The translations under genes and the position numbers were made by a program. From Chryseolinea serpens (GTDB taxonomy: Bacteria; Bacteroidota; Bacteroidia; Cytophagales; Cyclobacteriaceae), in the NCBI RefSeq assembly GCF_900129725.1, contig NZ_FQWQ01000004.1:248001-312000 (forward strand): a stretch of DNA of 64,000 nt, in the 5' to 3' direction. Below are positions 1 to 64,000 of this stretch, piece after piece. How positions within the stretch are numbered: position 1 is the first letter of the stretch; each line of letters begins with the position of its first letter. A model generated the notes under the pieces. It was given only the letters and a program-made list of their open reading frames with translations, searched no databases and was not told the DNA's origin.

Positions 1-352
1 TGGCGGAGAGCACGGCGGCCGCGGTCTCGGCAAAGAAGCGGCTGTTGTTGCGGCTGTCGTGGGCGATGGCCACGGTGATCTTCTTGCCGGTGAAGCTTTT
101 GTTCAGGTAGTTGGCCAGGCCCTGAGTGGCGACACCCACGGTGTACTTGTTCATGCAGTTGGATCCGGCGCCCATAATGCCGCGCAGACCGCCGGTACCA
201 AATTCCAGGTCCTTATAAAAATTGTCGATCAGCTCTTTGGGGTCGGGCTTGGCGAGGAGGGCTTTCACTTCGGCCTTGGTGGCGTCGTCGATGGCGGGGC
301 TGTCCAGCCAGGTTTGGGCTTTCGCGCGCACGCGTTCAAGAAGGTCGTTCAT
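1..352 (-). CDS. Phosphoglucomutase/phosphomannomutase family protein, N-terminal part (cut by window edge)
   Basis: Only the first ~117 residues are present; the gene runs off the left edge on the minus strand. The ATG is at 352-350. The translation begins MNDLLERVRAKAQTWLD and contains FYKDLEFGTGGLRGIMGAG (residues ~45-63) and TVAIAHDSRNNSRFFAET (~93-110), the N-terminal signature of alpha-D-phosphohexomutases of the long (~570 aa) PGM2-like type common in Bacteroidota. These cytoplasmic enzymes interconvert hexose-1-phosphate and hexose-6-phosphate for glycogen, polysaccharide and nucleotide-sugar metabolism. The catalytic phosphoserine loop lies beyond the window, so activity and sugar preference cannot be judged. 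hppD lies upstream on the same strand, 101 bp away, with a strong inverted repeat between them, so the two genes are probably not tightly coupled. Confidence 0.88.
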   Translation of the reverse strand, partial: MNDLLERVRAKAQTWLDSPAIDDATKAEVKALLAKPDPKELIDNFYKDLEFGTGGLRGIMGAGSNCMNKYTVGVATQGLANYLNKSFTGKKITVAIAHDSRNNSRFFAETAAAVLSA

Positions 353-393
353 GGTTGTGTTTCTCTAAAGGGTAATACGCCCAAAAGTAGGTA

Positions 394-432
394 AATTCTT
401 AAACCCTCCCAGCGCTTTAAGGTTTAAGAATT
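394..432. repeat. 12-bp perfect inverted repeat between hppD and the phosphohexomutase gene
   Basis: Arms aattcttaaacc (394-405) and ggtttaagaatt (421-432) are perfect reverse complements around a 15-base loop. The structure sits after the hppD stop on the minus strand. It could act as a terminator, although no clear U-tract follows, or as an RNA-stabilising hairpin. Confidence 0.55.
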
Positions 433-453
433 CCACAAACCAGGCAAAGTTCT

Positions 454-1548
454 CTAGAGGTTGCCGCGCAGTGCCTGCTCCCGTTCAATGGCTTCGAAGA
501 GGGCCTTGAAATTTCCTTTGCCAAACGACTTGGCCCCGTTGCGTTCAATGATCTCGAAGAAGACCGTGGGCCTGTCTTGTAAGGGCTTGGTAAAGATCTG
601 TAACAGGTAGCCCTCGTCGTCGCGGTCGATGAGAATGTTGAGCTTTTTCAATTCCTCCAGGTCTTCCTGTATGGTGCCCACGCGTGCCATCACGTCGCTG
701 TAGTATTGCTCGGGAACGTACAAAAATTCCACGCCCCTGCGTCGCAGTTCACCCACGGTGTAGATGATGTCGTCGGTGGCGATGGCGATGTGTTGCACGC
801 CGGCGCTGTTGTAGAAGTCGAGGTATTCTTCGATCTGTGATTTCTTTTTGCCTTCGGCGGGTTCGTTGATGGGAAACTTAACATACCCGTTGCCGTTGGA
901 GACCACCTTCGACATGAGGGCGCTGTATTCGGTGGAAATGTCTTCGTCGTCAAACGTGATGAGCAGCTTGAATCCCATCACGTCCTCATAGAATTTTACC
1001 CACTTGTTCATTTCGCCCAGCCCCACGTTGCCCACACAGTGGTCGATGTGGAGCAGGCCGATGGGCTCGGTCTGTACGAGATTTTTACGGGGCTTGTAGC
1101 CGGGGAGGAACGGGCCTTTGTAATTTTTTCTTTCCACGAACGTATGCACAGTCTCGCCATAGGTTTTGATGGAGGAGATGACCACTTCACCGAACTCGTC
1201 TTTCAACACCGTGGGCTCCCGGTCGGGTTGTGCGCCGCGTTTTGTGGTTTCGTAAAACGATTTGCGCGCGTCGTCCACCCAGAGGGCGAGCACTTTCACG
1301 CCGTCGCCGTGCGTGCGCACGTGGTCGGAAATGTAGGAATCTTTTACCAGGGAGGTGGTGAGCACAAGGCGGATCTTATTTTGTTGCAGCACGTAGGAGG
1401 CGCGGTCGCGAACGCCGGTCTCGGGGCCGGCATAGGCAACCAGTTGAAAGCCCATGCAGTGTTGGTAGAATAAGGTGGCTTGCTTGGCGTTGCCAACATA
1501 GAGCTCGATGTGGTCGGTGCCCAGCAGGGGGAGAAAGTCTTCGTTCAT
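454..1548 (-). CDS. hppD: 4-hydroxyphenylpyruvate dioxygenase
   Basis: 364 aa, normal family length. This non-haem iron dioxygenase converts 4-hydroxyphenylpyruvate to homogentisate in tyrosine catabolism. It has two vicinal-oxygen-chelate domains. The N-terminal one starts at GTDHIELYVGNAKQATLFY (residues ~10-28); the C-terminal catalytic one carries the three expected iron ligands: His in LLHIDHCVGN (~169), His in GVQHIAIATDD (~251) and Glu in VFFEIIERNG (~332). QIFTKPLQDRPTVFFEI is the usual C-terminal signature. The ATG at 1548 puts the first VOC domain at the right distance. The next enzymes of the homogentisate route are not in this window. Its presence fits the tryptophan-degrading genes a few kb away, though they are not in one operon. 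Confidence 0.97.
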   Translation of the reverse strand: MNEDFLPLLGTDHIELYVGNAKQATLFYQHCMGFQLVAYAGPETGVRDRASYVLQQNKIRLVLTTSLVKDSYISDHVRTHGDGVKVLALWVDDARKSFYETTKRGAQPDREPTVLKDEFGEVVISSIKTYGETVHTFVERKNYKGPFLPGYKPRKNLVQTEPIGLLHIDHCVGNVGLGEMNKWVKFYEDVMGFKLLITFDDEDISTEYSALMSKVVSNGNGYVKFPINEPAEGKKKSQIEEYLDFYNSAGVQHIAIATDDIIYTVGELRRRGVEFLYVPEQYYSDVMARVGTIQEDLEELKKLNILIDRDDEGYLLQIFTKPLQDRPTVFFEIIERNGAKSFGKGNFKALFEAIEREQALRGNL

Positions 1549-1954
1549 GGTTGTCGTTTTTAACGCCTAAGTTTTGTGTTGACCGATGCCTTCGCTCGCG
1601 CGGAGTCTTCATCGCCGGCCAATTTTAGCCTAAAGTTAGCGCTTCGGGTGCAATCGTTTGGGATATGCAAAGGACATTCTGTGGTCTGTGGTTTTGAGAA
1701 CGATTATTCGGCGACGGTCGCCGAAAAGGGTAGGATGACCAAATTTTATGCGTAACCCTCGAGGCGTCTACGGGCCTTTGCCAAAGGCAGCTGCGTTGAT
1801 GGGAGGGTGGATTGGGACGACCTGCGCCGGCAAAGCCGCAAACGCGCCAGGATCCACAAAAGTGGAGATAGCGCAAAATGGCTTTGGAGGGTCAGGTCAA
1901 AATCCATTTTTCTAATTCGCCGAATTCTGTAATCTTTGCCAAAAATAACCCGGT
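1549..1954. other. Gene-free stretch with one short hairpin
   Basis: No convincing coding sequence is seen in these 406 bases between the hppD start and the next gene on plus. A perfect 8-bp stem with a 3-base loop (ttcggcga cgg tcgccgaa) lies at 1707-1725. A loose -7-like element (taatctttg, about 1932-1940) precedes the gene at 1955. Nothing else is recognised. Confidence 0.4.
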
Positions 1955-2320
1955 ATGAACACCACGGCACTTGATAAGGCCCTTCAGGAAATTGTAAAGA
2001 AAAGAGAAGAGCTGGCAAAGATCGACTACAACAATCCCAAATACGACGATCTCGAAGAACAGCTCCACGACCTGGAAGACGCCTTCCAGGACGAGTACGG
2101 CGACTTCCTGGAAGACGCCCTCCAAACCGTTCACGATGAATACTGCCCCGACAACGATGTGCTGATGCCCATCGCCTACCTCGGCCAGGGCGTGCCCGTG
2201 GAAGTGGACAAACTCCCCGGAAAAGACACTCGCCTCGTGCTTTCGCCCGCGCCCACGCGCATCATCCTGGCGCTTGGAAAGGACAAGCAACAGGTGGTTT
2301 GGTCGGTCGATAAAAAATAG
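1955..2320 (+). CDS. Hypothetical small acidic protein
   Basis: 121 aa, not recognised as a named family. The first ~70 residues are strongly acidic and predicted helical (KALQEIVKKREELAKIDYNN, then DDLEEQLHDLEDAFQDEYGD), like a short coiled coil. The second half is more beta-like (VLMPIAYLGQGVPVEVDKL, RIILALGKDKQQVVWSVDKK). There is no signal peptide or membrane segment, so it is probably cytoplasmic. The reading frame is well supported: codon use matches the neighbours, it starts with ATG, and a good intrinsic terminator follows at 2362. It converges on trpS, and no neighbour indicates a function. Confidence 0.7.
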   Translation: MNTTALDKALQEIVKKREELAKIDYNNPKYDDLEEQLHDLEDAFQDEYGDFLEDALQTVHDEYCPDNDVLMPIAYLGQGVPVEVDKLPGKDTRLVLSPAPTRIILALGKDKQQVVWSVDKK

Positions 2321-2361
2321 ACTTGAAATGATCCGGCATGCCGGGCAAAGAAAAATAGGAG

Positions 2362-2396
2362 AGGTTCCCGGCTTTTTAGCGGGAACCTAATTTTTT
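2362..2396 (+). terminator. Intrinsic terminator between converging genes
   Basis: A 9-bp perfect stem aggttcccg / cgggaacct (2362-2370 and 2380-2388) with a 9-base loop is followed by a T run (2391-2396). It serves the gene ending at 2320; its right arm and loop overlap the last codons of trpS on the other strand. Confidence 0.75.
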
Positions 2397-3347
2397 GCGT
2401 ACACGATCCAGCACTTCAAAGGCGATCTTACGGGCCTTTGCCTCACCCTCCGACAGCTTGGCTTCCAGGGCATCGATGTTGCTCATATAGTAGTTGAAAG
2501 CCTCACGCTCTTTCTTGAATTTCTCCACGATCAGGTCAAACAACATCTGCTTGGCGTGGCCATAGCCAAAATTTCCGCCCAGGTATTTCTGCCGTAAGTC
2601 TTCGGTTTGTTCGGGTGTGCCCAGCAATTTGTAGATGGCAAACACATTGTCGCCGTCGGGATTCTTGGGCGCTTCCATGGGCGTGCTATCGGTCTTGATG
2701 GTCTTGATCACTTTGAGCAACTCTTTGTCGGGCAGAAAAATGTCGATGATGTTGCCATACGACTTGCTCATCTTCTGGCCGTCGGTGCCGGGGATGGTCA
2801 TCACGCTCTCTTCGATCTTGGCTTCGGGGAGCACAAACGTTTCTCCAAAGGTGTTGTTGAAGGCGGAGGCCACGTCGCGCGCGATTTCCAGGTGTTGGCG
2901 TTGATCCTTGCCCACCGGCACAAAGTTGGCATCATACAAAATGATGTCGGCTGCCATCAGCACGGGGTAGGTGAAGATCCCGGCGTTTACGTCCGACAGC
3001 TTTTCGGCCTTGTCTTTAAACGAGGTCGCATTGGCCAGCATCGGATAGGGCGTGAGGCAGCTCAGGTACCACGTCAGTTCACACACTTCGGGAATGCGCG
3101 ACTGGCGATACAGGTAATTCTTCTCCGTATCAAAACCAAACGCCAGCCAGGCCGCCGCCACAGCGCGCACATTGGCCACGCGGGTTTCGGTGTCTTTGAC
3201 GGTGGTGAGCGAATGCAGGTCCGCTATAAAGAAAAAGGAGTCGTTGCCGGGCTTTCGTGAAAGTTCAATGGCGGGAATGATGGCCCCCAATAAATTGCCT
3301 AAATGAGGACGCCCGCTGCTTTGAATACCCGTTAAAATTCTGGCCAT
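2376..3347 (-). CDS. trpS: Tryptophanyl-tRNA synthetase
   Basis: 323 aa, normal for a bacterial class I TrpRS. It charges tRNA-Trp in the cytoplasm. The start MARILTGIQSSGRPHLGNLL contains the HIGH-type motif (PHLGN, residues ~14-18), and GQKMSKSYGN (~190-199) is the KMSKS loop. The Rossmann core between them includes PVLMAADIILYDANFVPVGKDQ, with the Gln-His region contacting substrate (DQRQHLEIARD). The C-terminal helical anticodon-binding part is present. The gene is divergent from the DUF1573 gene with only 72 bp between starts, so the promoters overlap. It lies close to glutaryl-CoA dehydrogenase and tryptophan 2,3-dioxygenase genes; a functional tie through tryptophan is possible but unproven. 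Confidence 0.98.
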   Translation of the reverse strand: MARILTGIQSSGRPHLGNLLGAIIPAIELSRKPGNDSFFFIADLHSLTTVKDTETRVANVRAVAAAWLAFGFDTEKNYLYRQSRIPEVCELTWYLSCLTPYPMLANATSFKDKAEKLSDVNAGIFTYPVLMAADIILYDANFVPVGKDQRQHLEIARDVASAFNNTFGETFVLPEAKIEESVMTIPGTDGQKMSKSYGNIIDIFLPDKELLKVIKTIKTDSTPMEAPKNPDGDNVFAIYKLLGTPEQTEDLRQKYLGGNFGYGHAKQMLFDLIVEKFKKEREAFNYYMSNIDALEAKLSEGEAKARKIAFEVLDRVRKKLGSR

Positions 3348-3390
3348 AGTTTTGCAAAGAAAATAAAATAAAGCTGAACTGAATTAGTTT

Positions 3391-3398
3391 TAACTTTG
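3391..3398 (+). promoter_or_regulatory. Bacteroidota -7 box for the DUF1573 gene
   Basis: TAACTTTG fits the TAnnTTTG consensus exactly, 21 bp before the ATG at 3420. No clear -33 TTG is visible at the usual distance. Confidence 0.5.
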
Positions 3399-3419
3399 CC
3401 CTTCTAAAAAATCGAAAAC

Positions 3420-4499
3420 ATGCGGGTATCCTTCGCCATTTTTTTCATGTTCCTCGCCGTGGCAGCTTCCGGTCAAATGGTCAAACTGGTCCAATTCCGT
3501 GAGGAAATCTTCGACTTCGGCTCCGTAAAAGAGCAAGGCGGCGACGTCACGCACGAGTTTTTGTTCACCAACGCCACCGGCCGGCCCATCAAGATCCTGT
3601 CGGTGCAGGCCTCGTGTGGATGCACCACGCCGGCGTGGTCCAAAGAGCCCGTGGCACCCGGCAAAACCGGTTTTATCCAGGCCAGCTTCAACCCCAAAGG
3701 GCGCCCTGGCTATTTCAATAAGTCGCTCACCGTCACCACAGATGCCGATTCCAACCCCATTATCCTCCAGATCAAAGGCCAGGTGGCCACCGAAGTGGGC
3801 GCCCCCAACTCCGAATTCCAGGCCTCCAACGGAAACTGGAAACTCAAATCGGGCTCGTTCAACATGGGCAAGGTATTCGTGAAAGACGAATTCACCGTGC
3901 GCGACTTCCCTTTCGTAAATGGAGGGACAAAAGACATTACCTACTCCGGCAAGTACGTGGGACCAGCCTTTATCAAAGTGGATGTTCAACCCAAGACCGT
4001 CGCCCCGGGCAGCAAAGGCAACGTAAAGATCAGCTATAACGGCAAAATGAAGGGGCAATACGGCTTTCAATCCGACAACGTAGAGATCTTCACCGACGAC
4101 GACCAGAACTTCACCAAATCATTCTCCATCTACGCCACACTCGAAGATGAGTTTGCCAACCTTAAACCCGAGGATCTGGCCAAGGCACCCCAACTTCGAT
4201 TACAAACCACCAACCTGGACTTCGGTCGTGTGCAACCCAACGCCTCCACCGAACGCGAAGTGCAATTGTTCAACGCAGGCAAAAAGGAGTTGACTATCAA
4301 ATCCGTGCAAGGCAACTGTACGTGCATCACCGCATCGGCAAAAAAGACAACCCTCAAGCCTGGCGAGAGCAGCACGATCCGCATTTCGTTCAACCCCATG
4401 GATCGCAAGGGGACGCAGCAGAAGTCTGTGACCATCTATTCCAATGATCCACAGAACCCTGTGCAGCGCGTTCTTTTTTCAGCCTACGTTGAAGATTAG
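3420..4499 (+). CDS. Secreted DUF1573 protein with two DUF1573-like domains
   Basis: 359 aa. An N-terminal signal sequence (MRVSFAIFFMFLAVAASGQ) predicts export. The first DUF1573 domain spans ~25-125 and has the family signature HEFLFTNATGRPIKI followed by SCGCTTPAWSKEPVAPG. A second copy at the C-terminus (~258-357) has LDFGRVQPNAS, GNCTCITA and STIRISFNP. The middle (~135-240) is a weaker, similar beta-sandwich. DUF1573 is an Ig-like fold related to the ASPM/SPD-2/Hydin group and is very common in Bacteroidota secreted proteins; its molecular function is not known. Two Cys-x-Cys motifs, one in each clear domain, could form disulfides or bind metal. The gene is monocistronic and ends at a stem shared with the convergent gcdH-like gene. 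Confidence 0.85.
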   Translation: MRVSFAIFFMFLAVAASGQMVKLVQFREEIFDFGSVKEQGGDVTHEFLFTNATGRPIKILSVQASCGCTTPAWSKEPVAPGKTGFIQASFNPKGRPGYFNKSLTVTTDADSNPIILQIKGQVATEVGAPNSEFQASNGNWKLKSGSFNMGKVFVKDEFTVRDFPFVNGGTKDITYSGKYVGPAFIKVDVQPKTVAPGSKGNVKISYNGKMKGQYGFQSDNVEIFTDDDQNFTKSFSIYATLEDEFANLKPEDLAKAPQLRLQTTNLDFGRVQPNASTEREVQLFNAGKKELTIKSVQGNCTCITASAKKTTLKPGESSTIRISFNPMDRKGTQQKSVTIYSNDPQNPVQRVLFSAYVED

Positions 4500-4518
4500 T
4501 ATTCAGTAGCAAGTAGCC

Positions 4519-4559
4519 AGTAGTCAATACGAATGATCAACTACTCGCTATTGACTACT
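4519..4559. terminator. Shared hairpin between convergent genes
   Basis: The 11-bp perfect inverted repeat agtagtcaata (4519-4529) / tattgactact (4549-4559) lies between the DUF1573 stop and the acyl-CoA dehydrogenase stop. The sequence just before it (attcagtagcaagtagccag) resembles, on the opposite strand, the 46-bp tandem repeat at 31748. A terminator role is inferred; the T-tracts are poor. Confidence 0.45.
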
Positions 4560-5778
4560 AATAAAAAGCAGGAATGCCTGTGATCTGATTGCCCAAAATC
4601 AGCAAGTGAATGTCGTGCGTACCTTCATACGTCACCACCGACTCAAGGTTCATCATATGTCGCATCATCGGGTACTCGCCCGTAATGCCCATACCGCCGT
4701 GGATTTGTCGAGCTTCGCGGGCAATTTCCAGAGCGGTGTGCACGCTGTTGCGCTTGGCCATCGAGATCTGTGGTGTCGTGGCTTTGCCTTCGTTCATGAG
4801 CACGCCTAACCGCCAGTTCAACAACTGGGTCTTGGTGATCTCGGTCAACATCTCCGCTAACTTTTTTTGCACCAACTGGAAGGAAGCGATAGGCTTGCCA
4901 AACTGTATCCGTTCGGCGGCATAGCGCCGCGCCGATTCATAGCAATCCATGGCTGCGCCGATCGCGCCCCAGGCTATGCCATAGCGGGCAGAGTCGAGGC
5001 ACATCATCGGGGCGCCCAACCCATTCTTGCCGGGCAGCAGGTTTTCTTTGGGCACCTTCACGTTGTCGAACACCAGCTCGCCCGTTGCGCTGGCCCGCAG
5101 CGACCATTTGCCGTGGGTTTCCGGTGTGGTAAATCCTTCCATGCCGCGTTCCACCACCAGACCGTGTATTCTTCCTTCTTCATTCTTGGCCCACACCACG
5201 GCCACATCGGCGCGTGGCGAATTGGAGATCCACATCTTGGCGCCGTTCAGCAGATAGTGGTCGCCCATGTCTTTAAAATTGGTCACCATGCCCGAAGGGT
5301 TCGAGCCATGGTCGGGCTCGGTCAACCCAAAGCAACCCAGCCACTCACCCGAAGCCAGCTTCGGCAAATATTTTTTGCGTTGCGCTTCTGATCCGAATTT
5401 ATAGATGGGGTACATCACCAGCGATCCCTGCACGGATGCCGTCGACCGCATGCCCGAATCGCCGCGCTCGATCTCCTGCATAATGATGCCGTACGAAATA
5501 TAGTCAAGACCACCCCCGCCATATTCGTGCGGAATGGTCGGCCCAAACGCGCCTATCTCACCAAACTTGCGAACGATCTCGTAAGGGAAATGAGCACGTT
5601 GTGCCCAATCCTCGATATAGGGGGAGATCTCGCGTTTCACAAAATCGCGGATGGAACTCCTGATCAGCTTGTGCTCTTCGGTCAACAGATCGTCAACCCC
5701 GTAAAAATCAGGGTGTTCATACAAATCCTGTTTCAACGACTTCTTGGTTTGGGATGCTTCAAGGGCGCTAATGGACAT
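4558..5778 (-). CDS. gcdH: Glutaryl-CoA dehydrogenase-type acyl-CoA dehydrogenase
   Basis: 406 aa. This FAD enzyme of the acyl-CoA dehydrogenase fold would oxidise and decarboxylate glutaryl-CoA to crotonyl-CoA, a late step of tryptophan and lysine breakdown. Evidence: GCFGLTEPDHGSNPSGM (FAD/substrate loop, residues ~148-164), WISNSPRADVAVVWAK, and the C-terminal block MMRHMMNLESVVTYEGTHDI with the active-site Glu in YEG, followed by ILGNQITGIPAF, which is characteristic of glutaryl-CoA dehydrogenases rather than other acyl-CoA dehydrogenases. The N-terminal (LTEEHKLIRSSIRDFVKREI), middle and C-terminal domains are complete. The ATG at 5778 gives a 30-residue leader before the fold; a later Met would cut into it. 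It is transcribed away from tryptophan 2,3-dioxygenase. Confidence 0.92.
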   Translation of the reverse strand: MSISALEASQTKKSLKQDLYEHPDFYGVDDLLTEEHKLIRSSIRDFVKREISPYIEDWAQRAHFPYEIVRKFGEIGAFGPTIPHEYGGGGLDYISYGIIMQEIERGDSGMRSTASVQGSLVMYPIYKFGSEAQRKKYLPKLASGEWLGCFGLTEPDHGSNPSGMVTNFKDMGDHYLLNGAKMWISNSPRADVAVVWAKNEEGRIHGLVVERGMEGFTTPETHGKWSLRASATGELVFDNVKVPKENLLPGKNGLGAPMMCLDSARYGIAWGAIGAAMDCYESARRYAAERIQFGKPIASFQLVQKKLAEMLTEITKTQLLNWRLGVLMNEGKATTPQISMAKRNSVHTALEIAREARQIHGGMGITGEYPMMRHMMNLESVVTYEGTHDIHLLILGNQITGIPAFY

Positions 5779-5950
5779 ATACAGTTGCGTTTAGTGAAAG
5801 ACTGAGTGCGCGGACACAAACGATGGATACGGTGCGAACGATCACGTGGTTTTGACGGCCTCCTGGCCGGGGCTGCCAGTCCTGAACGCGGGCTCTTTGT
5901 TGAGCGTCCCACAACACGTTAGGGTGGGGCTATGGCTCAAATTCCATCTA

Positions 5951-6026
5951 CCCTTGCACCCTCCATTCCAGGACCCCAATGCCCATTTGTTGGTGTCCCA
6001 CCACCAAATCACATTCAGCATCCCAT
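5951..6026 (+). repeat. REP-like dispersed intergenic element, copy A
   Basis: Hairpin atttgttggtg (5985-5995) / caccaccaaat (5999-6009) with loop tcc and one mismatch, followed by tcacattcagcatccca. The whole stretch aligns with the element at 52760-52836: both have a conserved attcca block, then cNatNgcc, the stem, and tcacaNtcagcatccc. The remainder of the gap 5779-6150 holds no gene that I can support; the tryptophan 2,3-dioxygenase promoter must lie in it, but no exact -7 consensus is seen. Confidence 0.65.
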
Positions 6027-6150
6027 CGTACTCCTCAGATCGTCACCCCACAAAATGGTTTAAAGCCGCAAAGGGTTCGCTCCGTATTACTTTGTGTTTT
6101 AACTTTCGGACAAATTTACACAAGTAATTTACATTCTTATCCTTTGACCA

Positions 6151-7119
6151 ATGGCCGACAACGCGGTGGACCCTACGCTCCTGGAACAATTGAAGAAACT
6201 ACAGGCCAAATACAATGTCATGGGCCAGGACCTCTCGTCCTACCTCGACGGCCTCCTCTATTCCGATTACCTCACCTATTGGGACTATATCCACCTCGAC
6301 ACCCTCCTAAGCCTGCAGTCGCCCAAAACGCACTTCCCCGACGAAAAAGTATTCATTGTCTATCACCAGATCACCGAACTCTATTTCAACCTGGTGTTGT
6401 GGGAGCTGGAACAAATGGCCAACCATGAGAACCCCGACGAAGCCTTTTTTGTGGCCCGCCTTGGGCGCGTCAATCGCTATTTCCACCAGCTCCGGGATTC
6501 GTTTTCCATCATGGTAGAGGGTATGGAAAAAGACCAGTTCCTTAAATTCCGCATGTCGTTGCTGCCCGCCAGCGGGTTCCAGTCGGCCCAATACCGGCTC
6601 ATCGAAATTTGCAGCACCGACATGATCAACCTCGTCAACATCGCCGAGCGCGAGGCCGTGAACGAGTACAGCGACATCGACGTGCAGTTGGAAAAACTCT
6701 ATTGGCGCAGCGGCGCCACCGAACTGGCCACCGGCAAAAAAACGCTCACACTCCAGCAGTTCGAAGAAAAATATATGGCTTGGTTCAAAGCCACCGGCAT
6801 GCGCTACCGCGACAAGAACATCCGCAAACGCTACCTCAAATACTTCCCCCAAAGCGCACCGGTCATCGCCGCCCTGCGCGAGTTCGACATCCTGGCCAAC
6901 GTGCTCTGGCCCTTGGCCCACCTCAAGGCTGCCGGCCACTACCTCAACAAAAACGCCGAAGACATCAAGGCCACGGGAGGCACCAATTGGCAGAAATTCC
7001 TTCCCCCACGCTTCCAAAAAATCATGTTTTTCCCCGAATTATGGTCACCCACCGAAAAAGAGGAATGGGGAAAGGCCGCCTTCATGGCCAACCCTATGGA
7101 GCTTATCCATAAACACTGA
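6151..7119 (+). CDS. Tryptophan 2,3-dioxygenase family protein
   Basis: 322 aa. This haem dioxygenase would open the indole ring of L-tryptophan to give N-formylkynurenine, the entry to the kynurenine pathway. The sequence MGQDLSSYLDGLLYSDYLTY followed by WDYIHLDTLLSLQ matches the family N-terminus. FIVYHQITELYFNLVLWEL holds the substrate-contacting His at residue 72. LWPLAHLKAAGHYL holds the expected proximal haem His at residue 257, followed by the ATGGTNWQKFLPP loop. Both His numbers agree with those I recall for the characterised Ralstonia enzyme. No other kynurenine-pathway gene except the glutaryl-CoA dehydrogenase is in the window. The ATG at 6151 begins right at the family N-terminus. 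Confidence 0.9.
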   Translation: MADNAVDPTLLEQLKKLQAKYNVMGQDLSSYLDGLLYSDYLTYWDYIHLDTLLSLQSPKTHFPDEKVFIVYHQITELYFNLVLWELEQMANHENPDEAFFVARLGRVNRYFHQLRDSFSIMVEGMEKDQFLKFRMSLLPASGFQSAQYRLIEICSTDMINLVNIAEREAVNEYSDIDVQLEKLYWRSGATELATGKKTLTLQQFEEKYMAWFKATGMRYRDKNIRKRYLKYFPQSAPVIAALREFDILANVLWPLAHLKAAGHYLNKNAEDIKATGGTNWQKFLPPRFQKIMFFPELWSPTEKEEWGKAAFMANPMELIHKH

Positions 7120-7148
7120 AATTATTACTACCTTTGTCAGGGACTAAC

Positions 7149-8954
7149 GTGCTGGCATTGAGAATTTTTACTTCCATAATCCTCCTCTTTGCGAGCGCGA
7201 GCTTCCTTTGCGCCCAGGGTGTCACCCGTCAGACCTACCACGATAAGGAGCGCCAGCATCTCAAGGAAGTCTACCAGGTAAAGGACACGATCCGCAACGT
7301 CAACCATGGCCTGTACATTTCCTATTATCTCAACGGCAAGATCGAGTCCAAGGGGCAGTTCACGAACAACGAAACGTCTGGTGTCTGGGAGTTCTATTAT
7401 GAAACCGGCAGCCTGCGCATGCGCGGCATCCTCTTCAAAGGTGCCAACTACGGCCTGTGGGAATATTTTTTCGAGAGCGGCCACAAGAGCATGGAGGGCA
7501 TCATCTATGGCAAAAACCGTGAAGGTGAGTGGCGTACCTACTACGAGACCGGCCAGGTGAAAGACGTTGGCGAATACAAAGACGGCAAACACGTTGGCCA
7601 TTGGAAAACTTTTTTTGAAGACGGCTCCCTCAAAGGCGAGATCGACTACACCGAAGACTTTGGCCGCTACACCGAATACTACCACTCTGGCAAGATCTAT
7701 GGCGAAGGCCCCCGCACGGGTACAAAAAATGTGGGCCTCTGGCGCTACTATGCCGAAGACGGAACCTTGCAAAATGAAGGTGAATTCGAAAACGGCAAAA
7801 AGAGCGGAACCTGGACCACCTATTATCCCTCCGGCAAAGTGATGTCGCGTGGCGCCTTCCACGCCGACGAACCCGATGGTGCCTGGGAGTACCTCTACGA
7901 AGACGGCACCGTGCGTTCGCAGGGCGAATTCGAGAACGGCAAGAAAGAGGGCTATTGGAAATCGCTCGGCTCCACAGGCAAACTCAAAAGTGAAGTCACC
8001 TACAACGCCGGCACCGGCGAATACCGGGAATATTATCCCAGCGGCAAATTGAAAGTCAAGGGCAACATTGTCGAAGAAAAGCGGCAGGGCAAGTGGGAGT
8101 TCTTCTATGAAGACGGCAAGAAAGAAGGCCTCTGCCAATACGAGAAAGGCAAAGGCACCTACTACGGCTACTACCCCAACGGCAATCTCCAAACCAAAGG
8201 CACCCTCGAAGAAGACCTGAAAACCGGCACCTGGGAGATCTACGAAAACGACGGCAAACTCTCCGGCTATTACCGCCCGTTCTATGACGACCGCAATCTG
8301 AGCAAGGAAATCACCACGCTTGCCAACAAGGGAAGCAACACAAAGCGGGAAGCCTATGCGCCGCGCCGCTTCACCTATTTCGATTCACGGTTCAACGAAT
8401 TTCAGGGCGTCATCTTTGGCACCAACCCCGTGTGGCTGGCCACGGGACGGCTACCGCTGGGCCTCGAATTTTATATCCAGGAACGCATCGGCCACGAGTT
8501 CGAGTTCATTGGCATCCGCAGTCCATTCTTTGTGATGGACCAGAACATCACCCCCGGCAAGCGGTTCGAGCGGGGGTATAGCATTGCGATCAAGCAGAAA
8601 TTTTATAACGCATTGAAAGCAGGCATGTGGTACTTCGGGCAGGAGATCCGGTTCACCAACCTGGGGCACTTCGTAAACCAGAAACAAATGAACAGCCAAA
8701 ACCCGGACGACATCTTCACGTTCAATGCCGTGGAGCAGCGGATCGAGTGGGGGGCGTTGCTGGGGTATCGGCTGATGAAGCGGAATAATGCCAAGGGATT
8801 TACGATTGATGCTTTCATTTCGGTCGACATTGGCTATCGGAGTTTTGATGTTGATCCTAATTTTGCGTCATACTTTGCGGACCTTGATCAATCGAAATTT
8901 TCACATACCGTGCATGTGGGGTTGAATTTGGGGAATGTGTTTTCGTTTCGTTAA
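7149..8954 (+). CDS. MORN_2 (YwqK-like) repeat protein with C-terminal outer-membrane-like domain
   Basis: 601 aa from the GTG at 7149; a TTG at 7134 would add five residues. GTG is chosen because it starts directly at the signal peptide (LALRIFTSIILLFASASFLC, then AQG). Residues ~35-390 are about 13-14 tandem ~23-residue repeats of the form G-x-W-x-x-Y-Y-x-x-G-x-x-x-x-x-G-x-Y-x-x-G-K, i.e. MORN_2 repeats, predicted to form a long beta sheet. Residues ~400-601 change character: alternating aromatic strands (FTYFDSRFNEFQGVIFG, GYSIAIKQKFYNALKAGMWY) ending in HVGLNLGNVFSFR look like a small beta-barrel ending in Phe-Arg. A surface repeat domain anchored by a barrel is inferred. The function is unknown. 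It starts 29 bp after the dioxygenase stop, so co-transcription is possible. Confidence 0.8.
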   Translation: MLALRIFTSIILLFASASFLCAQGVTRQTYHDKERQHLKEVYQVKDTIRNVNHGLYISYYLNGKIESKGQFTNNETSGVWEFYYETGSLRMRGILFKGANYGLWEYFFESGHKSMEGIIYGKNREGEWRTYYETGQVKDVGEYKDGKHVGHWKTFFEDGSLKGEIDYTEDFGRYTEYYHSGKIYGEGPRTGTKNVGLWRYYAEDGTLQNEGEFENGKKSGTWTTYYPSGKVMSRGAFHADEPDGAWEYLYEDGTVRSQGEFENGKKEGYWKSLGSTGKLKSEVTYNAGTGEYREYYPSGKLKVKGNIVEEKRQGKWEFFYEDGKKEGLCQYEKGKGTYYGYYPNGNLQTKGTLEEDLKTGTWEIYENDGKLSGYYRPFYDDRNLSKEITTLANKGSNTKREAYAPRRFTYFDSRFNEFQGVIFGTNPVWLATGRLPLGLEFYIQERIGHEFEFIGIRSPFFVMDQNITPGKRFERGYSIAIKQKFYNALKAGMWYFGQEIRFTNLGHFVNQKQMNSQNPDDIFTFNAVEQRIEWGALLGYRLMKRNNAKGFTIDAFISVDIGYRSFDVDPNFASYFADLDQSKFSHTVHVGLNLGNVFSFR

Positions 8955-8986
8955 GGAGGGGAAAACATTTTGAACTGCAGAGGGCC

Positions 8987-9148
8987 CCGCCCTTGATGGT
9001 GTTCTTCACCAACAAGAATAGCTTTCACCCAACGCTCCCGAAGCAAACAATGCCCTCCCAGTAATTCATAAGTGATTTATAAAGTCGCTTATATCATTTA
9101 GTGACCACGCCATCAAATCTTGTTGGTGAAGAACACCATCAAGGGCGG
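8987..9148. repeat. Inverted pair of REP-like elements (REPIN-like), copy B
   Basis: A 31-base sequence beginning ccgcccttgatggtgttctt (8987-9017) recurs as its exact reverse complement at 9118-9148, with ~100 bp between. Each arm holds its own small stem, tggtg-ttctt-cacca, like single copies C to E elsewhere. Two REP-like units in opposite orientation around a short spacer is the architecture of a REPIN/BIME. It fills the gap between the MORN_2 gene and the convergent GH67 gene and may also end transcription of both. No REP-associated transposase is in the window. Confidence 0.75.
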
Positions 9149-9160
9149 TGGGCGGTAGCC

Positions 9161-11344
9161 TCACCATTTCGGCCGTATCCCCGGAGCAAACGGAAATTCT
9201 AAACTCTTATAATATTCCAAAGTACCCTCCGGCTTCTCCAGTCCCGCAGGCACCGGCATCTTCGAGAAACTTTGAAAATACAACACGCAAGCATTGCGCC
9301 ACCACTCCGCCTCCTGGTGCTGAATGGTCAGCAAACTTTTTACATGCTGAAATTGCTCCTCGTCAACTTTATGCTCCACGCTATTCCATTGGCGCTGCAT
9401 CCACGCAGTAGAATCTGCACCGTTATAGTAGGCATGACATAACGCATCCCATAAGGATTCACCCGATGGCATTTTATACTTCCAGGGTAAATGATGAAAC
9501 CACAAAAGATATTTATTCGGGCAATGGGCCAACGGGCCATACAATTCCTGCACTTCTTTCGCGTATTGGGAAAGCGCGTTACTACCCGACGCCGTCCGGT
9601 CAAATCCTACGCCAAGGCTATCGGCTTGGTGGTAGTAGACGGACGTCCAATCGGCGCGCGGCTTGTCTTTGATCCAGGGGCCCGGGCCATAGTGGTGGTT
9701 GTAGCCCATGATGTGGTGCAGCCCCAGCGGCGTCATATACTGAACAGTGATCTCGCGCGAGGCCAGCATCATCGCTTTTGTCGGGGCGATTACCGCGGGT
9801 TGATTTGAGAACGTCATCCGGATCCATTCGTCGGCCAGGGCTTCCGACGATAGTTCATGATCCCAGGCCAGGCGTCCATAGGCATACCAATTGGCCTGCG
9901 CAAACGGGTGACCACACCAGTTGCGATCATTGCCGATGTTGGCCACACCGGCAATCGCGGTGAGGCTGTGGTGATCCAGCGAGCCATCTACCACTTTTGA
10001 AACAAGCGAGCCTTTTCCTTTCGTATAGGTATCGGCATCCAGGCATTCTTTGAACAGCGGTGCCATGTACACCAGGTGTGTGGCGAAGCCGAGGTATTCT
10101 TGGGTGAGTTGAAATTCCACCATCAACGGCGTGTTGGGCATGGCGCCAAAGAGCGGGTGAAAAGGTTCACGCGGTTGAAAGTCGATGGGACCATTCTTCA
10201 CCTGGACCAGGGCATTGCCTTTGAATTTTCCATCCAGCGGTTTGAATTCGGTATAGGCTTGCTTTGCGCGATCGTCGGTCACTTCATTGCTGTAGACAAA
10301 GGCGCGCCACATCACAATGCCGTTGTGTGGTGCGAGCATGTCGGCGAAGAGATTGGCGCCATCGGCGTGGGTGCGGTTATAGTTTTGGGGGCCGGGTTGG
10401 CCTTCGGAGTTGGCCTTGATACAAAAGCCGCCAAAGTCGGGGATGTAGGTGTAGATCTCGTCGATCTTTTTCTTCCACCAGTTTCGGACATCGGCGTCCA
10501 ACGGGTCGGCTGTGGGTAATCCCCCGATCTCCACTGGGGCGCTGAAGCGGGCTGTGAGATAGACCTTGATGCCGTAGGGGCGGAACAAATTGGCCAGCGC
10601 GGCAACTTTCTTTAAGTAAGGTTCTGTCAATATTTGAGCGTTGGCATTGACGTTGGTGAGCACCGTTCCGTTGATGCCGATCGACGCATTAGCGCGGGCG
10701 TAATCGGCATAGCGCGGGTCGATGTAATCGGGAAGCTTGTGCCAATCCCAGAGCGAAAAGCCGGCATAGCCACGCTCCACGGTGCGATCGAGATTATCCC
10801 AATGATTTAAGATCCGTCGTTTGATCTTTGGCGTGCTGGCCACGGAAAGCGATTGAAGACTTTGCTGTGTTTGTAACAGACGTATAAAGTGGAACGTGCC
10901 ATACAGAATACCAACGTCCGTATTGGCCGCGATGACGATGCAGGGCGTTCCTTTCACCGATGTGTTCGTAATCAGGAATCCTTCGTCTCCCAGTGTCCCG
11001 AGCGTTGCATCGAGATGTAAGGCGGCAATGAGCGGTGAACTCTTTGGCGTTCCCAGAAGAAGAGTTCCGGGACCCATGTTTTTTCCGGTGATCAATTTTG
11101 TTCCCAACAGCCCGGCAACAGCCTGTTCCAGTTCTTTTTGTGCTATCGTCAGCGTGGGCGATTCCGTTTCGATCACCAAGGTCTGCAGCGCCGCTTTATA
11201 TTTTTTTGCGACAGCGGCATCCTCGATCGATCGGTAAGACAACCACAACCGGTAGCCATCGTCGGCTACAACGGATGCGGTGAGGCCCGCGAATACGATC
11301 ATCAAAAAGCAAGGGCGTAAAAAAGCAGACAAGGAACGTGTCAT
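9161..11344 (-). CDS. aguA: GH67 alpha-glucuronidase (secreted)
   Basis: 727 aa, family-typical length. It removes 4-O-methyl-glucuronic acid from the reducing-end-distal xylose of aldouronic acids released from glucuronoxylan. A signal peptide (MTRSLSAFLRPCFLMIVFAG, then LTASVVA) places it in the periplasm or outside. Hallmarks: YAGFSLWDWHKLPDY, GGFCIKANSEGQPGPQNYNR with the likely catalytic acid Glu, VQVKNGPIDFQPREPFHPLF with the conserved Asp, and LMVEFQLTQEYLGF with the conserved Glu, matching the three catalytic carboxylates known for GH67. The N-terminal ~130 residues form the beta domain (LTIAQKELEQAVAGLLG). It lies 21 bp downstream of the LacI regulator on the same strand, opposite the susCD pair, so the four genes form one glucuronoxylan locus. 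Confidence 0.95.
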   Translation of the reverse strand: MTRSLSAFLRPCFLMIVFAGLTASVVADDGYRLWLSYRSIEDAAVAKKYKAALQTLVIETESPTLTIAQKELEQAVAGLLGTKLITGKNMGPGTLLLGTPKSSPLIAALHLDATLGTLGDEGFLITNTSVKGTPCIVIAANTDVGILYGTFHFIRLLQTQQSLQSLSVASTPKIKRRILNHWDNLDRTVERGYAGFSLWDWHKLPDYIDPRYADYARANASIGINGTVLTNVNANAQILTEPYLKKVAALANLFRPYGIKVYLTARFSAPVEIGGLPTADPLDADVRNWWKKKIDEIYTYIPDFGGFCIKANSEGQPGPQNYNRTHADGANLFADMLAPHNGIVMWRAFVYSNEVTDDRAKQAYTEFKPLDGKFKGNALVQVKNGPIDFQPREPFHPLFGAMPNTPLMVEFQLTQEYLGFATHLVYMAPLFKECLDADTYTKGKGSLVSKVVDGSLDHHSLTAIAGVANIGNDRNWCGHPFAQANWYAYGRLAWDHELSSEALADEWIRMTFSNQPAVIAPTKAMMLASREITVQYMTPLGLHHIMGYNHHYGPGPWIKDKPRADWTSVYYHQADSLGVGFDRTASGSNALSQYAKEVQELYGPLAHCPNKYLLWFHHLPWKYKMPSGESLWDALCHAYYNGADSTAWMQRQWNSVEHKVDEEQFQHVKSLLTIQHQEAEWWRNACVLYFQSFSKMPVPAGLEKPEGTLEYYKSLEFPFAPGIRPKW

Positions 11345-11365
11345 AGGTGCGGGCTTAGGGAAGGG

Positions 11366-12391
11366 TTAGACTTTTTTTCGAAGCGACGACTCGCGCACGA
11401 TCAGGTCGTGGCGCAGCACGATGGTGTTGAGGCTGCCACCTTCTTTGCTATCAAGTTTCCGGATCAACGTGGCCGCGGCCAACTCGCCCATTTCCTGGCC
11501 GGGATAATTCAGCGTGGTGAGATTGGGTTCGATCACTTTGGAGAGTGGGTCGTTGTTAAAACCCGTCACGGCAATCTGTTCCGGGATCTTTATGCCGGCC
11601 TGTTTCAACGTGGCGATGCAGCTCACGGCCGTGGTGTCGTTGGCGCAAAAGATGCCGTCGGGCAATTGGGGGAGTGCCAGTATGCGCTGCGTGACCTCCG
11701 CGCCGGCTTGTTCGGACAGGTTTGAAAAGAAAACCAGTTCCTCGTCGTACGGCAGCATGGCGTCGAGGAGTGCATGTTTGAAGCCGCGGAGGCGCTCGCT
11801 ATAGACGTTGCGTTTGATGTCGGCCGTGATGTGGGCAATGCGACGGCACCCTTGCTGGATCATGTGTTGCGTCACTTCATAGGCCGCCTTGTAGTTGTCG
11901 ATGATGATGCTGGTGCACTGCGGGTGTTCAAAAACGCGATCGAAGAAAATGAGGGGTATGCCTTTGTTGAGAAAAAGATCGAAGTGTGAAATGGTTTCCG
12001 TGTCGTAGGCCAGTGAAACCAGCAGACCATCTACACGGCTGTTGTAGAGGGTCTTCACGTTGGTCATTTCTTTGTCCTTGGACTCGATGGACTGGCTGAT
12101 GATGAGGTTGTAGCCGGCAGCGTTGGCCACTTTTTCCATCCCCGAGATGACCGATGCCATAAAATAGCTGTTGAGACGCGGCACGATCACGCCGATGGTG
12201 TTGCTCCGGCTGCGGCGAAGGTTGCTGGCGAAGTGGTTTTGCTGATACCCCATTTCCTTGGCCTTGTCGAAGATGCGCTTGCGGGTATCCTTGCGGATAG
12301 CCGGGTGATCTTTCAGCCCGCGGCTCACGGTGGCCGGCGATAGGTTCAAGGCCTCAGCAATGTCATATATGGTGATCTCCTTTTGGCTCAT
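11366..12391 (-). CDS. LacI-family transcriptional regulator
   Basis: 341 aa from the ATG at 12391. An upstream in-frame ATG at 12439 would add 16 residues (MHCILHSITFFSKEYP) that do not belong to the family, so the later start is preferred. The N-terminal HTH is ITIYDIAEALNLSPATVSRG (residues ~6-25) with the hinge-helix region following; residues ~60-340 are the periplasmic-binding-protein-like sensor (NTIGVIVPRLNSYFMASVIS, GIFCANDTTAVSCIATL, AVTGFNNDPLSKVIEPNLTT). The effector is probably a xylan-derived sugar or (aldo)uronic acid, judged by the neighbours aguA, susC and susD. Predicted operators of the TGCAAnCGnTTGCA type lie in the divergent gap. It is probably a repressor, because one operator overlaps the susC -7 box. 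Confidence 0.93.
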   Translation of the reverse strand: MSQKEITIYDIAEALNLSPATVSRGLKDHPAIRKDTRKRIFDKAKEMGYQQNHFASNLRRSRSNTIGVIVPRLNSYFMASVISGMEKVANAAGYNLIISQSIESKDKEMTNVKTLYNSRVDGLLVSLAYDTETISHFDLFLNKGIPLIFFDRVFEHPQCTSIIIDNYKAAYEVTQHMIQQGCRRIAHITADIKRNVYSERLRGFKHALLDAMLPYDEELVFFSNLSEQAGAEVTQRILALPQLPDGIFCANDTTAVSCIATLKQAGIKIPEQIAVTGFNNDPLSKVIEPNLTTLNYPGQEMGELAAATLIRKLDSKEGGSLNTIVLRHDLIVRESSLRKKV

Positions 12392-12555
12392 AGGGTATTC
12401 TTTCGAAAAGAAAGTTATGGAATGCAAAATACAATGCAACCGCCTTTTACAGGATGCCTGATTTACCGGGCCTCACGTCCGGAAACAGGGGAGCAAATTT
12501 CTCCCGCCAACACTGGCCTTAAACCTTCCAAAGCCACGAAAAAGCATCATTTTAA

Positions 12556-12569
12556 TATAATCGGTTGCA
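12556..12569 (+). promoter_or_regulatory. Degenerate LacI-type operator
   Basis: tataatcggttgca keeps the right half (TTGCA) and the centre of the perfect site 66 bp downstream, with two mismatches in the left half. It could be a second, weaker site allowing looping. The rest of the gap 12392-12783 holds no gene. Confidence 0.5.
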
Positions 12570-12615
12570 TTACAATAATGAGCAATTTTGACGTAATAAA
12601 GACTATATATAAAAA

Positions 12616-12635
12616 TATATTTGCAATCGGTTGCA
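12616..12635 (+). promoter_or_regulatory. susC promoter -7 box overlapped by a LacI-family operator
   Basis: TATATTTG (12616-12623) fits the TAnnTTTG consensus exactly, and tgcaatcggttgca (12622-12635) is a LacI-family operator with perfect TGCAA/TTGCA half sites around a CG centre. The two overlap by two bases, so a bound regulator would cover the promoter and the start of the transcript. A TTTTG at 12586-12590 may be the -33 element, though the spacing (25) is long. The leader before the susC ATG would be ~150 nt. Confidence 0.7.
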
Positions 12636-12783
12636 TAATTTGAACCTTTCGCTGACCTTAGTCATCTCATTGTCCTTTTCGCTGCCGAATTAGTTGCTAC
12701 CGTCATCGTGAGAAACCGGGAAGGAGGCCTTTTTGTGCCCAAACAATGCAATCGATTTCGAACACTCGCTAAACCCTATATCT

Positions 12784-15700
12784 ATGAAACAAAAAAGTCT
12801 ACTCATTTTTTATGACCGTGCCTGGCGCCCGACGCGACTGCTGCTACCACTCATCCTGCTGTTGTGCGCACCGGCCTTTGCGCAGAGCACGGTGAAAGGA
12901 AAGATCACCGACGCCGAGGGCCAAGGCATGCCCGGCGTCAACATCCTGCTCAAGAACTCCACCACCGGCACTACGTCGGATTCGGATGGAAATTATGTGC
13001 TGAGCATCCCCGCATCCGAAACCAGCGCCGTACTGGTATTCTCCTTCATCGGGTATGACACACAGGAAGAAACCGTTGGCGATCGTACGACCATCGATCT
13101 CAAAATGAATCCCAACCTGCAATCGCTGAGTGAGATCGTCGTCGTCGGCTACGGCACTGCCAAGAAAAGCGATGTCACCGGGGCGTTGGTGCGCGTGGAT
13201 GAACAAACCCTGCGCGAAGTGCCGACCTCCAACATCTCGCTGGCCTTGCAGGGACGGGCAGCAGGCGTCACGTTAGACCGTACCTCGTCGCGGCCCGGGG
13301 CCCCCATGCAAATCCGCATCCGCGGCAATCGCTCGCTCGGCGCAGCCGATGCCGGTAACAACGACCCGTTGATCGTGGTGGATGGCATCCCGTTCAGCGG
13401 CTCCATCAACGACATCAACCCCGATGAGATCGCCGCCATCGACATCCTCAAGGATGCCTCCGCCACCGCTATCTACGGCTCGCGCGGTTCGAATGGTGTG
13501 GTCCTCATCTCTACCAAACGCGGTAAGGTCGGTAAGCCAACCATCACCTATGATGGTTACTACGGTGTGAGCTCGGCGATCGCAAAATATGATCTGTACG
13601 ATGGCCAGGAGTACGCTGCTTTCCGCACAGCTTCCGGTTATAACGGTGCAACACCGGCAGACCCGTTGAAAGGATTCACCGCCGACGAGCAGGCATCCTA
13701 CGCGGCCGGGAAGCAAACCGATTGGCAGGATGAAGTCTATAAGAAAGGGTACATCACCAATCACAACATCGGTCTTTCCGGTGGGGTGGAGAACACGCAA
13801 TACGGCATCAACGCCGGCTATTTCAAAGAGACCACCGTGCTGCCTGGTCAAGCTTTCACACGCTATTCGCTGCGGGCCACGCTGGATCAGAAAGTAGGCG
13901 AGCGTGTCAAGATCGGGTTGAATACGCTGAACTCGGTGAACATCACCGACGGTGAAAACGCAAACCCGATGTTCCAGGTCATCACCCTCAGCCCGCTGTA
14001 TCGCGCCCACAACGACGATGGTTCCATCAACGAACTTCCCGCCACGGGCTCCATCGACAACACCACGCGCAACCCCTTATTGATCTACAACAGCGACCTG
14101 TGGAAGCAACAACGCAAACGCCTCCGCACGTTTAACAGTCTCTACGGCGAAGTGAAGCTGGCGGAAGGATTGAAATACCGTTTGAATGTTGGTCTCGACT
14201 ATTACAGCGACACCTTCGGCGACTATCGTGGCTCCAACACACCTTTTCAAAACGGCTCGGTGAACACCGCCCAGGTCAAAGACGAAACCAACTGGAGTTA
14301 CACCCTGGAGAATTTGCTGACGTATGATAAGACCTTCGCCGAAAAACACAAACTCAACTTCACCGGGCTTTTCAGTGTGCAGGAACTGGAAAACACCAGC
14401 AGCACCTTCAACATGACCGACGTGCTGGCCGACCCCGTGCAGTACTACAACCCTTCGCTGGCCAACACCTTCTCGAGCGCCGTGGGTACCTACTCGCGAT
14501 GGGGATTGCTCTCCTACATGGGGCGCGTGAACTACAACTACAACGACCGCTACCTGCTCACGCTCACGGCACGGGCCGACGGCTCGTCGCGGTTAGCAGA
14601 AGGCAACAAATGGTTCTATTATCCCGCGGCAGCGCTGGCCTGGAACATCCACAACGAAACGTTCCTGGAAAATGTGAGTGCCATCTCCAACCTGAAACTA
14701 CGGCTGGGCTATGGCAAGACCTCCAACCAGGCCATCGCGCCCTATTCCTCTCTGGGGCAACTGACGCGGGTGCCTTACAACTTTGGAACGACCGGCATGT
14801 ATGGATTGCTCGTACAAAACGTGCCGAATCCCGGTCTGAGCTGGGAGTTTACCACCACCGCCAACATCGGTCTTGACTTTGGTTTGCTACGTAACCGCGT
14901 CACCGGTTCCATCGAACTGTATCAGCAAAAAACTTCCGACATTCTGCAGAACAGAACGCTGCCCGTCACCGCCGGCATACCCGGCGCGTATGCGCAAAAC
15001 ATCGGCAAGACCGAGAACAAAGGTCTGGAGCTGACCTTGAGCACGGTGAACATCGAGGGCAAGACCACCGGAGGATTCACCTGGACGACGGATCTCAACT
15101 ACTTTTTGAACCGCGAAGAGATCACCTACCTCGCCGATGGTGCTACGCAAGACATCAACAACGGTTGGTTTGTGGGCCATCCGGTGGACGTGATCTATGA
15201 TTATAAAAAGATCGGCATCTGGCAAACGGAAGAAGCCGCAGCCGCCACAGCGTTCGATGGATCGAAAGCCGGCTATATCAAAGTGGCCGATCTGAATGGC
15301 AGCGGGGTGGCCGATCCGGCCGACCGCACCATCATTGGCACGCTCCAACCGAAGTGGCAGGGCGGCATGACGAACCGGTTCAGCTATAAAGGGTTCGACC
15401 TTTCCATTGTGCTCTTTGCCCGTGTGGGCGGTTCGCTGGTGAGCACGCTGTATCAATCCAATCCCAGTTTTCCCATCAACACATTGGAAGGAAGAAGAAA
15501 CGGTCCCAAGGTGGACTACTGGACGCCCGACAATCCAACCAACGAGTATCCCAAACCAGCCAGCCTTGGTAACGACAATAAATATGGATCCACGCTCGGC
15601 TATTTTGATGCCACATTCATGAAGATCCGCAGCATCAACCTCGGTTATAAAATTCCCGAAGGTTGGCTGGGCCGCACCGGTCTAACGTCGGTGAGAATTT

Positions 15701-15882
15701 ATGTGGCGGCGAACAACCCGTTCAAAGCGTTCTTCTCGCCCTATGTGGATGCAGGTGGACTTGATCCGGAAGCCACCGGCCGCGGATCTGCCGCACAACC
15801 CGGCTGGGGTCAGCGCCTCACGGTGCAGCCCAACACGCCGCTCACGCGTTCGCTCATCGTAGGCCTCAGCATAAAATATTAA
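12784..15882 (+). CDS. SusC/RagA-family TonB-linked outer-membrane transporter
   Basis: 1032 aa from the ATG at 12784. An in-frame ATG at 12733 would add 17 residues before MKQKSLLIFYDRAWRPTRLL, where the signal peptide begins, so the later start is chosen. Domains in order: signal peptide ending FAQS; carboxypeptidase-regulatory-like domain (~35-115, VKGKITDAEGQGMPGVNILL); a TonB-box-like segment before SEIVVVGYGT; plug domain with LIVVDGIPFSG and AIDILKDASATAIYGSRGSN; and a 22-strand barrel to the C-terminus (SLIVGLSIKY). It imports oligosaccharides across the outer membrane using TonB energy, together with the SusD protein encoded 20 bp downstream. The locus context suggests glucuronoxylan oligosaccharides as substrate. 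The promoter and operator are at 12616-12635. Confidence 0.96.
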   Translation: MKQKSLLIFYDRAWRPTRLLLPLILLLCAPAFAQSTVKGKITDAEGQGMPGVNILLKNSTTGTTSDSDGNYVLSIPASETSAVLVFSFIGYDTQEETVGDRTTIDLKMNPNLQSLSEIVVVGYGTAKKSDVTGALVRVDEQTLREVPTSNISLALQGRAAGVTLDRTSSRPGAPMQIRIRGNRSLGAADAGNNDPLIVVDGIPFSGSINDINPDEIAAIDILKDASATAIYGSRGSNGVVLISTKRGKVGKPTITYDGYYGVSSAIAKYDLYDGQEYAAFRTASGYNGATPADPLKGFTADEQASYAAGKQTDWQDEVYKKGYITNHNIGLSGGVENTQYGINAGYFKETTVLPGQAFTRYSLRATLDQKVGERVKIGLNTLNSVNITDGENANPMFQVITLSPLYRAHNDDGSINELPATGSIDNTTRNPLLIYNSDLWKQQRKRLRTFNSLYGEVKLAEGLKYRLNVGLDYYSDTFGDYRGSNTPFQNGSVNTAQVKDETNWSYTLENLLTYDKTFAEKHKLNFTGLFSVQELENTSSTFNMTDVLADPVQYYNPSLANTFSSAVGTYSRWGLLSYMGRVNYNYNDRYLLTLTARADGSSRLAEGNKWFYYPAAALAWNIHNETFLENVSAISNLKLRLGYGKTSNQAIAPYSSLGQLTRVPYNFGTTGMYGLLVQNVPNPGLSWEFTTTANIGLDFGLLRNRVTGSIELYQQKTSDILQNRTLPVTAGIPGAYAQNIGKTENKGLELTLSTVNIEGKTTGGFTWTTDLNYFLNREEITYLADGATQDINNGWFVGHPVDVIYDYKKIGIWQTEEAAAATAFDGSKAGYIKVADLNGSGVADPADRTIIGTLQPKWQGGMTNRFSYKGFDLSIVLFARVGGSLVSTLYQSNPSFPINTLEGRRNGPKVDYWTPDNPTNEYPKPASLGNDNKYGSTLGYFDATFMKIRSINLGYKIPEGWLGRTGLTSVRIYVAANNPFKAFFSPYVDAGGLDPEATGRGSAAQPGWGQRLTVQPNTPLTRSLIVGLSIKY

Positions 15883-15902
15883 GTCCTGTAAAATTTTATT
15901 CT

Positions 15903-17684
15903 ATGAAATCAACTGTCAAACTATACATCACAGGCTTCACCGCGATGGTGATGCTCTTTTCGTCGTGCACGCACGTGCTGGAGGAACATCCGAAAGACCG
16001 CCTCACGCCCGACTATTTTCAGACGCCGCAGGGCGTGACATCCGGGTTAACGGCCGCGTATTCCTACTTCCGGTTTTATTATGCCACGCAAGGCGGCATG
16101 AACCTCTCCGTGTTTGGAACGGATGAATTCACCCATGGATCGGAACTCAACAATCCGCCCCTCAACATCTACACGGGGATCAACTCCAGCAACGGCGATG
16201 TGGCCGGGCCCTGGAACCGTGCTTATCCGGCGATCAACACATGTAACGGCGTGATCGAATACGGTGAGAAATCCACGGCACTAAGTGATGCACAGAAAAC
16301 TACGCTGCTGGCGGAAGCAAAATTCCTGCGCGCGCAGTGGTATTTTATTTTGGTGCAGACCTATGGTGCTGTCACCCTCGATCTTGGCTCGGGCCCGTTG
16401 AAGTTTAATGTGAGCCCATCCAACGTCGCCAGCCGCGCGCCGATCGCAGATGTATATGATGCCATCATCAAAGACGCCAGCGAAGCCGCACAGAATTTAC
16501 CGGACCGGCCGGCGGCGCAAGGCAGAGTGTGGAAAGCCAGCGCCTTGCATTTACTGGCCAAAGCATACCTCACCCGCGGATGGTCGTCGGCCGCGCAAGC
16601 CAGCGATTTTCAGAATGCCTACAATGCCGCAAAGCAATTGATCGACAACAAGAGTACCTACGGCGTGGATCTTTTGCCCGACTATGCCGACGTTCATCGC
16701 CAGGGCAACGAATACAGCAAGGAGGCGTTGTTTCAAGTCGACTGGATCGACAACACCCAATACAACAATAACAATGCCTTTGGCGTCACTGGCGACGATG
16801 GCGTACGCCAGAACGTGAGCCTCTTCTTGTTCCGCTGCCGCTACATCGACCTGCCCGGCATGATCCGCGACGTCACCAATGGCCGCCCCTTTGTGCGCTA
16901 CAAGCCCACGCCCTGGTTATTGGACAATGCGTTTGCCGACAAAGTGAACGACTCGCGCTACAACAAATCTTTCCAGACGGTATGGCTTGCCAACACCGCG
17001 GCCAGCATTCCTGTGTGGACCCAAGCCGATGTAGATGCCGGCAACGTTTCGGCCGACAAGCTGAACAAGCCCAAGTTCAACCTGGGCGACACCGCCGCGT
17101 GGATGGTGCCGAAGCACCTGGAAGCACAGGTCACGCCACTAAAGGATAAAAAAGGCTACCGCGTTTTTCTTCCCACCGAAGTGAATGGACAGAATAAATT
17201 CTTTCCGACGCTAAAGAAGTTCGACGCCACCCAGGGCCGGGCCAACAACGACCCGAACATCGCGTCGGTGCGGCCATTCATGGTGTACCGCTTCGCGGAG
17301 ACCTATCTCATTGCCGCGGAAGCCGCATTTAAATTGGGGCAGGTCACGGATGCGGCCAACCTCATCAACGTCGTGCGTACACGCGCAGCAGCCAATGCCG
17401 GCGCCATCACGGCCATGACGGCCAACACGGAAGCCGACCTCACGGCTGGCGGCATCGACTACATTTTGGATGAACGGGCACGTGAGCTCTGCGGTGAGCA
17501 GATGCGCTGGTTTGATTTGACGCGCACGGGGAAACTGTTGGATCGCGTGAAAGCATTTAATGCCCAGGCCGGGTCCGGCATACAAAGCTTCCATACGCTG
17601 CGTCCCATTCCGCAGCCGCAGATCGATGGGTCGGTTGATCCTTCATCGTCGGATAGTAAGTATCCGCAGAACGGTGGGTATTGA
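15903..17684 (+). CDS. SusD/RagB-family nutrient-binding outer-membrane lipoprotein
   Basis: 593 aa. The signal peptide has a lipobox (MVMLFSSCTHVLEEHPKDRL, Cys at ~22), so it is anchored in the outer membrane facing out, as the lid of the SusC transporter. The N-terminal SusD-like domain is marked by LTPDYFQTPQGVTSGLTAAY; the TPR scaffold includes LLAEAKFLRAQWYFILVQTY; the C-terminal RagB/SusD domain includes FAETYLIAAEAAFKLGQVTD and LDERARELCGEQMRWFDLTR, all standard. It lies 20 bp after susC and is surely co-transcribed. The carbohydrate specificity cannot be read from sequence; the neighbouring GH67 enzyme points to glucuronoxylan fragments. Confidence 0.95.
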   Translation: MKSTVKLYITGFTAMVMLFSSCTHVLEEHPKDRLTPDYFQTPQGVTSGLTAAYSYFRFYYATQGGMNLSVFGTDEFTHGSELNNPPLNIYTGINSSNGDVAGPWNRAYPAINTCNGVIEYGEKSTALSDAQKTTLLAEAKFLRAQWYFILVQTYGAVTLDLGSGPLKFNVSPSNVASRAPIADVYDAIIKDASEAAQNLPDRPAAQGRVWKASALHLLAKAYLTRGWSSAAQASDFQNAYNAAKQLIDNKSTYGVDLLPDYADVHRQGNEYSKEALFQVDWIDNTQYNNNNAFGVTGDDGVRQNVSLFLFRCRYIDLPGMIRDVTNGRPFVRYKPTPWLLDNAFADKVNDSRYNKSFQTVWLANTAASIPVWTQADVDAGNVSADKLNKPKFNLGDTAAWMVPKHLEAQVTPLKDKKGYRVFLPTEVNGQNKFFPTLKKFDATQGRANNDPNIASVRPFMVYRFAETYLIAAEAAFKLGQVTDAANLINVVRTRAAANAGAITAMTANTEADLTAGGIDYILDERARELCGEQMRWFDLTRTGKLLDRVKAFNAQAGSGIQSFHTLRPIPQPQIDGSVDPSSSDSKYPQNGGY

Positions 17685-17756
17685 TTAGAGACGTCGCGGC
17701 TGCGTCATTTTAAATCGCGTCACCGTCGCTAAAGCTTCGGCGAGCAGAGAAAGACA

Positions 17757-17808
17757 CAAAGGGCGCAAAGGTAACGCAAAGAATTTCTTTGCGTCCTTTG
17801 CGCCTTTG
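17757..17808. terminator. Long hairpin made of CGCAAAGG-type repeats
   Basis: caaagggcgcaaaggtaacg followed by caaag, and its near-complement ctttgcgtcctttgcgcctt followed by tg, form a ~22-bp imperfect stem around aattt. It lies between the convergent susD and MFS genes and can work in both directions. Similar GCAAAGG arrays are, to my recollection, common between genes in Cytophagia. Confidence 0.65.
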
Positions 17809-17823
17809 CGGTTTAATGCATTT

Positions 17824-19191
17824 TCACACGGCTACTGTCCGCGCACTAAGCCTGACGAGCATCCATATCAGACCCGCGAGTGCATACGCTCCCCACACCG
17901 TGATTAAGATAAAATTCACGGGCATGGTGCCGGTCTCCGATGGGCCAACCAATCCCAGCAGCGACAATCCCACACCACCGCCCAAAAAGTAAGCCGTAGT
18001 CCCCAGGCTTGAGGCCACGCCATGATTTTCTTCAGCAACCTCTTGCACCGTCATCACCATCAGGCTGGGGATGCAGATGGCCATGCCGATGCCCGAGATA
18101 CAAAGCATGGCCAGCAGCAAGAAGGGAAACGCACCGTTCCACCGGAAGAAAATGAACATTGCCATCGCGCCCACCACCATGCTCATCATGCCCAGGATGC
18201 CGATGTGTTGAAGGCTTAGCTTGTTTAATAACACACCCAGCACATATTTCGACACCACCATCGACAGGATCCCAAAGGGGAAGAGCAGCATGCCGGCATG
18301 CGCGGCACTGTAATGCAGCGTGTTTTGTAACACCAGCGAAATGATAAAAAGATAACTGTTAAAGAAGGCCCCCAACAATGCAAACACTCCCACGGCCAAT
18401 GCCGTGCTGCGGTTCAGCAAAATATCAAATTGAAGCAAGGGATTTTGAGAAGCGACCGAACGCCGGATAAATCCATACGAAGCCGCCGCCAGCAACATCA
18501 CTACCCCAGCCAACCACATGGGATGGGCGATGAATGTGGGTAAAGCATGGATGAGGTAGGAGAGCAGCAGGATCGCGCCCGTGAGCAACGATGCGGAGAG
18601 AATATCGGGAGTGCGCTGTCTCTCATCTTTAGAATCGGGCTCGATGAAGCGGTAGGCCAGCCACAGCGTGGAAGCGATCACCGGCACATTAATAAAGAAC
18701 ACCCACTGCCAACCGGCCCACGTGGCGACCATGCCTCCGACAGACATTCCAAAGCCCGAGCCGATGGCGGCAAAAGCACTGAAGATGCCCATGGCTCGAC
18801 CACGCTCCGAAGGTTCGCGGAACGTAAATGAAATGATCGACAGCGCCGAGGGCATGATGAATGCGGCACCAATACCTTGGAGCATTCGGAAAGCGATGAG
18901 TGTCGTGAAGGTTGTTGCGCATCCGGCGCCCAGTGAAGTGAGCAGGAAAATCGCCGCGCCCCAAAGAAACATGCGTTTTCGTCCGTAGCTGTCTGCTAGT
19001 TTTCCCCCCAGGATCAGAAATCCTCCGTAGGGGATGAGGTAGAGTGTTTGCAGCCATTGCGCGCTTTGCACCGAAAGCCCGAGTGCTTGCTGGATGATCG
19101 GGGCGGCCAGGTTGACGATGGCAATATCCAGGGCTTCGAAAAATACAGCCGTGGAGGCCAAAGTAAGGATGAGCGTTTTTCGCAGGAACAT
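17824..19191 (-). CDS. MFS transporter, DHA2 (EmrB/QacA-like) drug or metabolite exporter
   Basis: 455 aa, inner-membrane protein with about 12-14 predicted helices. The first helix (LILTLASTAVFFEALDIAIV) ends in a conserved Asp, and AIVNLAAPIIQQALG is typical of the DHA2 family. Motif A is GGKLADSYGRKRMFLWGA (residues ~62-79). The antiporter motif C-like stretch is FAAIGSGFGMSVGGMVATWAG followed by WQWVFFINVP. It would export a small molecule by proton antiport; the substrate is unknown. The gene is divergent from an Lrp/AsnC regulator 124 bp away, an arrangement often seen for amino-acid or drug efflux, so it is probably regulated by that protein. Confidence 0.88.
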   Translation of the reverse strand: MFLRKTLILTLASTAVFFEALDIAIVNLAAPIIQQALGLSVQSAQWLQTLYLIPYGGFLILGGKLADSYGRKRMFLWGAAIFLLTSLGAGCATTFTTLIAFRMLQGIGAAFIMPSALSIISFTFREPSERGRAMGIFSAFAAIGSGFGMSVGGMVATWAGWQWVFFINVPVIASTLWLAYRFIEPDSKDERQRTPDILSASLLTGAILLLSYLIHALPTFIAHPMWLAGVVMLLAAASYGFIRRSVASQNPLLQFDILLNRSTALAVGVFALLGAFFNSYLFIISLVLQNTLHYSAAHAGMLLFPFGILSMVVSKYVLGVLLNKLSLQHIGILGMMSMVVGAMAMFIFFRWNGAFPFLLLAMLCISGIGMAICIPSLMVMTVQEVAEENHGVASSLGTTAYFLGGGVGLSLLGLVGPSETGTMPVNFILITVWGAYALAGLIWMLVRLSARTVAV

Positions 19192-19280
19192 GGTATTCAG
19201 AACGATTTTGTTCCGACAAGATTAATAGGCTTTAAAATGAAATAATAGTAAACGATAAAAATTGGAACAAGTGACTTAAT

Positions 19281-19303
19281 ATTTGTTATTTTATAGAACA
19301 AAT
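19281..19303. promoter_or_regulatory. Inverted repeat, candidate Lrp/AsnC operator
   Basis: ATTTGTT (19281-19287) and AACAAAT (19297-19303) are perfect arms with a 9-bp spacer. Nearby lie ggaacaa (19264-19270) and ttgttcc (19209-19215), inverted copies of a related word. The cluster sits in the 124-bp gap between the MFS and regulator genes. An ATG at 19283 would lie inside this repeat, which argues for the later start at 19316. Confidence 0.45.
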
Positions 19304-19315
19304 ACGCTATTTCCC

Positions 19316-19807
19316 ATGCCAACAGACCTTTCAAAAGAACAAGCGGAAACCGTGCGCCTGGACAAAAAAGACTATGAGATCTTGCGCCTTCTCCAAACCA
19401 ACGCCAAACTCACGGTGCGCGAGATCGCCGCCCGCGTGCATTTAAGCCCCACGCCCGTGCACGAACGGATCAAGCGCATGGAAAGCCAGGGTGTCATCCG
19501 TCAGTATGTTACGTTGGTAGACAGTCACCTGGTGAACAAGGGCATCAAGGTCATTTGCTATGTATCCCTCCGGGAACATACGCGCAAAGCGGGAAAGATC
19601 TTTATCGATTCCATTTTGAAATTCAAAGAGGTGATCGAATGCTACAATGTCTCAGGCGAGTTCGACTTCCAGCTCAAGATCGTAGCCGAAAGCATGGCCA
19701 GCTATCACACCTTCTATGTGAACGCCCTCAGCGAGATCAAAGGGATCGGACAAACGAAGAGCGTGTTCGTTATGGATACGATCAAGGAAACGCATCAGAT
19801 TCTGTGA
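19316..19807 (+). CDS. Lrp/AsnC-family transcriptional regulator
   Basis: 163 aa, family-typical. The start MPTDLSKEQAETVRLDKKDY is chosen over an in-frame ATG at 19283 because the added residues are not family-like and overlap a probable operator. The HTH is LDKKDYEILRLLQTNAKLTV followed by REIAARVHLSPTPVHERIKR (residues ~14-55). The C-terminal RAM/ligand-binding domain includes VICYVSLREHTRKAGKIFID and VIECYNVSGEFDFQLKIVAE, with the conserved G-x-x-D-F turn. Such proteins form octamers and sense amino acids. The divergent exporter is the likely target, together with its own gene. Confidence 0.92.
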   Translation: MPTDLSKEQAETVRLDKKDYEILRLLQTNAKLTVREIAARVHLSPTPVHERIKRMESQGVIRQYVTLVDSHLVNKGIKVICYVSLREHTRKAGKIFIDSILKFKEVIECYNVSGEFDFQLKIVAESMASYHTFYVNALSEIKGIGQTKSVFVMDTIKETHQIL

Positions 19808-19839
19808 ATCCGGATTTTCGTCCCCACGGAGCTTGACCC

Positions 19840-19885
19840 CAGCTGAAATGTGTTGGTGAAGAACACCAACACAGGCGATGAAGCT
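19840..19885 (-). repeat. REP-like dispersed intergenic element, copy C
   Basis: 9-bp perfect stem gtgttggtg / caccaacac (19850-19858 and 19864-19872) with loop aagaa. Read on the minus strand it gives catcgcct-gtgttggtg-ttctt-caccaacac-atttcagc, the same layout as copies A and E on plus. It lies between the Lrp gene and the oxidoreductase gene. Confidence 0.6.
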
Positions 19886-19939
19886 TTAGCGAAAGCGAGG
19901 CGGTCCAAAATGCATTTCTGAATTTTAAATTCCCTCTAC

Positions 19940-19947
19940 TATCTTTG
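19940..19947 (+). promoter_or_regulatory. -7 box for the FAD oxidoreductase gene
   Basis: TATCTTTG fits TAnnTTTG exactly, 33 bp before the ATG at 19981. A loose TTCTG about 19 bp upstream could be the -33 element. Confidence 0.45.
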
Positions 19948-19980
19948 CATCTAAATCAATGAAGGATAAATACCTTCCCC

Positions 19981-21555
19981 ATGAAAACAGTCGAACTCTC
20001 CCTACGCCCCGAAGAGGCCTTTGATGAAAATATCTTCCCCGGTATCCTCTACCAGAAGCTGGGTTTAAAAAATGACGGCAGCGTACTCGTAATTCCCACA
20101 AAGCGCTCCATCGACGCCCGGTCGCGACAGGTCGTCGTCCGCTTTCAATGCGATATTGTTTCCCCCACAGAATTTAAGTCACCGGTGTCCTACGTAAAAG
20201 ATTTGCCGGACGTACGCGGCAAAGACACCGTCGTTGTCGTGGGAAGCGGTCCTGCGGGATTGTTTGCTGCCTTGCGGCTCATTGAGCTGGGTATGCGCCC
20301 CGTGGTGTTGGAACGCGGAAAAGATGTGCAGGCCCGTCGGCGCGATTTGGCGGCGATCAATAAGGAACAAACCGTCAATCCGGAGTCGAACTATTGTTTT
20401 GGTGAAGGTGGTGCGGGAACCTACTCGGATGGCAAGTTGTATACGCGCTCGAAGAAGCGGGGAGACGTTAGGAGGATACTGGAGATCCTGGTGGCGCACG
20501 GCGCGAAGGAAGAAATTTTATATGATGCCCATCCCCACATTGGCACCAACAAATTGCCGGTGTTGGTAGCGGCTTTGCGCGACAGCATTCGCGAGGCGGG
20601 TGGCGAAGTGTTGTTCAATACGCGGGTGACTGACTTGATCATCGAGGCCGGCACCCTTCGCGGTGTGATCACGCAAGCCGGCGATACGCTGAAAGGTGCG
20701 GCCGTCATTCTGGCCACGGGTCATTCCGCACGCGATATCTTTGAGTTGCTTCATCGCAAAAATATTCTCGTCGAAGCAAAGCCGTTTGCCCTGGGAGTGC
20801 GGGTGGAGCATCAGCAGGATCTGATCGATCGCGTTCAATACCATTGTGTCGATGATCGCGGACCCTATTTGCCGGCGTCGTCCTATGCCCTGGTGCACCA
20901 GGCAGCCGTGGGGGGGCGCGAACGCGGTGTGTTCTCGTTCTGCATGTGCCCCGGGGGTTTCATCGTTCCGGCCGCGACGGCGCCTGGAGAGGTGGTGGTG
21001 AATGGCATGAGTCCTTCGCGGCGTGACTCGAAATTTGCCAACTCGGGCATCGTGGTGGCGGTGGAGGAGAGCGACTTTCGTGAATTCCAGCAACACGGAC
21101 CGTTGGCCGGTATGTATTTTCAAGCTTCCGTAGAACGCCGCGCATGCGCTGTGGGAGGGAACACGCAACAGGCGCCGGCACAACGGCTGGTGGATTTTGT
21201 GGAGGGAAAAATATCGGCATCGTTACTGGAAACGTCATATCAACCGGGCCTCACGCCGGCCGACATGCGCGAAGTTTTGCCTTCTTTTATTTTTAAAGCG
21301 CTGCAAGAGGGGTTCCGGAACTTTGGTGGTAAAATGAAGGGTTATCTCACCAACGACGCCCAGGTGGTGGGAGTGGAGAGCCGGACATCGTCGCCGGTAA
21401 AGATTCCCCGCGACAAAGAAACGTTGGAACATCCGCAGTTGCAGGGTCTTTTTCCCTGCGGTGAAGGAGCAGGCTATGCCGGTGGCATTGTGTCGGCGGC
21501 CATGGATGGGGAACGATGTGCCGAGGCCGTTGTTAGAAAGGTGAAGCGAACGTAA
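19981..21555 (+). CDS. FAD-dependent oxidoreductase of the COG2509 type
   Basis: 524 aa. It opens with a ~85-residue N-terminal domain (MKTVELSLRPEEAFDENIFP) seen in this family, followed by the dinucleotide-binding motif VVVVGSGPAGLFAALRLIEL (~82-101) with ERGKDVQARRRD. CFGEGGAGTYSDGKLYTRSK is the family signature block. HPHIGTNKLP, FCMCPGGFIVPAATAPGEVV, NGMSPSRRDSKFANSGIVVA and the C-terminal FPCGEGAGYAGGIVSAAMDG complete the FAD site. Members are widespread and annotated only as uncharacterised FAD-dependent dehydrogenases; the substrate is not known. The following CoA-binding gene starts 17 bp after the stop and is very likely co-transcribed. Confidence 0.9.
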   Translation: MKTVELSLRPEEAFDENIFPGILYQKLGLKNDGSVLVIPTKRSIDARSRQVVVRFQCDIVSPTEFKSPVSYVKDLPDVRGKDTVVVVGSGPAGLFAALRLIELGMRPVVLERGKDVQARRRDLAAINKEQTVNPESNYCFGEGGAGTYSDGKLYTRSKKRGDVRRILEILVAHGAKEEILYDAHPHIGTNKLPVLVAALRDSIREAGGEVLFNTRVTDLIIEAGTLRGVITQAGDTLKGAAVILATGHSARDIFELLHRKNILVEAKPFALGVRVEHQQDLIDRVQYHCVDDRGPYLPASSYALVHQAAVGGRERGVFSFCMCPGGFIVPAATAPGEVVVNGMSPSRRDSKFANSGIVVAVEESDFREFQQHGPLAGMYFQASVERRACAVGGNTQQAPAQRLVDFVEGKISASLLETSYQPGLTPADMREVLPSFIFKALQEGFRNFGGKMKGYLTNDAQVVGVESRTSSPVKIPRDKETLEHPQLQGLFPCGEGAGYAGGIVSAAMDGERCAEAVVRKVKRT

Positions 21556-21572
21556 AACTCTTCAGGAAAATC

Positions 21573-21941
21573 ATGAGCAAGAAAACCGTTATCATCGGCG
21601 CCACCCCAAACCAGGGACGATATGCCTATCTCGCCGCCGGCATGCTGACAGAATATGACCACGAGATCGTCCCCATAGGCATCAAAACAGGCGAGCTGTT
21701 CAACAAACCCATCCTCGATCTCAGGGCAAAGCCAAAAGTGGAAGGCGTGGACACCGTGACGCTCTACATCGGCCCGCGTCACCAGCCGGAGTGGTACGAC
21801 TATATCCTGAGTCTGAAGCCCAAGCGCATCATTTTTAATCCCGGCACCGAGAACGAAGAATTCGAGCTACGGGCCGAGGCGGAGGGTGTGGAAGCCTTGC
21901 AGGCCTGCACGTTGGTGTTGCTCCGGTCCCATCAATTTTGA
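21573..21941 (+). CDS. CoA-binding domain protein (YccU-like)
   Basis: 122 aa, a single Rossmann-type CoA-binding domain. MSKKTVIIGATPNQGRYAYL carries the nucleotide-binding turn; RIIFNPGTENEEFELRAEAE and GVEALQACTLVLLRSHQF match the C-terminal half of the family, which contains the N-P-G-x-E/D segment seen in YccU-like proteins. It is soluble and lacks the ATP-grasp partner of succinyl-CoA synthetases. Its biological role is not established. It is the second gene of a two-gene unit with the FAD oxidoreductase and is followed by a strong terminator. Confidence 0.85.
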   Translation: MSKKTVIIGATPNQGRYAYLAAGMLTEYDHEIVPIGIKTGELFNKPILDLRAKPKVEGVDTVTLYIGPRHQPEWYDYILSLKPKRIIFNPGTENEEFELRAEAEGVEALQACTLVLLRSHQF

Positions 21942-21950
21942 CCCAGCATA

Positions 21951-21990
21951 AAAAAAGAAACCCCGGCCCAAACGCCCGGGGTTCTTTCTA
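21951..21990 (+). terminator. Intrinsic terminator
   Basis: The stem aaccccgg / ccggggtt around cccaaacgc, preceded by an A-run and followed by ctttcta, begins ten bases after the CoA-binding protein stop. Confidence 0.7.
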
Positions 21991-22018
21991 ACCTAAAACA
22001 AGAATGACTCAATTTTTT

Positions 22019-22084
22019 AAGGCCCTCAAAAATACCCTTCCGCCCATGCTCAGGTGGGCAGAAGGGATAGAGGGGGCCTTTTCA
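22019..22084. terminator. Second long hairpin before the convergent sensor gene
   Basis: aaggccctc (22019-22027) pairs with gagggggcctt (22070-22080), and cccttccgccca pairs with tgggcagaaggg inside it, giving a long imperfect hairpin followed by tttt. It probably ends transcription between converging units. The remaining gap to 22232 shows nothing else. Confidence 0.5.
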
Positions 22085-22232
22085 GCCAACTATGTAAATG
22101 AGATAGACAATAGACAAGATTAAGCCGCTCATTTACCCTGCTAAGATCGCATCATTCACACCCGATGGGGTATAAAGGATGTTTCAATGAATGACTATAA
22201 TGTTTCACTCCAACGGGAATCGGGGATGAATT

Positions 22233-25200
22233 TTATCCTTTGGTGATCTCGGATGGCAGTTTTCCAAAATGTTCGCGGAAGGTTTTGGTGAAATAGGATG
22301 GATTTTCGAACCCCACCTGGAAGGCGACCTCCGAGATATTTCCCACACCTTGCCGCAGCAGGTCGGCCGCGCGCTCCAGGCGATAGGTGCGCAGGAACTC
22401 GTTGGCCGATTGATTTGTGAGGGCGGTGATCTTTCGGTAGAGCTGCACACGACTCAGGCCCATCTCCCGCGACAAGTCCTCCACCCCAAACCTGGAATTC
22501 TGCAAATGCTGCTCCACGGTGGTGCGTAGCCGTTCCAGGAACTTCTCGTCGGCCGACGTGGCCTTCACGGTCTTGTAGAGTGACCGTCCGTTTTGGCTGT
22601 ATTTTTGGCGTAGCAGTCGCCGTTGCTCGATGAGGTTGTTGGCGCGGATCGTGAGTTCCTTGAGGTCGAAGGGTTTGGTGAGGTATTCGTCGGCACCGGT
22701 CTCCAGGCCTTGAAGCCGCGAGTCGCTGCCGGCTTTGGCCGTCAACAGGATGATGGGGATGTGGTTGGTCAGTTCCGAAGTTTTCAGGACCCGGCACACC
22801 TCGAGGCCATCCATGCCGGGCATCATCCAGTCGCTGATGATGAGGTCGGGGATCTCGCTCATCGCCGTCTTCACGCCGGCCTCGCCATCCGCGGCATCCA
22901 GGATGCGAAAGCGGTCTGTGAAAGCCGACCGGATGAAGGCGCGTAGTTCCAGGTTGTCTTCGATGATGAGCAGCAACGGATGGAGTTGGTTTGGGTCGGA
23001 GCCATTGCCGGCCGGTGACGGCATTTCGTGGTGTTCTTTCTGCATGGATTCCGTTTCACCCGGAGCCGTCGTGATCTCGGCGGGCGAATAGAACGCTTTG
23101 GTCACGGGCAATAGAATGGTAAACGTCGAGCCCTTCCCGGGTGTGCTTTCCACCGTGATCTCGCCCTTATGCGTTTTCACCAGCTCCCGCGTCAACGCCA
23201 GCCCCAGACCGGTGCCCTCCACCGACGAGGTTTCATGCACGCGGTAGAAGCGCTCGAAGATCCGGGTGAGTTGGTCCGGTGCGATGCCCTTGCCGGTATC
23301 GGTCACCGACAAAACGATATAGCCGCCCTTTGACGTCACGGTCACCATAATTTTTCCACCCTGCGCAGTGTATTTGATGGCATTGGACAGCAGGTTGTTC
23401 ACCATTTTTTCCAGGAACGACACATCGGCATAGCCGCGAATGGGTTCGGAAGGGATGTTGACGGTCAGGTCCAGGTGCTGTTGTTGCGCCATGGAGTGAA
23501 ACGCTTCCGCGAATATTTTCAGGTAATAGGCCAGGTCCACCTCGCTTACTTGCAGGGGCAGGTTGCCGGCTTCGATGCGTGACAAATCCAGCATCTGGTT
23601 CACGAGGTTGAGCAGCGACTTTCCATTGTTGCGAATGGTCACCAGGTCTTGCGTGGGTGCACCGTCGGATTCGGACAATAGTCTTTCCGTTGGCCCCAGG
23701 ATGAGCGAGAGGGGCGTGCGGAATTCGTGTGAGATGTTGGCAAAGAATTTTGACTTGAAGTCGTCCAGCTCTTTTAATTTCTGTACCTCGATATGGCCCA
23801 ATTGCAGCTCGGTCTTCCAACGTTCGCGCTGGATCACAAAATTGCGTGCCAGCCACAGCACCAAGGCAGCCACCAGCACATAGAAGGTGTAGGCATACCA
23901 CGTTTCCCACCAGGGCGGGTGAATGATGAGGGTGAGCGCTTTGCCGGTCTCGTCCCACACGCCATCGTTGTTGGCAGCTTTCACACGCAGGGTGTAGGTG
24001 CCCGGATCCAGGTTGGTGTAGGTAGCCGACCGGTTGGTGGCACCGGTAGTGATCCATTGGTTGTCCAGCCCTTCCAGCATATAGGCATAAACATTTTTGG
24101 AGGGATTCGTAAAATCGAGCGCGGCAAATTCGAAGGTGAGGTAGTTTTGGTCGTAGTGAAATGACAACGCGGTGGTTTCGCCCAGGCTCTTCGCCAACGT
24201 GAGCGTGTCTTTTTTCACGGGACCGACGCGCACTTCTTTGTTATCGAGTTTCAGGGAGGTGATCACGACCGCGGGCTTGGTCGGGTTTAGGGTGATGCGT
24301 TGCGGGTCGAGCAGCGTCAGTCCGTTCACGCCGCCAAAGGCCAGGTGCCCGGTGCGGGTTGGTGTGGAGGCGTTGAAATTGTATTCGTCGCTCTGCAGGC
24401 CGTCGCTGGAGCGAAATTGAATGATGGCTTGCGCCGTCGGATCAAAACGGAATAGACCTTGGTTGGTCGTGATCCACAAGCGTCCTTGCGCGTCTTCACC
24501 GATAGCGTTGATCAGCTGCGCGGCCAGGAGTTTCTCTTCCCGGAAAACAAAAGGTCCGTTGGTCGCCTCGTTCACGTACAGGCCATGCTCTGTGCCGGCG
24601 TACAGTCTACCGTTGCGGCTTTGAAAGAGCGTGATGACCTTGCCCTGCAGAAATCTTTTGAAGCCGTTGCCTTCCACCAGGTTGAGGCCGTTGGCCGTGG
24701 CCAGCCACAGATTTTGATCGCGGTCTTTGAAAATGGTATTGACGCGGTTATGGCTGAGCGAAGCGGGGTCTTTTTCATCGTTCAGGTAATGAATGACCGA
24801 CCCAGGCTGACCAAATTTTTCACGGGTGATGATCTTGTTCGCGCCGCCACCCACCGTGACCACCCACAGGTCGCCGTTCTTATCTTCCACGGCGGCCTTG
24901 ACCGTGCCATTCGAAAGCGTATGGGCGTCGCCTTTGGAGTCGTAGTGAACAATGTCGTTTGTTTTTTCCAGACACCCTGCTGCGCGCAGGGGAATGCCCA
25001 CCAGGCCATCGTGGTCGGTGCCGATCCACAACCGTGTGGAGCCCTGGTAGAAACTATTGATGAGATCCACCGATTTGCTTAGCGCGGGAGGGAAGGGATC
25101 ATACTTTTTGAACGACAGGTTGCCGATGTCGTCCAGGGTGGCGGTGCGAATGCCCGCGCCATAGGCTCCAATAAAAAGCGTTTCATGGTCCCCGCAGGGA

Positions 25201-26324
25201 AGGCTGGTGATGGCGGTGATGAAATTGGAGGGCGTGCCAATGTCGTCGTTGGAATAGTTGACAAAGTTGTCGTGGCCTTTGCGCAGTTTGCTCATGCCCC
25301 CGACCCACGTGCCCACCCAGAGATTTTGGGAGCGATCCAGTAGCAGGGAGAACACCAGGTCGTTGGCCAGTGATGAAGCATTGACGGCGGCGTGATTGGA
25401 AAATGAATAACTGCCCGTCAGGGGATTGAAATGAACAAGCCCTCCACCATAACAAGCAACCCAAACCGACTCATCCGACTCAAACAGCAGCGACGACACG
25501 CGCTGCGTGGGCTGTTCGTCGCGCGCCAAGGGAACGTAGCGGACCAGGTTCAGGTTGGCGTCCAGTTCCACGAGGCCTTTCTGCGTACCCAGCCAATAGT
25601 GATCTTTCCGGGGCACAATTCTCCAAACGTCGTTGGCCGTGAGCAACATGGAATCTTTTTGGGCGAACGACGGGCGTCGGAATTTTTTATCCGCAGAAAA
25701 AAGGAACAGGCCCCCACCGCGCGTACCCACCAGCAGACCGTCTCCATGCCGAATGATGTGCAGGATGTTGTTGTTCCCCAGGTTTTGTTTTGTGCCGTTG
25801 ATGTAGGGGGTGAGCACATGCGTGGCCATATCGAAATGAAAGATTCCTTGGCCGGAAGTCCCAAGCCATAGCCCTTTGCCATCGGGTTCCAGCACCAGTG
25901 TGCGCACCGTTGCCGAGCCATCGCCAACCCGGTAAGCCTCGAAGGTATCGAGGGTGGGATTGTAGCAAGAGATGCCGCCTTCGTGGCCGATCCACAGGCG
26001 TCCGTCGGGTGCTTCTACGATGGTCCACACAAAATTGCCGCCGATGCTGTGGAGTGTGTCCTGGGGGTCTTTGCGGAAAATCCGGAACGTGTAGCCATCA
26101 AAGCGGTTGAGCCCGTCTTCGGTGCCGATCCACAAAAATCCCTGGCGGTCCTGCAGCAGGCTCACTACCGTGCTTTGCGAGAGCCCTTGGGGAAGGGAGT
26201 AGTTGTCAAAGCGCAGTTTTTGTGCGAGGGTTACAAACGGAAAACAGAGCAGCAACAACAGCGTCCATACGCCTGTGCGTTGTCCCGGTGCAACGAGCTT
26301 CAACCTGGCAATCCGATCCATCAT
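22233..26324 (-). CDS. Hybrid two-component system sensor histidine kinase/response regulator (HTCS)
   Basis: 1363 aa from the ATG at 26324; a start at 26384 would add 20 residues before the signal peptide. Order: signal peptide (~20-36, TLLLLLCFPFVTLAQ); periplasmic two-bladed-pair propeller of Reg_prop repeats (~45-690, e.g. QDRQGFLWIGTEDGLNRFDG); Y_Y_Y domain (~730-795); one membrane helix (~815); HisKA with FFANISHEFRTPLSLILGP; HATPase with NNLLSNAIKYTAQGG and GTGLGLALTRELVKTHKGEI; receiver domain with phospho-Asp in LIISDWMMPGMDGLEV and Lys in LLTAKAG; AraC-type DNA-binding domain at the end (ISEVAFQVGFENPSYFTKTF). All catalytic boxes are intact. In Bacteroidota such single-protein systems sense oligosaccharides and switch on utilisation loci, but no susCD pair is adjacent; the nearest is 5 kb away and has its own LacI regulator. 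The target is unknown. Confidence 0.96.
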   Translation of the reverse strand: MMDRIARLKLVAPGQRTGVWTLLLLLCFPFVTLAQKLRFDNYSLPQGLSQSTVVSLLQDRQGFLWIGTEDGLNRFDGYTFRIFRKDPQDTLHSIGGNFVWTIVEAPDGRLWIGHEGGISCYNPTLDTFEAYRVGDGSATVRTLVLEPDGKGLWLGTSGQGIFHFDMATHVLTPYINGTKQNLGNNNILHIIRHGDGLLVGTRGGGLFLFSADKKFRRPSFAQKDSMLLTANDVWRIVPRKDHYWLGTQKGLVELDANLNLVRYVPLARDEQPTQRVSSLLFESDESVWVACYGGGLVHFNPLTGSYSFSNHAAVNASSLANDLVFSLLLDRSQNLWVGTWVGGMSKLRKGHDNFVNYSNDDIGTPSNFITAITSLPCGDHETLFIGAYGAGIRTATLDDIGNLSFKKYDPFPPALSKSVDLINSFYQGSTRLWIGTDHDGLVGIPLRAAGCLEKTNDIVHYDSKGDAHTLSNGTVKAAVEDKNGDLWVVTVGGGANKIITREKFGQPGSVIHYLNDEKDPASLSHNRVNTIFKDRDQNLWLATANGLNLVEGNGFKRFLQGKVITLFQSRNGRLYAGTEHGLYVNEATNGPFVFREEKLLAAQLINAIGEDAQGRLWITTNQGLFRFDPTAQAIIQFRSSDGLQSDEYNFNASTPTRTGHLAFGGVNGLTLLDPQRITLNPTKPAVVITSLKLDNKEVRVGPVKKDTLTLAKSLGETTALSFHYDQNYLTFEFAALDFTNPSKNVYAYMLEGLDNQWITTGATNRSATYTNLDPGTYTLRVKAANNDGVWDETGKALTLIIHPPWWETWYAYTFYVLVAALVLWLARNFVIQRERWKTELQLGHIEVQKLKELDDFKSKFFANISHEFRTPLSLILGPTERLLSESDGAPTQDLVTIRNNGKSLLNLVNQMLDLSRIEAGNLPLQVSEVDLAYYLKIFAEAFHSMAQQQHLDLTVNIPSEPIRGYADVSFLEKMVNNLLSNAIKYTAQGGKIMVTVTSKGGYIVLSVTDTGKGIAPDQLTRIFERFYRVHETSSVEGTGLGLALTRELVKTHKGEITVESTPGKGSTFTILLPVTKAFYSPAEITTAPGETESMQKEHHEMPSPAGNGSDPNQLHPLLLIIEDNLELRAFIRSAFTDRFRILDAADGEAGVKTAMSEIPDLIISDWMMPGMDGLEVCRVLKTSELTNHIPIILLTAKAGSDSRLQGLETGADEYLTKPFDLKELTIRANNLIEQRRLLRQKYSQNGRSLYKTVKATSADEKFLERLRTTVEQHLQNSRFGVEDLSREMGLSRVQLYRKITALTNQSANEFLRTYRLERAADLLRQGVGNISEVAFQVGFENPSYFTKTFREHFGKLPSEITKG

Positions 26325-26450
26325 GGCTCCAAAAAAAGTTAGTACGGGCAGATCACGTAAGTTAATGAACATTGGCCAATGCACAAGGCGATGGGGGTGA
26401 AGGTTTCAGGGAGGTTTGGGAGGGTGGGATATTCCTTGTTACCTTACGTC

Positions 26451-27329
26451 ATGGACATCAAACAATTTAAAGTAAAATCCGGTAACGAGGTGAATCTTAA
26501 AAATTATCCTACCGGCTATGACGGCAACGAACTGAACAAGGAGCGTGCCGCTGTCCTGTTGGAAGACAGCCGCAAACAACTGGCGGAGGTGCAGGATAAA
26601 TTATATGCCCAGAATCAATACAGTGTGCTCATCATCCTGCAGGCCATGGACGCTGCGGGCAAAGACAGCGCGGTGAAGCACATCATGTCGGGCTTCAATC
26701 CGCTGGGCGTTCAGGTGCACAGTTTTAAGACGCCAACGAAAACGGAACTGGACCATAACTATTTATGGCGCCACAACCTGGCCTTGCCCCCCCGCGGCGA
26801 GATTGCCATTCATAACCGCTCACATTATGAGAACGTGCTGGTCACGCGGGTGCACCCGGAATACATCCTGAACGAAAATATTCCCGGCATCGACAGCGTA
26901 GACAAGATCAAGAAGTCGTTTTGGGAAGATCGCCTGGAGCAGATCACAGCATTTGAAAAGGGGCTGGCCGAAAACGGCACGGTGATCCTGAAGTTCTTCC
27001 TGCATCTTTCCAAAAAGGAGCAAAAGAAACGCTTCCTCGAGCGCATCGACGATCCCTCCAAAAACTGGAAGTTTGAAATGGGCGACATCCGCGAACGGGG
27101 GTATTGGGATGACTACCAGCGCTATTACGAGGAAGCGATTGGCGCCACGTCCAAAAAATATGCACCCTGGTTCATCATTCCGGCCGACGACAAATGGTAT
27201 ACACGACTGGCCATTGCCACGATCATCCACGACTACTTCGAAGACCTCAGCATTCACTATCCGACCTTGACCGACACTGAAAAAGCAGACCTCCAAAAGG
27301 CGCGTGCCCAATTGGTTAACGAAGCTTGA
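26451..27329 (+). CDS. ppk2: Polyphosphate kinase 2 family protein
   Basis: 292 aa from the ATG at 26451. An in-frame ATG at 26379 would add 24 residues not typical of the family. PPK2 enzymes use polyphosphate to phosphorylate nucleoside mono- or diphosphates. Walker A is QAMDAAGKDSAVKHIM (residues ~52-67); SFKTPTKTELDHNYLWRHNL and IAIHNRSHYENVLVTRVHPE hold the lid and Walker B regions; VILKFFLHLSKKEQKKRFLE, DPSKNWKFEMGDIRERGYWD and WFIIPADDKWYTRLAIATII complete the family pattern. It is a single-domain form; whether it prefers NMP or NDP cannot be stated from sequence alone. gyrB and then ppk1 follow on the same strand, so two polyphosphate enzymes flank gyrase B. Confidence 0.93.
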   Translation: MDIKQFKVKSGNEVNLKNYPTGYDGNELNKERAAVLLEDSRKQLAEVQDKLYAQNQYSVLIILQAMDAAGKDSAVKHIMSGFNPLGVQVHSFKTPTKTELDHNYLWRHNLALPPRGEIAIHNRSHYENVLVTRVHPEYILNENIPGIDSVDKIKKSFWEDRLEQITAFEKGLAENGTVILKFFLHLSKKEQKKRFLERIDDPSKNWKFEMGDIRERGYWDDYQRYYEEAIGATSKKYAPWFIIPADDKWYTRLAIATIIHDYFEDLSIHYPTLTDTEKADLQKARAQLVNEA

Positions 27330-27393
27330 AAAGCCCCGACTGAACGATCAAAATATAAGTGGATTTTGTTCATGTTACAGAGAGCAAAATGCA

Positions 27394-27423
27394 TTGTTAT
27401 CTGGGGTAAAAACGTTATTTTTG
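27394..27423 (+). promoter_or_regulatory. gyrB promoter
   Basis: TTG (27394-27396), a 19-bp spacer and TATTTTTG (27416-27423) match the Bacteroidota TTG-N17-23-TAnnTTTG layout. The ATG is 20 bp downstream. Confidence 0.65.
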
Positions 27424-27436
27424 AAGGTTCTAATAA

Positions 27437-29401
<1,965 letters not shown>

Positions 29402-29428
29402 GCAACACTTTTTAGCGGAATTGATTTT

Positions 29429-31555
29429 ATGGAGGATTCGATCGCAACGACCGAAAGGATCGTACAGCAAATAGAGGAAAGCAACTACATCAGCCGCGAC
29501 CTGAGCTGGCTGAAGTTCAACTATCGTGTGCTTGACCAGGCCATGCACACCGACCGCAGCATTTTCGACCGGTTGAAATTCCTGTCCATCACGGCCTCGA
29601 ACCTCGATGAGTTTTGTACCATTCGCCTGGGCAGCCTCTACAACTACATTGATTATGGCAAAGAGCGCTTCGACTACAACGGCCTGCGGGAAGAACCTTT
29701 TCGCAGACTGTTGTTGTTGGAGACCCAACGCTTCTATAAAGACCAGAACGAATATTATGTCGAGCACCTGAAGCCGTATTTCTCGCAAAACGGTTTTGTG
29801 ATTGCGCCCTACCGCGAATTGTCGGTGGAAGACACGCAACGGGTGAACGACTATTTCAGCAAGACCATCTTCCCCATGCTCACGCCGATGGTCTTCGACA
29901 GCTACCACACGTTTCCGCTGCTGATGAACAACAGGCTGTTGTTTGGCGTGGTGACCAAAAGTCCCAACGAGAACCAGACCCAGCAACGGGTATCGTTCAT
30001 GCAGGTGCCCCAGAACCTTCCACGTTTTTACGAATTGGAAGAGCCTGGACTCATCAAGTTTGTGCCCATCGAAGAGATCATCCGGAACAATGTTCACCAC
30101 CTCTTCCGCAACGTGGAGATCGTGAGCACCAACCTGTTCCGCATCAACCGAAACGGCGACTTCACGCTGGAAGAAAGCGAAGACATCGAGTCCAACTTCC
30201 TCGAGGACCTAAAGCGTAAATTGAAAACCCGGCGCTCTGGCCGTGTCGTGAGGCTGGAAGTGGAGGCAGGTGCCGACCCTTGGATGATCCGTATGTTGAA
30301 GATCCAGTGGGACCTCGATGAGCATAACATTTTCTATGCCCCTGACGAAAGCATGGTCGAGTTCTCGGGATTGCTCCAGATCATTGGGCACAAAGAATTC
30401 AAAGCCAAACGCGTCCATCCGCCGGATCCCATAAAGCCTTTGAACTTTCCGGAGCATGGCTCGCGCGATCTGTTCGAGGTGTTGAAAGAGCGCGACATCC
30501 TGTTGCACCACCCCTACAACTCCATGGAGCCAGTGTTGGACCTTTTGGAGAAGGCCGCCGACGATCCGTATGTGCTCTCTATCAAAATCACGATCTATCG
30601 CGTGGCCCGCGATTCGCGGATCACATCGGCCCTGTTGCGTGCCGCCGAAAATGGCAAGCACGTGGCCGTATTATTCGAAGTGAAAGCCCGCTTCGACGAG
30701 GAGAACAACTTGCGTGAAGCCCAACGCTTGCAAAAGGCGGGCTGCTTTGTGATCTATGGCGTAGGCAACCTGAAAACCCACACCAAGCTGCTGCTCATTG
30801 TCCGCAAAGAAGGCGAGGACAAAGTCTATCGCTACGTCCATCTTTCCAGCGGCAACTACAACGAAGCCACGTCGCGCTTTTATGTAGACATCGGCCTGCT
30901 CACCACCAAGGAGGTATATGCCAACGACGTGTCGGAGTTCTTCAACGTTATCACCGGCCACTCGCAGCCGTCGACCTACCGCAACCTCATCACGTCGCCC
31001 CGCGATATGCGCATTCAATTGTGCAACCTGGTGAAGCGCGAGGCAGAGAACGCGCGCAACGGTATTCAGTCGGGGATCGTCATAAAACTGAACTCCTTCC
31101 AGGACAAAGAGTTGATCGACGAACTGTATGAAGCCTCCAAAGCGGGCGTGCCGATCAAGCTGATCGTGCGTGGCATGTGCTGTCTTCGTCCTGGCCGCAA
31201 AGGGCTCAGCGAAAATATCCAGGTGGTCTCGATCGTGGGCGAATACCTCGAGCACTCCCGCATCTACTATTTCCACAACGACAACAATCCCAAGGTCTAC
31301 ATCGGCAGCGCCGACGCCATGGTGCGCAGCTTTGACCGCCGGATCGAATCGCTGTTTTTACTGGATGAAGACATCCTCAAGAAACAAGCCATCAACAACC
31401 TGCGCTTCAACCTCAAGGACAACATCAACGCCTACGTCATGCAGGAAGATGGAACTTACGTGAAGAAAGAACTGGACGGCCAGACGCCCTTCAACATTCA
31501 CAAAGAGTTCTACCACATCACGAAGGAAATCGTGATGGATGCGAAGCTGTTTTAA
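29429..31555 (+). CDS. ppk1: Polyphosphate kinase 1
   Basis: 708 aa, full length. It reversibly polymerises the terminal phosphate of ATP into inorganic polyphosphate at the membrane. Order: N-terminal helical domain with SNYISRDLSWLKFNYRVLDQ; head domain; two phospholipase-D-like catalytic domains. The phospho-accepting His is in GNLKTHTKLLLIVRKE (~452), and the second catalytic His is in EYLEHSRIYYFHNDNNPKVY (~610). RVARDSRITSALLRAAENGK and ALLRAA also match the family. It lies 27 bp after gyrB, so read-through from the gyrB promoter is likely. Together with ppk2 (26451) and the exopolyphosphatase gene (45260), it covers synthesis, use and hydrolysis of polyphosphate. Confidence 0.97.
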   Translation: MEDSIATTERIVQQIEESNYISRDLSWLKFNYRVLDQAMHTDRSIFDRLKFLSITASNLDEFCTIRLGSLYNYIDYGKERFDYNGLREEPFRRLLLLETQRFYKDQNEYYVEHLKPYFSQNGFVIAPYRELSVEDTQRVNDYFSKTIFPMLTPMVFDSYHTFPLLMNNRLLFGVVTKSPNENQTQQRVSFMQVPQNLPRFYELEEPGLIKFVPIEEIIRNNVHHLFRNVEIVSTNLFRINRNGDFTLEESEDIESNFLEDLKRKLKTRRSGRVVRLEVEAGADPWMIRMLKIQWDLDEHNIFYAPDESMVEFSGLLQIIGHKEFKAKRVHPPDPIKPLNFPEHGSRDLFEVLKERDILLHHPYNSMEPVLDLLEKAADDPYVLSIKITIYRVARDSRITSALLRAAENGKHVAVLFEVKARFDEENNLREAQRLQKAGCFVIYGVGNLKTHTKLLLIVRKEGEDKVYRYVHLSSGNYNEATSRFYVDIGLLTTKEVYANDVSEFFNVITGHSQPSTYRNLITSPRDMRIQLCNLVKREAENARNGIQSGIVIKLNSFQDKELIDELYEASKAGVPIKLIVRGMCCLRPGRKGLSENIQVVSIVGEYLEHSRIYYFHNDNNPKVYIGSADAMVRSFDRRIESLFLLDEDILKKQAINNLRFNLKDNINAYVMQEDGTYVKKELDGQTPFNIHKEFYHITKEIVMDAKLF

Positions 31556-31590
31556 ATTAACCCTACCAACGAAAATTCCGCACGCCCAGC

Positions 31591-31617
31591 GCCCTGACCA
31601 AACAGAGGGCTCAGGGC
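31591..31617 (+). terminator. Hairpin after ppk1
   Basis: gccctga (31591-31597) and tcagggc (31611-31617) are perfect 7-bp arms, followed by the T/G-rich ttgttgtgttt. It is a likely terminator of the gyrB-ppk1 unit. Confidence 0.5.
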
Positions 31618-31655
31618 TTGTTGTGTTTGGTGGAACACCAACCAAGCGATGTGCA
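31612..31655 (-). repeat. REP-like dispersed intergenic element, copy D
   Basis: ttggtg-gaa-caccaa (31627-31641) followed by ccaagcgatg. Read on the minus strand it is catcgcttggttggtgttccaccaaacac, matching the catcgcc-(stem)-cac layout of copies C and E. Confidence 0.5.
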
Positions 31656-31747
31656 CCGATACAGATCCTGTTGATGAAGACGTTTGACAAGGCGATAGGC
31701 GTTCGCCCACTGGCTAATACAAGCTTCTGGATTCTGGCTCCTGAAGT

Positions 31748-31897
31748 CCGAGAACAAAGAAACTCTGGCTACTGAATACTGGCTACTCGAATGCCGAGAA
31801 CAAAGAAACTCTGACTACTGAATACTGGCTACTCGAATGCCGAGAACAAAGAAACTCTGGCTACTGAATACCGGCTACTCGAATGCCGAGAACAAGC
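31748..31897. repeat. 46-bp tandem repeat, three full copies plus a partial one
   Basis: The unit starts ccgagaacaaagaaactctg and ends gaatactggctactcgaatg. Full copies are 31748-31793, 31794-31839 and 31840-31885, differing at only single bases; a fourth begins at 31886. The flanks repeat a related word (acaagcttctggattctggctcctga at ~31719 and again at ~31892). The whole 376-bp gap 31556-31931 has no supportable gene. Short open frames here are artefacts of the repeat. Confidence 0.8.
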
Positions 31898-31931
31898 TTC
31901 TGACTCCTGGCTCCTGGATTCTGGCTCCTAA

Positions 31932-32882
31932 CTACCGATACTCATAATACTGCGGACACTCCGGATTCTTATGCACCCCCCGGATCCGCGTCCGGTACGT
32001 GATCATAAATTCGTGTGTACCATTGGAGAAATTGTTCAGGTCCGAACGGGTCCAGTCGTAAGAATAACCGAAGTGAAACTTCTCACTCAGCTTCAAATCG
32101 ATAAAGCTGATGAGGGCGTCACCCAGGCGATAGGAAACACCCGCGCTGAAGACATCATAGAAAATAAAGGCGTTGTTGATGTCGAGGCTGAGTGGCTGAT
32201 TTTCTTGTGCGCGTACGAGAATGGACGGATTGATTTTTACTTTGTTGAAGCGATCGAGTGGCAACACCACGCCGCTTCGGATGTAGTAGTAGCGCGCTTC
32301 TTTGATCTGTCCCAGGATTCCCTCTACGGAGTTGGCGATCTTGTTGTTGAGGATGAAGGGCACGGAAAAACCAACAAAAAAATTCTTCTTGCTGTAGTAG
32401 AGTCCGGCGCCAAAGTTAGGCTTCACCACGTTCAGGATGTTATAGAACGAAGGGTCATTCGTGGTCTGGAGGTCGAGTTTGTCATAGTTTGCGCCCAGGA
32501 GGTTTATACCGGCCTGTAATCCCATCGACAGCGTGGCATCGTGAAAATGGATCTTGTAGGCATAGCTGGCATAGATGTGTTCGTTCTTGTAGCTGCCGAT
32601 CTCGTCATGGTTCACCAACAGACCGACCCCCACCTTGTTTTTCATCAGCGCCGTGTGACCGCTGATGCTATAGGTCTTTGGGGCACCGGGGTAGTTGATC
32701 CATTGGTTGCGGTACATCGCCGTAAGATTCAATTGTACCTGGGCGCCGGCATAGGCCGGGTTGATCACCAGTTCGTTGAAATAATACTGCGTGAATACCG
32801 GGTACTGTTGTCCATAGGACCACGATACCATGGACAACGCAATGATAAAAGTTAAAAAAGTTCTCTTGAGAGAGGTGCTCAT
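31932..32882 (-). CDS. PorP/SprF-family type IX secretion-associated outer-membrane protein
   Basis: 316 aa. A signal peptide (TFLTFIIALSMVSWSYGQ) is followed by the family opening QYPVFTQYYFNELVINPAYA (residues ~26-45) and GAQVQLNLTAMYRNQWINYP, the exact PorP/SprF pattern. The remainder is a predicted 14-strand barrel with HFGYSYDWTRSDLNNFSNGT then HEFMITYRT near the end. In gliding flavobacteria SprF is needed for surface delivery of the SprB adhesin; PorP/SprF proteins are encoded next to proteins with type B type IX C-terminal domains. That is the case here: the 2165-aa protein gene ends 13 bp upstream on the same strand, so this is probably its dedicated partner. Confidence 0.93.
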   Translation of the reverse strand: MSTSLKRTFLTFIIALSMVSWSYGQQYPVFTQYYFNELVINPAYAGAQVQLNLTAMYRNQWINYPGAPKTYSISGHTALMKNKVGVGLLVNHDEIGSYKNEHIYASYAYKIHFHDATLSMGLQAGINLLGANYDKLDLQTTNDPSFYNILNVVKPNFGAGLYYSKKNFFVGFSVPFILNNKIANSVEGILGQIKEARYYYIRSGVVLPLDRFNKVKINPSILVRAQENQPLSLDINNAFIFYDVFSAGVSYRLGDALISFIDLKLSEKFHFGYSYDWTRSDLNNFSNGTHEFMITYRTRIRGVHKNPECPQYYEYR

Positions 32883-32895
32883 GAGTTTAAAAAAG

Positions 32896-35800
32896 TTAAT
32901 TAATAAGTTCTAAATATCCTGCCATAGGCTTCGAGCCGTCGCGTTTGTCGATGATGTAATAGTAGGTTCCTCCAGGAAGGTTAGTCCCCATCAGGCTAAT
33001 GCCTTTGTTGGACTGGCCGTCAAAGAAGATCTCTGAGTTATCGTAGCCTTCCGCTTCGTACACCAGCGTGCCGGCGCGGTTGAAGATCTTCACCAGGTTG
33101 TTCTCGAAGTTGTTGATACAGCCGATGTAGAAAATGTCGTTGGAGCCATCACCGTTTCGCGACACACCATTGAAGGGACGGATATCCGTTTTTACGGACA
33201 CGGTTTTGGTGGTTTTACATCCCAGTAGCGAAGTCACTCTAACGGCATAGTCACCTGCGTCGATGTTCGTGACCAGCGGTCCAGTCACGAAACCAGGAGC
33301 GGTGTCGTCGTCAGGCACTACGGTGCCATGGAACCAGTCGATCTTATCAATTTCCACGCTATTGGTAATGAAGAGCGACAAGCTGCCGTCGGGCACGGGT
33401 TGTTGACCGTCTACCGGAGCCGTGCAATGCGTGGCCACCGTGCTGAAATCAAATTCGGGATATACAGGCACGAAAATGATCTCTTCACTCACCAGCGGCG
33501 ATTTACAACCTGTGATGCGGCTCGTAGCCGTAGCCGAATAAATACCTACAGCAAGGCTGTCGTACTCATCGCCCACAAAATCGGGTGATGCTTTCTCTGC
33601 CTGGCCGATGTACCAATCGAAGATATAGTCACTGATGTTCTTGTCTACCGAAACCGACAGCGCACCGTTCTCCTCGCCCTTCACACAGCTGGTCACCTGC
33701 GACAAGATCTCGATCTGCGGCATCGGGATCGCCACAGGACTGTAATTGATCTCGATGGTGGCCGTGTTTGTACAGCCGGTCACTCTGTCTTTTGCCAACA
33801 CCGTGTAGACCGTATTGTCCGGAGCGACCTTTGCTTTTAAGCCGTCAACTTGCACGCCTTGATAGAAACCACCAGGCAGCGCCACGGGAGGAAGGCCTTC
33901 GAACCAATAGAAGTCGTAGTTGACGAAGTCACCATTCACGGACGCGGAGGCCACGCCATTGGGAATCGTCGGATCGCAATTCGTTACCGGCATTAATGCC
34001 TCAGCCGAAACCGGAGGATATACGCGCTCGTCGTTGAACGGCACCACGAGGGTGGAGCTGATACAAAGCGGTTGTCCGGTCGAGGGGTCGATGGTGGGGT
34101 CGAGATTGTAAGTCGCCACCACCGAGATGGGTTTGTTCAGATCGAGAACGGTCAGCGTAATTTCCTTTTGAGGAGGAAGCGCTACGTTATCGACGGTCCA
34201 GGTGAACGTGAAGTCATTCTGATTGATGGCAAGCGGAAGGCCGCTGGCATCATCATAGCCGCCAAACGTCACAGCCGCCAGCGCTTTGGGATTGTCCGCA
34301 ACCGGGTCGATGACCTCGCAGTTTACAAGCGGCGTTGAAGAAGCATCGATATCGATCGGGTTCTTCGCCGACAGTACCACGTACGTATCCTTGGCCACAC
34401 AATTCGTGCTGTTATTGGTAGCCACAACATTATAGGCCATCGGGCTGAGCGTAGCCGACGTGATGCCGGTCACTTCATCCGTGTTGGAAACAGGGCCACC
34501 AGCATCAAACCAGTTGTAGGTGTAGCCTGTGGTGCTCGTTCCTGAAGCCAATACCTTCAGTGAACCCGTGGTGCGGCCTACGCAGTGGATTTCGTTTTGG
34601 AAAGCAATCAGGGTCACGTCCACCGTGTTCACGGCTTTATTGAGAATATCAAAGCTGGCCGTCACATCGCAACTGCTGGCTCCGTCGGTGGCCACGACAT
34701 AGTAGCTGCCGGAAGCCAGGCTCGCGTTGTCCCAGCCGTTCGCGTCGGGGTTAGCGCTGGCATCAAGATCGGGCACAGCCGTTCCATCGGCTTTGTGCCA
34801 GTTGAACGTATAGCCTGCAAAAGGCGACGTCACCGGGCTGTTGTCCACTTCAAGGCGTTGGAAAGTAACCGTCCCCTCCGGGTTGGGTTGATTGTTTGAA
34901 TTCACAATACAATGCAACACATCCGTGGTGGTCAGGTCGCCATTGGCCATGTTGATAGCAACCTCCATGGGCTTGTTGCCGACGGTAAAGGTCCGGTTGG
35001 TAAAGCAACCGATATTGGCAGCAGCCGAATTGTTGTAAGTCACTTTAACCGAATAGTCACCGGGTACAACGTTCGCGATGTTTTGCGTAGTGGCACCGGT
35101 AGACCATTGATAGTCATAGTCTGCAGGGTTGCCCGTGACCACGACCGAGATGCCGCCATTACCCGTCAAGGTGGTGCTGGTCTTGCAGAACGTGTTGTTG
35201 ATCATGCTGGCGTTCGAGAGATTGTCGTCAATCACCGGATCGGCCGTCACCTGTTTCAGGGTCACCGTCCGCACGGCGCGGCAACCGGCAGCAGGACCGG
35301 CGTTGGCCACGGCCACGAAGGTGTAGGATTGAGGGGCGAGGATCGTTGTCGGGTTTGTGTTATACTCGTTTCCGGGACCTGTATTGGGCACGGTGGCCAG
35401 GCCAGGTCCGCTACCGGGGTCAACACTTCCTGCATAGAGGAATACATCGTAGTCGGCGGTTGTCAGGGTGGGCGCGAGCCTGGTCAGCTCAACAACAGCC
35501 GCACCATTGTTGTAGGCCGGGTCGCAGTTGGTCACATCGGTTTGGGAAATGAAGTTAAGCCTGTGCGAGTCGATAAAATCCAGTATGAACTGTTCGTCTT
35601 GCTTGCAGCCGTTGTCGCGATTGGTCACTTGCACGGCGTAGTTGCCTTGTTGGATGTTATCCTTTTTAGAAGACGTTGGCGTGTTGAAAATATCCGTCGT
35701 CAGAGGCGTGCCGGAGGGCGATCCGCCCGCAAACCACGCGAAGTCATAGCCGTTGGTATTCGCTGTGCCAACACCCGCTTCCAGGTATCCTGTCGGCGAC

Positions 35801-38800
35801 GTACAGTCGGTGGGTTGCTTCTGGTCGGTCAGGCTGATCACGAAAGGAACGATGGCGTTGGCCACGGTGATGGTCTTGGCCGGCGTCATACATTTCCGGA
35901 CCTTGTGAATCGCCCTCACGGTATAGGTTCCGTCAGGAACGCCGGGAAGAAGGTTGGTCTTGTTGGTCAGGTAGTCGGACGAGGCCTTTACGGACGAGCC
36001 GTTATACCAGAAGAAGTCATAATCGGAAGGAAGGTCGGGCGAAACCGTTTTCACTTCGATGCCACCATTCGTGGGAACGCACTTCGAGTTGGCGGTCAGG
36101 TCGATCGACAACAGCGATACGGGCACCACACCATCGGTGATGTGCACTTCCTTGGTGGCCGAGCAATGGGTGTTCTTGTCTACTACTTTTATGGTGTAGT
36201 AGGTGTTGCCAGACAGTCCGCCAACCGTGTTCTGTGTTGCGCCGGCAATGGCGTTCACCGTATTCTGGCCGGTATACCATTGATAATCAAAGTCGGCAAT
36301 GTTACCCACGGGAGTTACGGAAGCTGCACCGGTAGGTGCGGTCACGTCGCAGGAGATTTGATCGGCTGTAGCGTTGGCACTGATGCTCGGAGGCGTGGTC
36401 TGGATGATGCTCACGGTCTGAGGCAGCGACGCGCACTTGGTGGAGTTCTTCGTAGCCACTACCGTATAAGATCCTTGTGCCAGGTTATTCCAGGTGTCGC
36501 CCGTGAAATCGGCCGAGGGCTTCACCGCACTGCCGAGGTACCACGAGAATGTATACCCCGCCGTACCCCCATCGGCGAGCGCCGAGGCTTTTCCGGAGGT
36601 GGAAAGCGTACACAACGCATCTTGCTTGGTGGCCGCGACCACAGGCTTCACACTCTGGTCGGGAAGGTTATACGAATCGAACCGCTGACATCCGGTGGCT
36701 TTCTCGATCACCAATACCGAGTACGTAATAGCGATCAGGCCGGCAATATTATGGCTGTTTCCAATTTTCGGATCGGTCAACACGTCCGTGCCTTGATACC
36801 AGGCAAAAGTGTATTTGTTGGTGCTGGGGTCGATAGCATTACCCTTGCTATCCAACACCACGGCGTCGAGGTGACCGTTTGGATTGCTCTTGCAATTGGT
36901 CAGACCGCTGATGAGGTCGATGCGAATACTGAATTGGCTTTGGATGTCACCCACAACAACCTGTACCGTATCGGAACTACACTTGGCAGTTTTGTGAATG
37001 GCATACACGGTGTAGGTGCCCCCCGGAATACCGGTGTAACTCGCTCCCGTAAAATCAGCGGAGGCGATAGGCTTTGCTGTGGTACCCTTAGACCAATAGA
37101 AATTATAATCGGTGGTGTTCTTCACGGCACCGGTCATCACGTATGCCTGGGCTGCACCGTTGTTTGGTGTGGTGCCTCCGGAACACGTAATGTTGTCTTG
37201 TACTTTGAGAGCCGTAAGCGCTACGGGCTTTGGTGTGATCGGCGCCTGGATGATGTTGTTCCCATAATCACACTCAATAAAGTTGGTGTTGGGCAGTTTT
37301 ATGGGGGTGGGCACCGTCGTGCCACCGTCGTTCAAAACAATGTATAGCGTGAAATTGGAACCGGGGCCGCTTACGCTCAGGTTCGTCAGGGCTTGTTCAG
37401 CGCCCACGCTAAGGTTGTTCAACGTCACCTTGGTGGTGCCTAACTTGTTGGCGCCGGCCTTGGTCGGGTCGTTGTCATAGAAAGAGATCGGCACATCGCC
37501 GCTCAGACCGTTATCGCCTTTGTTCTTGATCTTGAACGATACGGTAAACGTCAGCGAAGGACAAGTGGGCTGATTCACCGTCAGGGAATTATCAACAAAA
37601 GCCAAGTCGGGTGAAGCATATTTCGGACACCCCAGCGAGTTGAGGAAAGGCGATTGGTTGAGGAAGCTGTTCAGCGGCCGGTTCTTTCCGGTGGTACACA
37701 CATTCTCCGAAAAAGCGAGGTGGTGTTTTTGCTGCACCTTGGGGATCGTGAGGTTATCGTTCACGTTCACGTTGAAATAGCCGTGCTGATTCCATACGCG
37801 ACGTGCAGGTACCCAAGGTTCGCCACCGGAACGGAACACGCGCACTTGCGAGAACTCGGCTTGGTTGATATTGCAGAAGTTGGCGCGGTCTGCAACCAAA
37901 TAGTTGGGATCGTTAGGATCTATAATCGCACCATTCTGAACGAAGTCGATCGTGCGGCAGGTTACACACAATTCTGTGGAACCGTCGGCATCGACGTCAG
38001 CCACGACAGGATATTCGCGATTGGTACGTGACACGCACGGTTGTTGCGTAAAGACAGAGCCGTCGGTACCGTCAAGGATATAGATAAACTTTTCATCGCG
38101 GTATACGATTTCGGATTTTCCATCACCATTAAAGTCAAAGAGGGTACACCCTGTGTTCCCCGAGGTTTCTTCGAATACGGTGATCTTGGGCCACAGCGGA
38201 ACCAGGTTGGTGGCATTGGCCGGATCATCTTTCAACGCATACAGGTATTTTCCCGAAACATAGGCGAGGTTGGGTTTTCCATCCCCGTCAAGATCGGCAA
38301 TGTTCACGCGGCCTGTGCCCTGGTGCCAACCGTTTTTGTAATAGTCGGACGTGGCCGGAGGACACGCCTGAATGGTCACGTTGCCGGACATGGGATCAGA
38401 GTAGGTCTTCACCTTGTTCGTCACCAGGTCCCAAAAGAAGATGGTGGTGTTTCCGTTGTTGGTGTCCTTTCCGGAAGCAACCACGTCCAACGAGCCGTCG
38501 ACATTGACGTCGGCAACACTGGTAGCGTCGATGTCAACCTTTTTGCCATAGTTGGCGATATTCATTTCCTGGTTTATCGTACCCCCTGCGATGTTGACGC
38601 TGTAGATCACACCACCGCACACCAGCTCCAGGTTATCGTCTTTCACGGCGTCGGTAGGCTTATGGGCGGCTTTGGTGGCATCGTTCAACACGTCTACGGC
38701 CACAGGCCCACCGTTGAAGCTCGACCAACTTGCGCCGGGCGCGACGATGGTGGCACCGGTTTGGGCGTTAAAGATGGCGTTGCGGGCATAGATCTCTTCC

Positions 38801-39393
38801 TTGCCATCGGCGTTAAAGTCGGCTATTCCAATGGTGCCGGGGTCGCCCGGAAGTTTAGTCACCCAAAGTTGATTGAGGTTACAGTCGAATGCGTAAAGGC
38901 TCCAGTCGGTGCCGAGAATAAAGATCTCACCGCAGCCGCCGTTGCCGTTACTGAGGTTGGCGATGGCGATGTCTTCATAGGCCGGAGTGAAACTGACCGT
39001 TAACTGTTTCTTGATGGTGTTGACCGTACCGGTGGCCTTTCCATTGAGGATAAATATCTTTTTCGAAAACTTGTTCACCGTCATCATTTCCGGCACACCG
39101 TCGCCGTCGATATCGCCTACAACGGCGCGTCCAAGGTGGTTGGCTGTACCGTCAGGAGAGGCGGATTCGAGAGCCAATGTAAACGCGGGAAATTGTGACG
39201 GTTTGGCTTCGCAAAGCAAGTCATTGCCCACATAACCACCGGTGCAGACCACCTGGTTGGCGCAATCTTTGTCGAAGCAGTCAATAAAACCATCACCGTC
39301 ATCATCCAGGCCGTTGGCACAGATCTCCTGGGCGTGCGAAACCGTTGCGCATAAGCTTAAGCACAAGGCAAACAAATAGACGTACCTTTTCAT
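32896..39393 (-). CDS. Giant secreted protein with FG-GAP and SprB-like repeats and gliding-motility C-terminal domain
   Basis: 2165 aa. Signal peptide MKRYVYLFALCLSLCATVSH followed by AQ; then a Cys/Asp-rich metal-binding-like segment ICANGLDDDGDGFIDCFDKD (~24-43). Residues ~70-560 hold FG-GAP/VCBS-type Ca-binding repeats (VVGDIDGDGVPEM, NIADLDGDGKPNL, LFDFNGDGKSEIV). A CARDB-like domain (~600-720) follows. From ~740 to ~2070 are about 14 Ig-like ~90-residue repeats, each with a Cys near the start and a YDFxWYxG core, as in SprB-type adhesins. The C-terminal ~90 residues (RPFNGVSRNGDGSNDIFYIG to AGYLELIN) are the type B type IX sorting domain, so it should be secreted and displayed on the surface. 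A partner PorP/SprF gene lies 13 bp downstream. An adhesin or glycan-contact role is inferred. Confidence 0.92.
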   Translation of the reverse strand: MKRYVYLFALCLSLCATVSHAQEICANGLDDDGDGFIDCFDKDCANQVVCTGGYVGNDLLCEAKPSQFPAFTLALESASPDGTANHLGRAVVGDIDGDGVPEMMTVNKFSKKIFILNGKATGTVNTIKKQLTVSFTPAYEDIAIANLSNGNGGCGEIFILGTDWSLYAFDCNLNQLWVTKLPGDPGTIGIADFNADGKEEIYARNAIFNAQTGATIVAPGASWSSFNGGPVAVDVLNDATKAAHKPTDAVKDDNLELVCGGVIYSVNIAGGTINQEMNIANYGKKVDIDATSVADVNVDGSLDVVASGKDTNNGNTTIFFWDLVTNKVKTYSDPMSGNVTIQACPPATSDYYKNGWHQGTGRVNIADLDGDGKPNLAYVSGKYLYALKDDPANATNLVPLWPKITVFEETSGNTGCTLFDFNGDGKSEIVYRDEKFIYILDGTDGSVFTQQPCVSRTNREYPVVADVDADGSTELCVTCRTIDFVQNGAIIDPNDPNYLVADRANFCNINQAEFSQVRVFRSGGEPWVPARRVWNQHGYFNVNVNDNLTIPKVQQKHHLAFSENVCTTGKNRPLNSFLNQSPFLNSLGCPKYASPDLAFVDNSLTVNQPTCPSLTFTVSFKIKNKGDNGLSGDVPISFYDNDPTKAGANKLGTTKVTLNNLSVGAEQALTNLSVSGPGSNFTLYIVLNDGGTTVPTPIKLPNTNFIECDYGNNIIQAPITPKPVALTALKVQDNITCSGGTTPNNGAAQAYVMTGAVKNTTDYNFYWSKGTTAKPIASADFTGASYTGIPGGTYTVYAIHKTAKCSSDTVQVVVGDIQSQFSIRIDLISGLTNCKSNPNGHLDAVVLDSKGNAIDPSTNKYTFAWYQGTDVLTDPKIGNSHNIAGLIAITYSVLVIEKATGCQRFDSYNLPDQSVKPVVAATKQDALCTLSTSGKASALADGGTAGYTFSWYLGSAVKPSADFTGDTWNNLAQGSYTVVATKNSTKCASLPQTVSIIQTTPPSISANATADQISCDVTAPTGAASVTPVGNIADFDYQWYTGQNTVNAIAGATQNTVGGLSGNTYYTIKVVDKNTHCSATKEVHITDGVVPVSLLSIDLTANSKCVPTNGGIEVKTVSPDLPSDYDFFWYNGSSVKASSDYLTNKTNLLPGVPDGTYTVRAIHKVRKCMTPAKTITVANAIVPFVISLTDQKQPTDCTSPTGYLEAGVGTANTNGYDFAWFAGGSPSGTPLTTDIFNTPTSSKKDNIQQGNYAVQVTNRDNGCKQDEQFILDFIDSHRLNFISQTDVTNCDPAYNNGAAVVELTRLAPTLTTADYDVFLYAGSVDPGSGPGLATVPNTGPGNEYNTNPTTILAPQSYTFVAVANAGPAAGCRAVRTVTLKQVTADPVIDDNLSNASMINNTFCKTSTTLTGNGGISVVVTGNPADYDYQWSTGATTQNIANVVPGDYSVKVTYNNSAAANIGCFTNRTFTVGNKPMEVAINMANGDLTTTDVLHCIVNSNNQPNPEGTVTFQRLEVDNSPVTSPFAGYTFNWHKADGTAVPDLDASANPDANGWDNASLASGSYYVVATDGASSCDVTASFDILNKAVNTVDVTLIAFQNEIHCVGRTTGSLKVLASGTSTTGYTYNWFDAGGPVSNTDEVTGITSATLSPMAYNVVATNNSTNCVAKDTYVVLSAKNPIDIDASSTPLVNCEVIDPVADNPKALAAVTFGGYDDASGLPLAINQNDFTFTWTVDNVALPPQKEITLTVLDLNKPISVVATYNLDPTIDPSTGQPLCISSTLVVPFNDERVYPPVSAEALMPVTNCDPTIPNGVASASVNGDFVNYDFYWFEGLPPVALPGGFYQGVQVDGLKAKVAPDNTVYTVLAKDRVTGCTNTATIEINYSPVAIPMPQIEILSQVTSCVKGEENGALSVSVDKNISDYIFDWYIGQAEKASPDFVGDEYDSLAVGIYSATATSRITGCKSPLVSEEIIFVPVYPEFDFSTVATHCTAPVDGQQPVPDGSLSLFITNSVEIDKIDWFHGTVVPDDDTAPGFVTGPLVTNIDAGDYAVRVTSLLGCKTTKTVSVKTDIRPFNGVSRNGDGSNDIFYIGCINNFENNLVKIFNRAGTLVYEAEGYDNSEIFFDGQSNKGISLMGTNLPGGTYYYIIDKRDGSKPMAGYLELIN

Positions 39394-39577
39394 AGGTTAA
39401 GAAAGTTATAACAAGCCAAATAACTGTTGCCGCTAAGGTGGCGGTTTACACTATGTGAATTTCAATTCAATCGATACCGTAACATTACGTGTAAGATTTT
39501 ACAATCGGTTCATGCAACCCAAGCCCCTGACAAAAAAAGTACCAATCCCTCAAAACCGCATTTAAACCCATCCCAGC

Positions 39578-42500
39578 CTATCTCAACAGGGTAATACTTC
39601 CCGATCTGGGCATGCTTTCCTCCCCTTCGCAACGTATGATATAGTAATAAACACCGTCGGGCAGCCGCTTTCCGTTAAAAGTGCCATCCCAATTGTTCTG
39701 ATACGGTTTCGAATTATACACCTTCACCCCCTTGTCGTCGTAAATGGTCACCTCGCACTGCGGGTACTCATCGATCTTTCCCACCATCCAAAAGGCGCCG
39801 ACAGCATCACCGTTGGGGGAGAAGAAATTGCCCGGCAGGAGCTTGTTCACAATGGCCTCGCCTCTCACCTTCAACTGCACGGTGGTGGAGCCAACACACC
39901 CGTTGCCACCCTTGCCCGTCACGGTGTAGGTAGTAGACGAAAGCGGCGTAGCGATCGGGTTGGAAATCGAAGGGTCGGAAAGTGTCTCGGTCGGCGTCCA
40001 GCTAAAGTCCAGCAGGCCTTCGGCGGTCAACTGGGCGCTTGCCCCTTCGTCGATCTCTTCCGGCGTGGCAGTGGCCGTAACGGTAGGGGAGGGCAAGCCA
40101 CCAATGGTTTGCTCTGCCTTGAGTTTACAGCCGTTGGTGGCCACGACCGCCACGTTATAGTCGCCTGGATCCTTGACGGTAATCGTCGGGCTGGTCTCCC
40201 CCGTACTCCATAGATAGGAGGTGAACGTGTCGTTCAACCCCAGCACCAGGCTGGACTCGGGACACACATCGAAGGTATTTTCGGCATTGGTAATAAAGAC
40301 ATCGGGTGCAGCCGTGATCGTGATGGGTTTGGAGGCTGACACGGGGCACGCATTGCCCGTATACGCCACGGTAAGCTTCACGGTAAAGCCCGTCGCCGTA
40401 TTGAAAATATGTTTCGGATTTTTATCACTCGAGGTCGTCGCATCGCCAAAGTCCCAGGCATAGATCACCGCAGCCGCGGGATCGGTGGTGGATTGATCCG
40501 TAAAACTCACTTCCTCGCCCTTACAGGCCGAAGCCGGCAACACAAAGTCGGTAACGGGCGGTGCCACCACTGTGATAATGGCCGATTCGGATTGCGCCAC
40601 AGGACAACTCGGGTTCGACGACGTAGCCTTATAATAATACTCGCCGCTCACGTTTTTACTCAACGTAGACGACGTGGCGCCGGGCAGTAGCCCCAACGTT
40701 TGCTCATACCACTGGATGGTGAAATCCGTGGGCACGCTCACCGCGGGATACACCGAAAGCGTCTTGGCACCGGGAAGACAGACCAACGACGACCCCGTAT
40801 AGGCCACTTTGAAATCCGGAATATCCACGGCCTTGACGATAATCGGATCTATGCGTGCAACGCACCCACTGGCAGCCTTCGTGTTCAGGATATAGATCCC
40901 GGCATTGGTGAGTTGGAAGTTCGTTACCGGAGCAGGGTTCACACCGGAGCCTGTATAGTTGTTTGGCCCCGTCCATTCATAGGTAAACCCTGCACCCAGA
41001 TCATTGTTCACCACCAGGTTCATGGTATTGCCGATACACACAGGTCCGTTGGACTGTGGATCGGGATTGCCCGCGACGGCGCTTGCTGAAATGGTGACTT
41101 TGACCACGTTGCTGGTGGTCTTGCAACTTCCACCCTCAGAGGTGGCGGTCACACTATAGTCGCCCGTGGCCGTAGGCGAAAATTGATAGGTACCCGGCGT
41201 AGTCGTGCTGGTCGTAGCATTGAGCCACTCAAAGGTGGTAGCCCCACCGTTGGTGGAGGTGAGCGTCAGCGGGAAACCCGAGCAAACGTTCAACGGCCCT
41301 TTGGGGTTCACCTCGGGGATCATACACGCGCTGTTGCGGAAGATCGATACTTTGGATGCCGGTATATTCAGGTTGTTGTCATCGATGCTGGTGAAAGCAA
41401 TGTCAGGCTTGCCATCGCCGTCCACGTCGCCGATCACTACGTGGCGATTGATATAGTCAGTAGCTTTGACAAGCGTGGTGAAAGAAAGATTTCCCGGCGT
41501 GCTGGTATTGTTCAGAATGGTGAGTGTTTTTTTGGTGATGGAGGGGGTCACGATATCCGCCTTTCCATCGCCGTCCAGGTCACCAAAGTCGATACCCCAC
41601 GGGTTGGTGTCGGTCGCAAAAGTTTTCAGCCCTCCAAACGACAAGGTTCCCGACGTGCTCGTGTTCAGGAAGACCCCGAGGTTGGAGGAAGGCGAGAGCT
41701 GGGTAAACGCGATGTCCGATTTGCCATCGCCATCCAGGTCGCCAATCTTTAAGTTTTTCACCGTGTTCCCAACGGGTAGCGTAATGGCGGGCGACATCGT
41801 CACCGCCCCCGGCGCGCTGTTGTTTTGAATCACGTAGAGATCGGTGTTCGTGATAAATTGATTGGTCACGATCTCCGGCAGAAAGTCGCCGTTGAGATCT
41901 TCCACCGCCAGGCCGTCCGTGCTTTTCCAATCGGGCAGTGGGATGGTGATGGGGGTCGAGGAAAACGAAAGCGTGGTGATGTTCGGAGTTTGATTTACGA
42001 GCACGATCACACTGTTGGTGGCCTGTGAGGTCAGGATCACTTCCGGCTTTCCATCCAAATCCAGATCGGCGATCTCGATGCGGTTGGGGGTTTTGCCGGT
42101 GAGGGGGATCTGGGTTTTGGCAAAGCTGATCGATCCGGGACCGATGCTGGTGTTACGCAAAAAGAAAACGTTGTCGCCCGTGCCTTTTTCGGTAGCCACG
42201 ATGTCGGGTTTACCGTCACCATTCAGGTCGCCGCATTTCACCTGGAGCGAGCGGGTGCCCAGCGAAATGTTGAACGTGCCGCCCAGGTTGATCGAGCCCG
42301 GCGTGGAAGCGTTCGATAACACCAGCAGGAACGAGTTGTTGTCGCGTGCCGCGGCAATGTCGGGTTTGCTGTCGCCGTCGAAGTCGCACATGCAGAGGTC
42401 GTAAAGACCCTGGGCCACAGGGACGCCCGCAGGATAATCACTTTGCAAACCAAACTTGGCGGGGTCGATGCCAGGCGCGCCTCCAAACGACAGAAAGAAA

Positions 42501-42829
42501 GGCTGGCGATAATAGCCGGTTAGCCCGGTGACGCCGCTAAAACGGGTTACGGAAATATCCTGATAAGTAGTTCCCGCAGGAACCTTGACTTCGAGCAGTT
42601 GATCGGCGGCTTGCAGGATCGTGGCCGGGGTGGCGCCAAAAAACACAACCAGTTTCGTGGCGTCGGTGCCAAAAAAGCTTCCTTTCAGCAGCACGATGTC
42701 GTCCATGCTGCCCTTCACTTTGCTGATCTCCTTTATTTCAGGCCGCTGGGCAAAGGCGGCAGGTATGATCACGAGGAAAACGATCAGCAAACCAACGATT
42801 TTTGTAAACAGGCTATGAACTCGCTTCAT
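39578..42829 (-). CDS. Secreted FG-GAP/PKD protein with gliding-motility C-terminal domain
   Basis: 1083 aa. A signal peptide (IVGLLIVFLVIIPAAFAQ) is followed by an IPT/TIG Ig-like domain (~27-110, EIKEISKVKGSMDDIVLLKG). Residues ~125-500 carry repeated FG-GAP/VCBS units (CDFDGDSKPDIAAARDNNSF, GDLNGDGKPDIVATE, IGDLDGDGKSDIAFTQ, GDVDGDGKPDIAFTS), predicted to form a beta-propeller with Ca sites. Ig-like and PKD domains follow (VIYAWDFGDATTSSDKNPKH). The C-terminal ~90 residues (NFFSPNGDAVGAFWMVGKID to SGSITLLR) are the type B type IX secretion signal. A PorP/SprF-SPOR gene is 56 bp upstream on the same strand, so the two form a module parallel to the one at 31.9-39.4 kb. The ligand is unknown; cell-surface binding is the likely role. 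Confidence 0.92.
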   Translation of the reverse strand: MKRVHSLFTKIVGLLIVFLVIIPAAFAQRPEIKEISKVKGSMDDIVLLKGSFFGTDATKLVVFFGATPATILQAADQLLEVKVPAGTTYQDISVTRFSGVTGLTGYYRQPFFLSFGGAPGIDPAKFGLQSDYPAGVPVAQGLYDLCMCDFDGDSKPDIAAARDNNSFLLVLSNASTPGSINLGGTFNISLGTRSLQVKCGDLNGDGKPDIVATEKGTGDNVFFLRNTSIGPGSISFAKTQIPLTGKTPNRIEIADLDLDGKPEVILTSQATNSVIVLVNQTPNITTLSFSSTPITIPLPDWKSTDGLAVEDLNGDFLPEIVTNQFITNTDLYVIQNNSAPGAVTMSPAITLPVGNTVKNLKIGDLDGDGKSDIAFTQLSPSSNLGVFLNTSTSGTLSFGGLKTFATDTNPWGIDFGDLDGDGKADIVTPSITKKTLTILNNTSTPGNLSFTTLVKATDYINRHVVIGDVDGDGKPDIAFTSIDDNNLNIPASKVSIFRNSACMIPEVNPKGPLNVCSGFPLTLTSTNGGATTFEWLNATTSTTTPGTYQFSPTATGDYSVTATSEGGSCKTTSNVVKVTISASAVAGNPDPQSNGPVCIGNTMNLVVNNDLGAGFTYEWTGPNNYTGSGVNPAPVTNFQLTNAGIYILNTKAASGCVARIDPIIVKAVDIPDFKVAYTGSSLVCLPGAKTLSVYPAVSVPTDFTIQWYEQTLGLLPGATSSTLSKNVSGEYYYKATSSNPSCPVAQSESAIITVVAPPVTDFVLPASACKGEEVSFTDQSTTDPAAAVIYAWDFGDATTSSDKNPKHIFNTATGFTVKLTVAYTGNACPVSASKPITITAAPDVFITNAENTFDVCPESSLVLGLNDTFTSYLWSTGETSPTITVKDPGDYNVAVVATNGCKLKAEQTIGGLPSPTVTATATPEEIDEGASAQLTAEGLLDFSWTPTETLSDPSISNPIATPLSSTTYTVTGKGGNGCVGSTTVQLKVRGEAIVNKLLPGNFFSPNGDAVGAFWMVGKIDEYPQCEVTIYDDKGVKVYNSKPYQNNWDGTFNGKRLPDGVYYYIIRCEGEESMPRSGSITLLR

Positions 42830-42885
42830 GGTGTCATAAATGCATTCTTTCCTTTAAAATGTAACCCGCGTCCATCCCAATCCGG

Positions 42886-44199
42886 CTATTTCGTCGTCAC
42901 AATGAGCACACGGGCCTCTTTTAGTTTGGTATACGTCTTCAGGTTCCGCACTTCCTCGTGGGCCTCCGAGGCTTTTGTGGTTTCCAGTACGTGCACGTAA
43001 TATTTCTTGTCGGCCGGGTTGTAGAAGATCTCGGCGTTGAACTTGTCGCCGATAAGCTTGCGTTTGTAACCGTCGGCCGCCGTAAAGTCGTTGAACATCC
43101 GGATCACCACGTAATATTTCTTCTTCGCTTCCTCGGTGCCGGTCTGGTTGATCGCGTTCGGGTCTTCCGTAGTTTCCTGGAAGCGCGCCGTGTGTTTCTC
43201 GTTAGGTGATTTCACCAGGGTCGAGCGCAGCACGGGGGCCACACGCTTGAACTTCTTCGGCTTGCCGAGCTTTAAACCGAGTATGATCTCATGACTCCCC
43301 TGCGAAAATCCGGTCTGCGGCTGGTTGCCCGGCTCATAGGAATAGCCAATGAGAAACCGCGACGTGTTGATGCCGAGGTTGCCGGTGAAACCATAGGGCA
43401 GCCGGTACGAACCACCGATCCAAAAATGTTGCGAGAGATTTAGCTTTCCCAGGAATTCAAACTGGCTGTTCCCAAATTTCGAATACTTGTAGTTAAAATA
43501 AAACTCCAGTGGCGCAATCGCTTCTTGTGTTTTCACGCTGCGCTTCAGACCCCCTTTACTTTTGCTCACGATTCGGCTCTCTACCTTGCGTTTGTAGTAG
43601 ATGGAAATAAACACATTGTCGGAGGGCGAAACGGTCGTGCTGTTAAAACTGGCGTCGCTGTTGAACTTGGAGGGAAACATTTGCGGCAATGCCACACCCA
43701 CGTTGAGGCCGGAGCCCGATCGGTAGAGGAGCCCGAAACCTGCCGCCGGTTGAAAATTATTGGCCAGGTAATTGGCGATGGCCGGATCGTTGGGGTCGGT
43801 CACCTTCGTCATGTCGATGGTATTGGAGATGGCCCCGCCGGAAAGTCCCAAAAAGAGCCAGTTTTTTTGCCCCATGGGAATTCCATAGGCGTAGGTGAGC
43901 GAGAAATCGGTGGTGTTCAGCAACCCTCTTTTGTAGGACGATATCTTGCCGCCCACCCCGGCCCGCGACTCGTTCATCATGGAGGTCACCGACAGCGCCC
44001 CGATGGTGGGCGCACCCTCCACGTTGGTCCATTGTTGGCGATAAAGGGCGTAAATCTGCGTGTATTCCGTTAAGGCTTCGGCTGGATTATAAAGGAAGGG
44101 ATTGACGTAGAAACTGTTATAGACAGGGTAATTTTGTGCGAATACAGAAGTACTGCACAGAAGGAGCAAGCCAAAACAACAGTTAAAAAAATAGCGCAT
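42886..44199 (-). CDS. PorP/SprF-family protein with C-terminal SPOR-like domain
   Basis: 437 aa, ~120 longer than plain PorP/SprF. Signal peptide YFFNCCFGLLLLCSTSVFAQ; then YPVYNSFYVNPFLYNPAEAL and YALYRQQWTNVEGAPTIGAL, the family opening; barrel strands run to about residue 300 (GLGKPKKF region). Residues ~355-437 (KYYVVIRMFNDFTAADGYKR, YYVHVLETTKASEAHEEVRN) form a compact beta-alpha-beta-beta unit of the SPOR type, which in other proteins binds denuded peptidoglycan. A fusion of an outer-membrane barrel to a periplasmic peptidoglycan-binding tail would anchor this secretion partner to the wall; that role is inferred. It is the first gene of the minus-strand cluster and lies 56 bp before the 1083-aa protein gene. 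Confidence 0.88.
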   Translation of the reverse strand: MRYFFNCCFGLLLLCSTSVFAQNYPVYNSFYVNPFLYNPAEALTEYTQIYALYRQQWTNVEGAPTIGALSVTSMMNESRAGVGGKISSYKRGLLNTTDFSLTYAYGIPMGQKNWLFLGLSGGAISNTIDMTKVTDPNDPAIANYLANNFQPAAGFGLLYRSGSGLNVGVALPQMFPSKFNSDASFNSTTVSPSDNVFISIYYKRKVESRIVSKSKGGLKRSVKTQEAIAPLEFYFNYKYSKFGNSQFEFLGKLNLSQHFWIGGSYRLPYGFTGNLGINTSRFLIGYSYEPGNQPQTGFSQGSHEIILGLKLGKPKKFKRVAPVLRSTLVKSPNEKHTARFQETTEDPNAINQTGTEEAKKKYYVVIRMFNDFTAADGYKRKLIGDKFNAEIFYNPADKKYYVHVLETTKASEAHEEVRNLKTYTKLKEARVLIVTTK

Positions 44200-44392
44200 T
44201 CACTTCTTTATATGGGCAGAGGCGTAAAAGTCACTCCAAAAAACAAAACGAGCATCCTATGCCAGCCAAAAAATAGTCATTCATGCTCATCAACCAGGTT
44301 TGGTAATCGGTCGATTCACCGTAAACTCACGAATATACAACGTTTTTTTCTTTTATTGGCAGCCTATCTTCTTTAACTTAAGCGCTTTGCAC

Positions 44393-44400
44393 TATTTTTG
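44393..44400 (+). promoter_or_regulatory. -7 box fixing the start of the barrel protein gene
   Basis: TATTTTTG fits TAnnTTTG exactly. It lies 38 bp before the GTG at 44438 and inside the open frame that begins at an ATG at 44300, so the upstream ATG is unlikely to be used. Confidence 0.55.
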
Positions 44401-44437
44401 CAATGATTTTTTTAACTACCTGAAATCCAAGTCTAAA

Positions 44438-45259
44438 GTGAAAGCACTTTTTTTGATTGTATCGCTGACTCTTTTTTATACGGCCCCTGTGTTTTCGCAA
44501 ATCCTGGTGGGCCCCGAGATCGGGGGTAATTATTCCTGGACCTCGTTTGGCGACAAAGACCTGAAGGATGTGTACAATGTTTCGCCGGTCTTCGGCTATC
44601 ACGTGGGCGGCCACCTGGCGTTCCTGGTGCGCAAGCGCTTTTTTCTGCATGCGTCGCTTCTATACGCCACCAAAGGCCGGGTGCTTAAAGGTGATCCTAA
44701 GTCGGATGATTACGATGCTGTATTTAAAAATTCTTCGAGGTACAACTACATCGACATGCCCATCAGCTACACGGTCGATTTCAAAGGAAAGATCGGGAAG
44801 AGTAAAGAGTTCAAGTATTTTGTCGGCGTGGGTCCCAACATCAGCTATTGGCTGGGCGGCAAAGGTACAGTCTATAACAGCGAATTGAAGGAGAACAATT
44901 TTTCGGAACAGAAATACAAGATCGTCTTCAACAAAGACCCCGCCACGCAGGGTTTGGATGAGATGAATGTCCAGAATGCCAACCGTCTGCAATTGGGGCT
45001 GAACCTGGTGGCCGGAGCGGTCTTTGAACCGGGCTTGCGCCAGCGCCTCATGGTCACCATCCGCTATGAGTTTGGACACACATATCTCGCAAAGTCGAAC
45101 GGTACATTTACACAAACTTACTATCAAGACCCACTGCAATCGCGCAGCCAAGGGTTCCGCATCTCGGTTGCCTATCTGTATGATTTGAAGACTGAAAACC
45201 GCAAGCGCGGCAAGAGTACGATCGACCGGAAAAATCCCGGCAAGATGAGAAAGCGTTAG
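44438..45259 (+). CDS. Outer-membrane beta-barrel protein (PorT-like)
   Basis: 273 aa from the GTG at 44438. The frame is open back to an ATG at 44300, but the extra 46 residues are not family-like and a -7 box lies inside them, while VKALFLIVSLTLFYTAPVFS then Q is an ideal signal peptide. The mature part is a predicted 8-strand barrel: ILVGPEIGGNYSWTSFGDKD, YHVGGHLAFLVRKRFFLHAS, YNYIDMPISYTVDFKGK, YFVGVGPNISYWLGGKGT, and a last strand GFRISVAYLYDLK. This resembles the OMP_b-brl_2 / PorT-like group. A basic tail (KTENRKRGKSTIDRKNPGKM) follows the last strand. The function is unknown. The stop codon abuts the stop of the convergent exopolyphosphatase gene with no gap. Confidence 0.78.
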   Translation: MKALFLIVSLTLFYTAPVFSQILVGPEIGGNYSWTSFGDKDLKDVYNVSPVFGYHVGGHLAFLVRKRFFLHASLLYATKGRVLKGDPKSDDYDAVFKNSSRYNYIDMPISYTVDFKGKIGKSKEFKYFVGVGPNISYWLGGKGTVYNSELKENNFSEQKYKIVFNKDPATQGLDEMNVQNANRLQLGLNLVAGAVFEPGLRQRLMVTIRYEFGHTYLAKSNGTFTQTYYQDPLQSRSQGFRISVAYLYDLKTENRKRGKSTIDRKNPGKMRKR

Positions 45260-46153
45260 TTAGAATTCGATCTTTTTCTGCGAGACATTCTTCTCGTAGA
45301 GATACATCATGATGCCGTCTTTGAGACCCACTTCGGGGACAAGAATGGAGGACGCGTTTGCCCATTCCATGACTTGGATATAGATGCCGCTGGCGGGCAC
45401 GATCACGTCGGCGCGGTCGGGGTTCATCTGCAGTTTGTAGATGCGTTCTTCCAGGGAAAGACCCTCGACCATGTCACGGATGTCTTTCACTTTTTGTCGC
45501 GAGATGGTTTTGCCGGGCTTCATCTTGGCCAGCTCGAAGATCTTGCTGATGTTACCGCCCGTTCCCACGGCCGTTACTTTGCCAAACGATTTCTTGATGT
45601 GCTCCTTCACCCAGTGTTCCATGTCTTCCCACATCGCCGGCGAGTCGTTGCGCTCCAACACGCGCACCGAGCCGATCTTGAACGAACGGGTCTTTATTTT
45701 TTTGCCCTTCACATAGAGGTTCAACTCCGTGCTACCGCCGCCCACATCGATGTGCAGGTAAGTCTTCTCCGTAAGGAACGAATGAATGGCACGGTTGATG
45801 AGCTCGGCCTCGCGGTTTCCATCGATGATGTGGATGGTCACTCCCAACTCGCTGGCCACCTGTTGTGCCAACGCTAAACCGTTCTCTGATTCGCGCATGG
45901 CGGAAGTGGCGCAAAACATATAATCGTCCACTTCGTATAAGTCCACCAGCAGCTTGAAGGCGGTCATCAGCTTCTTGAATTTGCCAATGCTTTTGTCGCT
46001 GATACGGCCGGTAGTGAACACGTCGTGACCCAACCGGAGCGGGAACCGAACATACTCCAGCTTCTTGAAAAGCAGGGTGGGGGAACTGTCCAACACCGTG
46101 GAAACCTGAAAACGGATGGCGTTGGAACCAATGTCGATGGCTGCTAGTTTCAT
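45260..46153 (-). CDS. Ppx/GppA-type phosphatase, exopolyphosphatase
   Basis: 297 aa: the short, two-domain actin-fold form without the C-terminal HD-like extension of E. coli Ppx. AAIDIGSNAIRFQVSTVLDS is the phosphate-1 loop (residues ~4-23); FCATSAMRESENGLALAQQV, EAELINRAIHSFLTEKTYLH, IDVGGGSTELNLYVKGKKIK and VGTGGNISKIFELAKMKPG supply the remaining nucleotide/polyphosphate pocket, and DRADVIVPASGIYIQVMEWA matches the C-terminal segment. It hydrolyses polyphosphate ends or pppGpp; sequence alone cannot decide which. The Ppk1 and Ppk2 genes lie ~14-19 kb away, supporting a role in polyphosphate turnover. It is divergent from the riboswitch-methionine operon. Confidence 0.93.
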   Translation of the reverse strand: MKLAAIDIGSNAIRFQVSTVLDSSPTLLFKKLEYVRFPLRLGHDVFTTGRISDKSIGKFKKLMTAFKLLVDLYEVDDYMFCATSAMRESENGLALAQQVASELGVTIHIIDGNREAELINRAIHSFLTEKTYLHIDVGGGSTELNLYVKGKKIKTRSFKIGSVRVLERNDSPAMWEDMEHWVKEHIKKSFGKVTAVGTGGNISKIFELAKMKPGKTISRQKVKDIRDMVEGLSLEERIYKLQMNPDRADVIVPASGIYIQVMEWANASSILVPEVGLKDGIMMYLYEKNVSQKKIEF

Positions 46154-46214
46154 TATCAGGTCAAAATTAAGCTATTGGCTTTTTATTTTAAGCACTTATT
46201 GTTTTTCTTTGCAC

Positions 46215-46340
46215 TGCTTATCCAGAAAGACTGAGGGAACGGGCCCGAAGAAGTCTTAGCATCCTATTCCGAAATCGAAACCGGAATGTTGTGCTAAATC
46301 CCATTCCATCCGCCAACTGGCGGTTGGGAAAAGATAAGTA
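46215..46340 (+). promoter_or_regulatory. SAM-I (S-box) riboswitch upstream of the methionine synthase operon
   Basis: The aptamer core is recognisable. P1 is cttatc (46217-46222) / gataag (46333-46338). P2 is aagact (46227-46232) / agtctt (46252-46257), enclosing gaggga and gggccc. P3 is attccg / cggaat after the conserved tagcatcc, followed by tgtgctaaatccc. P4 is a ccgcc-aact-ggcgg hairpin closed by tccca / ttggga, then aaaagataag. Order and conserved bases match the SAM-I class. With SAM bound, expression of the downstream gene should fall. No clear terminator follows, so control may act on translation: an aggaggg lies just before the ATG at 46395. Confidence 0.88.
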
Positions 46341-46394
46341 AACCCACTCCACGGGCTCTCTGGATAGCACAACACACTATAGAAGGAGGGCTTT

Positions 46395-47402
46395 ATGAAA
46401 ATCGAAGACATTCTGAAAGAACGCATCATGGTCCTGGACGGCGCCATGGGCACCATGATCCAGCGACACCCGTTGGAAGAAAAAGACTTTCGCAACGAAC
46501 AGCTCAAGGATCATCCGCATCCCCTCAAGGGCAACAACGACCTGCTCAGCATCACGCGCCCCGACATCATCAAGGAAATTCACCGCCAGTATTTTGAGGC
46601 GGGCTCCGATATTGTCGAAACCAACACTTTCGGCAGCACCTGGGTGGCCCAGGCCGACTATCACCTGGAATTCCTGGTCTATGAGATCAACTACCAGTCG
46701 GCCCGGATCGCCAAGGAAGTGGCCGCAGAGTTCACACAAAAGGAACCGCACAAGCCGCGTTTTGTGGCCGGCTCGATGGGCCCCACCACCAAACTGGCGT
46801 CTATGTCACCCGATGTGAACAACCCCGGCTACCGCGCCATCACCTTCGACCAACTGGCGGCTGCCTTCAAGGAGCAAGCCAAGGGATTGATGGATGGCGG
46901 TGCAGACCTGTTGTTGCTGGAGACCATCACGGACACCCTCAACGTGAAGGCCGCTTTGTTTGCCATCCAGGAATTGTTTGATGAGATGGGCCGGAAAATC
47001 CCCGTCATGGTATCGGGCACTATCACCGACGCCAGCGGCAGGATCCTGTCGGGACAAACCGCCGACGCCTTCCTCATCTCGGTTTCGCACGTACCCTTGC
47101 TCAGCATCGGACTAAACTGCGCCATGGGAGCAGCGGCCCTGCGCCCTTACCTGCAGGTTTTGGATGAGAAGGCCCCCTTCTTCGTGAGCGCATACCCCAA
47201 CGCCGGTCTGCCCAACGAGTTCGGGCACTACGATCAAACACCCGATGAGATGGCTGCCGAAGTGGAAGAATACCTCAAGGAAGGATTGGTCAACATCGTC
47301 GGTGGCTGCTGTGGCTCCACGCCGGATCACATCCGCAGCATCGCCGCCATCGCAGCAAGATATACACCACGGAAAAAGGAAAGCCTGAAAGAGGCCAGCT
47401 AA
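46395..47402 (+). CDS. metH: Homocysteine S-methyltransferase module of a split cobalamin-dependent methionine synthase
   Basis: 335 aa. It corresponds to the N-terminal homocysteine-binding barrel of MetH. RIMVLDGAMGTMIQRHPLEE opens the domain; ETNTFGSTWVAQADYHLEFL and the zinc ligands Cys in SIGLNCAMGAAALRP (~230) and the Cys pair in NIVGGCCGSTPDHIRSIAAI (~310) are present, so the homocysteine-activating site is complete. The protein ends in a normal stop 104 bp before the gene for the remaining domains, with no sign of frameshift, so this is a real split form. The 335 + 892 residues of the two genes add up to about the length of a fused MetH. The start ATG has a good SD (aaggaggg), unusual for this phylum, and a SAM-I riboswitch lies upstream. 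Confidence 0.94.
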   Translation: MKIEDILKERIMVLDGAMGTMIQRHPLEEKDFRNEQLKDHPHPLKGNNDLLSITRPDIIKEIHRQYFEAGSDIVETNTFGSTWVAQADYHLEFLVYEINYQSARIAKEVAAEFTQKEPHKPRFVAGSMGPTTKLASMSPDVNNPGYRAITFDQLAAAFKEQAKGLMDGGADLLLLETITDTLNVKAALFAIQELFDEMGRKIPVMVSGTITDASGRILSGQTADAFLISVSHVPLLSIGLNCAMGAAALRPYLQVLDEKAPFFVSAYPNAGLPNEFGHYDQTPDEMAAEVEEYLKEGLVNIVGGCCGSTPDHIRSIAAIAARYTPRKKESLKEAS

Positions 47403-47506
47403 CGGCAGATTTGACGAGCCGATAAAACTTTACGAATCCTTATACGAAACGCTGTAAAGCACAGCCAGTTTAAAACACGCCGCACAGGCCCACGAATTTT
47501 TAGAAT

Positions 47507-50185
47507 ATGTCTATGGATTATCAATTGAAGTTAAGTGGCCTGGAGGCCATCGAGATCACCCGCGAATCGAACTTTGTGAACATCGGCGAGCGCACCAACG
47601 TGACCGGCTCTGCCCGGTTCCTGAAACTCATCAAAGAAGACAAGTTTGATGAAGCGCTGGAAGTGGCCTTGGATCAAGTGCGCGGTGGCGCCCAGGTGAT
47701 CGACGTGAACATGGACGAGGGCATGCTCGACTCGCAAGCCGCCATGGTCAAGTTCCTGAACCTCATGGCCGCAGAGCCCGAGATCTCGCGCGTGCCTGTC
47801 ATGATCGACTCCTCGAAGTGGGAAGTGATCGAAGCCGGTCTCAAGTGCATCCAAGGCAAAGGCATCGTCAACTCCATCAGCATGAAGGCCGGCATCCCGG
47901 AATTTGTACGCCAGGCCAAGCTGGTAAAACGCTATGGCGCAGCGGTGGTTGTGATGGCCTTTGATGAAGACGGTCAGGCCGACACTTACGAGCGAAGGAT
48001 CACCATTTGCAAGAGAGCCTACGACATATTAGTAAACGAAGTTGGCTTCCCGCCCCAGGACATCATCTTCGACCCCAACATTTTCCCGGTGGCCACCGGC
48101 ATCGATGAACACCGGAATTACGCGCTCGACTTTTTCAAGGCCACCAAATGGATCCGCGAAAATCTTCCCCATGCCCACGTCAGTGGTGGGGTGAGTAACG
48201 TGTCGTTCAGTTTCCGGGGCAACCAGAAAGTGCGCGAGGCGATGCACTCGGCTTTCCTCTATCACGCCATCCAGGACGGCATGGACATGGGCATCGTGAA
48301 CCCCGCCATGTTGGAGATCTATAGCGACATCGACAAGACTTTGCTGGAACGCGTAGAAGACGTGCTGCTGAACCGCCGCGAAGACGCCACCGAACGCCTC
48401 CTGGAATTTGCAGAGACCTTCAAAGGCGCTACCAAGGAGAAAAAAGCCGACGACGAATGGCGGTCAGGCACCGTGGAAGAACGTCTCACACACGCCCTCG
48501 TGAAAGGCATCATCGATTTTATCGATCAGGATACCGAGGAAGCCCGCGTGAAATACGGCCGCCCGCTCTTTGTGATCGAAGGCCCGCTCATGTCGGGCAT
48601 GAACGTCGTGGGTGACCTATTTGGTGCGGGTAAAATGTTTTTGCCCCAGGTGGTGAAGAGCGCGCGGGTAATGAAGAAGTCCGTGGCCTACCTCACACCG
48701 TTCCTCGAAGAAGAAAAACGACTCAGCGGCACAACACACCAGGCCGCGGCAAAAATATTGATGGCCACCGTAAAAGGCGACGTGCACGACATCGGCAAAA
48801 ACATTGTTGGAGTCGTGCTGGCCTGTAACAACTACGACGTGGTCGACCTCGGGGTGATGGTGCCACCGGAAAAGATCATCGAAGCGGCAAAACGCGAGAA
48901 GGTCGATATCATCGGTCTCAGCGGCCTCATCACGCCGTCGCTGGACGAAATGGTGCACGTGGCAAAAGAGATGCAACGCGAAAAATTCCTGATGCCCTTG
49001 TTGATCGGAGGGGCGACCACGTCGCGTATTCACACCGCCGTGAAGATCGATCCCGTTTACGATGGCCCCGTGGTGCACGTGCTCGACGCGTCGCGCTCCG
49101 TGCCCGTAGCCAGCGAACTCATCAGCACGCAGACCCGCGAGAGTTCCAAGGCCCGCTTCAAACAAGAGTATGTCACGCTGCGCGCCGACCACGAGAAACG
49201 GAAAGAAGCTAAGAACTATATTCCACTGGCCGAAGCCCGGAAGAACAAGACCAACATCAACTGGGCAGACGTGCAATACGTGAAGCCCACCTTCACCGGG
49301 AGAAAAGAGATCATCAACTATCCCCTGGAAGAGATCCGGAAGTATATCGACTGGACGCCCTTCTTCCAAACCTGGATGCTGGCCGGCCGCTACCCCGGTA
49401 TCTTAAAAGACTCGGTCGTGGGCGTGGAGGCGCAAAAGCTCTTCAACGATGCCAATACCATGTTGGACGATCTCATCAAAAACAAAACACTGCAGGCCAG
49501 CGGCGTCATCGCCATCTATCCCGCCGTGAACAAGGGCGACGACGTCGAGCTGTTTGAAGAAGGTCAGGACAAATCGTTCGCCACCTTCCACTTCCTCCGT
49601 CAGCAAAACAAAAAAGCGGCAAACCTTCCCAACTTCTGTCTCGCCGACTTTATTTCACCCGAGCGAGGCAAAGACTACTTCGGCATGTTTGCCGTCACCG
49701 CAGGGTTGGGCTTGGATGAGTGGATCGCCCAACACAAAGCAGACCTCGACGACTATTCCGAGATTATGGCCAAAGCCCTGGCCGACCGCCTCGCCGAAGC
49801 ATTCGCCGAAGCGCTCCACGAAAAAGTGAGAAAAGAACTGTGGGGCTATGCCTCCAACGAGCACCTGACAAACGAGCAACTGATCGACGAAGCCTACGCC
49901 GGCATCCGCCCCGCACCGGGCTACCCCGCGTGCCCCGATCACACCGAGAAGCGTCTCCTGTTCGATTTGCTGCAAGCCGAAAAAGTGGGCATCAATCTCA
50001 CCGAGTCGTACGCCATGTATCCTGGCGCCGCCGTCAGTGGTTTCTATTTTGCCAATCCACAATCCAAGTATTTCGGGTTGGGCAAGATCGAGAAAGACCA
50101 GGTGGAGGATTATGCCAAACGCAAGAACATGTCCATCGAACAAATCGAGAAGTGGCTCTCACCGAACCTGAGCTATGACATCTAA
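47507..50185 (+). CDS. metH: Methionine synthase, folate-, cobalamin- and SAM-binding modules
   Basis: 892 aa. It begins directly at the pterin-binding barrel ([20 protein letters not shown], ~24-43; [40 protein letters not shown]). The cobalamin cap follows, then the B12 domain with the D-x-H-x-x-G ligand motif in [20 protein letters not shown] (~423-442) and [20 protein letters not shown]. The C-terminal ~330 residues are the reactivation domain ([20 protein letters not shown] with the SAM-binding R-x-x-P-G-Y, and [20 protein letters not shown]). Only the homocysteine domain is missing, supplied by the preceding gene. It transfers methyl from methyl-tetrahydrofolate to homocysteine via cobalamin. 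ATGs at 47507 and 47513 are both possible. Confidence 0.96.
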
Positions 50186-50260
50186 GGCGTGAACGACAAC
50201 AGACTGAAAATATATCTATTCATCATAAAAACATTCGACCCTTCTCTTAATTAACCCGCG

Positions 50261-51217
50261 ATGAAAGTTACTGAACACATTGCCAACGCCAATGGCAAGA
50301 CCTTATTCACCATCGAAATTCTTCCCCCGCTGAAAGGCGAGAACATCAAGAACCTTTTCAAGAACATCGATCCGTTGATGGAGTTCAAGCCGCCGTTCAT
50401 CGACGTCACCTATCACCGCGAGGAATATGTATATAAGAAAAAAGAGAACGGCCTGCTGGAGAAACGCTCCACCCGCAAGCGCCCCGGCACGGTAGGCATA
50501 TGCGCCGCCATACAAAACCATTATAAAGTCGACACCGTACCCCACATCATCTGCGGAGGCTTCAGTCGCGAAGAGACCGAGAACGCGCTCATCGACCTCG
50601 ACTTCCTGGGCATCGACAACGTGCTCGTGCTCCAGGGCGATCCCATCAAGACCGAACCCCGCTTCGTGCCCGACCCCGACGGCTACATGTATGCCTCCGA
50701 ACTGCTGCAACAAGTAGTGAAGATGAACCAAGGCATCTATCTCGACGACGAACTGCTGCACGCAGCACCTACCGATTTTTGCATCGGCGTGGCCGGCTAC
50801 CCGGAAAAACATTACATGGCGCCCAACCTCAAGAACGATCTCAAGTACTTAAAGCTGAAAGTCGATCTCGGTGCGAAATACGTCGTAACGCAGATGTTCT
50901 TTGATAACGAAAAATATTTCGCCTTTGTAGACAAGTGTCGCGAGGCAGGCATCAACGTGCCCATCATCCCTGGCATCAAACCGCTTGCAACGAAGTCGCA
51001 ATTGAACATTCTCAGTAAAACCTTTCACATCGATATACCGGAAGCGTTAGCCGACGCCGTGGAAGATTGTAAAGACAACCAAGCTGTAAAAGAAATTGGA
51101 ATCGAGTGGACCGTGCAACAATCCAAGGAGTTGATAAAAAAAGGAGTGCCAACACTTCATTTTTACACCATGGGTAAATCTGACCCTATTTATAGGATAG
51201 CAAAAGAGCTATTTTAG
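50261..51217 (+). CDS. metF: 5,10-methylenetetrahydrofolate reductase
   Basis: 318 aa, a FAD-containing TIM barrel of usual bacterial length. It makes 5-methyl-tetrahydrofolate, the methyl donor of methionine synthase. FTIEILPPLKGENIKNLFKN (catalytic Glu, residue ~19), FIDVTYHREEYVYKKKENGL, HIICGGFSREETENALIDLD, GIDNVLVLQGDP and the FAD/NADH-contacting FCIGVAGYPEKHYMAPNLKN followed by KVDLGAKYVVTQMFFDNEKY are all standard. It is the third gene of the riboswitch-controlled methionine operon, 75 bp after the second metH gene, so one SAM signal would shut off both the methyl donor and the methyl transfer step. Confidence 0.97.
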   Translation: MKVTEHIANANGKTLFTIEILPPLKGENIKNLFKNIDPLMEFKPPFIDVTYHREEYVYKKKENGLLEKRSTRKRPGTVGICAAIQNHYKVDTVPHIICGGFSREETENALIDLDFLGIDNVLVLQGDPIKTEPRFVPDPDGYMYASELLQQVVKMNQGIYLDDELLHAAPTDFCIGVAGYPEKHYMAPNLKNDLKYLKLKVDLGAKYVVTQMFFDNEKYFAFVDKCREAGINVPIIPGIKPLATKSQLNILSKTFHIDIPEALADAVEDCKDNQAVKEIGIEWTVQQSKELIKKGVPTLHFYTMGKSDPIYRIAKELF

Positions 51218-51219
51218 CG

Positions 51220-51244
51220 TATCTTTGACGCTTGTTTTTAGGAG
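51220..51244 (+). promoter_or_regulatory. -7 box and Shine-Dalgarno sequence for the TPR gene
   Basis: TATCTTTG (51220-51227) fits TAnnTTTG, and an aggagg (51239-51244) lies nine bases before the ATG at 51253. Together they exclude an in-frame ATG at 51232, which would precede the SD and nearly overlap the transcription start. Confidence 0.55.
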
Positions 51245-51252
51245 GCTTTAAC

Positions 51253-52704
51253 ATGAAGACGATTCTGCCCTGCGCAATTGCCGTCGCGCTTTTGCTAGCA
51301 GTCGGCCAGGCACACGCCCAGCCGCAGAAAATCGATTCCCTTCTAAAAGTCCTCCCCCTGAATCCGGGGGGTGAAGCACACATCGACATCCTGAATAAGC
51401 TAGCGTTTTCCTATACGCTCGTTTCCGTTAATGAAGCAGAGAAATTTGTTTCCGAAGCCATACGCCTCGCACAAGCCCGGCGCTACCAAACCGGATTGGC
51501 CGAAGGCTTCAAAATTCTCGGCACCATTTCTTACTTGCGCGGCGAACACGAGAAGGCCATCGAATATTCCTATGCCGCGCTAAAGATCTATGATGCGCAG
51601 AAGGATAAGAGCGGCCAGTCGAAGGTGCTCAACAACATCGCCCTCATCTTCATGGCCCGCAAAGATTTTGCACGCGTCTATGAACTCACCATGCGCTCGC
51701 TCAAGCTCAAACGCGAGATCGGCGACAGCGCCGGCGTAGCTACGTCCACCCTGGCGCTCGGCGAATACTACACCAACGAGAAAAACTACGGCACCGCCCT
51801 GCGCTTCTGCAAGATCGCCTTGCAACGCTACGAGGAAATGAAAGACGATTGGGGTACCAGCCACGCCCTGTTGCAGATCGGCGACATCTACGAACGCCAG
51901 CGAAACTATCTCTTCGCCTCCGCCAACTACTACGACGCCATCCGCTATGCCCTGATGGCCCGCGACAATGCACAAATGATCGCCGGCTACAAACAAATGG
52001 GAAAGCTGTTCCTGGAATTGCAACAGTTCGATTCATCCTATACCTACTTGCGCAAGGCCCTGCTGCTGGCCCGCAAATCCGCCAGCAAGAACAGTGAGAT
52101 GGAGACACAAAAAATCATGGCCGACTATTTTTCGGCCATCGGCAATCTCGACTCGGCCCTCCGCTACACCAACAGCGCCAACCAGTTGGAACACGAGATC
52201 TTCGATGCGCTCAAATCCCAACAGATCGCCTCCCTCCAGATGGTGTATGACTTCGAGCACAAGGAACAAGAACTGCTCTATCAGCGTCAGCAAATACGCC
52301 GGCAATATGTGGCCATCATCGGCGTCAGCCTCATCCTCATCCTGTCCATCATCTTTGGTTTCAAGCTCTTCAATCTCAACAAGACCAACCGCCTGGCCAA
52401 AGAGAGCCTGCTAAAACTCAACGCCGACATCAACAAGATCAACGCCAACCTCGAGACCATGGTCCAGGAACGCACCGAAGAGATCAAACAACAAAATCAA
52501 AAGCTCATCGAATACGCCTTCTTCACCGCGCATGAAGTGAGAGGACCCTTGGCCAGAATATTGGGCCTGGTCGAGCTGGCAAAACTGAAAGAGTTACATC
52601 ACGACCGCGAAGAGATTTTGATGAGACTAGAGAACGCCGCCAACGAATTGGACGACGTCATCCGCACCATCAATCGAAAACTGGAGAACAACCGGAAGCT
52701 TTAA
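51253..52704 (+). CDS. TPR membrane protein ending in a histidine-kinase dimerisation-like segment, no ATPase domain
   Basis: 483 aa. Signal peptide (MKTILPCAIAVALLLAVGQA, then HAQ). Residues ~25-345 are tandem TPRs (GEHEKAIEYSYAALKIYDAQ, ARVYELTMRSLKLKREIGDS, LFASANYYDAIRYALMARDN). One membrane helix (~351-373, YVAIIGVSLILILSIIFGFK) is followed by a coiled coil (LLKLNADINKINANLETMVQ) and then EYAFFTAHEVRGPLARILGL with a His at 427 in the position of the phospho-acceptor of HisKA domains, and a second helix with heptad pattern to residue 483. The stop comes exactly where the ATPase domain would begin; no ATPase motifs occur downstream. Periplasmic TPR sensor kinases of this layout exist in Bacteroidota. 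Here the protein may be phosphorylated by another kinase, or act as a truncated partner. The gene is monocistronic with its own promoter. Confidence 0.82.
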   Translation: MKTILPCAIAVALLLAVGQAHAQPQKIDSLLKVLPLNPGGEAHIDILNKLAFSYTLVSVNEAEKFVSEAIRLAQARRYQTGLAEGFKILGTISYLRGEHEKAIEYSYAALKIYDAQKDKSGQSKVLNNIALIFMARKDFARVYELTMRSLKLKREIGDSAGVATSTLALGEYYTNEKNYGTALRFCKIALQRYEEMKDDWGTSHALLQIGDIYERQRNYLFASANYYDAIRYALMARDNAQMIAGYKQMGKLFLELQQFDSSYTYLRKALLLARKSASKNSEMETQKIMADYFSAIGNLDSALRYTNSANQLEHEIFDALKSQQIASLQMVYDFEHKEQELLYQRQQIRRQYVAIIGVSLILILSIIFGFKLFNLNKTNRLAKESLLKLNADINKINANLETMVQERTEEIKQQNQKLIEYAFFTAHEVRGPLARILGLVELAKLKELHHDREEILMRLENAANELDDVIRTINRKLENNRKL

Positions 52705-52759
52705 CATATAGAGGCGGCCCCCTCGGAAGCCTCGGGCCGGGCTTTACGTTCCAAGTCCG

Positions 52760-52836
52760 TCCACCCTTTGCCCTACATTCCAAGGAACACCATCGCCAGT
52801 TGTTGGTGGGACACCAACAACTCACACTCAGCATCC
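52760..52836 (+). repeat. REP-like dispersed intergenic element, copy E
   Basis: 10-bp perfect stem gttgttggtg / caccaacaac (52799-52808 and 52812-52821), loop gga, flanked by attccaaggaacaccatcgcc before and tcacactcagcatcccc after; it aligns along its whole length with copy A at 5951. The gap 52705-53190 holds no supportable gene: besides this element it has a terminator-like hairpin (53014-53048), a short inverted repeat (53090-53108), and a gagagtgtctcaaaaaag at ~52971 that recalls the ends of some insertion sequences, without any transposase. Confidence 0.7.
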
Positions 52837-53013
52837 CCACCGCACTTCGGGCTTTCCACTACAATCCCTGGCCGGGTCACTTCCAAACACTCCCCACCAT
52901 GTAAGATTCACAACGCTCAAACCAGCAACGATCACTCGTTCTATGAAAGATGAACAAAACACCGTTATGAGAGAGTGTCTCAAAAAAGATTGACGTTAAT
53001 CATTTCGTCCCAT

Positions 53014-53048
53014 AAAAAAAGGGAAAGCGGGTAAGCCTTCCCTTTTTT
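53014..53048. terminator. Bidirectional intrinsic terminator
   Basis: The stem gggaa-a-gc / gc-c-ttccc with loop gggtaa is framed by seven A on the left and six T on the right. It lies 310 bp after the TPR gene and ~140 bp before the first RHS gene and would insulate them. Confidence 0.65.
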
Positions 53049-53089
53049 CATTCAATCGCGTAGGCAAAAATATTTTTCGCTTTTATCAA

Positions 53090-53108
53090 ACTGCAATTTC
53101 ATTGCAGT
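53090..53108. repeat. Perfect 8-bp inverted repeat in the RHS leader region
   Basis: actgcaat-ttc-attgcagt. It lies just after tatttttc (53071-53078), which is one base off a TAnnTTTG box, so it could be an operator or a leader hairpin for the RHS operon. Confidence 0.4.
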
Positions 53109-53190
53109 GGGCTCCTTTAAATTGGCTTTCAGGAAAGAACAATGTCTTTCCCCTGGTATTCATTCCTTCATTTAAACAAAGCTGTGCGCT

Positions 53191-56100
53191 ATGAAATTTT
53201 TGCTCCTTATTGTCTTGGGCACTGTCATGTACATGCCCCTGCATTCACAATCCTCAGCTCCGAATATCCTTCCGCCGTCGCCCGATGCGACGGCTTTTGC
53301 TAAATACACGGAGATCCCCATCGGAAGTTACACCGGGATTCCACCCATTGACATTCCGCTATATACGATTTCAAGCGGCCGCATCACCGTGCCCATCGCT
53401 TTATCGTATCATGCCGGTGGCATTAAAGTAGAGGATATCGCCAGTAACATCGGAACCAACTGGACGCTGCAAGGCCTGGGCTCCGTTAGCCGTTCCATAC
53501 ACGGATTGGCTGACGACGTTCCCGTGAAAGGTTTTTTCGATAACTACATTCAGGCAGATATGGTTACCTCCAACGACGACCTGTATGAGATCGCACAAAA
53601 TAACATCGACACACAACCCGATGCCTACTATTTCAATGTGGGTAACTATTCCGGCCAACTCATCTTTGCCAAAGATGGTACCTGCTACACCATACCGCAC
53701 TCCAACTTGCGCATAAAACCCGGCGTTGGGCCGTTGAAGGGAAACAACAGTCAGTGGGAGATCACCACCGAGGACGGTACGGTCTACATACTCGGCAAAG
53801 AAGAGGTCACGAGTGCGGTCAGCTATTGTGCAGTAAACGGAGGCATACCCACCCAACCCCAAACACCGCCCTATATCTCCGCCTGGTACGTAACCGAAAT
53901 ACAAGAGCCTCATTTGGCCAATCATGTCACATTCTCTTACTTCTCTATCCCTGCAGTAAGGTATGATGTGAAAGGGACTGCCAGTCAAACACACTTGGAC
54001 AATCCATCCGTAGAAAAGGGTAGAACTTCCTATTGCAATTCGGAAGTCACCGTGTCTTCATACGCCGTGATCGATCATATTACCTACCGGGGAGGCACCA
54101 TAGAGTTTGGCCGGGAGGGGCGACTTGATTTTGGAGGAATGCGCATTAGTGGGATGATCATCAAAAATTACCATGGCCAAACCCTAAAATCCTTTGTATT
54201 TGATAACGATCACTATTTCGATGCCGTCTGCGACGGTTCGGAATGTATGCGTCTAAAGCTAAATGCCGTAACGGAGATCGGAAGCGACGGTTCGAAAAAA
54301 CCACCCTATAGGTTTACCTACAACACTACAAAACTCCCTTCCCGAAAATCGCTGGACACCGACTATTGGGGATATTTCAACAACAAGGGGAACACCTTGG
54401 GCTATCCGGATTTTCAGGACTACTTCGATGAGGCACCTGAGATCATCGCCCTCCCCGGCGACGACAAAGGCGCCGATCCCGATGCGGCCAAAGCCGGCGT
54501 GCTCACACAGATACAATATCCAACAGGCGGCTCGATGAGTTTCGACTATGAATTGAATGAAGTGGTTTCTTCCCAGCTCCGCAATCAAACCTCCAAACCT
54601 GAAAAATATTCCATAAAAAAATCGGACGATGGCACCGCGGCCACAACCACGGCCACTTTCACCATCAAAGGATATTTCAAAGCCGGTCTCTATGTAAATG
54701 TCAAATACCAAACCACAGGTTGTCAGGATCCAGGCAGTGATATCCCCAGCATACAGGCCAACTGTCCGACGATATTGATCACCAATACAGGCAGGGCCGC
54801 CGACCAGCATCTTTTCCAGGCGACAAACATCACGGAGAGCGCGATGTTCCTGAACAACGGGACCTACAAGATCACGGTGCAAAACGTGAAAGGAATTCAG
54901 ACCTATTTCATGGACGTAACGTTCCGGCCCGAAATAGATTCTCCAAACAAGTACGCCGGCGGCCTGCGCGTAAAGCATATTTCCATCCAGGACGACCTCG
55001 GCGCCGTCATGACCAAAGACTATACATACAACGACACCGACGGAACTTCCACGGGCAGGCTATCAGGCTTCCCGAAGTACTACTACAAAGATATTAACTA
55101 CGTCCTCATGGCAGATCGGGCGGATCGCCCTCCAATGGAAGAGAGGATAAATCAATTTACCCGTACGACTGAATCCAACTCCACCTTGGGCAACTCACGC
55201 GGCAGCTATGTGGGCTATGGAAAAGTGACGGAGACCAACTCCCTTTCGGGAATAAGTGAATACTACTACACATCCGTCTGGAAATCCGAAAAAGAAAACA
55301 CCACAACCTACCTGGATGACAACCTCTACGATCAGCCCTTCGGTCCCCCGAGATATGATAACGAATGGACACGAGGATTTCTATCGAAGCAAATCGACTA
55401 CAGCAGCGGGGTTGTAAATAACAAAACGGTGTCGAGTCCAGTACGTGAGGTGAACAATACCTACACCACTTTGGGGACCGGCGAAGAAGTTCGCGGCGTC
55501 AAGGTGGCCGTTTACGAAAATCACGCTTTGGGTAAGGATAAGAACAAATACAAAGCATTACTCATTCACCGCTATGGAAATTTGTCGTATGTGCTTACCT
55601 CCACCGTGGAAGACTTGAAGAACAGCAACGGTACAGTATCTGTAAAAAAAGAATACCTATTCAGCCCCTCGCATAGACAATTGCAAAAGGAGACCGAAAC
55701 TTTTCTGGAGGATACTTCCACCCCAGCAAACACCTGGCGCCGTATGACTACCTTCCAATATCCCGACGACTACACGACAACTTCCGTTACCAGCGATCCC
55801 GCGAAAGCTTTGAGCAACATGAAGCGCCTGCATATGGTAAACACCGTCATCGAAAAGCAAGTGTGGGAAACGCGCAACAATATCACGACGCTGACGGACG
55901 CTGAAATAGATCTCTTCAATATCAACGGCTATGATCTTCGTCAAACCCTAAAGCTTAGTGCCGCCAAGGCCATCGGCCAAAGCAGTTACAAAACGTCCAC
56001 GATCAATGCAAGCGGTGCGTTCGAATATCAAAAGGCCAACTTCGCGACGGTAATCACGTATGGCACCTACGATGCTGCCAACGGCAATCTCGCCTTCTAT

Positions 56101-56628
56101 ACAATGCGCGACGGCACCCGCAAAGCTTATCAATGGGGGTTGAACAAACTGTATCCGGTAGCAGAGACCACGCAGACCGGCCAGGGACCTGCTTTTTACA
56201 GAGACTTCGAAGAAGACGGCAACAGCCCTGCAGGCGACGCGCACACCGGTTCGAAGAGCAAGACCGGTGGTCTTCAATACAACCTCAAAAAACTCGTAGC
56301 AGGCAGGTATGTATTGTCGTATTGGTTAAAGTCAACCGATCCCTCAAAATCAAATGACCCCTGGGAATATCAGCAGCAATGGATAGACGTAACGGGAACC
56401 ACATACAACATTTCCCTGACGGGTCAAATTGATGACCTTCGTTTTTATCCGGAAAACGCACAAATGACGACCTACACCTATTTCCCGGGCGTTGGACTTC
56501 AATCCGCTACCGATGCCAACGACCTCACTACTTACTATAAATACGATGGCTTCGGCCGGTTGAACACAGTGCGCGACGCCGACCGGAACTTAGTGAAGAA
56601 GCTTCAATACAATTACCGCGCAAAATAG
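53191..56628 (+). CDS. Secreted RHS/YD-repeat-type protein without a toxin tip
   Basis: 1145 aa. Signal peptide (MKFLLLIVLGTVMYMPLHSQ), then an N-terminal domain shared by Bacteroidota RHS-like proteins and similar to SpvB/TcaC (EIPIGSYTGIPPIDIPLYTI, VPIALSYHAGGIKVEDIASN, GTNWTLQGLGSVSRSIHGLA). The middle region is long and beta-rich (YPTGGSMSFDYELNEVVSSQ, LRVKHISIQDDLGAVMTKDY). The C-terminus ends with YD-type units (YTYFPGVGLQSATDANDLTT, YYKYDGFGRLNTVRDADRNL, VKKLQYNYRAK) but no RHS-associated core and no variable tip. It probably forms part of a beta-cocoon shell together with the 1996-aa protein encoded 56 bp downstream. Function is unknown; delivery of the neighbour's tip is an inference. 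Confidence 0.8.
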   Translation: MKFLLLIVLGTVMYMPLHSQSSAPNILPPSPDATAFAKYTEIPIGSYTGIPPIDIPLYTISSGRITVPIALSYHAGGIKVEDIASNIGTNWTLQGLGSVSRSIHGLADDVPVKGFFDNYIQADMVTSNDDLYEIAQNNIDTQPDAYYFNVGNYSGQLIFAKDGTCYTIPHSNLRIKPGVGPLKGNNSQWEITTEDGTVYILGKEEVTSAVSYCAVNGGIPTQPQTPPYISAWYVTEIQEPHLANHVTFSYFSIPAVRYDVKGTASQTHLDNPSVEKGRTSYCNSEVTVSSYAVIDHITYRGGTIEFGREGRLDFGGMRISGMIIKNYHGQTLKSFVFDNDHYFDAVCDGSECMRLKLNAVTEIGSDGSKKPPYRFTYNTTKLPSRKSLDTDYWGYFNNKGNTLGYPDFQDYFDEAPEIIALPGDDKGADPDAAKAGVLTQIQYPTGGSMSFDYELNEVVSSQLRNQTSKPEKYSIKKSDDGTAATTTATFTIKGYFKAGLYVNVKYQTTGCQDPGSDIPSIQANCPTILITNTGRAADQHLFQATNITESAMFLNNGTYKITVQNVKGIQTYFMDVTFRPEIDSPNKYAGGLRVKHISIQDDLGAVMTKDYTYNDTDGTSTGRLSGFPKYYYKDINYVLMADRADRPPMEERINQFTRTTESNSTLGNSRGSYVGYGKVTETNSLSGISEYYYTSVWKSEKENTTTYLDDNLYDQPFGPPRYDNEWTRGFLSKQIDYSSGVVNNKTVSSPVREVNNTYTTLGTGEEVRGVKVAVYENHALGKDKNKYKALLIHRYGNLSYVLTSTVEDLKNSNGTVSVKKEYLFSPSHRQLQKETETFLEDTSTPANTWRRMTTFQYPDDYTTTSVTSDPAKALSNMKRLHMVNTVIEKQVWETRNNITTLTDAEIDLFNINGYDLRQTLKLSAAKAIGQSSYKTSTINASGAFEYQKANFATVITYGTYDAANGNLAFYTMRDGTRKAYQWGLNKLYPVAETTQTGQGPAFYRDFEEDGNSPAGDAHTGSKSKTGGLQYNLKKLVAGRYVLSYWLKSTDPSKSNDPWEYQQQWIDVTGTTYNISLTGQIDDLRFYPENAQMTTYTYFPGVGLQSATDANDLTTYYKYDGFGRLNTVRDADRNLVKKLQYNYRAK

Positions 56629-56684
56629 TACCGGTAGAGCCGGCTTAAAATTTATCGTTAACCTTTTGGCCCTCGTTGTACTTT

Positions 56685-59600
56685 ATGAAAACCAAGATCA
56701 AACTCTTTTTTGTACTTATGATTTTAATATTGAAACATAACGTGCAAGGTCAGGGCTACTACGGTGGTCCGAATCAACAGCCCACGCCGGCGTCTTTGTC
56801 CTATAGCGGAGGCGCTTGTGCGGGAACCGGCGTAGTCATTCTCCTGATGCCAGGATCTGACTGCTACTCGCCGGTAGTACAGACATCGGGATGGAACTTC
56901 AGCCGCACACCAAGTTCGATAACTTATCAGACAACGAACAATGGTAGCAGCTACTCCCGGATAGTGGCCACATGGGACACACCGGGGAATGTAAACATCT
57001 ACGCCAATTACTCCTGCGCCGACGGCAACGGAAGAAGTGGTTCATCCAATCGCATCGATGTGCTCATTGCCGCTGCTGTGGAGCCGTCGGTAACCCTGTC
57101 GACGGATGTTCATAGCGTGTGCCAGGGCGATAGAATTCAATTGAAAGCATCGCCCGTAAACGGCGCTGGTGCTTACAATCAGCAGCCAACATATTTATGG
57201 TATCTGGACGGTGCGTCGGCACCGGTCCACGTAGGCCAAGAAAATCCATACAACGTCGATACCCGCAATATCACAGCGGGCTTACATACGATCGCGGTGA
57301 CCATGAACAGTGCCGCGGCGTGCCTGACCCACAACCCTTCATCGCCTTCGCCCGGCATTACCTTTCAAGTAAATGCTACGGCTTCGCTTACGGCCACGTT
57401 TAACGCTAATCCATCGTATTGTGCCAAGGCAACATCATTCCCGGTGACCATCAATGCCCATGGTGACGGCCCATTGATATATCAGTGGTATCGAAATGGT
57501 ATTCTTATAGCCACCACCTCGCAAGCCCATTATGCTTATGACTACTTAGCCGAAGGTGACCAACTGTATGGCGTAGTTTCTTCAAACGCCGTGTGTCCGC
57601 CGTCGCCCCTCAGCACGAACGTTGTTACCGCCCACCTAGCCAGCGCCACTACACCCGGAGTTTCTATCGAATTGAACAAAATTAACTACTGTGTCGGCGA
57701 GACAATGGAATATAGCGCCTCCGTGACAGGCGCTTCCACCAGCGGAGCGTCCTATCGTTGGACGCTCAATGAAGCGCAGATCTCCACGTCCGCTTCGGGA
57801 ACCATCCCTGTGGGCAAGGCGGATGCAACGGGCCTTTACTTCAATACCGACGATGTATTGGCGGTAGAAGTAAGTGGTATAACAGGAACTTGTCTGAAAG
57901 CCACCACGGCAAACAAGTCAACGGCCGCGATTCCAATAACAATAGATGAGACCCCAACAGTAACCATCGACCCGACGGGCACCGTAAGGATAAAAGATTG
58001 CACTACTTGCTCAAGATACGTCAAGGTTACCGACTTCAATCCCGCCTATTGCTACACTTGGTTGAAAGACGGACAGGCGATAACGGCTCCAAGAATACCA
58101 TATGAATACTATGCGGAAGAAGAAGGCCGTTACGCCGTAACGGCTTCCTCCGGAAATTGCAGTGTCATGTCAGAGTCGTTGACCGTAAAAATCGACAAAG
58201 CGCCCAAAGTCAATGCGGGCCGCGACGTCACCGTAACGCTTCCCATCGAAAGCCTCACGTTGACCGGCACAGTCAGCGACGAAGATGGCGATCCGCTCAC
58301 GGTGAAATGGACAGAAGCCTATGGCAACGTCTTCCCCAACATGGACCGGCCGTCGCTCGTGCTCACCGGCCTGCATAAAGGCACATACATATTCACGCTC
58401 ACAGCCGACGACGGCCTGGAAACCGCCACCGACAATGTGAAGGTCAGTGTCCTTGAACCCATCAACAACTATAACTACATACGCCAAAATATCGTGCAGG
58501 TCAAAGGCGCGGATGAAAAGACTGTAGAAAGTCTCGCCATCGGGCAGCGCCAGGAAACGTATTCCTATTTCGACGGCCTGGGCCGGCTCATGCAGACCGA
58601 CGTCACGCAGGGTTCGCCCAAGGGGCAAGATATCGTGCAAGGCATTGAATACGACGGCCTGGGAAGAGAGGCAACAAAATATTTGCCCTACGTTTCGCAA
58701 GCAGTGAACAATGGCTATTACAAAGGCGGGGCCACCGGCAATCCCCTGCTCAATTTTTATAAAGGCGACAACGACACGAGTCTCGACCCCGACGGGATTG
58801 CCAACGATGACGCGCCTTATGCCGTCGCCCTGTTCGAGACAAGTCCGTTGGGACGCGTGCTCGAACAAGGCGCTCCGGGCAAAACCTGGCAGCCCGACGG
58901 TGGCGATTTTGCAACCTCTTCCAGCAAGGCCATTAAATTTGCCTACGAAACCAACATTGCCACCGAGGTGGTGAAGTGGACCTACACACCAGCAAAAACT
59001 GTCGATGTCCTGGGATTGGTTGCGACAGGCAGCGGCACAGCGCCGGGATACTATGCCGCTGGGCAACTCTATAAGACCAGGACCAAAAACGAAGACCAAT
59101 ACGAGTCCGTCGAATACAAGGATAAAGAGGGCAGGGTTGTGCTAAAGAAGAAGCAAGTTACCGCCACCACCTGGGCCGAGACTTACTATGTCTATGACGA
59201 TGTCAACAATCTAGCCGCCGTCATCACCCCCGAGGGCACAAAGCGAATCCTCCAAACCGCCTCAGAATACTTAGGCAAGGCAACAGCGGTTAAAGAAACC
59301 TTCCTGAAGCAATGGGCTTTCCGCTACGCCCACGATGAACTGCGCCGCCTCATTGTAAAACAGGTGCCCGGTGCTGCCGCAACGCTATACGTGTACGACG
59401 AACGCGACCGCCTAATACTCACCCAGGACGGCAACCTTCGCGCCGCAAAACAATGGTTGTTCACCAAATACGACACCCAGAACCGCCCCGTCGCCACCGG
59501 ACTGTGGGATGACCCCACGGCGCTGTCACAACAACAAGCTTATGGTGCACTAAAGATGTTCTACAAAGACGCTACGCACAGCTTAAGCGAAATGTTGTCG

Positions 59601-62600
59601 ACCGCGTCAGACGACGTTCACGGCTATACACACAAGACTTTTCCGGAAGTAACCGCACCCGACAAATTCCTGACCATAACTTACTACGATCACTACGCCT
59701 TCAATCAGCTGAGCACGTTGGCCTACAACCCGCATCACCTCGACCCCACGCCGACCGACGACGGCCAGGAACCGAAACCCTTCGATCGCCTCCGCGGAAT
59801 GGTGACCGGCACCAAAGTGAAAACCCTTGACGATAACATCTGGCGATACACCGTCCTGTATTACGATCAATACCATCGCCTCATTCAAACCCAGGCTCAA
59901 AACCATAAAGAGGGTGTGGACATGACCACCCACGTATACGACTTTGCAGGCAAAGTCATGCGCACAGCTACCACACAATCCATACCCGGCAAACCCGACG
60001 TAGCGATGGTCCGCGCGTTTACCTACGATCACGCGGGCCGCTTGCTCACCACCAAACACCAAACCGGCACAGCGCCCGCCGTCATTCTGTCGCAGCAAAA
60101 ATACAACGAGTTAGGCCAGCTCATAGAAAAGAAACTCCATAGCGCTGACAATGGCGCGACATTCAAGGAACCCATCTCTTACACCTACAACATTCGTGGC
60201 TGGCTAAAGGGCATAAACAAAAACGAGTACACTTCCAGCGTGCCCGACAACCGTCTGTTCACCGAAGGGTTGTGGTACAACGACGACGGCAACATACAAT
60301 CCCAGATCTGGTGGCGACAAGACAACAAAGAAGAAAGCTATAATTACAGTTACGATACGCTGGGCAGATTCAAAGCCGCCGAATACTACAACCGGGGCCA
60401 TGACAATAAAAACCTTGCCTTCGACGAATATATCGGCAACGTTGGCAATTCGCAAAGCAAAGGCTACGACCTCAATGGCAATATCGTGCGTCTCAACCGC
60501 TTCGGGCAAAACAATGCCAACAGCTATGGCCTTGTGGACAACCTGACTTACCGCTACGCCGGCAACCAAGTCACCCGCATCGACGACGCCGTGGTCGAGA
60601 ACCCAAATGCCATGGGTTTCAAAGAATCAAAAGAAACCGACAACGAGTACACCTACGACGCCAATGGCAACATGAAAACTGACGGTAACAAAGATATCAA
60701 GGAAATCACCTACAACTACCTCAATCTGCCCAACAAGGTGACGAAGTTGAATGGGACGTATTTGGTGTATATCTACGACGCGACCGGCAAGAAGTTGAGA
60801 CAGGATCTGTACACAGCAGCCGGCACGTTGCGGAAGCGCGCGGAATACATGGGAGAATTCTTTTACGAAAACAATGCGCTACAATTTATCCAACATGAAG
60901 AAGGTCGCGTGGTCATGAACAACATCGTTCCCGAGTACCAGTATTTCCTGAAAGACCACCTGGGCAACATCCGCACCACCTTCACCACCCGCGAAGAGAC
61001 CGACAAACTAACGGCCACCCTGGAGACCAGTGCACGCAACACGGAACTGGGTCAGTTCCTCTACCTGAACGAGGCCGTGCTCATCAACGGTGCCCTCTTC
61101 AACCACACACCCAACAGCGCCACCAAGTTCTCTACCCGCCTCAGCGGCTACGACGGCACCAACGGCACCAAGGCCGAACGCGTGGGCCTGGAGCGTTCCA
61201 TCAGCGTCATGCCCGGCGACGTCATTAACATGGAGGTCTATGCCAAATACCGGAGCGCCGACAAGACCAAATGGTCCGCCGTCCTTGTCAACCTCATGAG
61301 CCTGATCGCCTCCGGCAGCACTAACGTCATTGTTGACGGCGGAGCCCCCGGAAGCCATGGCACCACGCCGTTCCCCTGGCCTGACCACCTCGACAACAAG
61401 GGCCCCGACGACGGCACCAACGACCCACCTATGGGCTTCATGAACTGGCTCGTCTTCGACCGCGACTACAACCTCCTTACCCATGGCTCCCAACGCATCA
61501 CCACCGACGGCGCCGAAGACGGCTCCGGCAAAACCTTCTCCAAAATCCAAGCCCAGGTCACCATTTCCGAACCTGGCTATATGCTAGTATATTTAACAAA
61601 TGACAGCGAACCCGGCAAAGAGCGAGACGTGTTCTTTGACGATTTCACAGTGGAACAGGTGAAGTCGGCGGTTATAGACCAAACAGATTATTACGGGTTT
61701 GGTATGGTGGCGCAGTCGCATAGGAGGGAAGGTAGCTTTAAACAAGACTATTTGTTTAATGGTAAGGAAATCCAGGATGAGCTGGATCTTGGTTGGCTCG
61801 ACTACGGGGCGAGGATGTATATGCCGGATATTGGACGGTGGGGCGTGATGGATCCTCTGATGGAAAATTTTATGAGCGTAAGTCCCTATAATTATGCGCT
61901 AAACGGTCCGACGATTTTCAATGACATCGAAGGATTGCTGCCAGGTGATCCTAAATATGCAGGCTCTGGGAACGTTGTAATAATAATTTCAGATGGACCG
62001 GGGTATCCAACTTTTGACACAAGTCCATTGGACGCGACACTATGGGATTATGGGATTTTTAGCAATTTGTCAGATGCACAAGATTGGATTAGAAAAACAT
62101 ATGGACATGATAACATAGGAATTAATAATTTAGTCATTCGTACACACGGTGCTAGTGGTACTCACGAAACACAATCAGCAATACTCGACGGCCCTCAACA
62201 AAATCATACTTATAGTGATTCAGAAGATTTTGACTACGGTTCAGAGCAAGGAGGCGAAGCTGTTGCGGCTATAATCAACATCGCCAGTTATTTAAAGAAA
62301 AATGCTAGCGTTTTACTCACGGCCTGTGGAGCATCGCAGCAAGGGACTCTATTGGCGAATTCCATATTTAAAGCGATTTCCGGAAAAAATAAGAACTTAA
62401 CTATGTATACCAATGGCAGTCTTTCGCAGATAATATGGGCAAGATCCAGGAAAATAAAAGTAGGATCACATTGGAATTCAACTTTGAATCAATGGAAACC
62501 ATGGACCATGACGACGGCTAATGGATCAAGGCCAATAAAACATGTTCCGGGAATTAGTGCCGCGGGAAGATTTATTTTCTTTCCATCGGACGCAGGATCA

Positions 62601-62675
62601 TCCAATGGTAGTTCTTCGTCAGACAGAGGGCGAAAGAAAAGGAAATCTAATAGTAGGGCAAAATCTTCCGACTAA
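56685..62675 (+). CDS. Secreted RHS-repeat protein with DUF6443-like domain and variable C-terminal effector-like tip
   Basis: 1996 aa from the ATG at 56685 (a TTG at 56676 adds three residues). Signal peptide KTKIKLFFVLMILILKHNVQ; residues ~30-580 are Ig-like/PKD repeats with many Cys; ~590-740 a DUF6443-like segment (QETYSYFDGLGRLMQTDVTQ, YDGLGREATKYLPYVS); ~800-1500 YD repeats; ~1500-1690 a carbohydrate-module-like beta region; ~1690-1747 the RHS core (GWLDYGARMYMPDIGRWGVM, PYNYALNGPTIFNDIEG). The tip (~1748-1996) is AT-rich and unlike the rest. It has NNLVIRTHGASGTHET with His1821 and ASVLLTACGASQQGTLLANS with Cys1881, 60 residues apart, each after a hydrophobic strand, as in caspase-like (clan CD) peptidases. 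It ends in a Ser/Lys/Arg-rich tail (DRGRKKRKSNSRAKSSD). A toxic or effector peptidase is inferred, not shown. Confidence 0.85.
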   Translation: MKTKIKLFFVLMILILKHNVQGQGYYGGPNQQPTPASLSYSGGACAGTGVVILLMPGSDCYSPVVQTSGWNFSRTPSSITYQTTNNGSSYSRIVATWDTPGNVNIYANYSCADGNGRSGSSNRIDVLIAAAVEPSVTLSTDVHSVCQGDRIQLKASPVNGAGAYNQQPTYLWYLDGASAPVHVGQENPYNVDTRNITAGLHTIAVTMNSAAACLTHNPSSPSPGITFQVNATASLTATFNANPSYCAKATSFPVTINAHGDGPLIYQWYRNGILIATTSQAHYAYDYLAEGDQLYGVVSSNAVCPPSPLSTNVVTAHLASATTPGVSIELNKINYCVGETMEYSASVTGASTSGASYRWTLNEAQISTSASGTIPVGKADATGLYFNTDDVLAVEVSGITGTCLKATTANKSTAAIPITIDETPTVTIDPTGTVRIKDCTTCSRYVKVTDFNPAYCYTWLKDGQAITAPRIPYEYYAEEEGRYAVTASSGNCSVMSESLTVKIDKAPKVNAGRDVTVTLPIESLTLTGTVSDEDGDPLTVKWTEAYGNVFPNMDRPSLVLTGLHKGTYIFTLTADDGLETATDNVKVSVLEPINNYNYIRQNIVQVKGADEKTVESLAIGQRQETYSYFDGLGRLMQTDVTQGSPKGQDIVQGIEYDGLGREATKYLPYVSQAVNNGYYKGGATGNPLLNFYKGDNDTSLDPDGIANDDAPYAVALFETSPLGRVLEQGAPGKTWQPDGGDFATSSSKAIKFAYETNIATEVVKWTYTPAKTVDVLGLVATGSGTAPGYYAAGQLYKTRTKNEDQYESVEYKDKEGRVVLKKKQVTATTWAETYYVYDDVNNLAAVITPEGTKRILQTASEYLGKATAVKETFLKQWAFRYAHDELRRLIVKQVPGAAATLYVYDERDRLILTQDGNLRAAKQWLFTKYDTQNRPVATGLWDDPTALSQQQAYGALKMFYKDATHSLSEMLSTASDDVHGYTHKTFPEVTAPDKFLTITYYDHYAFNQLSTLAYNPHHLDPTPTDDGQEPKPFDRLRGMVTGTKVKTLDDNIWRYTVLYYDQYHRLIQTQAQNHKEGVDMTTHVYDFAGKVMRTATTQSIPGKPDVAMVRAFTYDHAGRLLTTKHQTGTAPAVILSQQKYNELGQLIEKKLHSADNGATFKEPISYTYNIRGWLKGINKNEYTSSVPDNRLFTEGLWYNDDGNIQSQIWWRQDNKEESYNYSYDTLGRFKAAEYYNRGHDNKNLAFDEYIGNVGNSQSKGYDLNGNIVRLNRFGQNNANSYGLVDNLTYRYAGNQVTRIDDAVVENPNAMGFKESKETDNEYTYDANGNMKTDGNKDIKEITYNYLNLPNKVTKLNGTYLVYIYDATGKKLRQDLYTAAGTLRKRAEYMGEFFYENNALQFIQHEEGRVVMNNIVPEYQYFLKDHLGNIRTTFTTREETDKLTATLETSARNTELGQFLYLNEAVLINGALFNHTPNSATKFSTRLSGYDGTNGTKAERVGLERSISVMPGDVINMEVYAKYRSADKTKWSAVLVNLMSLIASGSTNVIVDGGAPGSHGTTPFPWPDHLDNKGPDDGTNDPPMGFMNWLVFDRDYNLLTHGSQRITTDGAEDGSGKTFSKIQAQVTISEPGYMLVYLTNDSEPGKERDVFFDDFTVEQVKSAVIDQTDYYGFGMVAQSHRREGSFKQDYLFNGKEIQDELDLGWLDYGARMYMPDIGRWGVMDPLMENFMSVSPYNYALNGPTIFNDIEGLLPGDPKYAGSGNVVIIISDGPGYPTFDTSPLDATLWDYGIFSNLSDAQDWIRKTYGHDNIGINNLVIRTHGASGTHETQSAILDGPQQNHTYSDSEDFDYGSEQGGEAVAAIINIASYLKKNASVLLTACGASQQGTLLANSIFKAISGKNKNLTMYTNGSLSQIIWARSRKIKVGSHWNSTLNQWKPWTMTTANGSRPIKHVPGISAAGRFIFFPSDAGSSNGSSSSDRGRKKRKSNSRAKSSD

Positions 62676-62720
62676 ATATTGACTTTAAAATCGTGGTACA
62701 AACTAAATCTTTTTTTTTTT

Positions 62721-63533
62721 ATGAATTGCGGAGCTTTCAAAGCTAATCAAAAACAACTTTTTGCAGTTTTGTTGATGTTGTTTTTTGTTCTATCTCTGAG
62801 TTGTAACAGATCACGGGATTTGAAAAGGGATGTTGTTGATGAGATAAAGGTGTCTGATGTGATTATGTTTGCCAAGTCGCATTTCTCAAGCTACGAGAGG
62901 GCTTCTTCAGTGACCGAAAAATACGACAACTTTGATTTCAATTCTCTGAAACCCTCTAAGCGCACAAATCCAATAGTCAGTTATGTTAAGGTGTTCTATG
63001 ATGAACGACGGGAGCTTGCAAAGGTGTTAAGTATATCAAAATTTAAGGACAGCGACTTTGAATTTAATTTCGTGGAGAATCGAGAGTTTAAATATACCGT
63101 TTTTTTTGCGAGGCAAATCTATGATACCCAGTATGAAAACGAGCAAGGTGACGTTGTAGATGGATTTTTTCTCGTCATTAACAATCGTTGCTTCTTTTTT
63201 GGGTTTCAAGAACCGTTTTGCATAATGGAACTAAACGACGATTTGAAAGCAGTCGAAACTTTAAAATTTAGATTGAATAGATTGGACTATGGGACTAAGG
63301 TTAATTATAATGATCAAATTCATCTTTATTCCGAAACTTTCTACCAGCCTAAGAAGGTTTTTGAGTTTGATAAAGAAACATCAGTATCTGACGTAATAAG
63401 GCAATTTGAGTCAATAGATATTGATTTTATTTTTTATAATGAACGGAAAATTGGTTGGGTTAAAAATCTCGATCACTTACCATTGTGGATTTTTGGCGGG
63501 CTTCACGAATACGACTTCTCTGAGTCTAAATGA
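62721..63533 (+). CDS. Predicted lipoprotein, candidate immunity partner of the RHS tip
   Basis: 270 aa from the ATG at 62721. The frame is open from a TTG at 62679, but the added residues come before a run of ten T and do not look coding. The signal peptide KQLFAVLLMLFFVLSLSCNR has a lipobox with Cys at ~29, so it is a periplasmic or outer-membrane lipoprotein. The remainder has no family I recognise: it is rich in Phe, Tyr, Asp, Glu and Lys (YVKVFYDERRELAKVLSISK, GFFLVINNRCFFFGFQEPFC), probably alpha/beta. It is strongly AT-rich compared with the window. Position (45 bp after the RHS gene, same strand, same base composition as the tip) is typical of an immunity gene; the cell compartment would suit a secreted toxin. 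This role is inference only. Confidence 0.6.
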   Translation: MNCGAFKANQKQLFAVLLMLFFVLSLSCNRSRDLKRDVVDEIKVSDVIMFAKSHFSSYERASSVTEKYDNFDFNSLKPSKRTNPIVSYVKVFYDERRELAKVLSISKFKDSDFEFNFVENREFKYTVFFARQIYDTQYENEQGDVVDGFFLVINNRCFFFGFQEPFCIMELNDDLKAVETLKFRLNRLDYGTKVNYNDQIHLYSETFYQPKKVFEFDKETSVSDVIRQFESIDIDFIFYNERKIGWVKNLDHLPLWIFGGLHEYDFSESK

Positions 63534-63935
63534 TTGATAAGAAAGGAACCAAAGGATTTATTTAGACTTCATTTTTTAAACTTTCTGCCTGGAAATACGA
63601 CAGTTATCAATGTCTTTCTCAAGAACAATGGGCTAAGCTTCCTCTCGAAGACAGAGCTAACAGCGCTGTTCTATATTAGGAATGCGAAATTCCGGGAAAT
63701 TTGGAAGGGACATGGGAATAGATGCTCAAACTTTACTTTTTCCTTGGTGCCGAAGCAGATGCAGATAATACCATTAGAAATTCAAGCCGCCATCCCACTG
63801 AAAATATCTGATTCGGTTGCCGGCATCCCTGTTAAAGTTATTGTCATTACAGTGGTGTTTGCGAAGAATAGGATGCTGCTCCTTACTCAATTAGCGAGTA
63901 CAAACGGTGCCGCAGAATTGCAAATTCGGTCGTAA
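63534..63935 (+). pseudogene. Uncertain AT-rich frame, possibly decayed coding sequence
   Basis: An open frame of 133 codons begins with TTG immediately after the lipoprotein stop, with no other start signal. Its product matches nothing that I recognise. A second frame over the same bases (from 63536) gives protein-like pieces separated by stops: SAWKYDSYQCLSQEQWAKLP then LEDRANSAVLY (about 63581-63673), LYFFLGAEADADNTIRNSSR (about 63728-63787), and NSVVIAKYFDGGQVTLKLVL then AGDDF up to the window end. This could be a frameshifted remnant of an RHS tip or immunity gene, or chance. I give low confidence to either reading. The last bases to 64000 hold nothing else. Confidence 0.25.
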
Positions 63936-64000
63936 TAGCAAAATATTTCGATGGAGGACAAGTGACTCTAAAATTAGTCCTTGCCGGTGACGATTTTTAA

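Follow-up and report, generated by a model that had tools for sequence, protein, structure and literature searches.

A predicted caspase-like, DUF4347-related effector tip and its putative exported immunity protein at an RHS locus of Chryseolinea serpens

The 3′ end of a DUF6443-type RHS gene in Chryseolinea serpens probably constitutes an exchangeable effector cassette, in which a caspase-like, DUF4347-related cysteine-peptidase tip would be encoded together with an exported immunity protein. This reading of the 64,000-nucleotide stretch of DNA analysed here (the window) draws on a family of highly diverged tips, whose members are missed by single-sequence searches and recovered through profiles and through the neighbouring gene.

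Organization of the RHS gene and exchange of its tip

The RHS polymorphic-toxin protein, assigned from its translation, its domain matches and reading, is encoded on the forward strand at 56685–62675, where 1996 codons read through without a stop. Its N-terminus looks signal-like by eye, and the protein carries a K319L-like PKD domain (residues 511–589), DUF6443 (residues 608–742) and the RHS core model TIGR03696 (residues 1669–1751; 46.3 bits against a cut-off of 32.5). The motif FNDIEG is followed by a unique tip of about 249 residues (residues 1748–1996; 61926–62672, forward strand), in which the original prediction had singled out a histidine and a cysteine. Both are present on the forward strand and lie 60 residues apart, His1821 (codon CAC, 62145–62147) as the putative catalytic base and Cys1881 (codon TGT, 62325–62327) as the putative nucleophile. 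Upstream, a forward-strand RHS-like ORF of 1145 amino acids (53191–56628) is a possible partner of the RHS protein, as judged from gene order and reading only.

A sharp drop in base composition had been described after the RHS core. The drop is indeed steep, the preceding part of the gene (56685–61925) having 53.1% GC, the tip 41.1% and the gene that follows 35.3%, against 52.7% for the window overall, but it does not take the form of a step: 150-base windows are already at 48–51% from 61500 to 61800, ahead of the junction. Tips that are GC-poorer than their surroundings are common among RHS loci of the genus, where at 6 of 19 other loci the GC content of the tip lies 5 points or more below that of the preceding stretch, and at one of these loci (L049) the drop of 12.3 points compares with 12.0 at the window tip.

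Exchange of the tip among RHS cores, which had also been proposed, is supported by the different tips found on related cores. A scan with the RHS-associated core (61686–61925, forward strand) returned at least 570 relatives, of which 79 loci were kept, 46–67% identical in the matched core and including loci of Chryseolinea lacunae, Dawidia soli and Chryseosolibacter indicus. As assessed by motif and by a two-tip profile, none of these 79 core-sharing loci carries a window-type tip.

A diverged tip family and its downstream partner

Searches with the window tip as a single sequence yielded no match in Pfam to E 10, in NCBIfam to E 1 or among PDB chains to E 10; in its own genome it matched, besides itself, two sequences by chance, and among 295 genomes of the family it matched only itself. 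Across 395 genomes of the phylum, 12 had a match at E ≤ 0.05, the window tip and 11 others; the alignment check covered six of these 11 (L006, L007, L008, L011, L013 and L014), all judged chance matches, the other five being L005, L009, L010, L012 and L015. Peptide patterns of the window tip retrieved 60 stretches from the genome_contigs collection, with no confirmed relative among them, and viral contigs likewise gave no confirmed tip relative. No plasmid match was found for the window tip or for three of its eventual relatives (L016, L198 and L200), and PDB sequence searches with the tips gave chance-like matches only.

Relatives emerged from the reading, one by one, of the tips at the five RHS-core matches in the own genome, which revealed a paralogous tip (L016) that terminates a 2392-aa ORF of contig C10. 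It shares the HGA and C landmarks with the window tip (pairwise BLASTP E 0.001), and as a single query against the 295 family genomes it matched only itself and two loci, L051 and L052, that proved unrelated on reading. When run at E ≤ 0.5, a profile of the two tips (A2) gave matches in 34 of the 395 genomes of the phylum, the only strong one being in the own genome. The profile A4, built from the window tip, L016 and a standalone DUF4347-like protein (L192), matched 10 of 301 genomes of the order at E ≤ 0.1. Its true finds were tips in two genomes, G812 and G725, carried according to reading by an RHS protein in one case and by an RHS fragment in the other, the own genome and G479 being already represented in the query; of the six further matches, reading covered L199, L202 and L204, which were rejected, the other three being L201, L203 and L205. 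A profile of four tips (A5) added three further G725 tips, each following an RHS core, and over 7 chosen genomes gave one weak match in G015 (L215, E 0.0096); G479, the source of L192, was not matched at E ≤ 0.1. The family thus comprises seven tips in three genomes: the window tip and L016, a single tip from G812 and the four G725 tips, so that one genome accounts for four of the seven, and two members, L198 and L200, were picked by a profile containing the window tip.

The six related tips are only 16–24% identical to the window tip, and over this distance the His/Cys pair persists beyond what chance would give, as had been anticipated: across the seven-tip alignment the Cys is lost in no member and the His in one, and the Gly after the His and the Asn-Leu before it are present in all seven. 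Trp1940 (codon 62502–62504, forward strand) is also matched by Trp in six of seven tips. The tip without the His, L220 850–1836, has Asp in its place and may be an inactive copy. The His–Cys spacing ranges from 51 to 79 residues (65 in L221, by hand count). In the six other tips the domain is the end of the protein, and the Ser-rich basic tail of the window tip (62592–62672, forward strand) has, by eye, no counterpart in them; a reading of this tail as a nuclear signal was dropped because of that absence.

Family membership was assessed by leave-one-out tests, in which each of the seven tips ranked first of 298 sequences, with E values from 1e-12 to 2e-32. The pool comprised the tip itself, 97 other RHS tips and 200 shuffles, the 97 being made up of 24 genus tips and, once very short tips were dropped, 73 tips from the 79 core-sharing loci, free of duplicates, fragments and loci lacking a readable tip. 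The best non-member listed was a shuffle (E 0.009) and the best other real tip reached 0.037; none of the 73 core-relative tips scored above a member. One control tip (L119) had given a phmmer E of 0.0047 (8.9 bits) against the window tip and was not among the best matches listed later, and two others (L126 and L134) contain short HG..C strings with spans of 47 and 36 residues.

The gene adjoining the RHS gene (62721–63533, forward strand), which the original prediction had overlooked, encodes a putative immunity protein of 270 amino acids with a signal- or lipoprotein-like start, a hydrophobic stretch ending in LSLSC that fits a PROSITE-type lipobox pattern. Relatives of this gene, whose products by eye all begin with a hydrophobic stretch, follow five of the six other tips (L198, L200, L220a, L221 and L222), so that a related downstream gene is present at six of seven tips, window included, across G812, G725 and the own genome. 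All six partners ranked first of 298 in their own leave-one-out test (E 7e-7 to 3e-57; best non-member 0.006), the controls being 97 ORFs that lie downstream at other RHS loci, plus 200 shuffles. A three-row partner profile (A6) at E ≤ 0.1 recovers the window partner, the G812 partner and three of the four in G725; the L221 partner is not matched at that threshold, and its membership rests on the six-member leave-one-out test. The L016 tip is followed by an unrelated lipoprotein-like gene, with 3.6 bits to the partner family. Pfam, searched to E 10, gave no match for the window partner and two of its relatives, and NCBIfam gave no above-cut-off match for the six family members.

Since a related gene follows six of the seven tips, tip and neighbour travel together in most cases, in the manner expected of an effector–immunity pair. 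We judge it highly probable that the window tip and the product of 62721–63533 form such a pair, the latter being most likely, on sequence features, an exported or lipid-anchored immunity protein. The same co-inheritance of a signal-bearing neighbour in six of seven cases fits immunity better than it fits an autoprocessing peptidase that would trim or release the RHS protein, a role held by most caspase-like domains of polymorphic toxins in the available text of one survey (Zhang et al., 2012; PMC3482391). The releasing versions described there sit upstream of a separate C-terminal toxin, whereas after the window domain only the short Ser-rich tail remains and the six other tips end with the domain itself, making autoprocessing a very unlikely function for this family.

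Relationship to DUF4347 and caspase-like domains

The tip had been predicted to be a caspase-like peptidase, a prediction that is supported in part, by the conserved His/Cys pair and by a profile link to DUF4347; its clan CD fold is a candidate one. DUF4347 presumably belongs with the clan CD peptidases. Aligned by HHalign with 24 DUF4347 sequences (drawn from 30 loci, six of which had no usable segment), the seven-tip profile reaches a probability of 84.2%, pairing the His and the Cys of the tips with those of DUF4347, and 88.5% once L192 and L193 join the DUF4347 set; the immunity alignment, as a control, gives 0.1% and 100 column shuffles give at most 0.8%. L192 (192 aa; the stretch that was read contains no RHS) and L193 were sourced from weak matches to the Pfam model of DUF4347 (PF14252); another candidate, L194, has no such domain on reading. 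PF14252 is also matched independently by three of the seven tips at E ≤ 1 (best E 0.001), and at E ≤ 0.01 the L016 tip is the only DUF4347 match in the own genome. That tip scores 19.1 bits (E 0.0012) against a gathering cut-off of 24.6, which no tip reaches. Single tips also match unrelated families at E 0.007–0.07, SET7_N at 0.0068 among them, which is chance level.

These results bear on the possibility that the His/Cys likeness is coincidental and the tip an unrelated alpha/beta toxin. In a pool of 99 real RHS tips plus 400 shuffles, an HMM of the 24 DUF4347 sequences puts L016 at the top; the window tip ranks third at 3.5 bits, below one shuffle, and with scores of 3.5–3.9 bits is on its own not separable from noise, and L200 obtains 1.9 bits. 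When L192 and L193 are added, L016 (13.1 bits) and the window tip (12.1 bits) rank first and second, the next real tip scoring 3.2. Structure prediction is also compatible with coincidence. Single-sequence AlphaFold modelling of the window tip gave a low-confidence model (pLDDT 44.5), a shorter construct fared worse (38.6), and the 50 Foldseek matches listed for the former were generic, Rossmann-like alpha/beta proteins, none at E ≤ 0.001 and no clan CD structure among them. The order of elements in that model (strand, strand, helix, strand with the HG, helix, helix, strand with the C, helix, strand) presumably resembles that of caspase-like folds. Against coincidence stand the profile–profile probabilities of 84–88%, compared with at most 0.8% for shuffles, and the independent DUF4347 matches of three tips; we regard a chance likeness as quite unlikely and descent from a DUF4347/caspase-like ancestor, as suggested by these profiles, as quite probable.

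Such ancestry could be retained by a toxin with other chemistry or a binding role, and the member lacking the His, together with the labelling of DUF4347 as uncharacterized in the available text of PMC8262886, speaks for that option. Conservation of the Cys in all seven tips and of the His in six, at identities as low as 16–24%, and the position of both residues, each at the close of a predicted strand, argue for catalysis instead, so that a non-peptidase toxin appears rather unlikely and the tip is, on our estimate, probably an active peptidase. The HG and C motifs of DUF4347 are in register with those of the tip family in the HHalign alignment, and two features set the latter apart: its His–Cys spacing is longer than the approximately 43 residues estimated by eye for DUF4347, and the DUF4347 matches seen in other lineages lie in long ORFs, while the family here sits at the tip of RHS proteins.

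Known caspase-like toxins and the proposed mode of action

The pairing of an RHS protein with a caspase-like tip, which had been thought unfamiliar, is known as a kind, because Tox-Caspase was tabulated in 2012 with RHS repeats and Imm36, in a set that includes Bacteroidetes (Zhang et al., 2012; PMC3482391). In the available part of that survey, C-terminal caspase-like versions are proposed as toxins and Imm57 is linked to Tox-Caspase elsewhere in the table; the lipoprotein Imm65, associated with Tox-JAB-1, is the sole lipoprotein immunity protein given for that collection. The window tip resembles Tox-Caspase, as described there, in being predicted to be caspase-like, with a conserved H and C, at the C-terminus of an RHS protein. 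It appears to differ in its partner, which matches nothing in the Pfam copy searched, the immunity families named there being Imm36 and Imm57, and which looks lipoprotein-like in a setting where only Imm65 is listed as such. No description of the tip/immunity pair was found in literature on DUF4347, DUF6443, caspase-like Rhs and type VI effectors or clan CD toxins, and the portion of PMC12356396 available had no bearing on it; both the tip family and the immunity family appear to be undescribed, although the tips may overlap with the Tox-Caspase set.

A second point of comparison is PA0256 of Pseudomonas aeruginosa, a DUF4347 protein bound by Hcp3 whose expression cut E. coli survival 109- and 135-fold (PMC8262886), a result that lends support to toxicity as a property of this domain type. 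It is likened to the tip, by its description in the available text, as a DUF4347-type protein toxic to E. coli; there it is a small type VI cargo that is toxic in the cytoplasm and for which no immunity candidate is named, whereas the window tip is borne on an RHS protein. The locus offers a concrete, testable effector–immunity pair for a domain type that the same source terms uncharacterized.

In RHS proteins the repeats presumably build a shell that is exported and then sets the tip free. By this precedent, the window protein would be exported as a shell and its tip, once released, would act by proteolysis, Cys1881 supplying the nucleophile and His1821 the base, as conservation and profile alignment suggest. 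The tip would be deployed against competing bacteria, and the exported or lipid-anchored product of 62721–63533 would confer immunity to it. The exported look of the partners would place action or protection in the envelope. This we only infer, because lipobox neighbours occur at 20 of 98 loci and PA0256 is toxic in the cytoplasm, a toxicity with which an envelope site for the tip does not fit. An undescribed family of DUF4347-related cysteine-peptidase effectors on DUF6443-type RHS proteins, acting in the envelope of rival Bacteroidota and carried as a cassette with exported, sometimes lipid-anchored immunity proteins of a family of their own that would neutralise them at that site, is possible, if short of probable. 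Should the tip be an active peptidase blocked by its exported partner, the pair would reveal where antibacterial caspase-like toxins act. Lipobox-type neighbours are unexceptional beside RHS genes, the 20 fitting downstream ORFs including those of the window and of L016.

Surroundings of the RHS gene and its tip

An uninterrupted run of 11 T bases (62710-62720) lies immediately 5' of the ATG of the putative immunity gene, and it is the sole A or T run of at least 11 bases in the 64-kb window. This run is a possible candidate for a slippage switch. At the end of the window tip is a strongly basic tail rich in Ser (62592-62672), and inspection by eye found such a tail in none of the six related tips. 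The RHS gene is preceded on the + strand by an RHS-like ORF of 1145 aa with a signal-like start (53191-56628), which perhaps supplies the second half of a two-part shell.

RHS tip cassettes in genome G725

The loci read in G725, which carries four of the related tips, contain several RHS tip cassettes. HELxH metallopeptidase-like motifs occur in two RHS tips near family tips (L220 3488-4957 and L222 4358-5905), each followed by a signal-bearing ORF. One family member (L220 850-1836) has Asp in place of the family His, and its partner gene is still present.

Other loci

Another RHS tip from the genus (L045) bears, by eye, a JAB-like IHTHP motif and has a lipoprotein-like gene directly after it, the same arrangement as that of the Tox-JAB-1/Imm65 pair described earlier (PMC3482391). 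At L193 (2266-3459), a protein combining a peptidoglycan-binding-like part with an HG/GC domain that weakly matches the caspase-like family DUF4347 adjoins genes resembling those for the sheath and the tube of a type VI secretion system.
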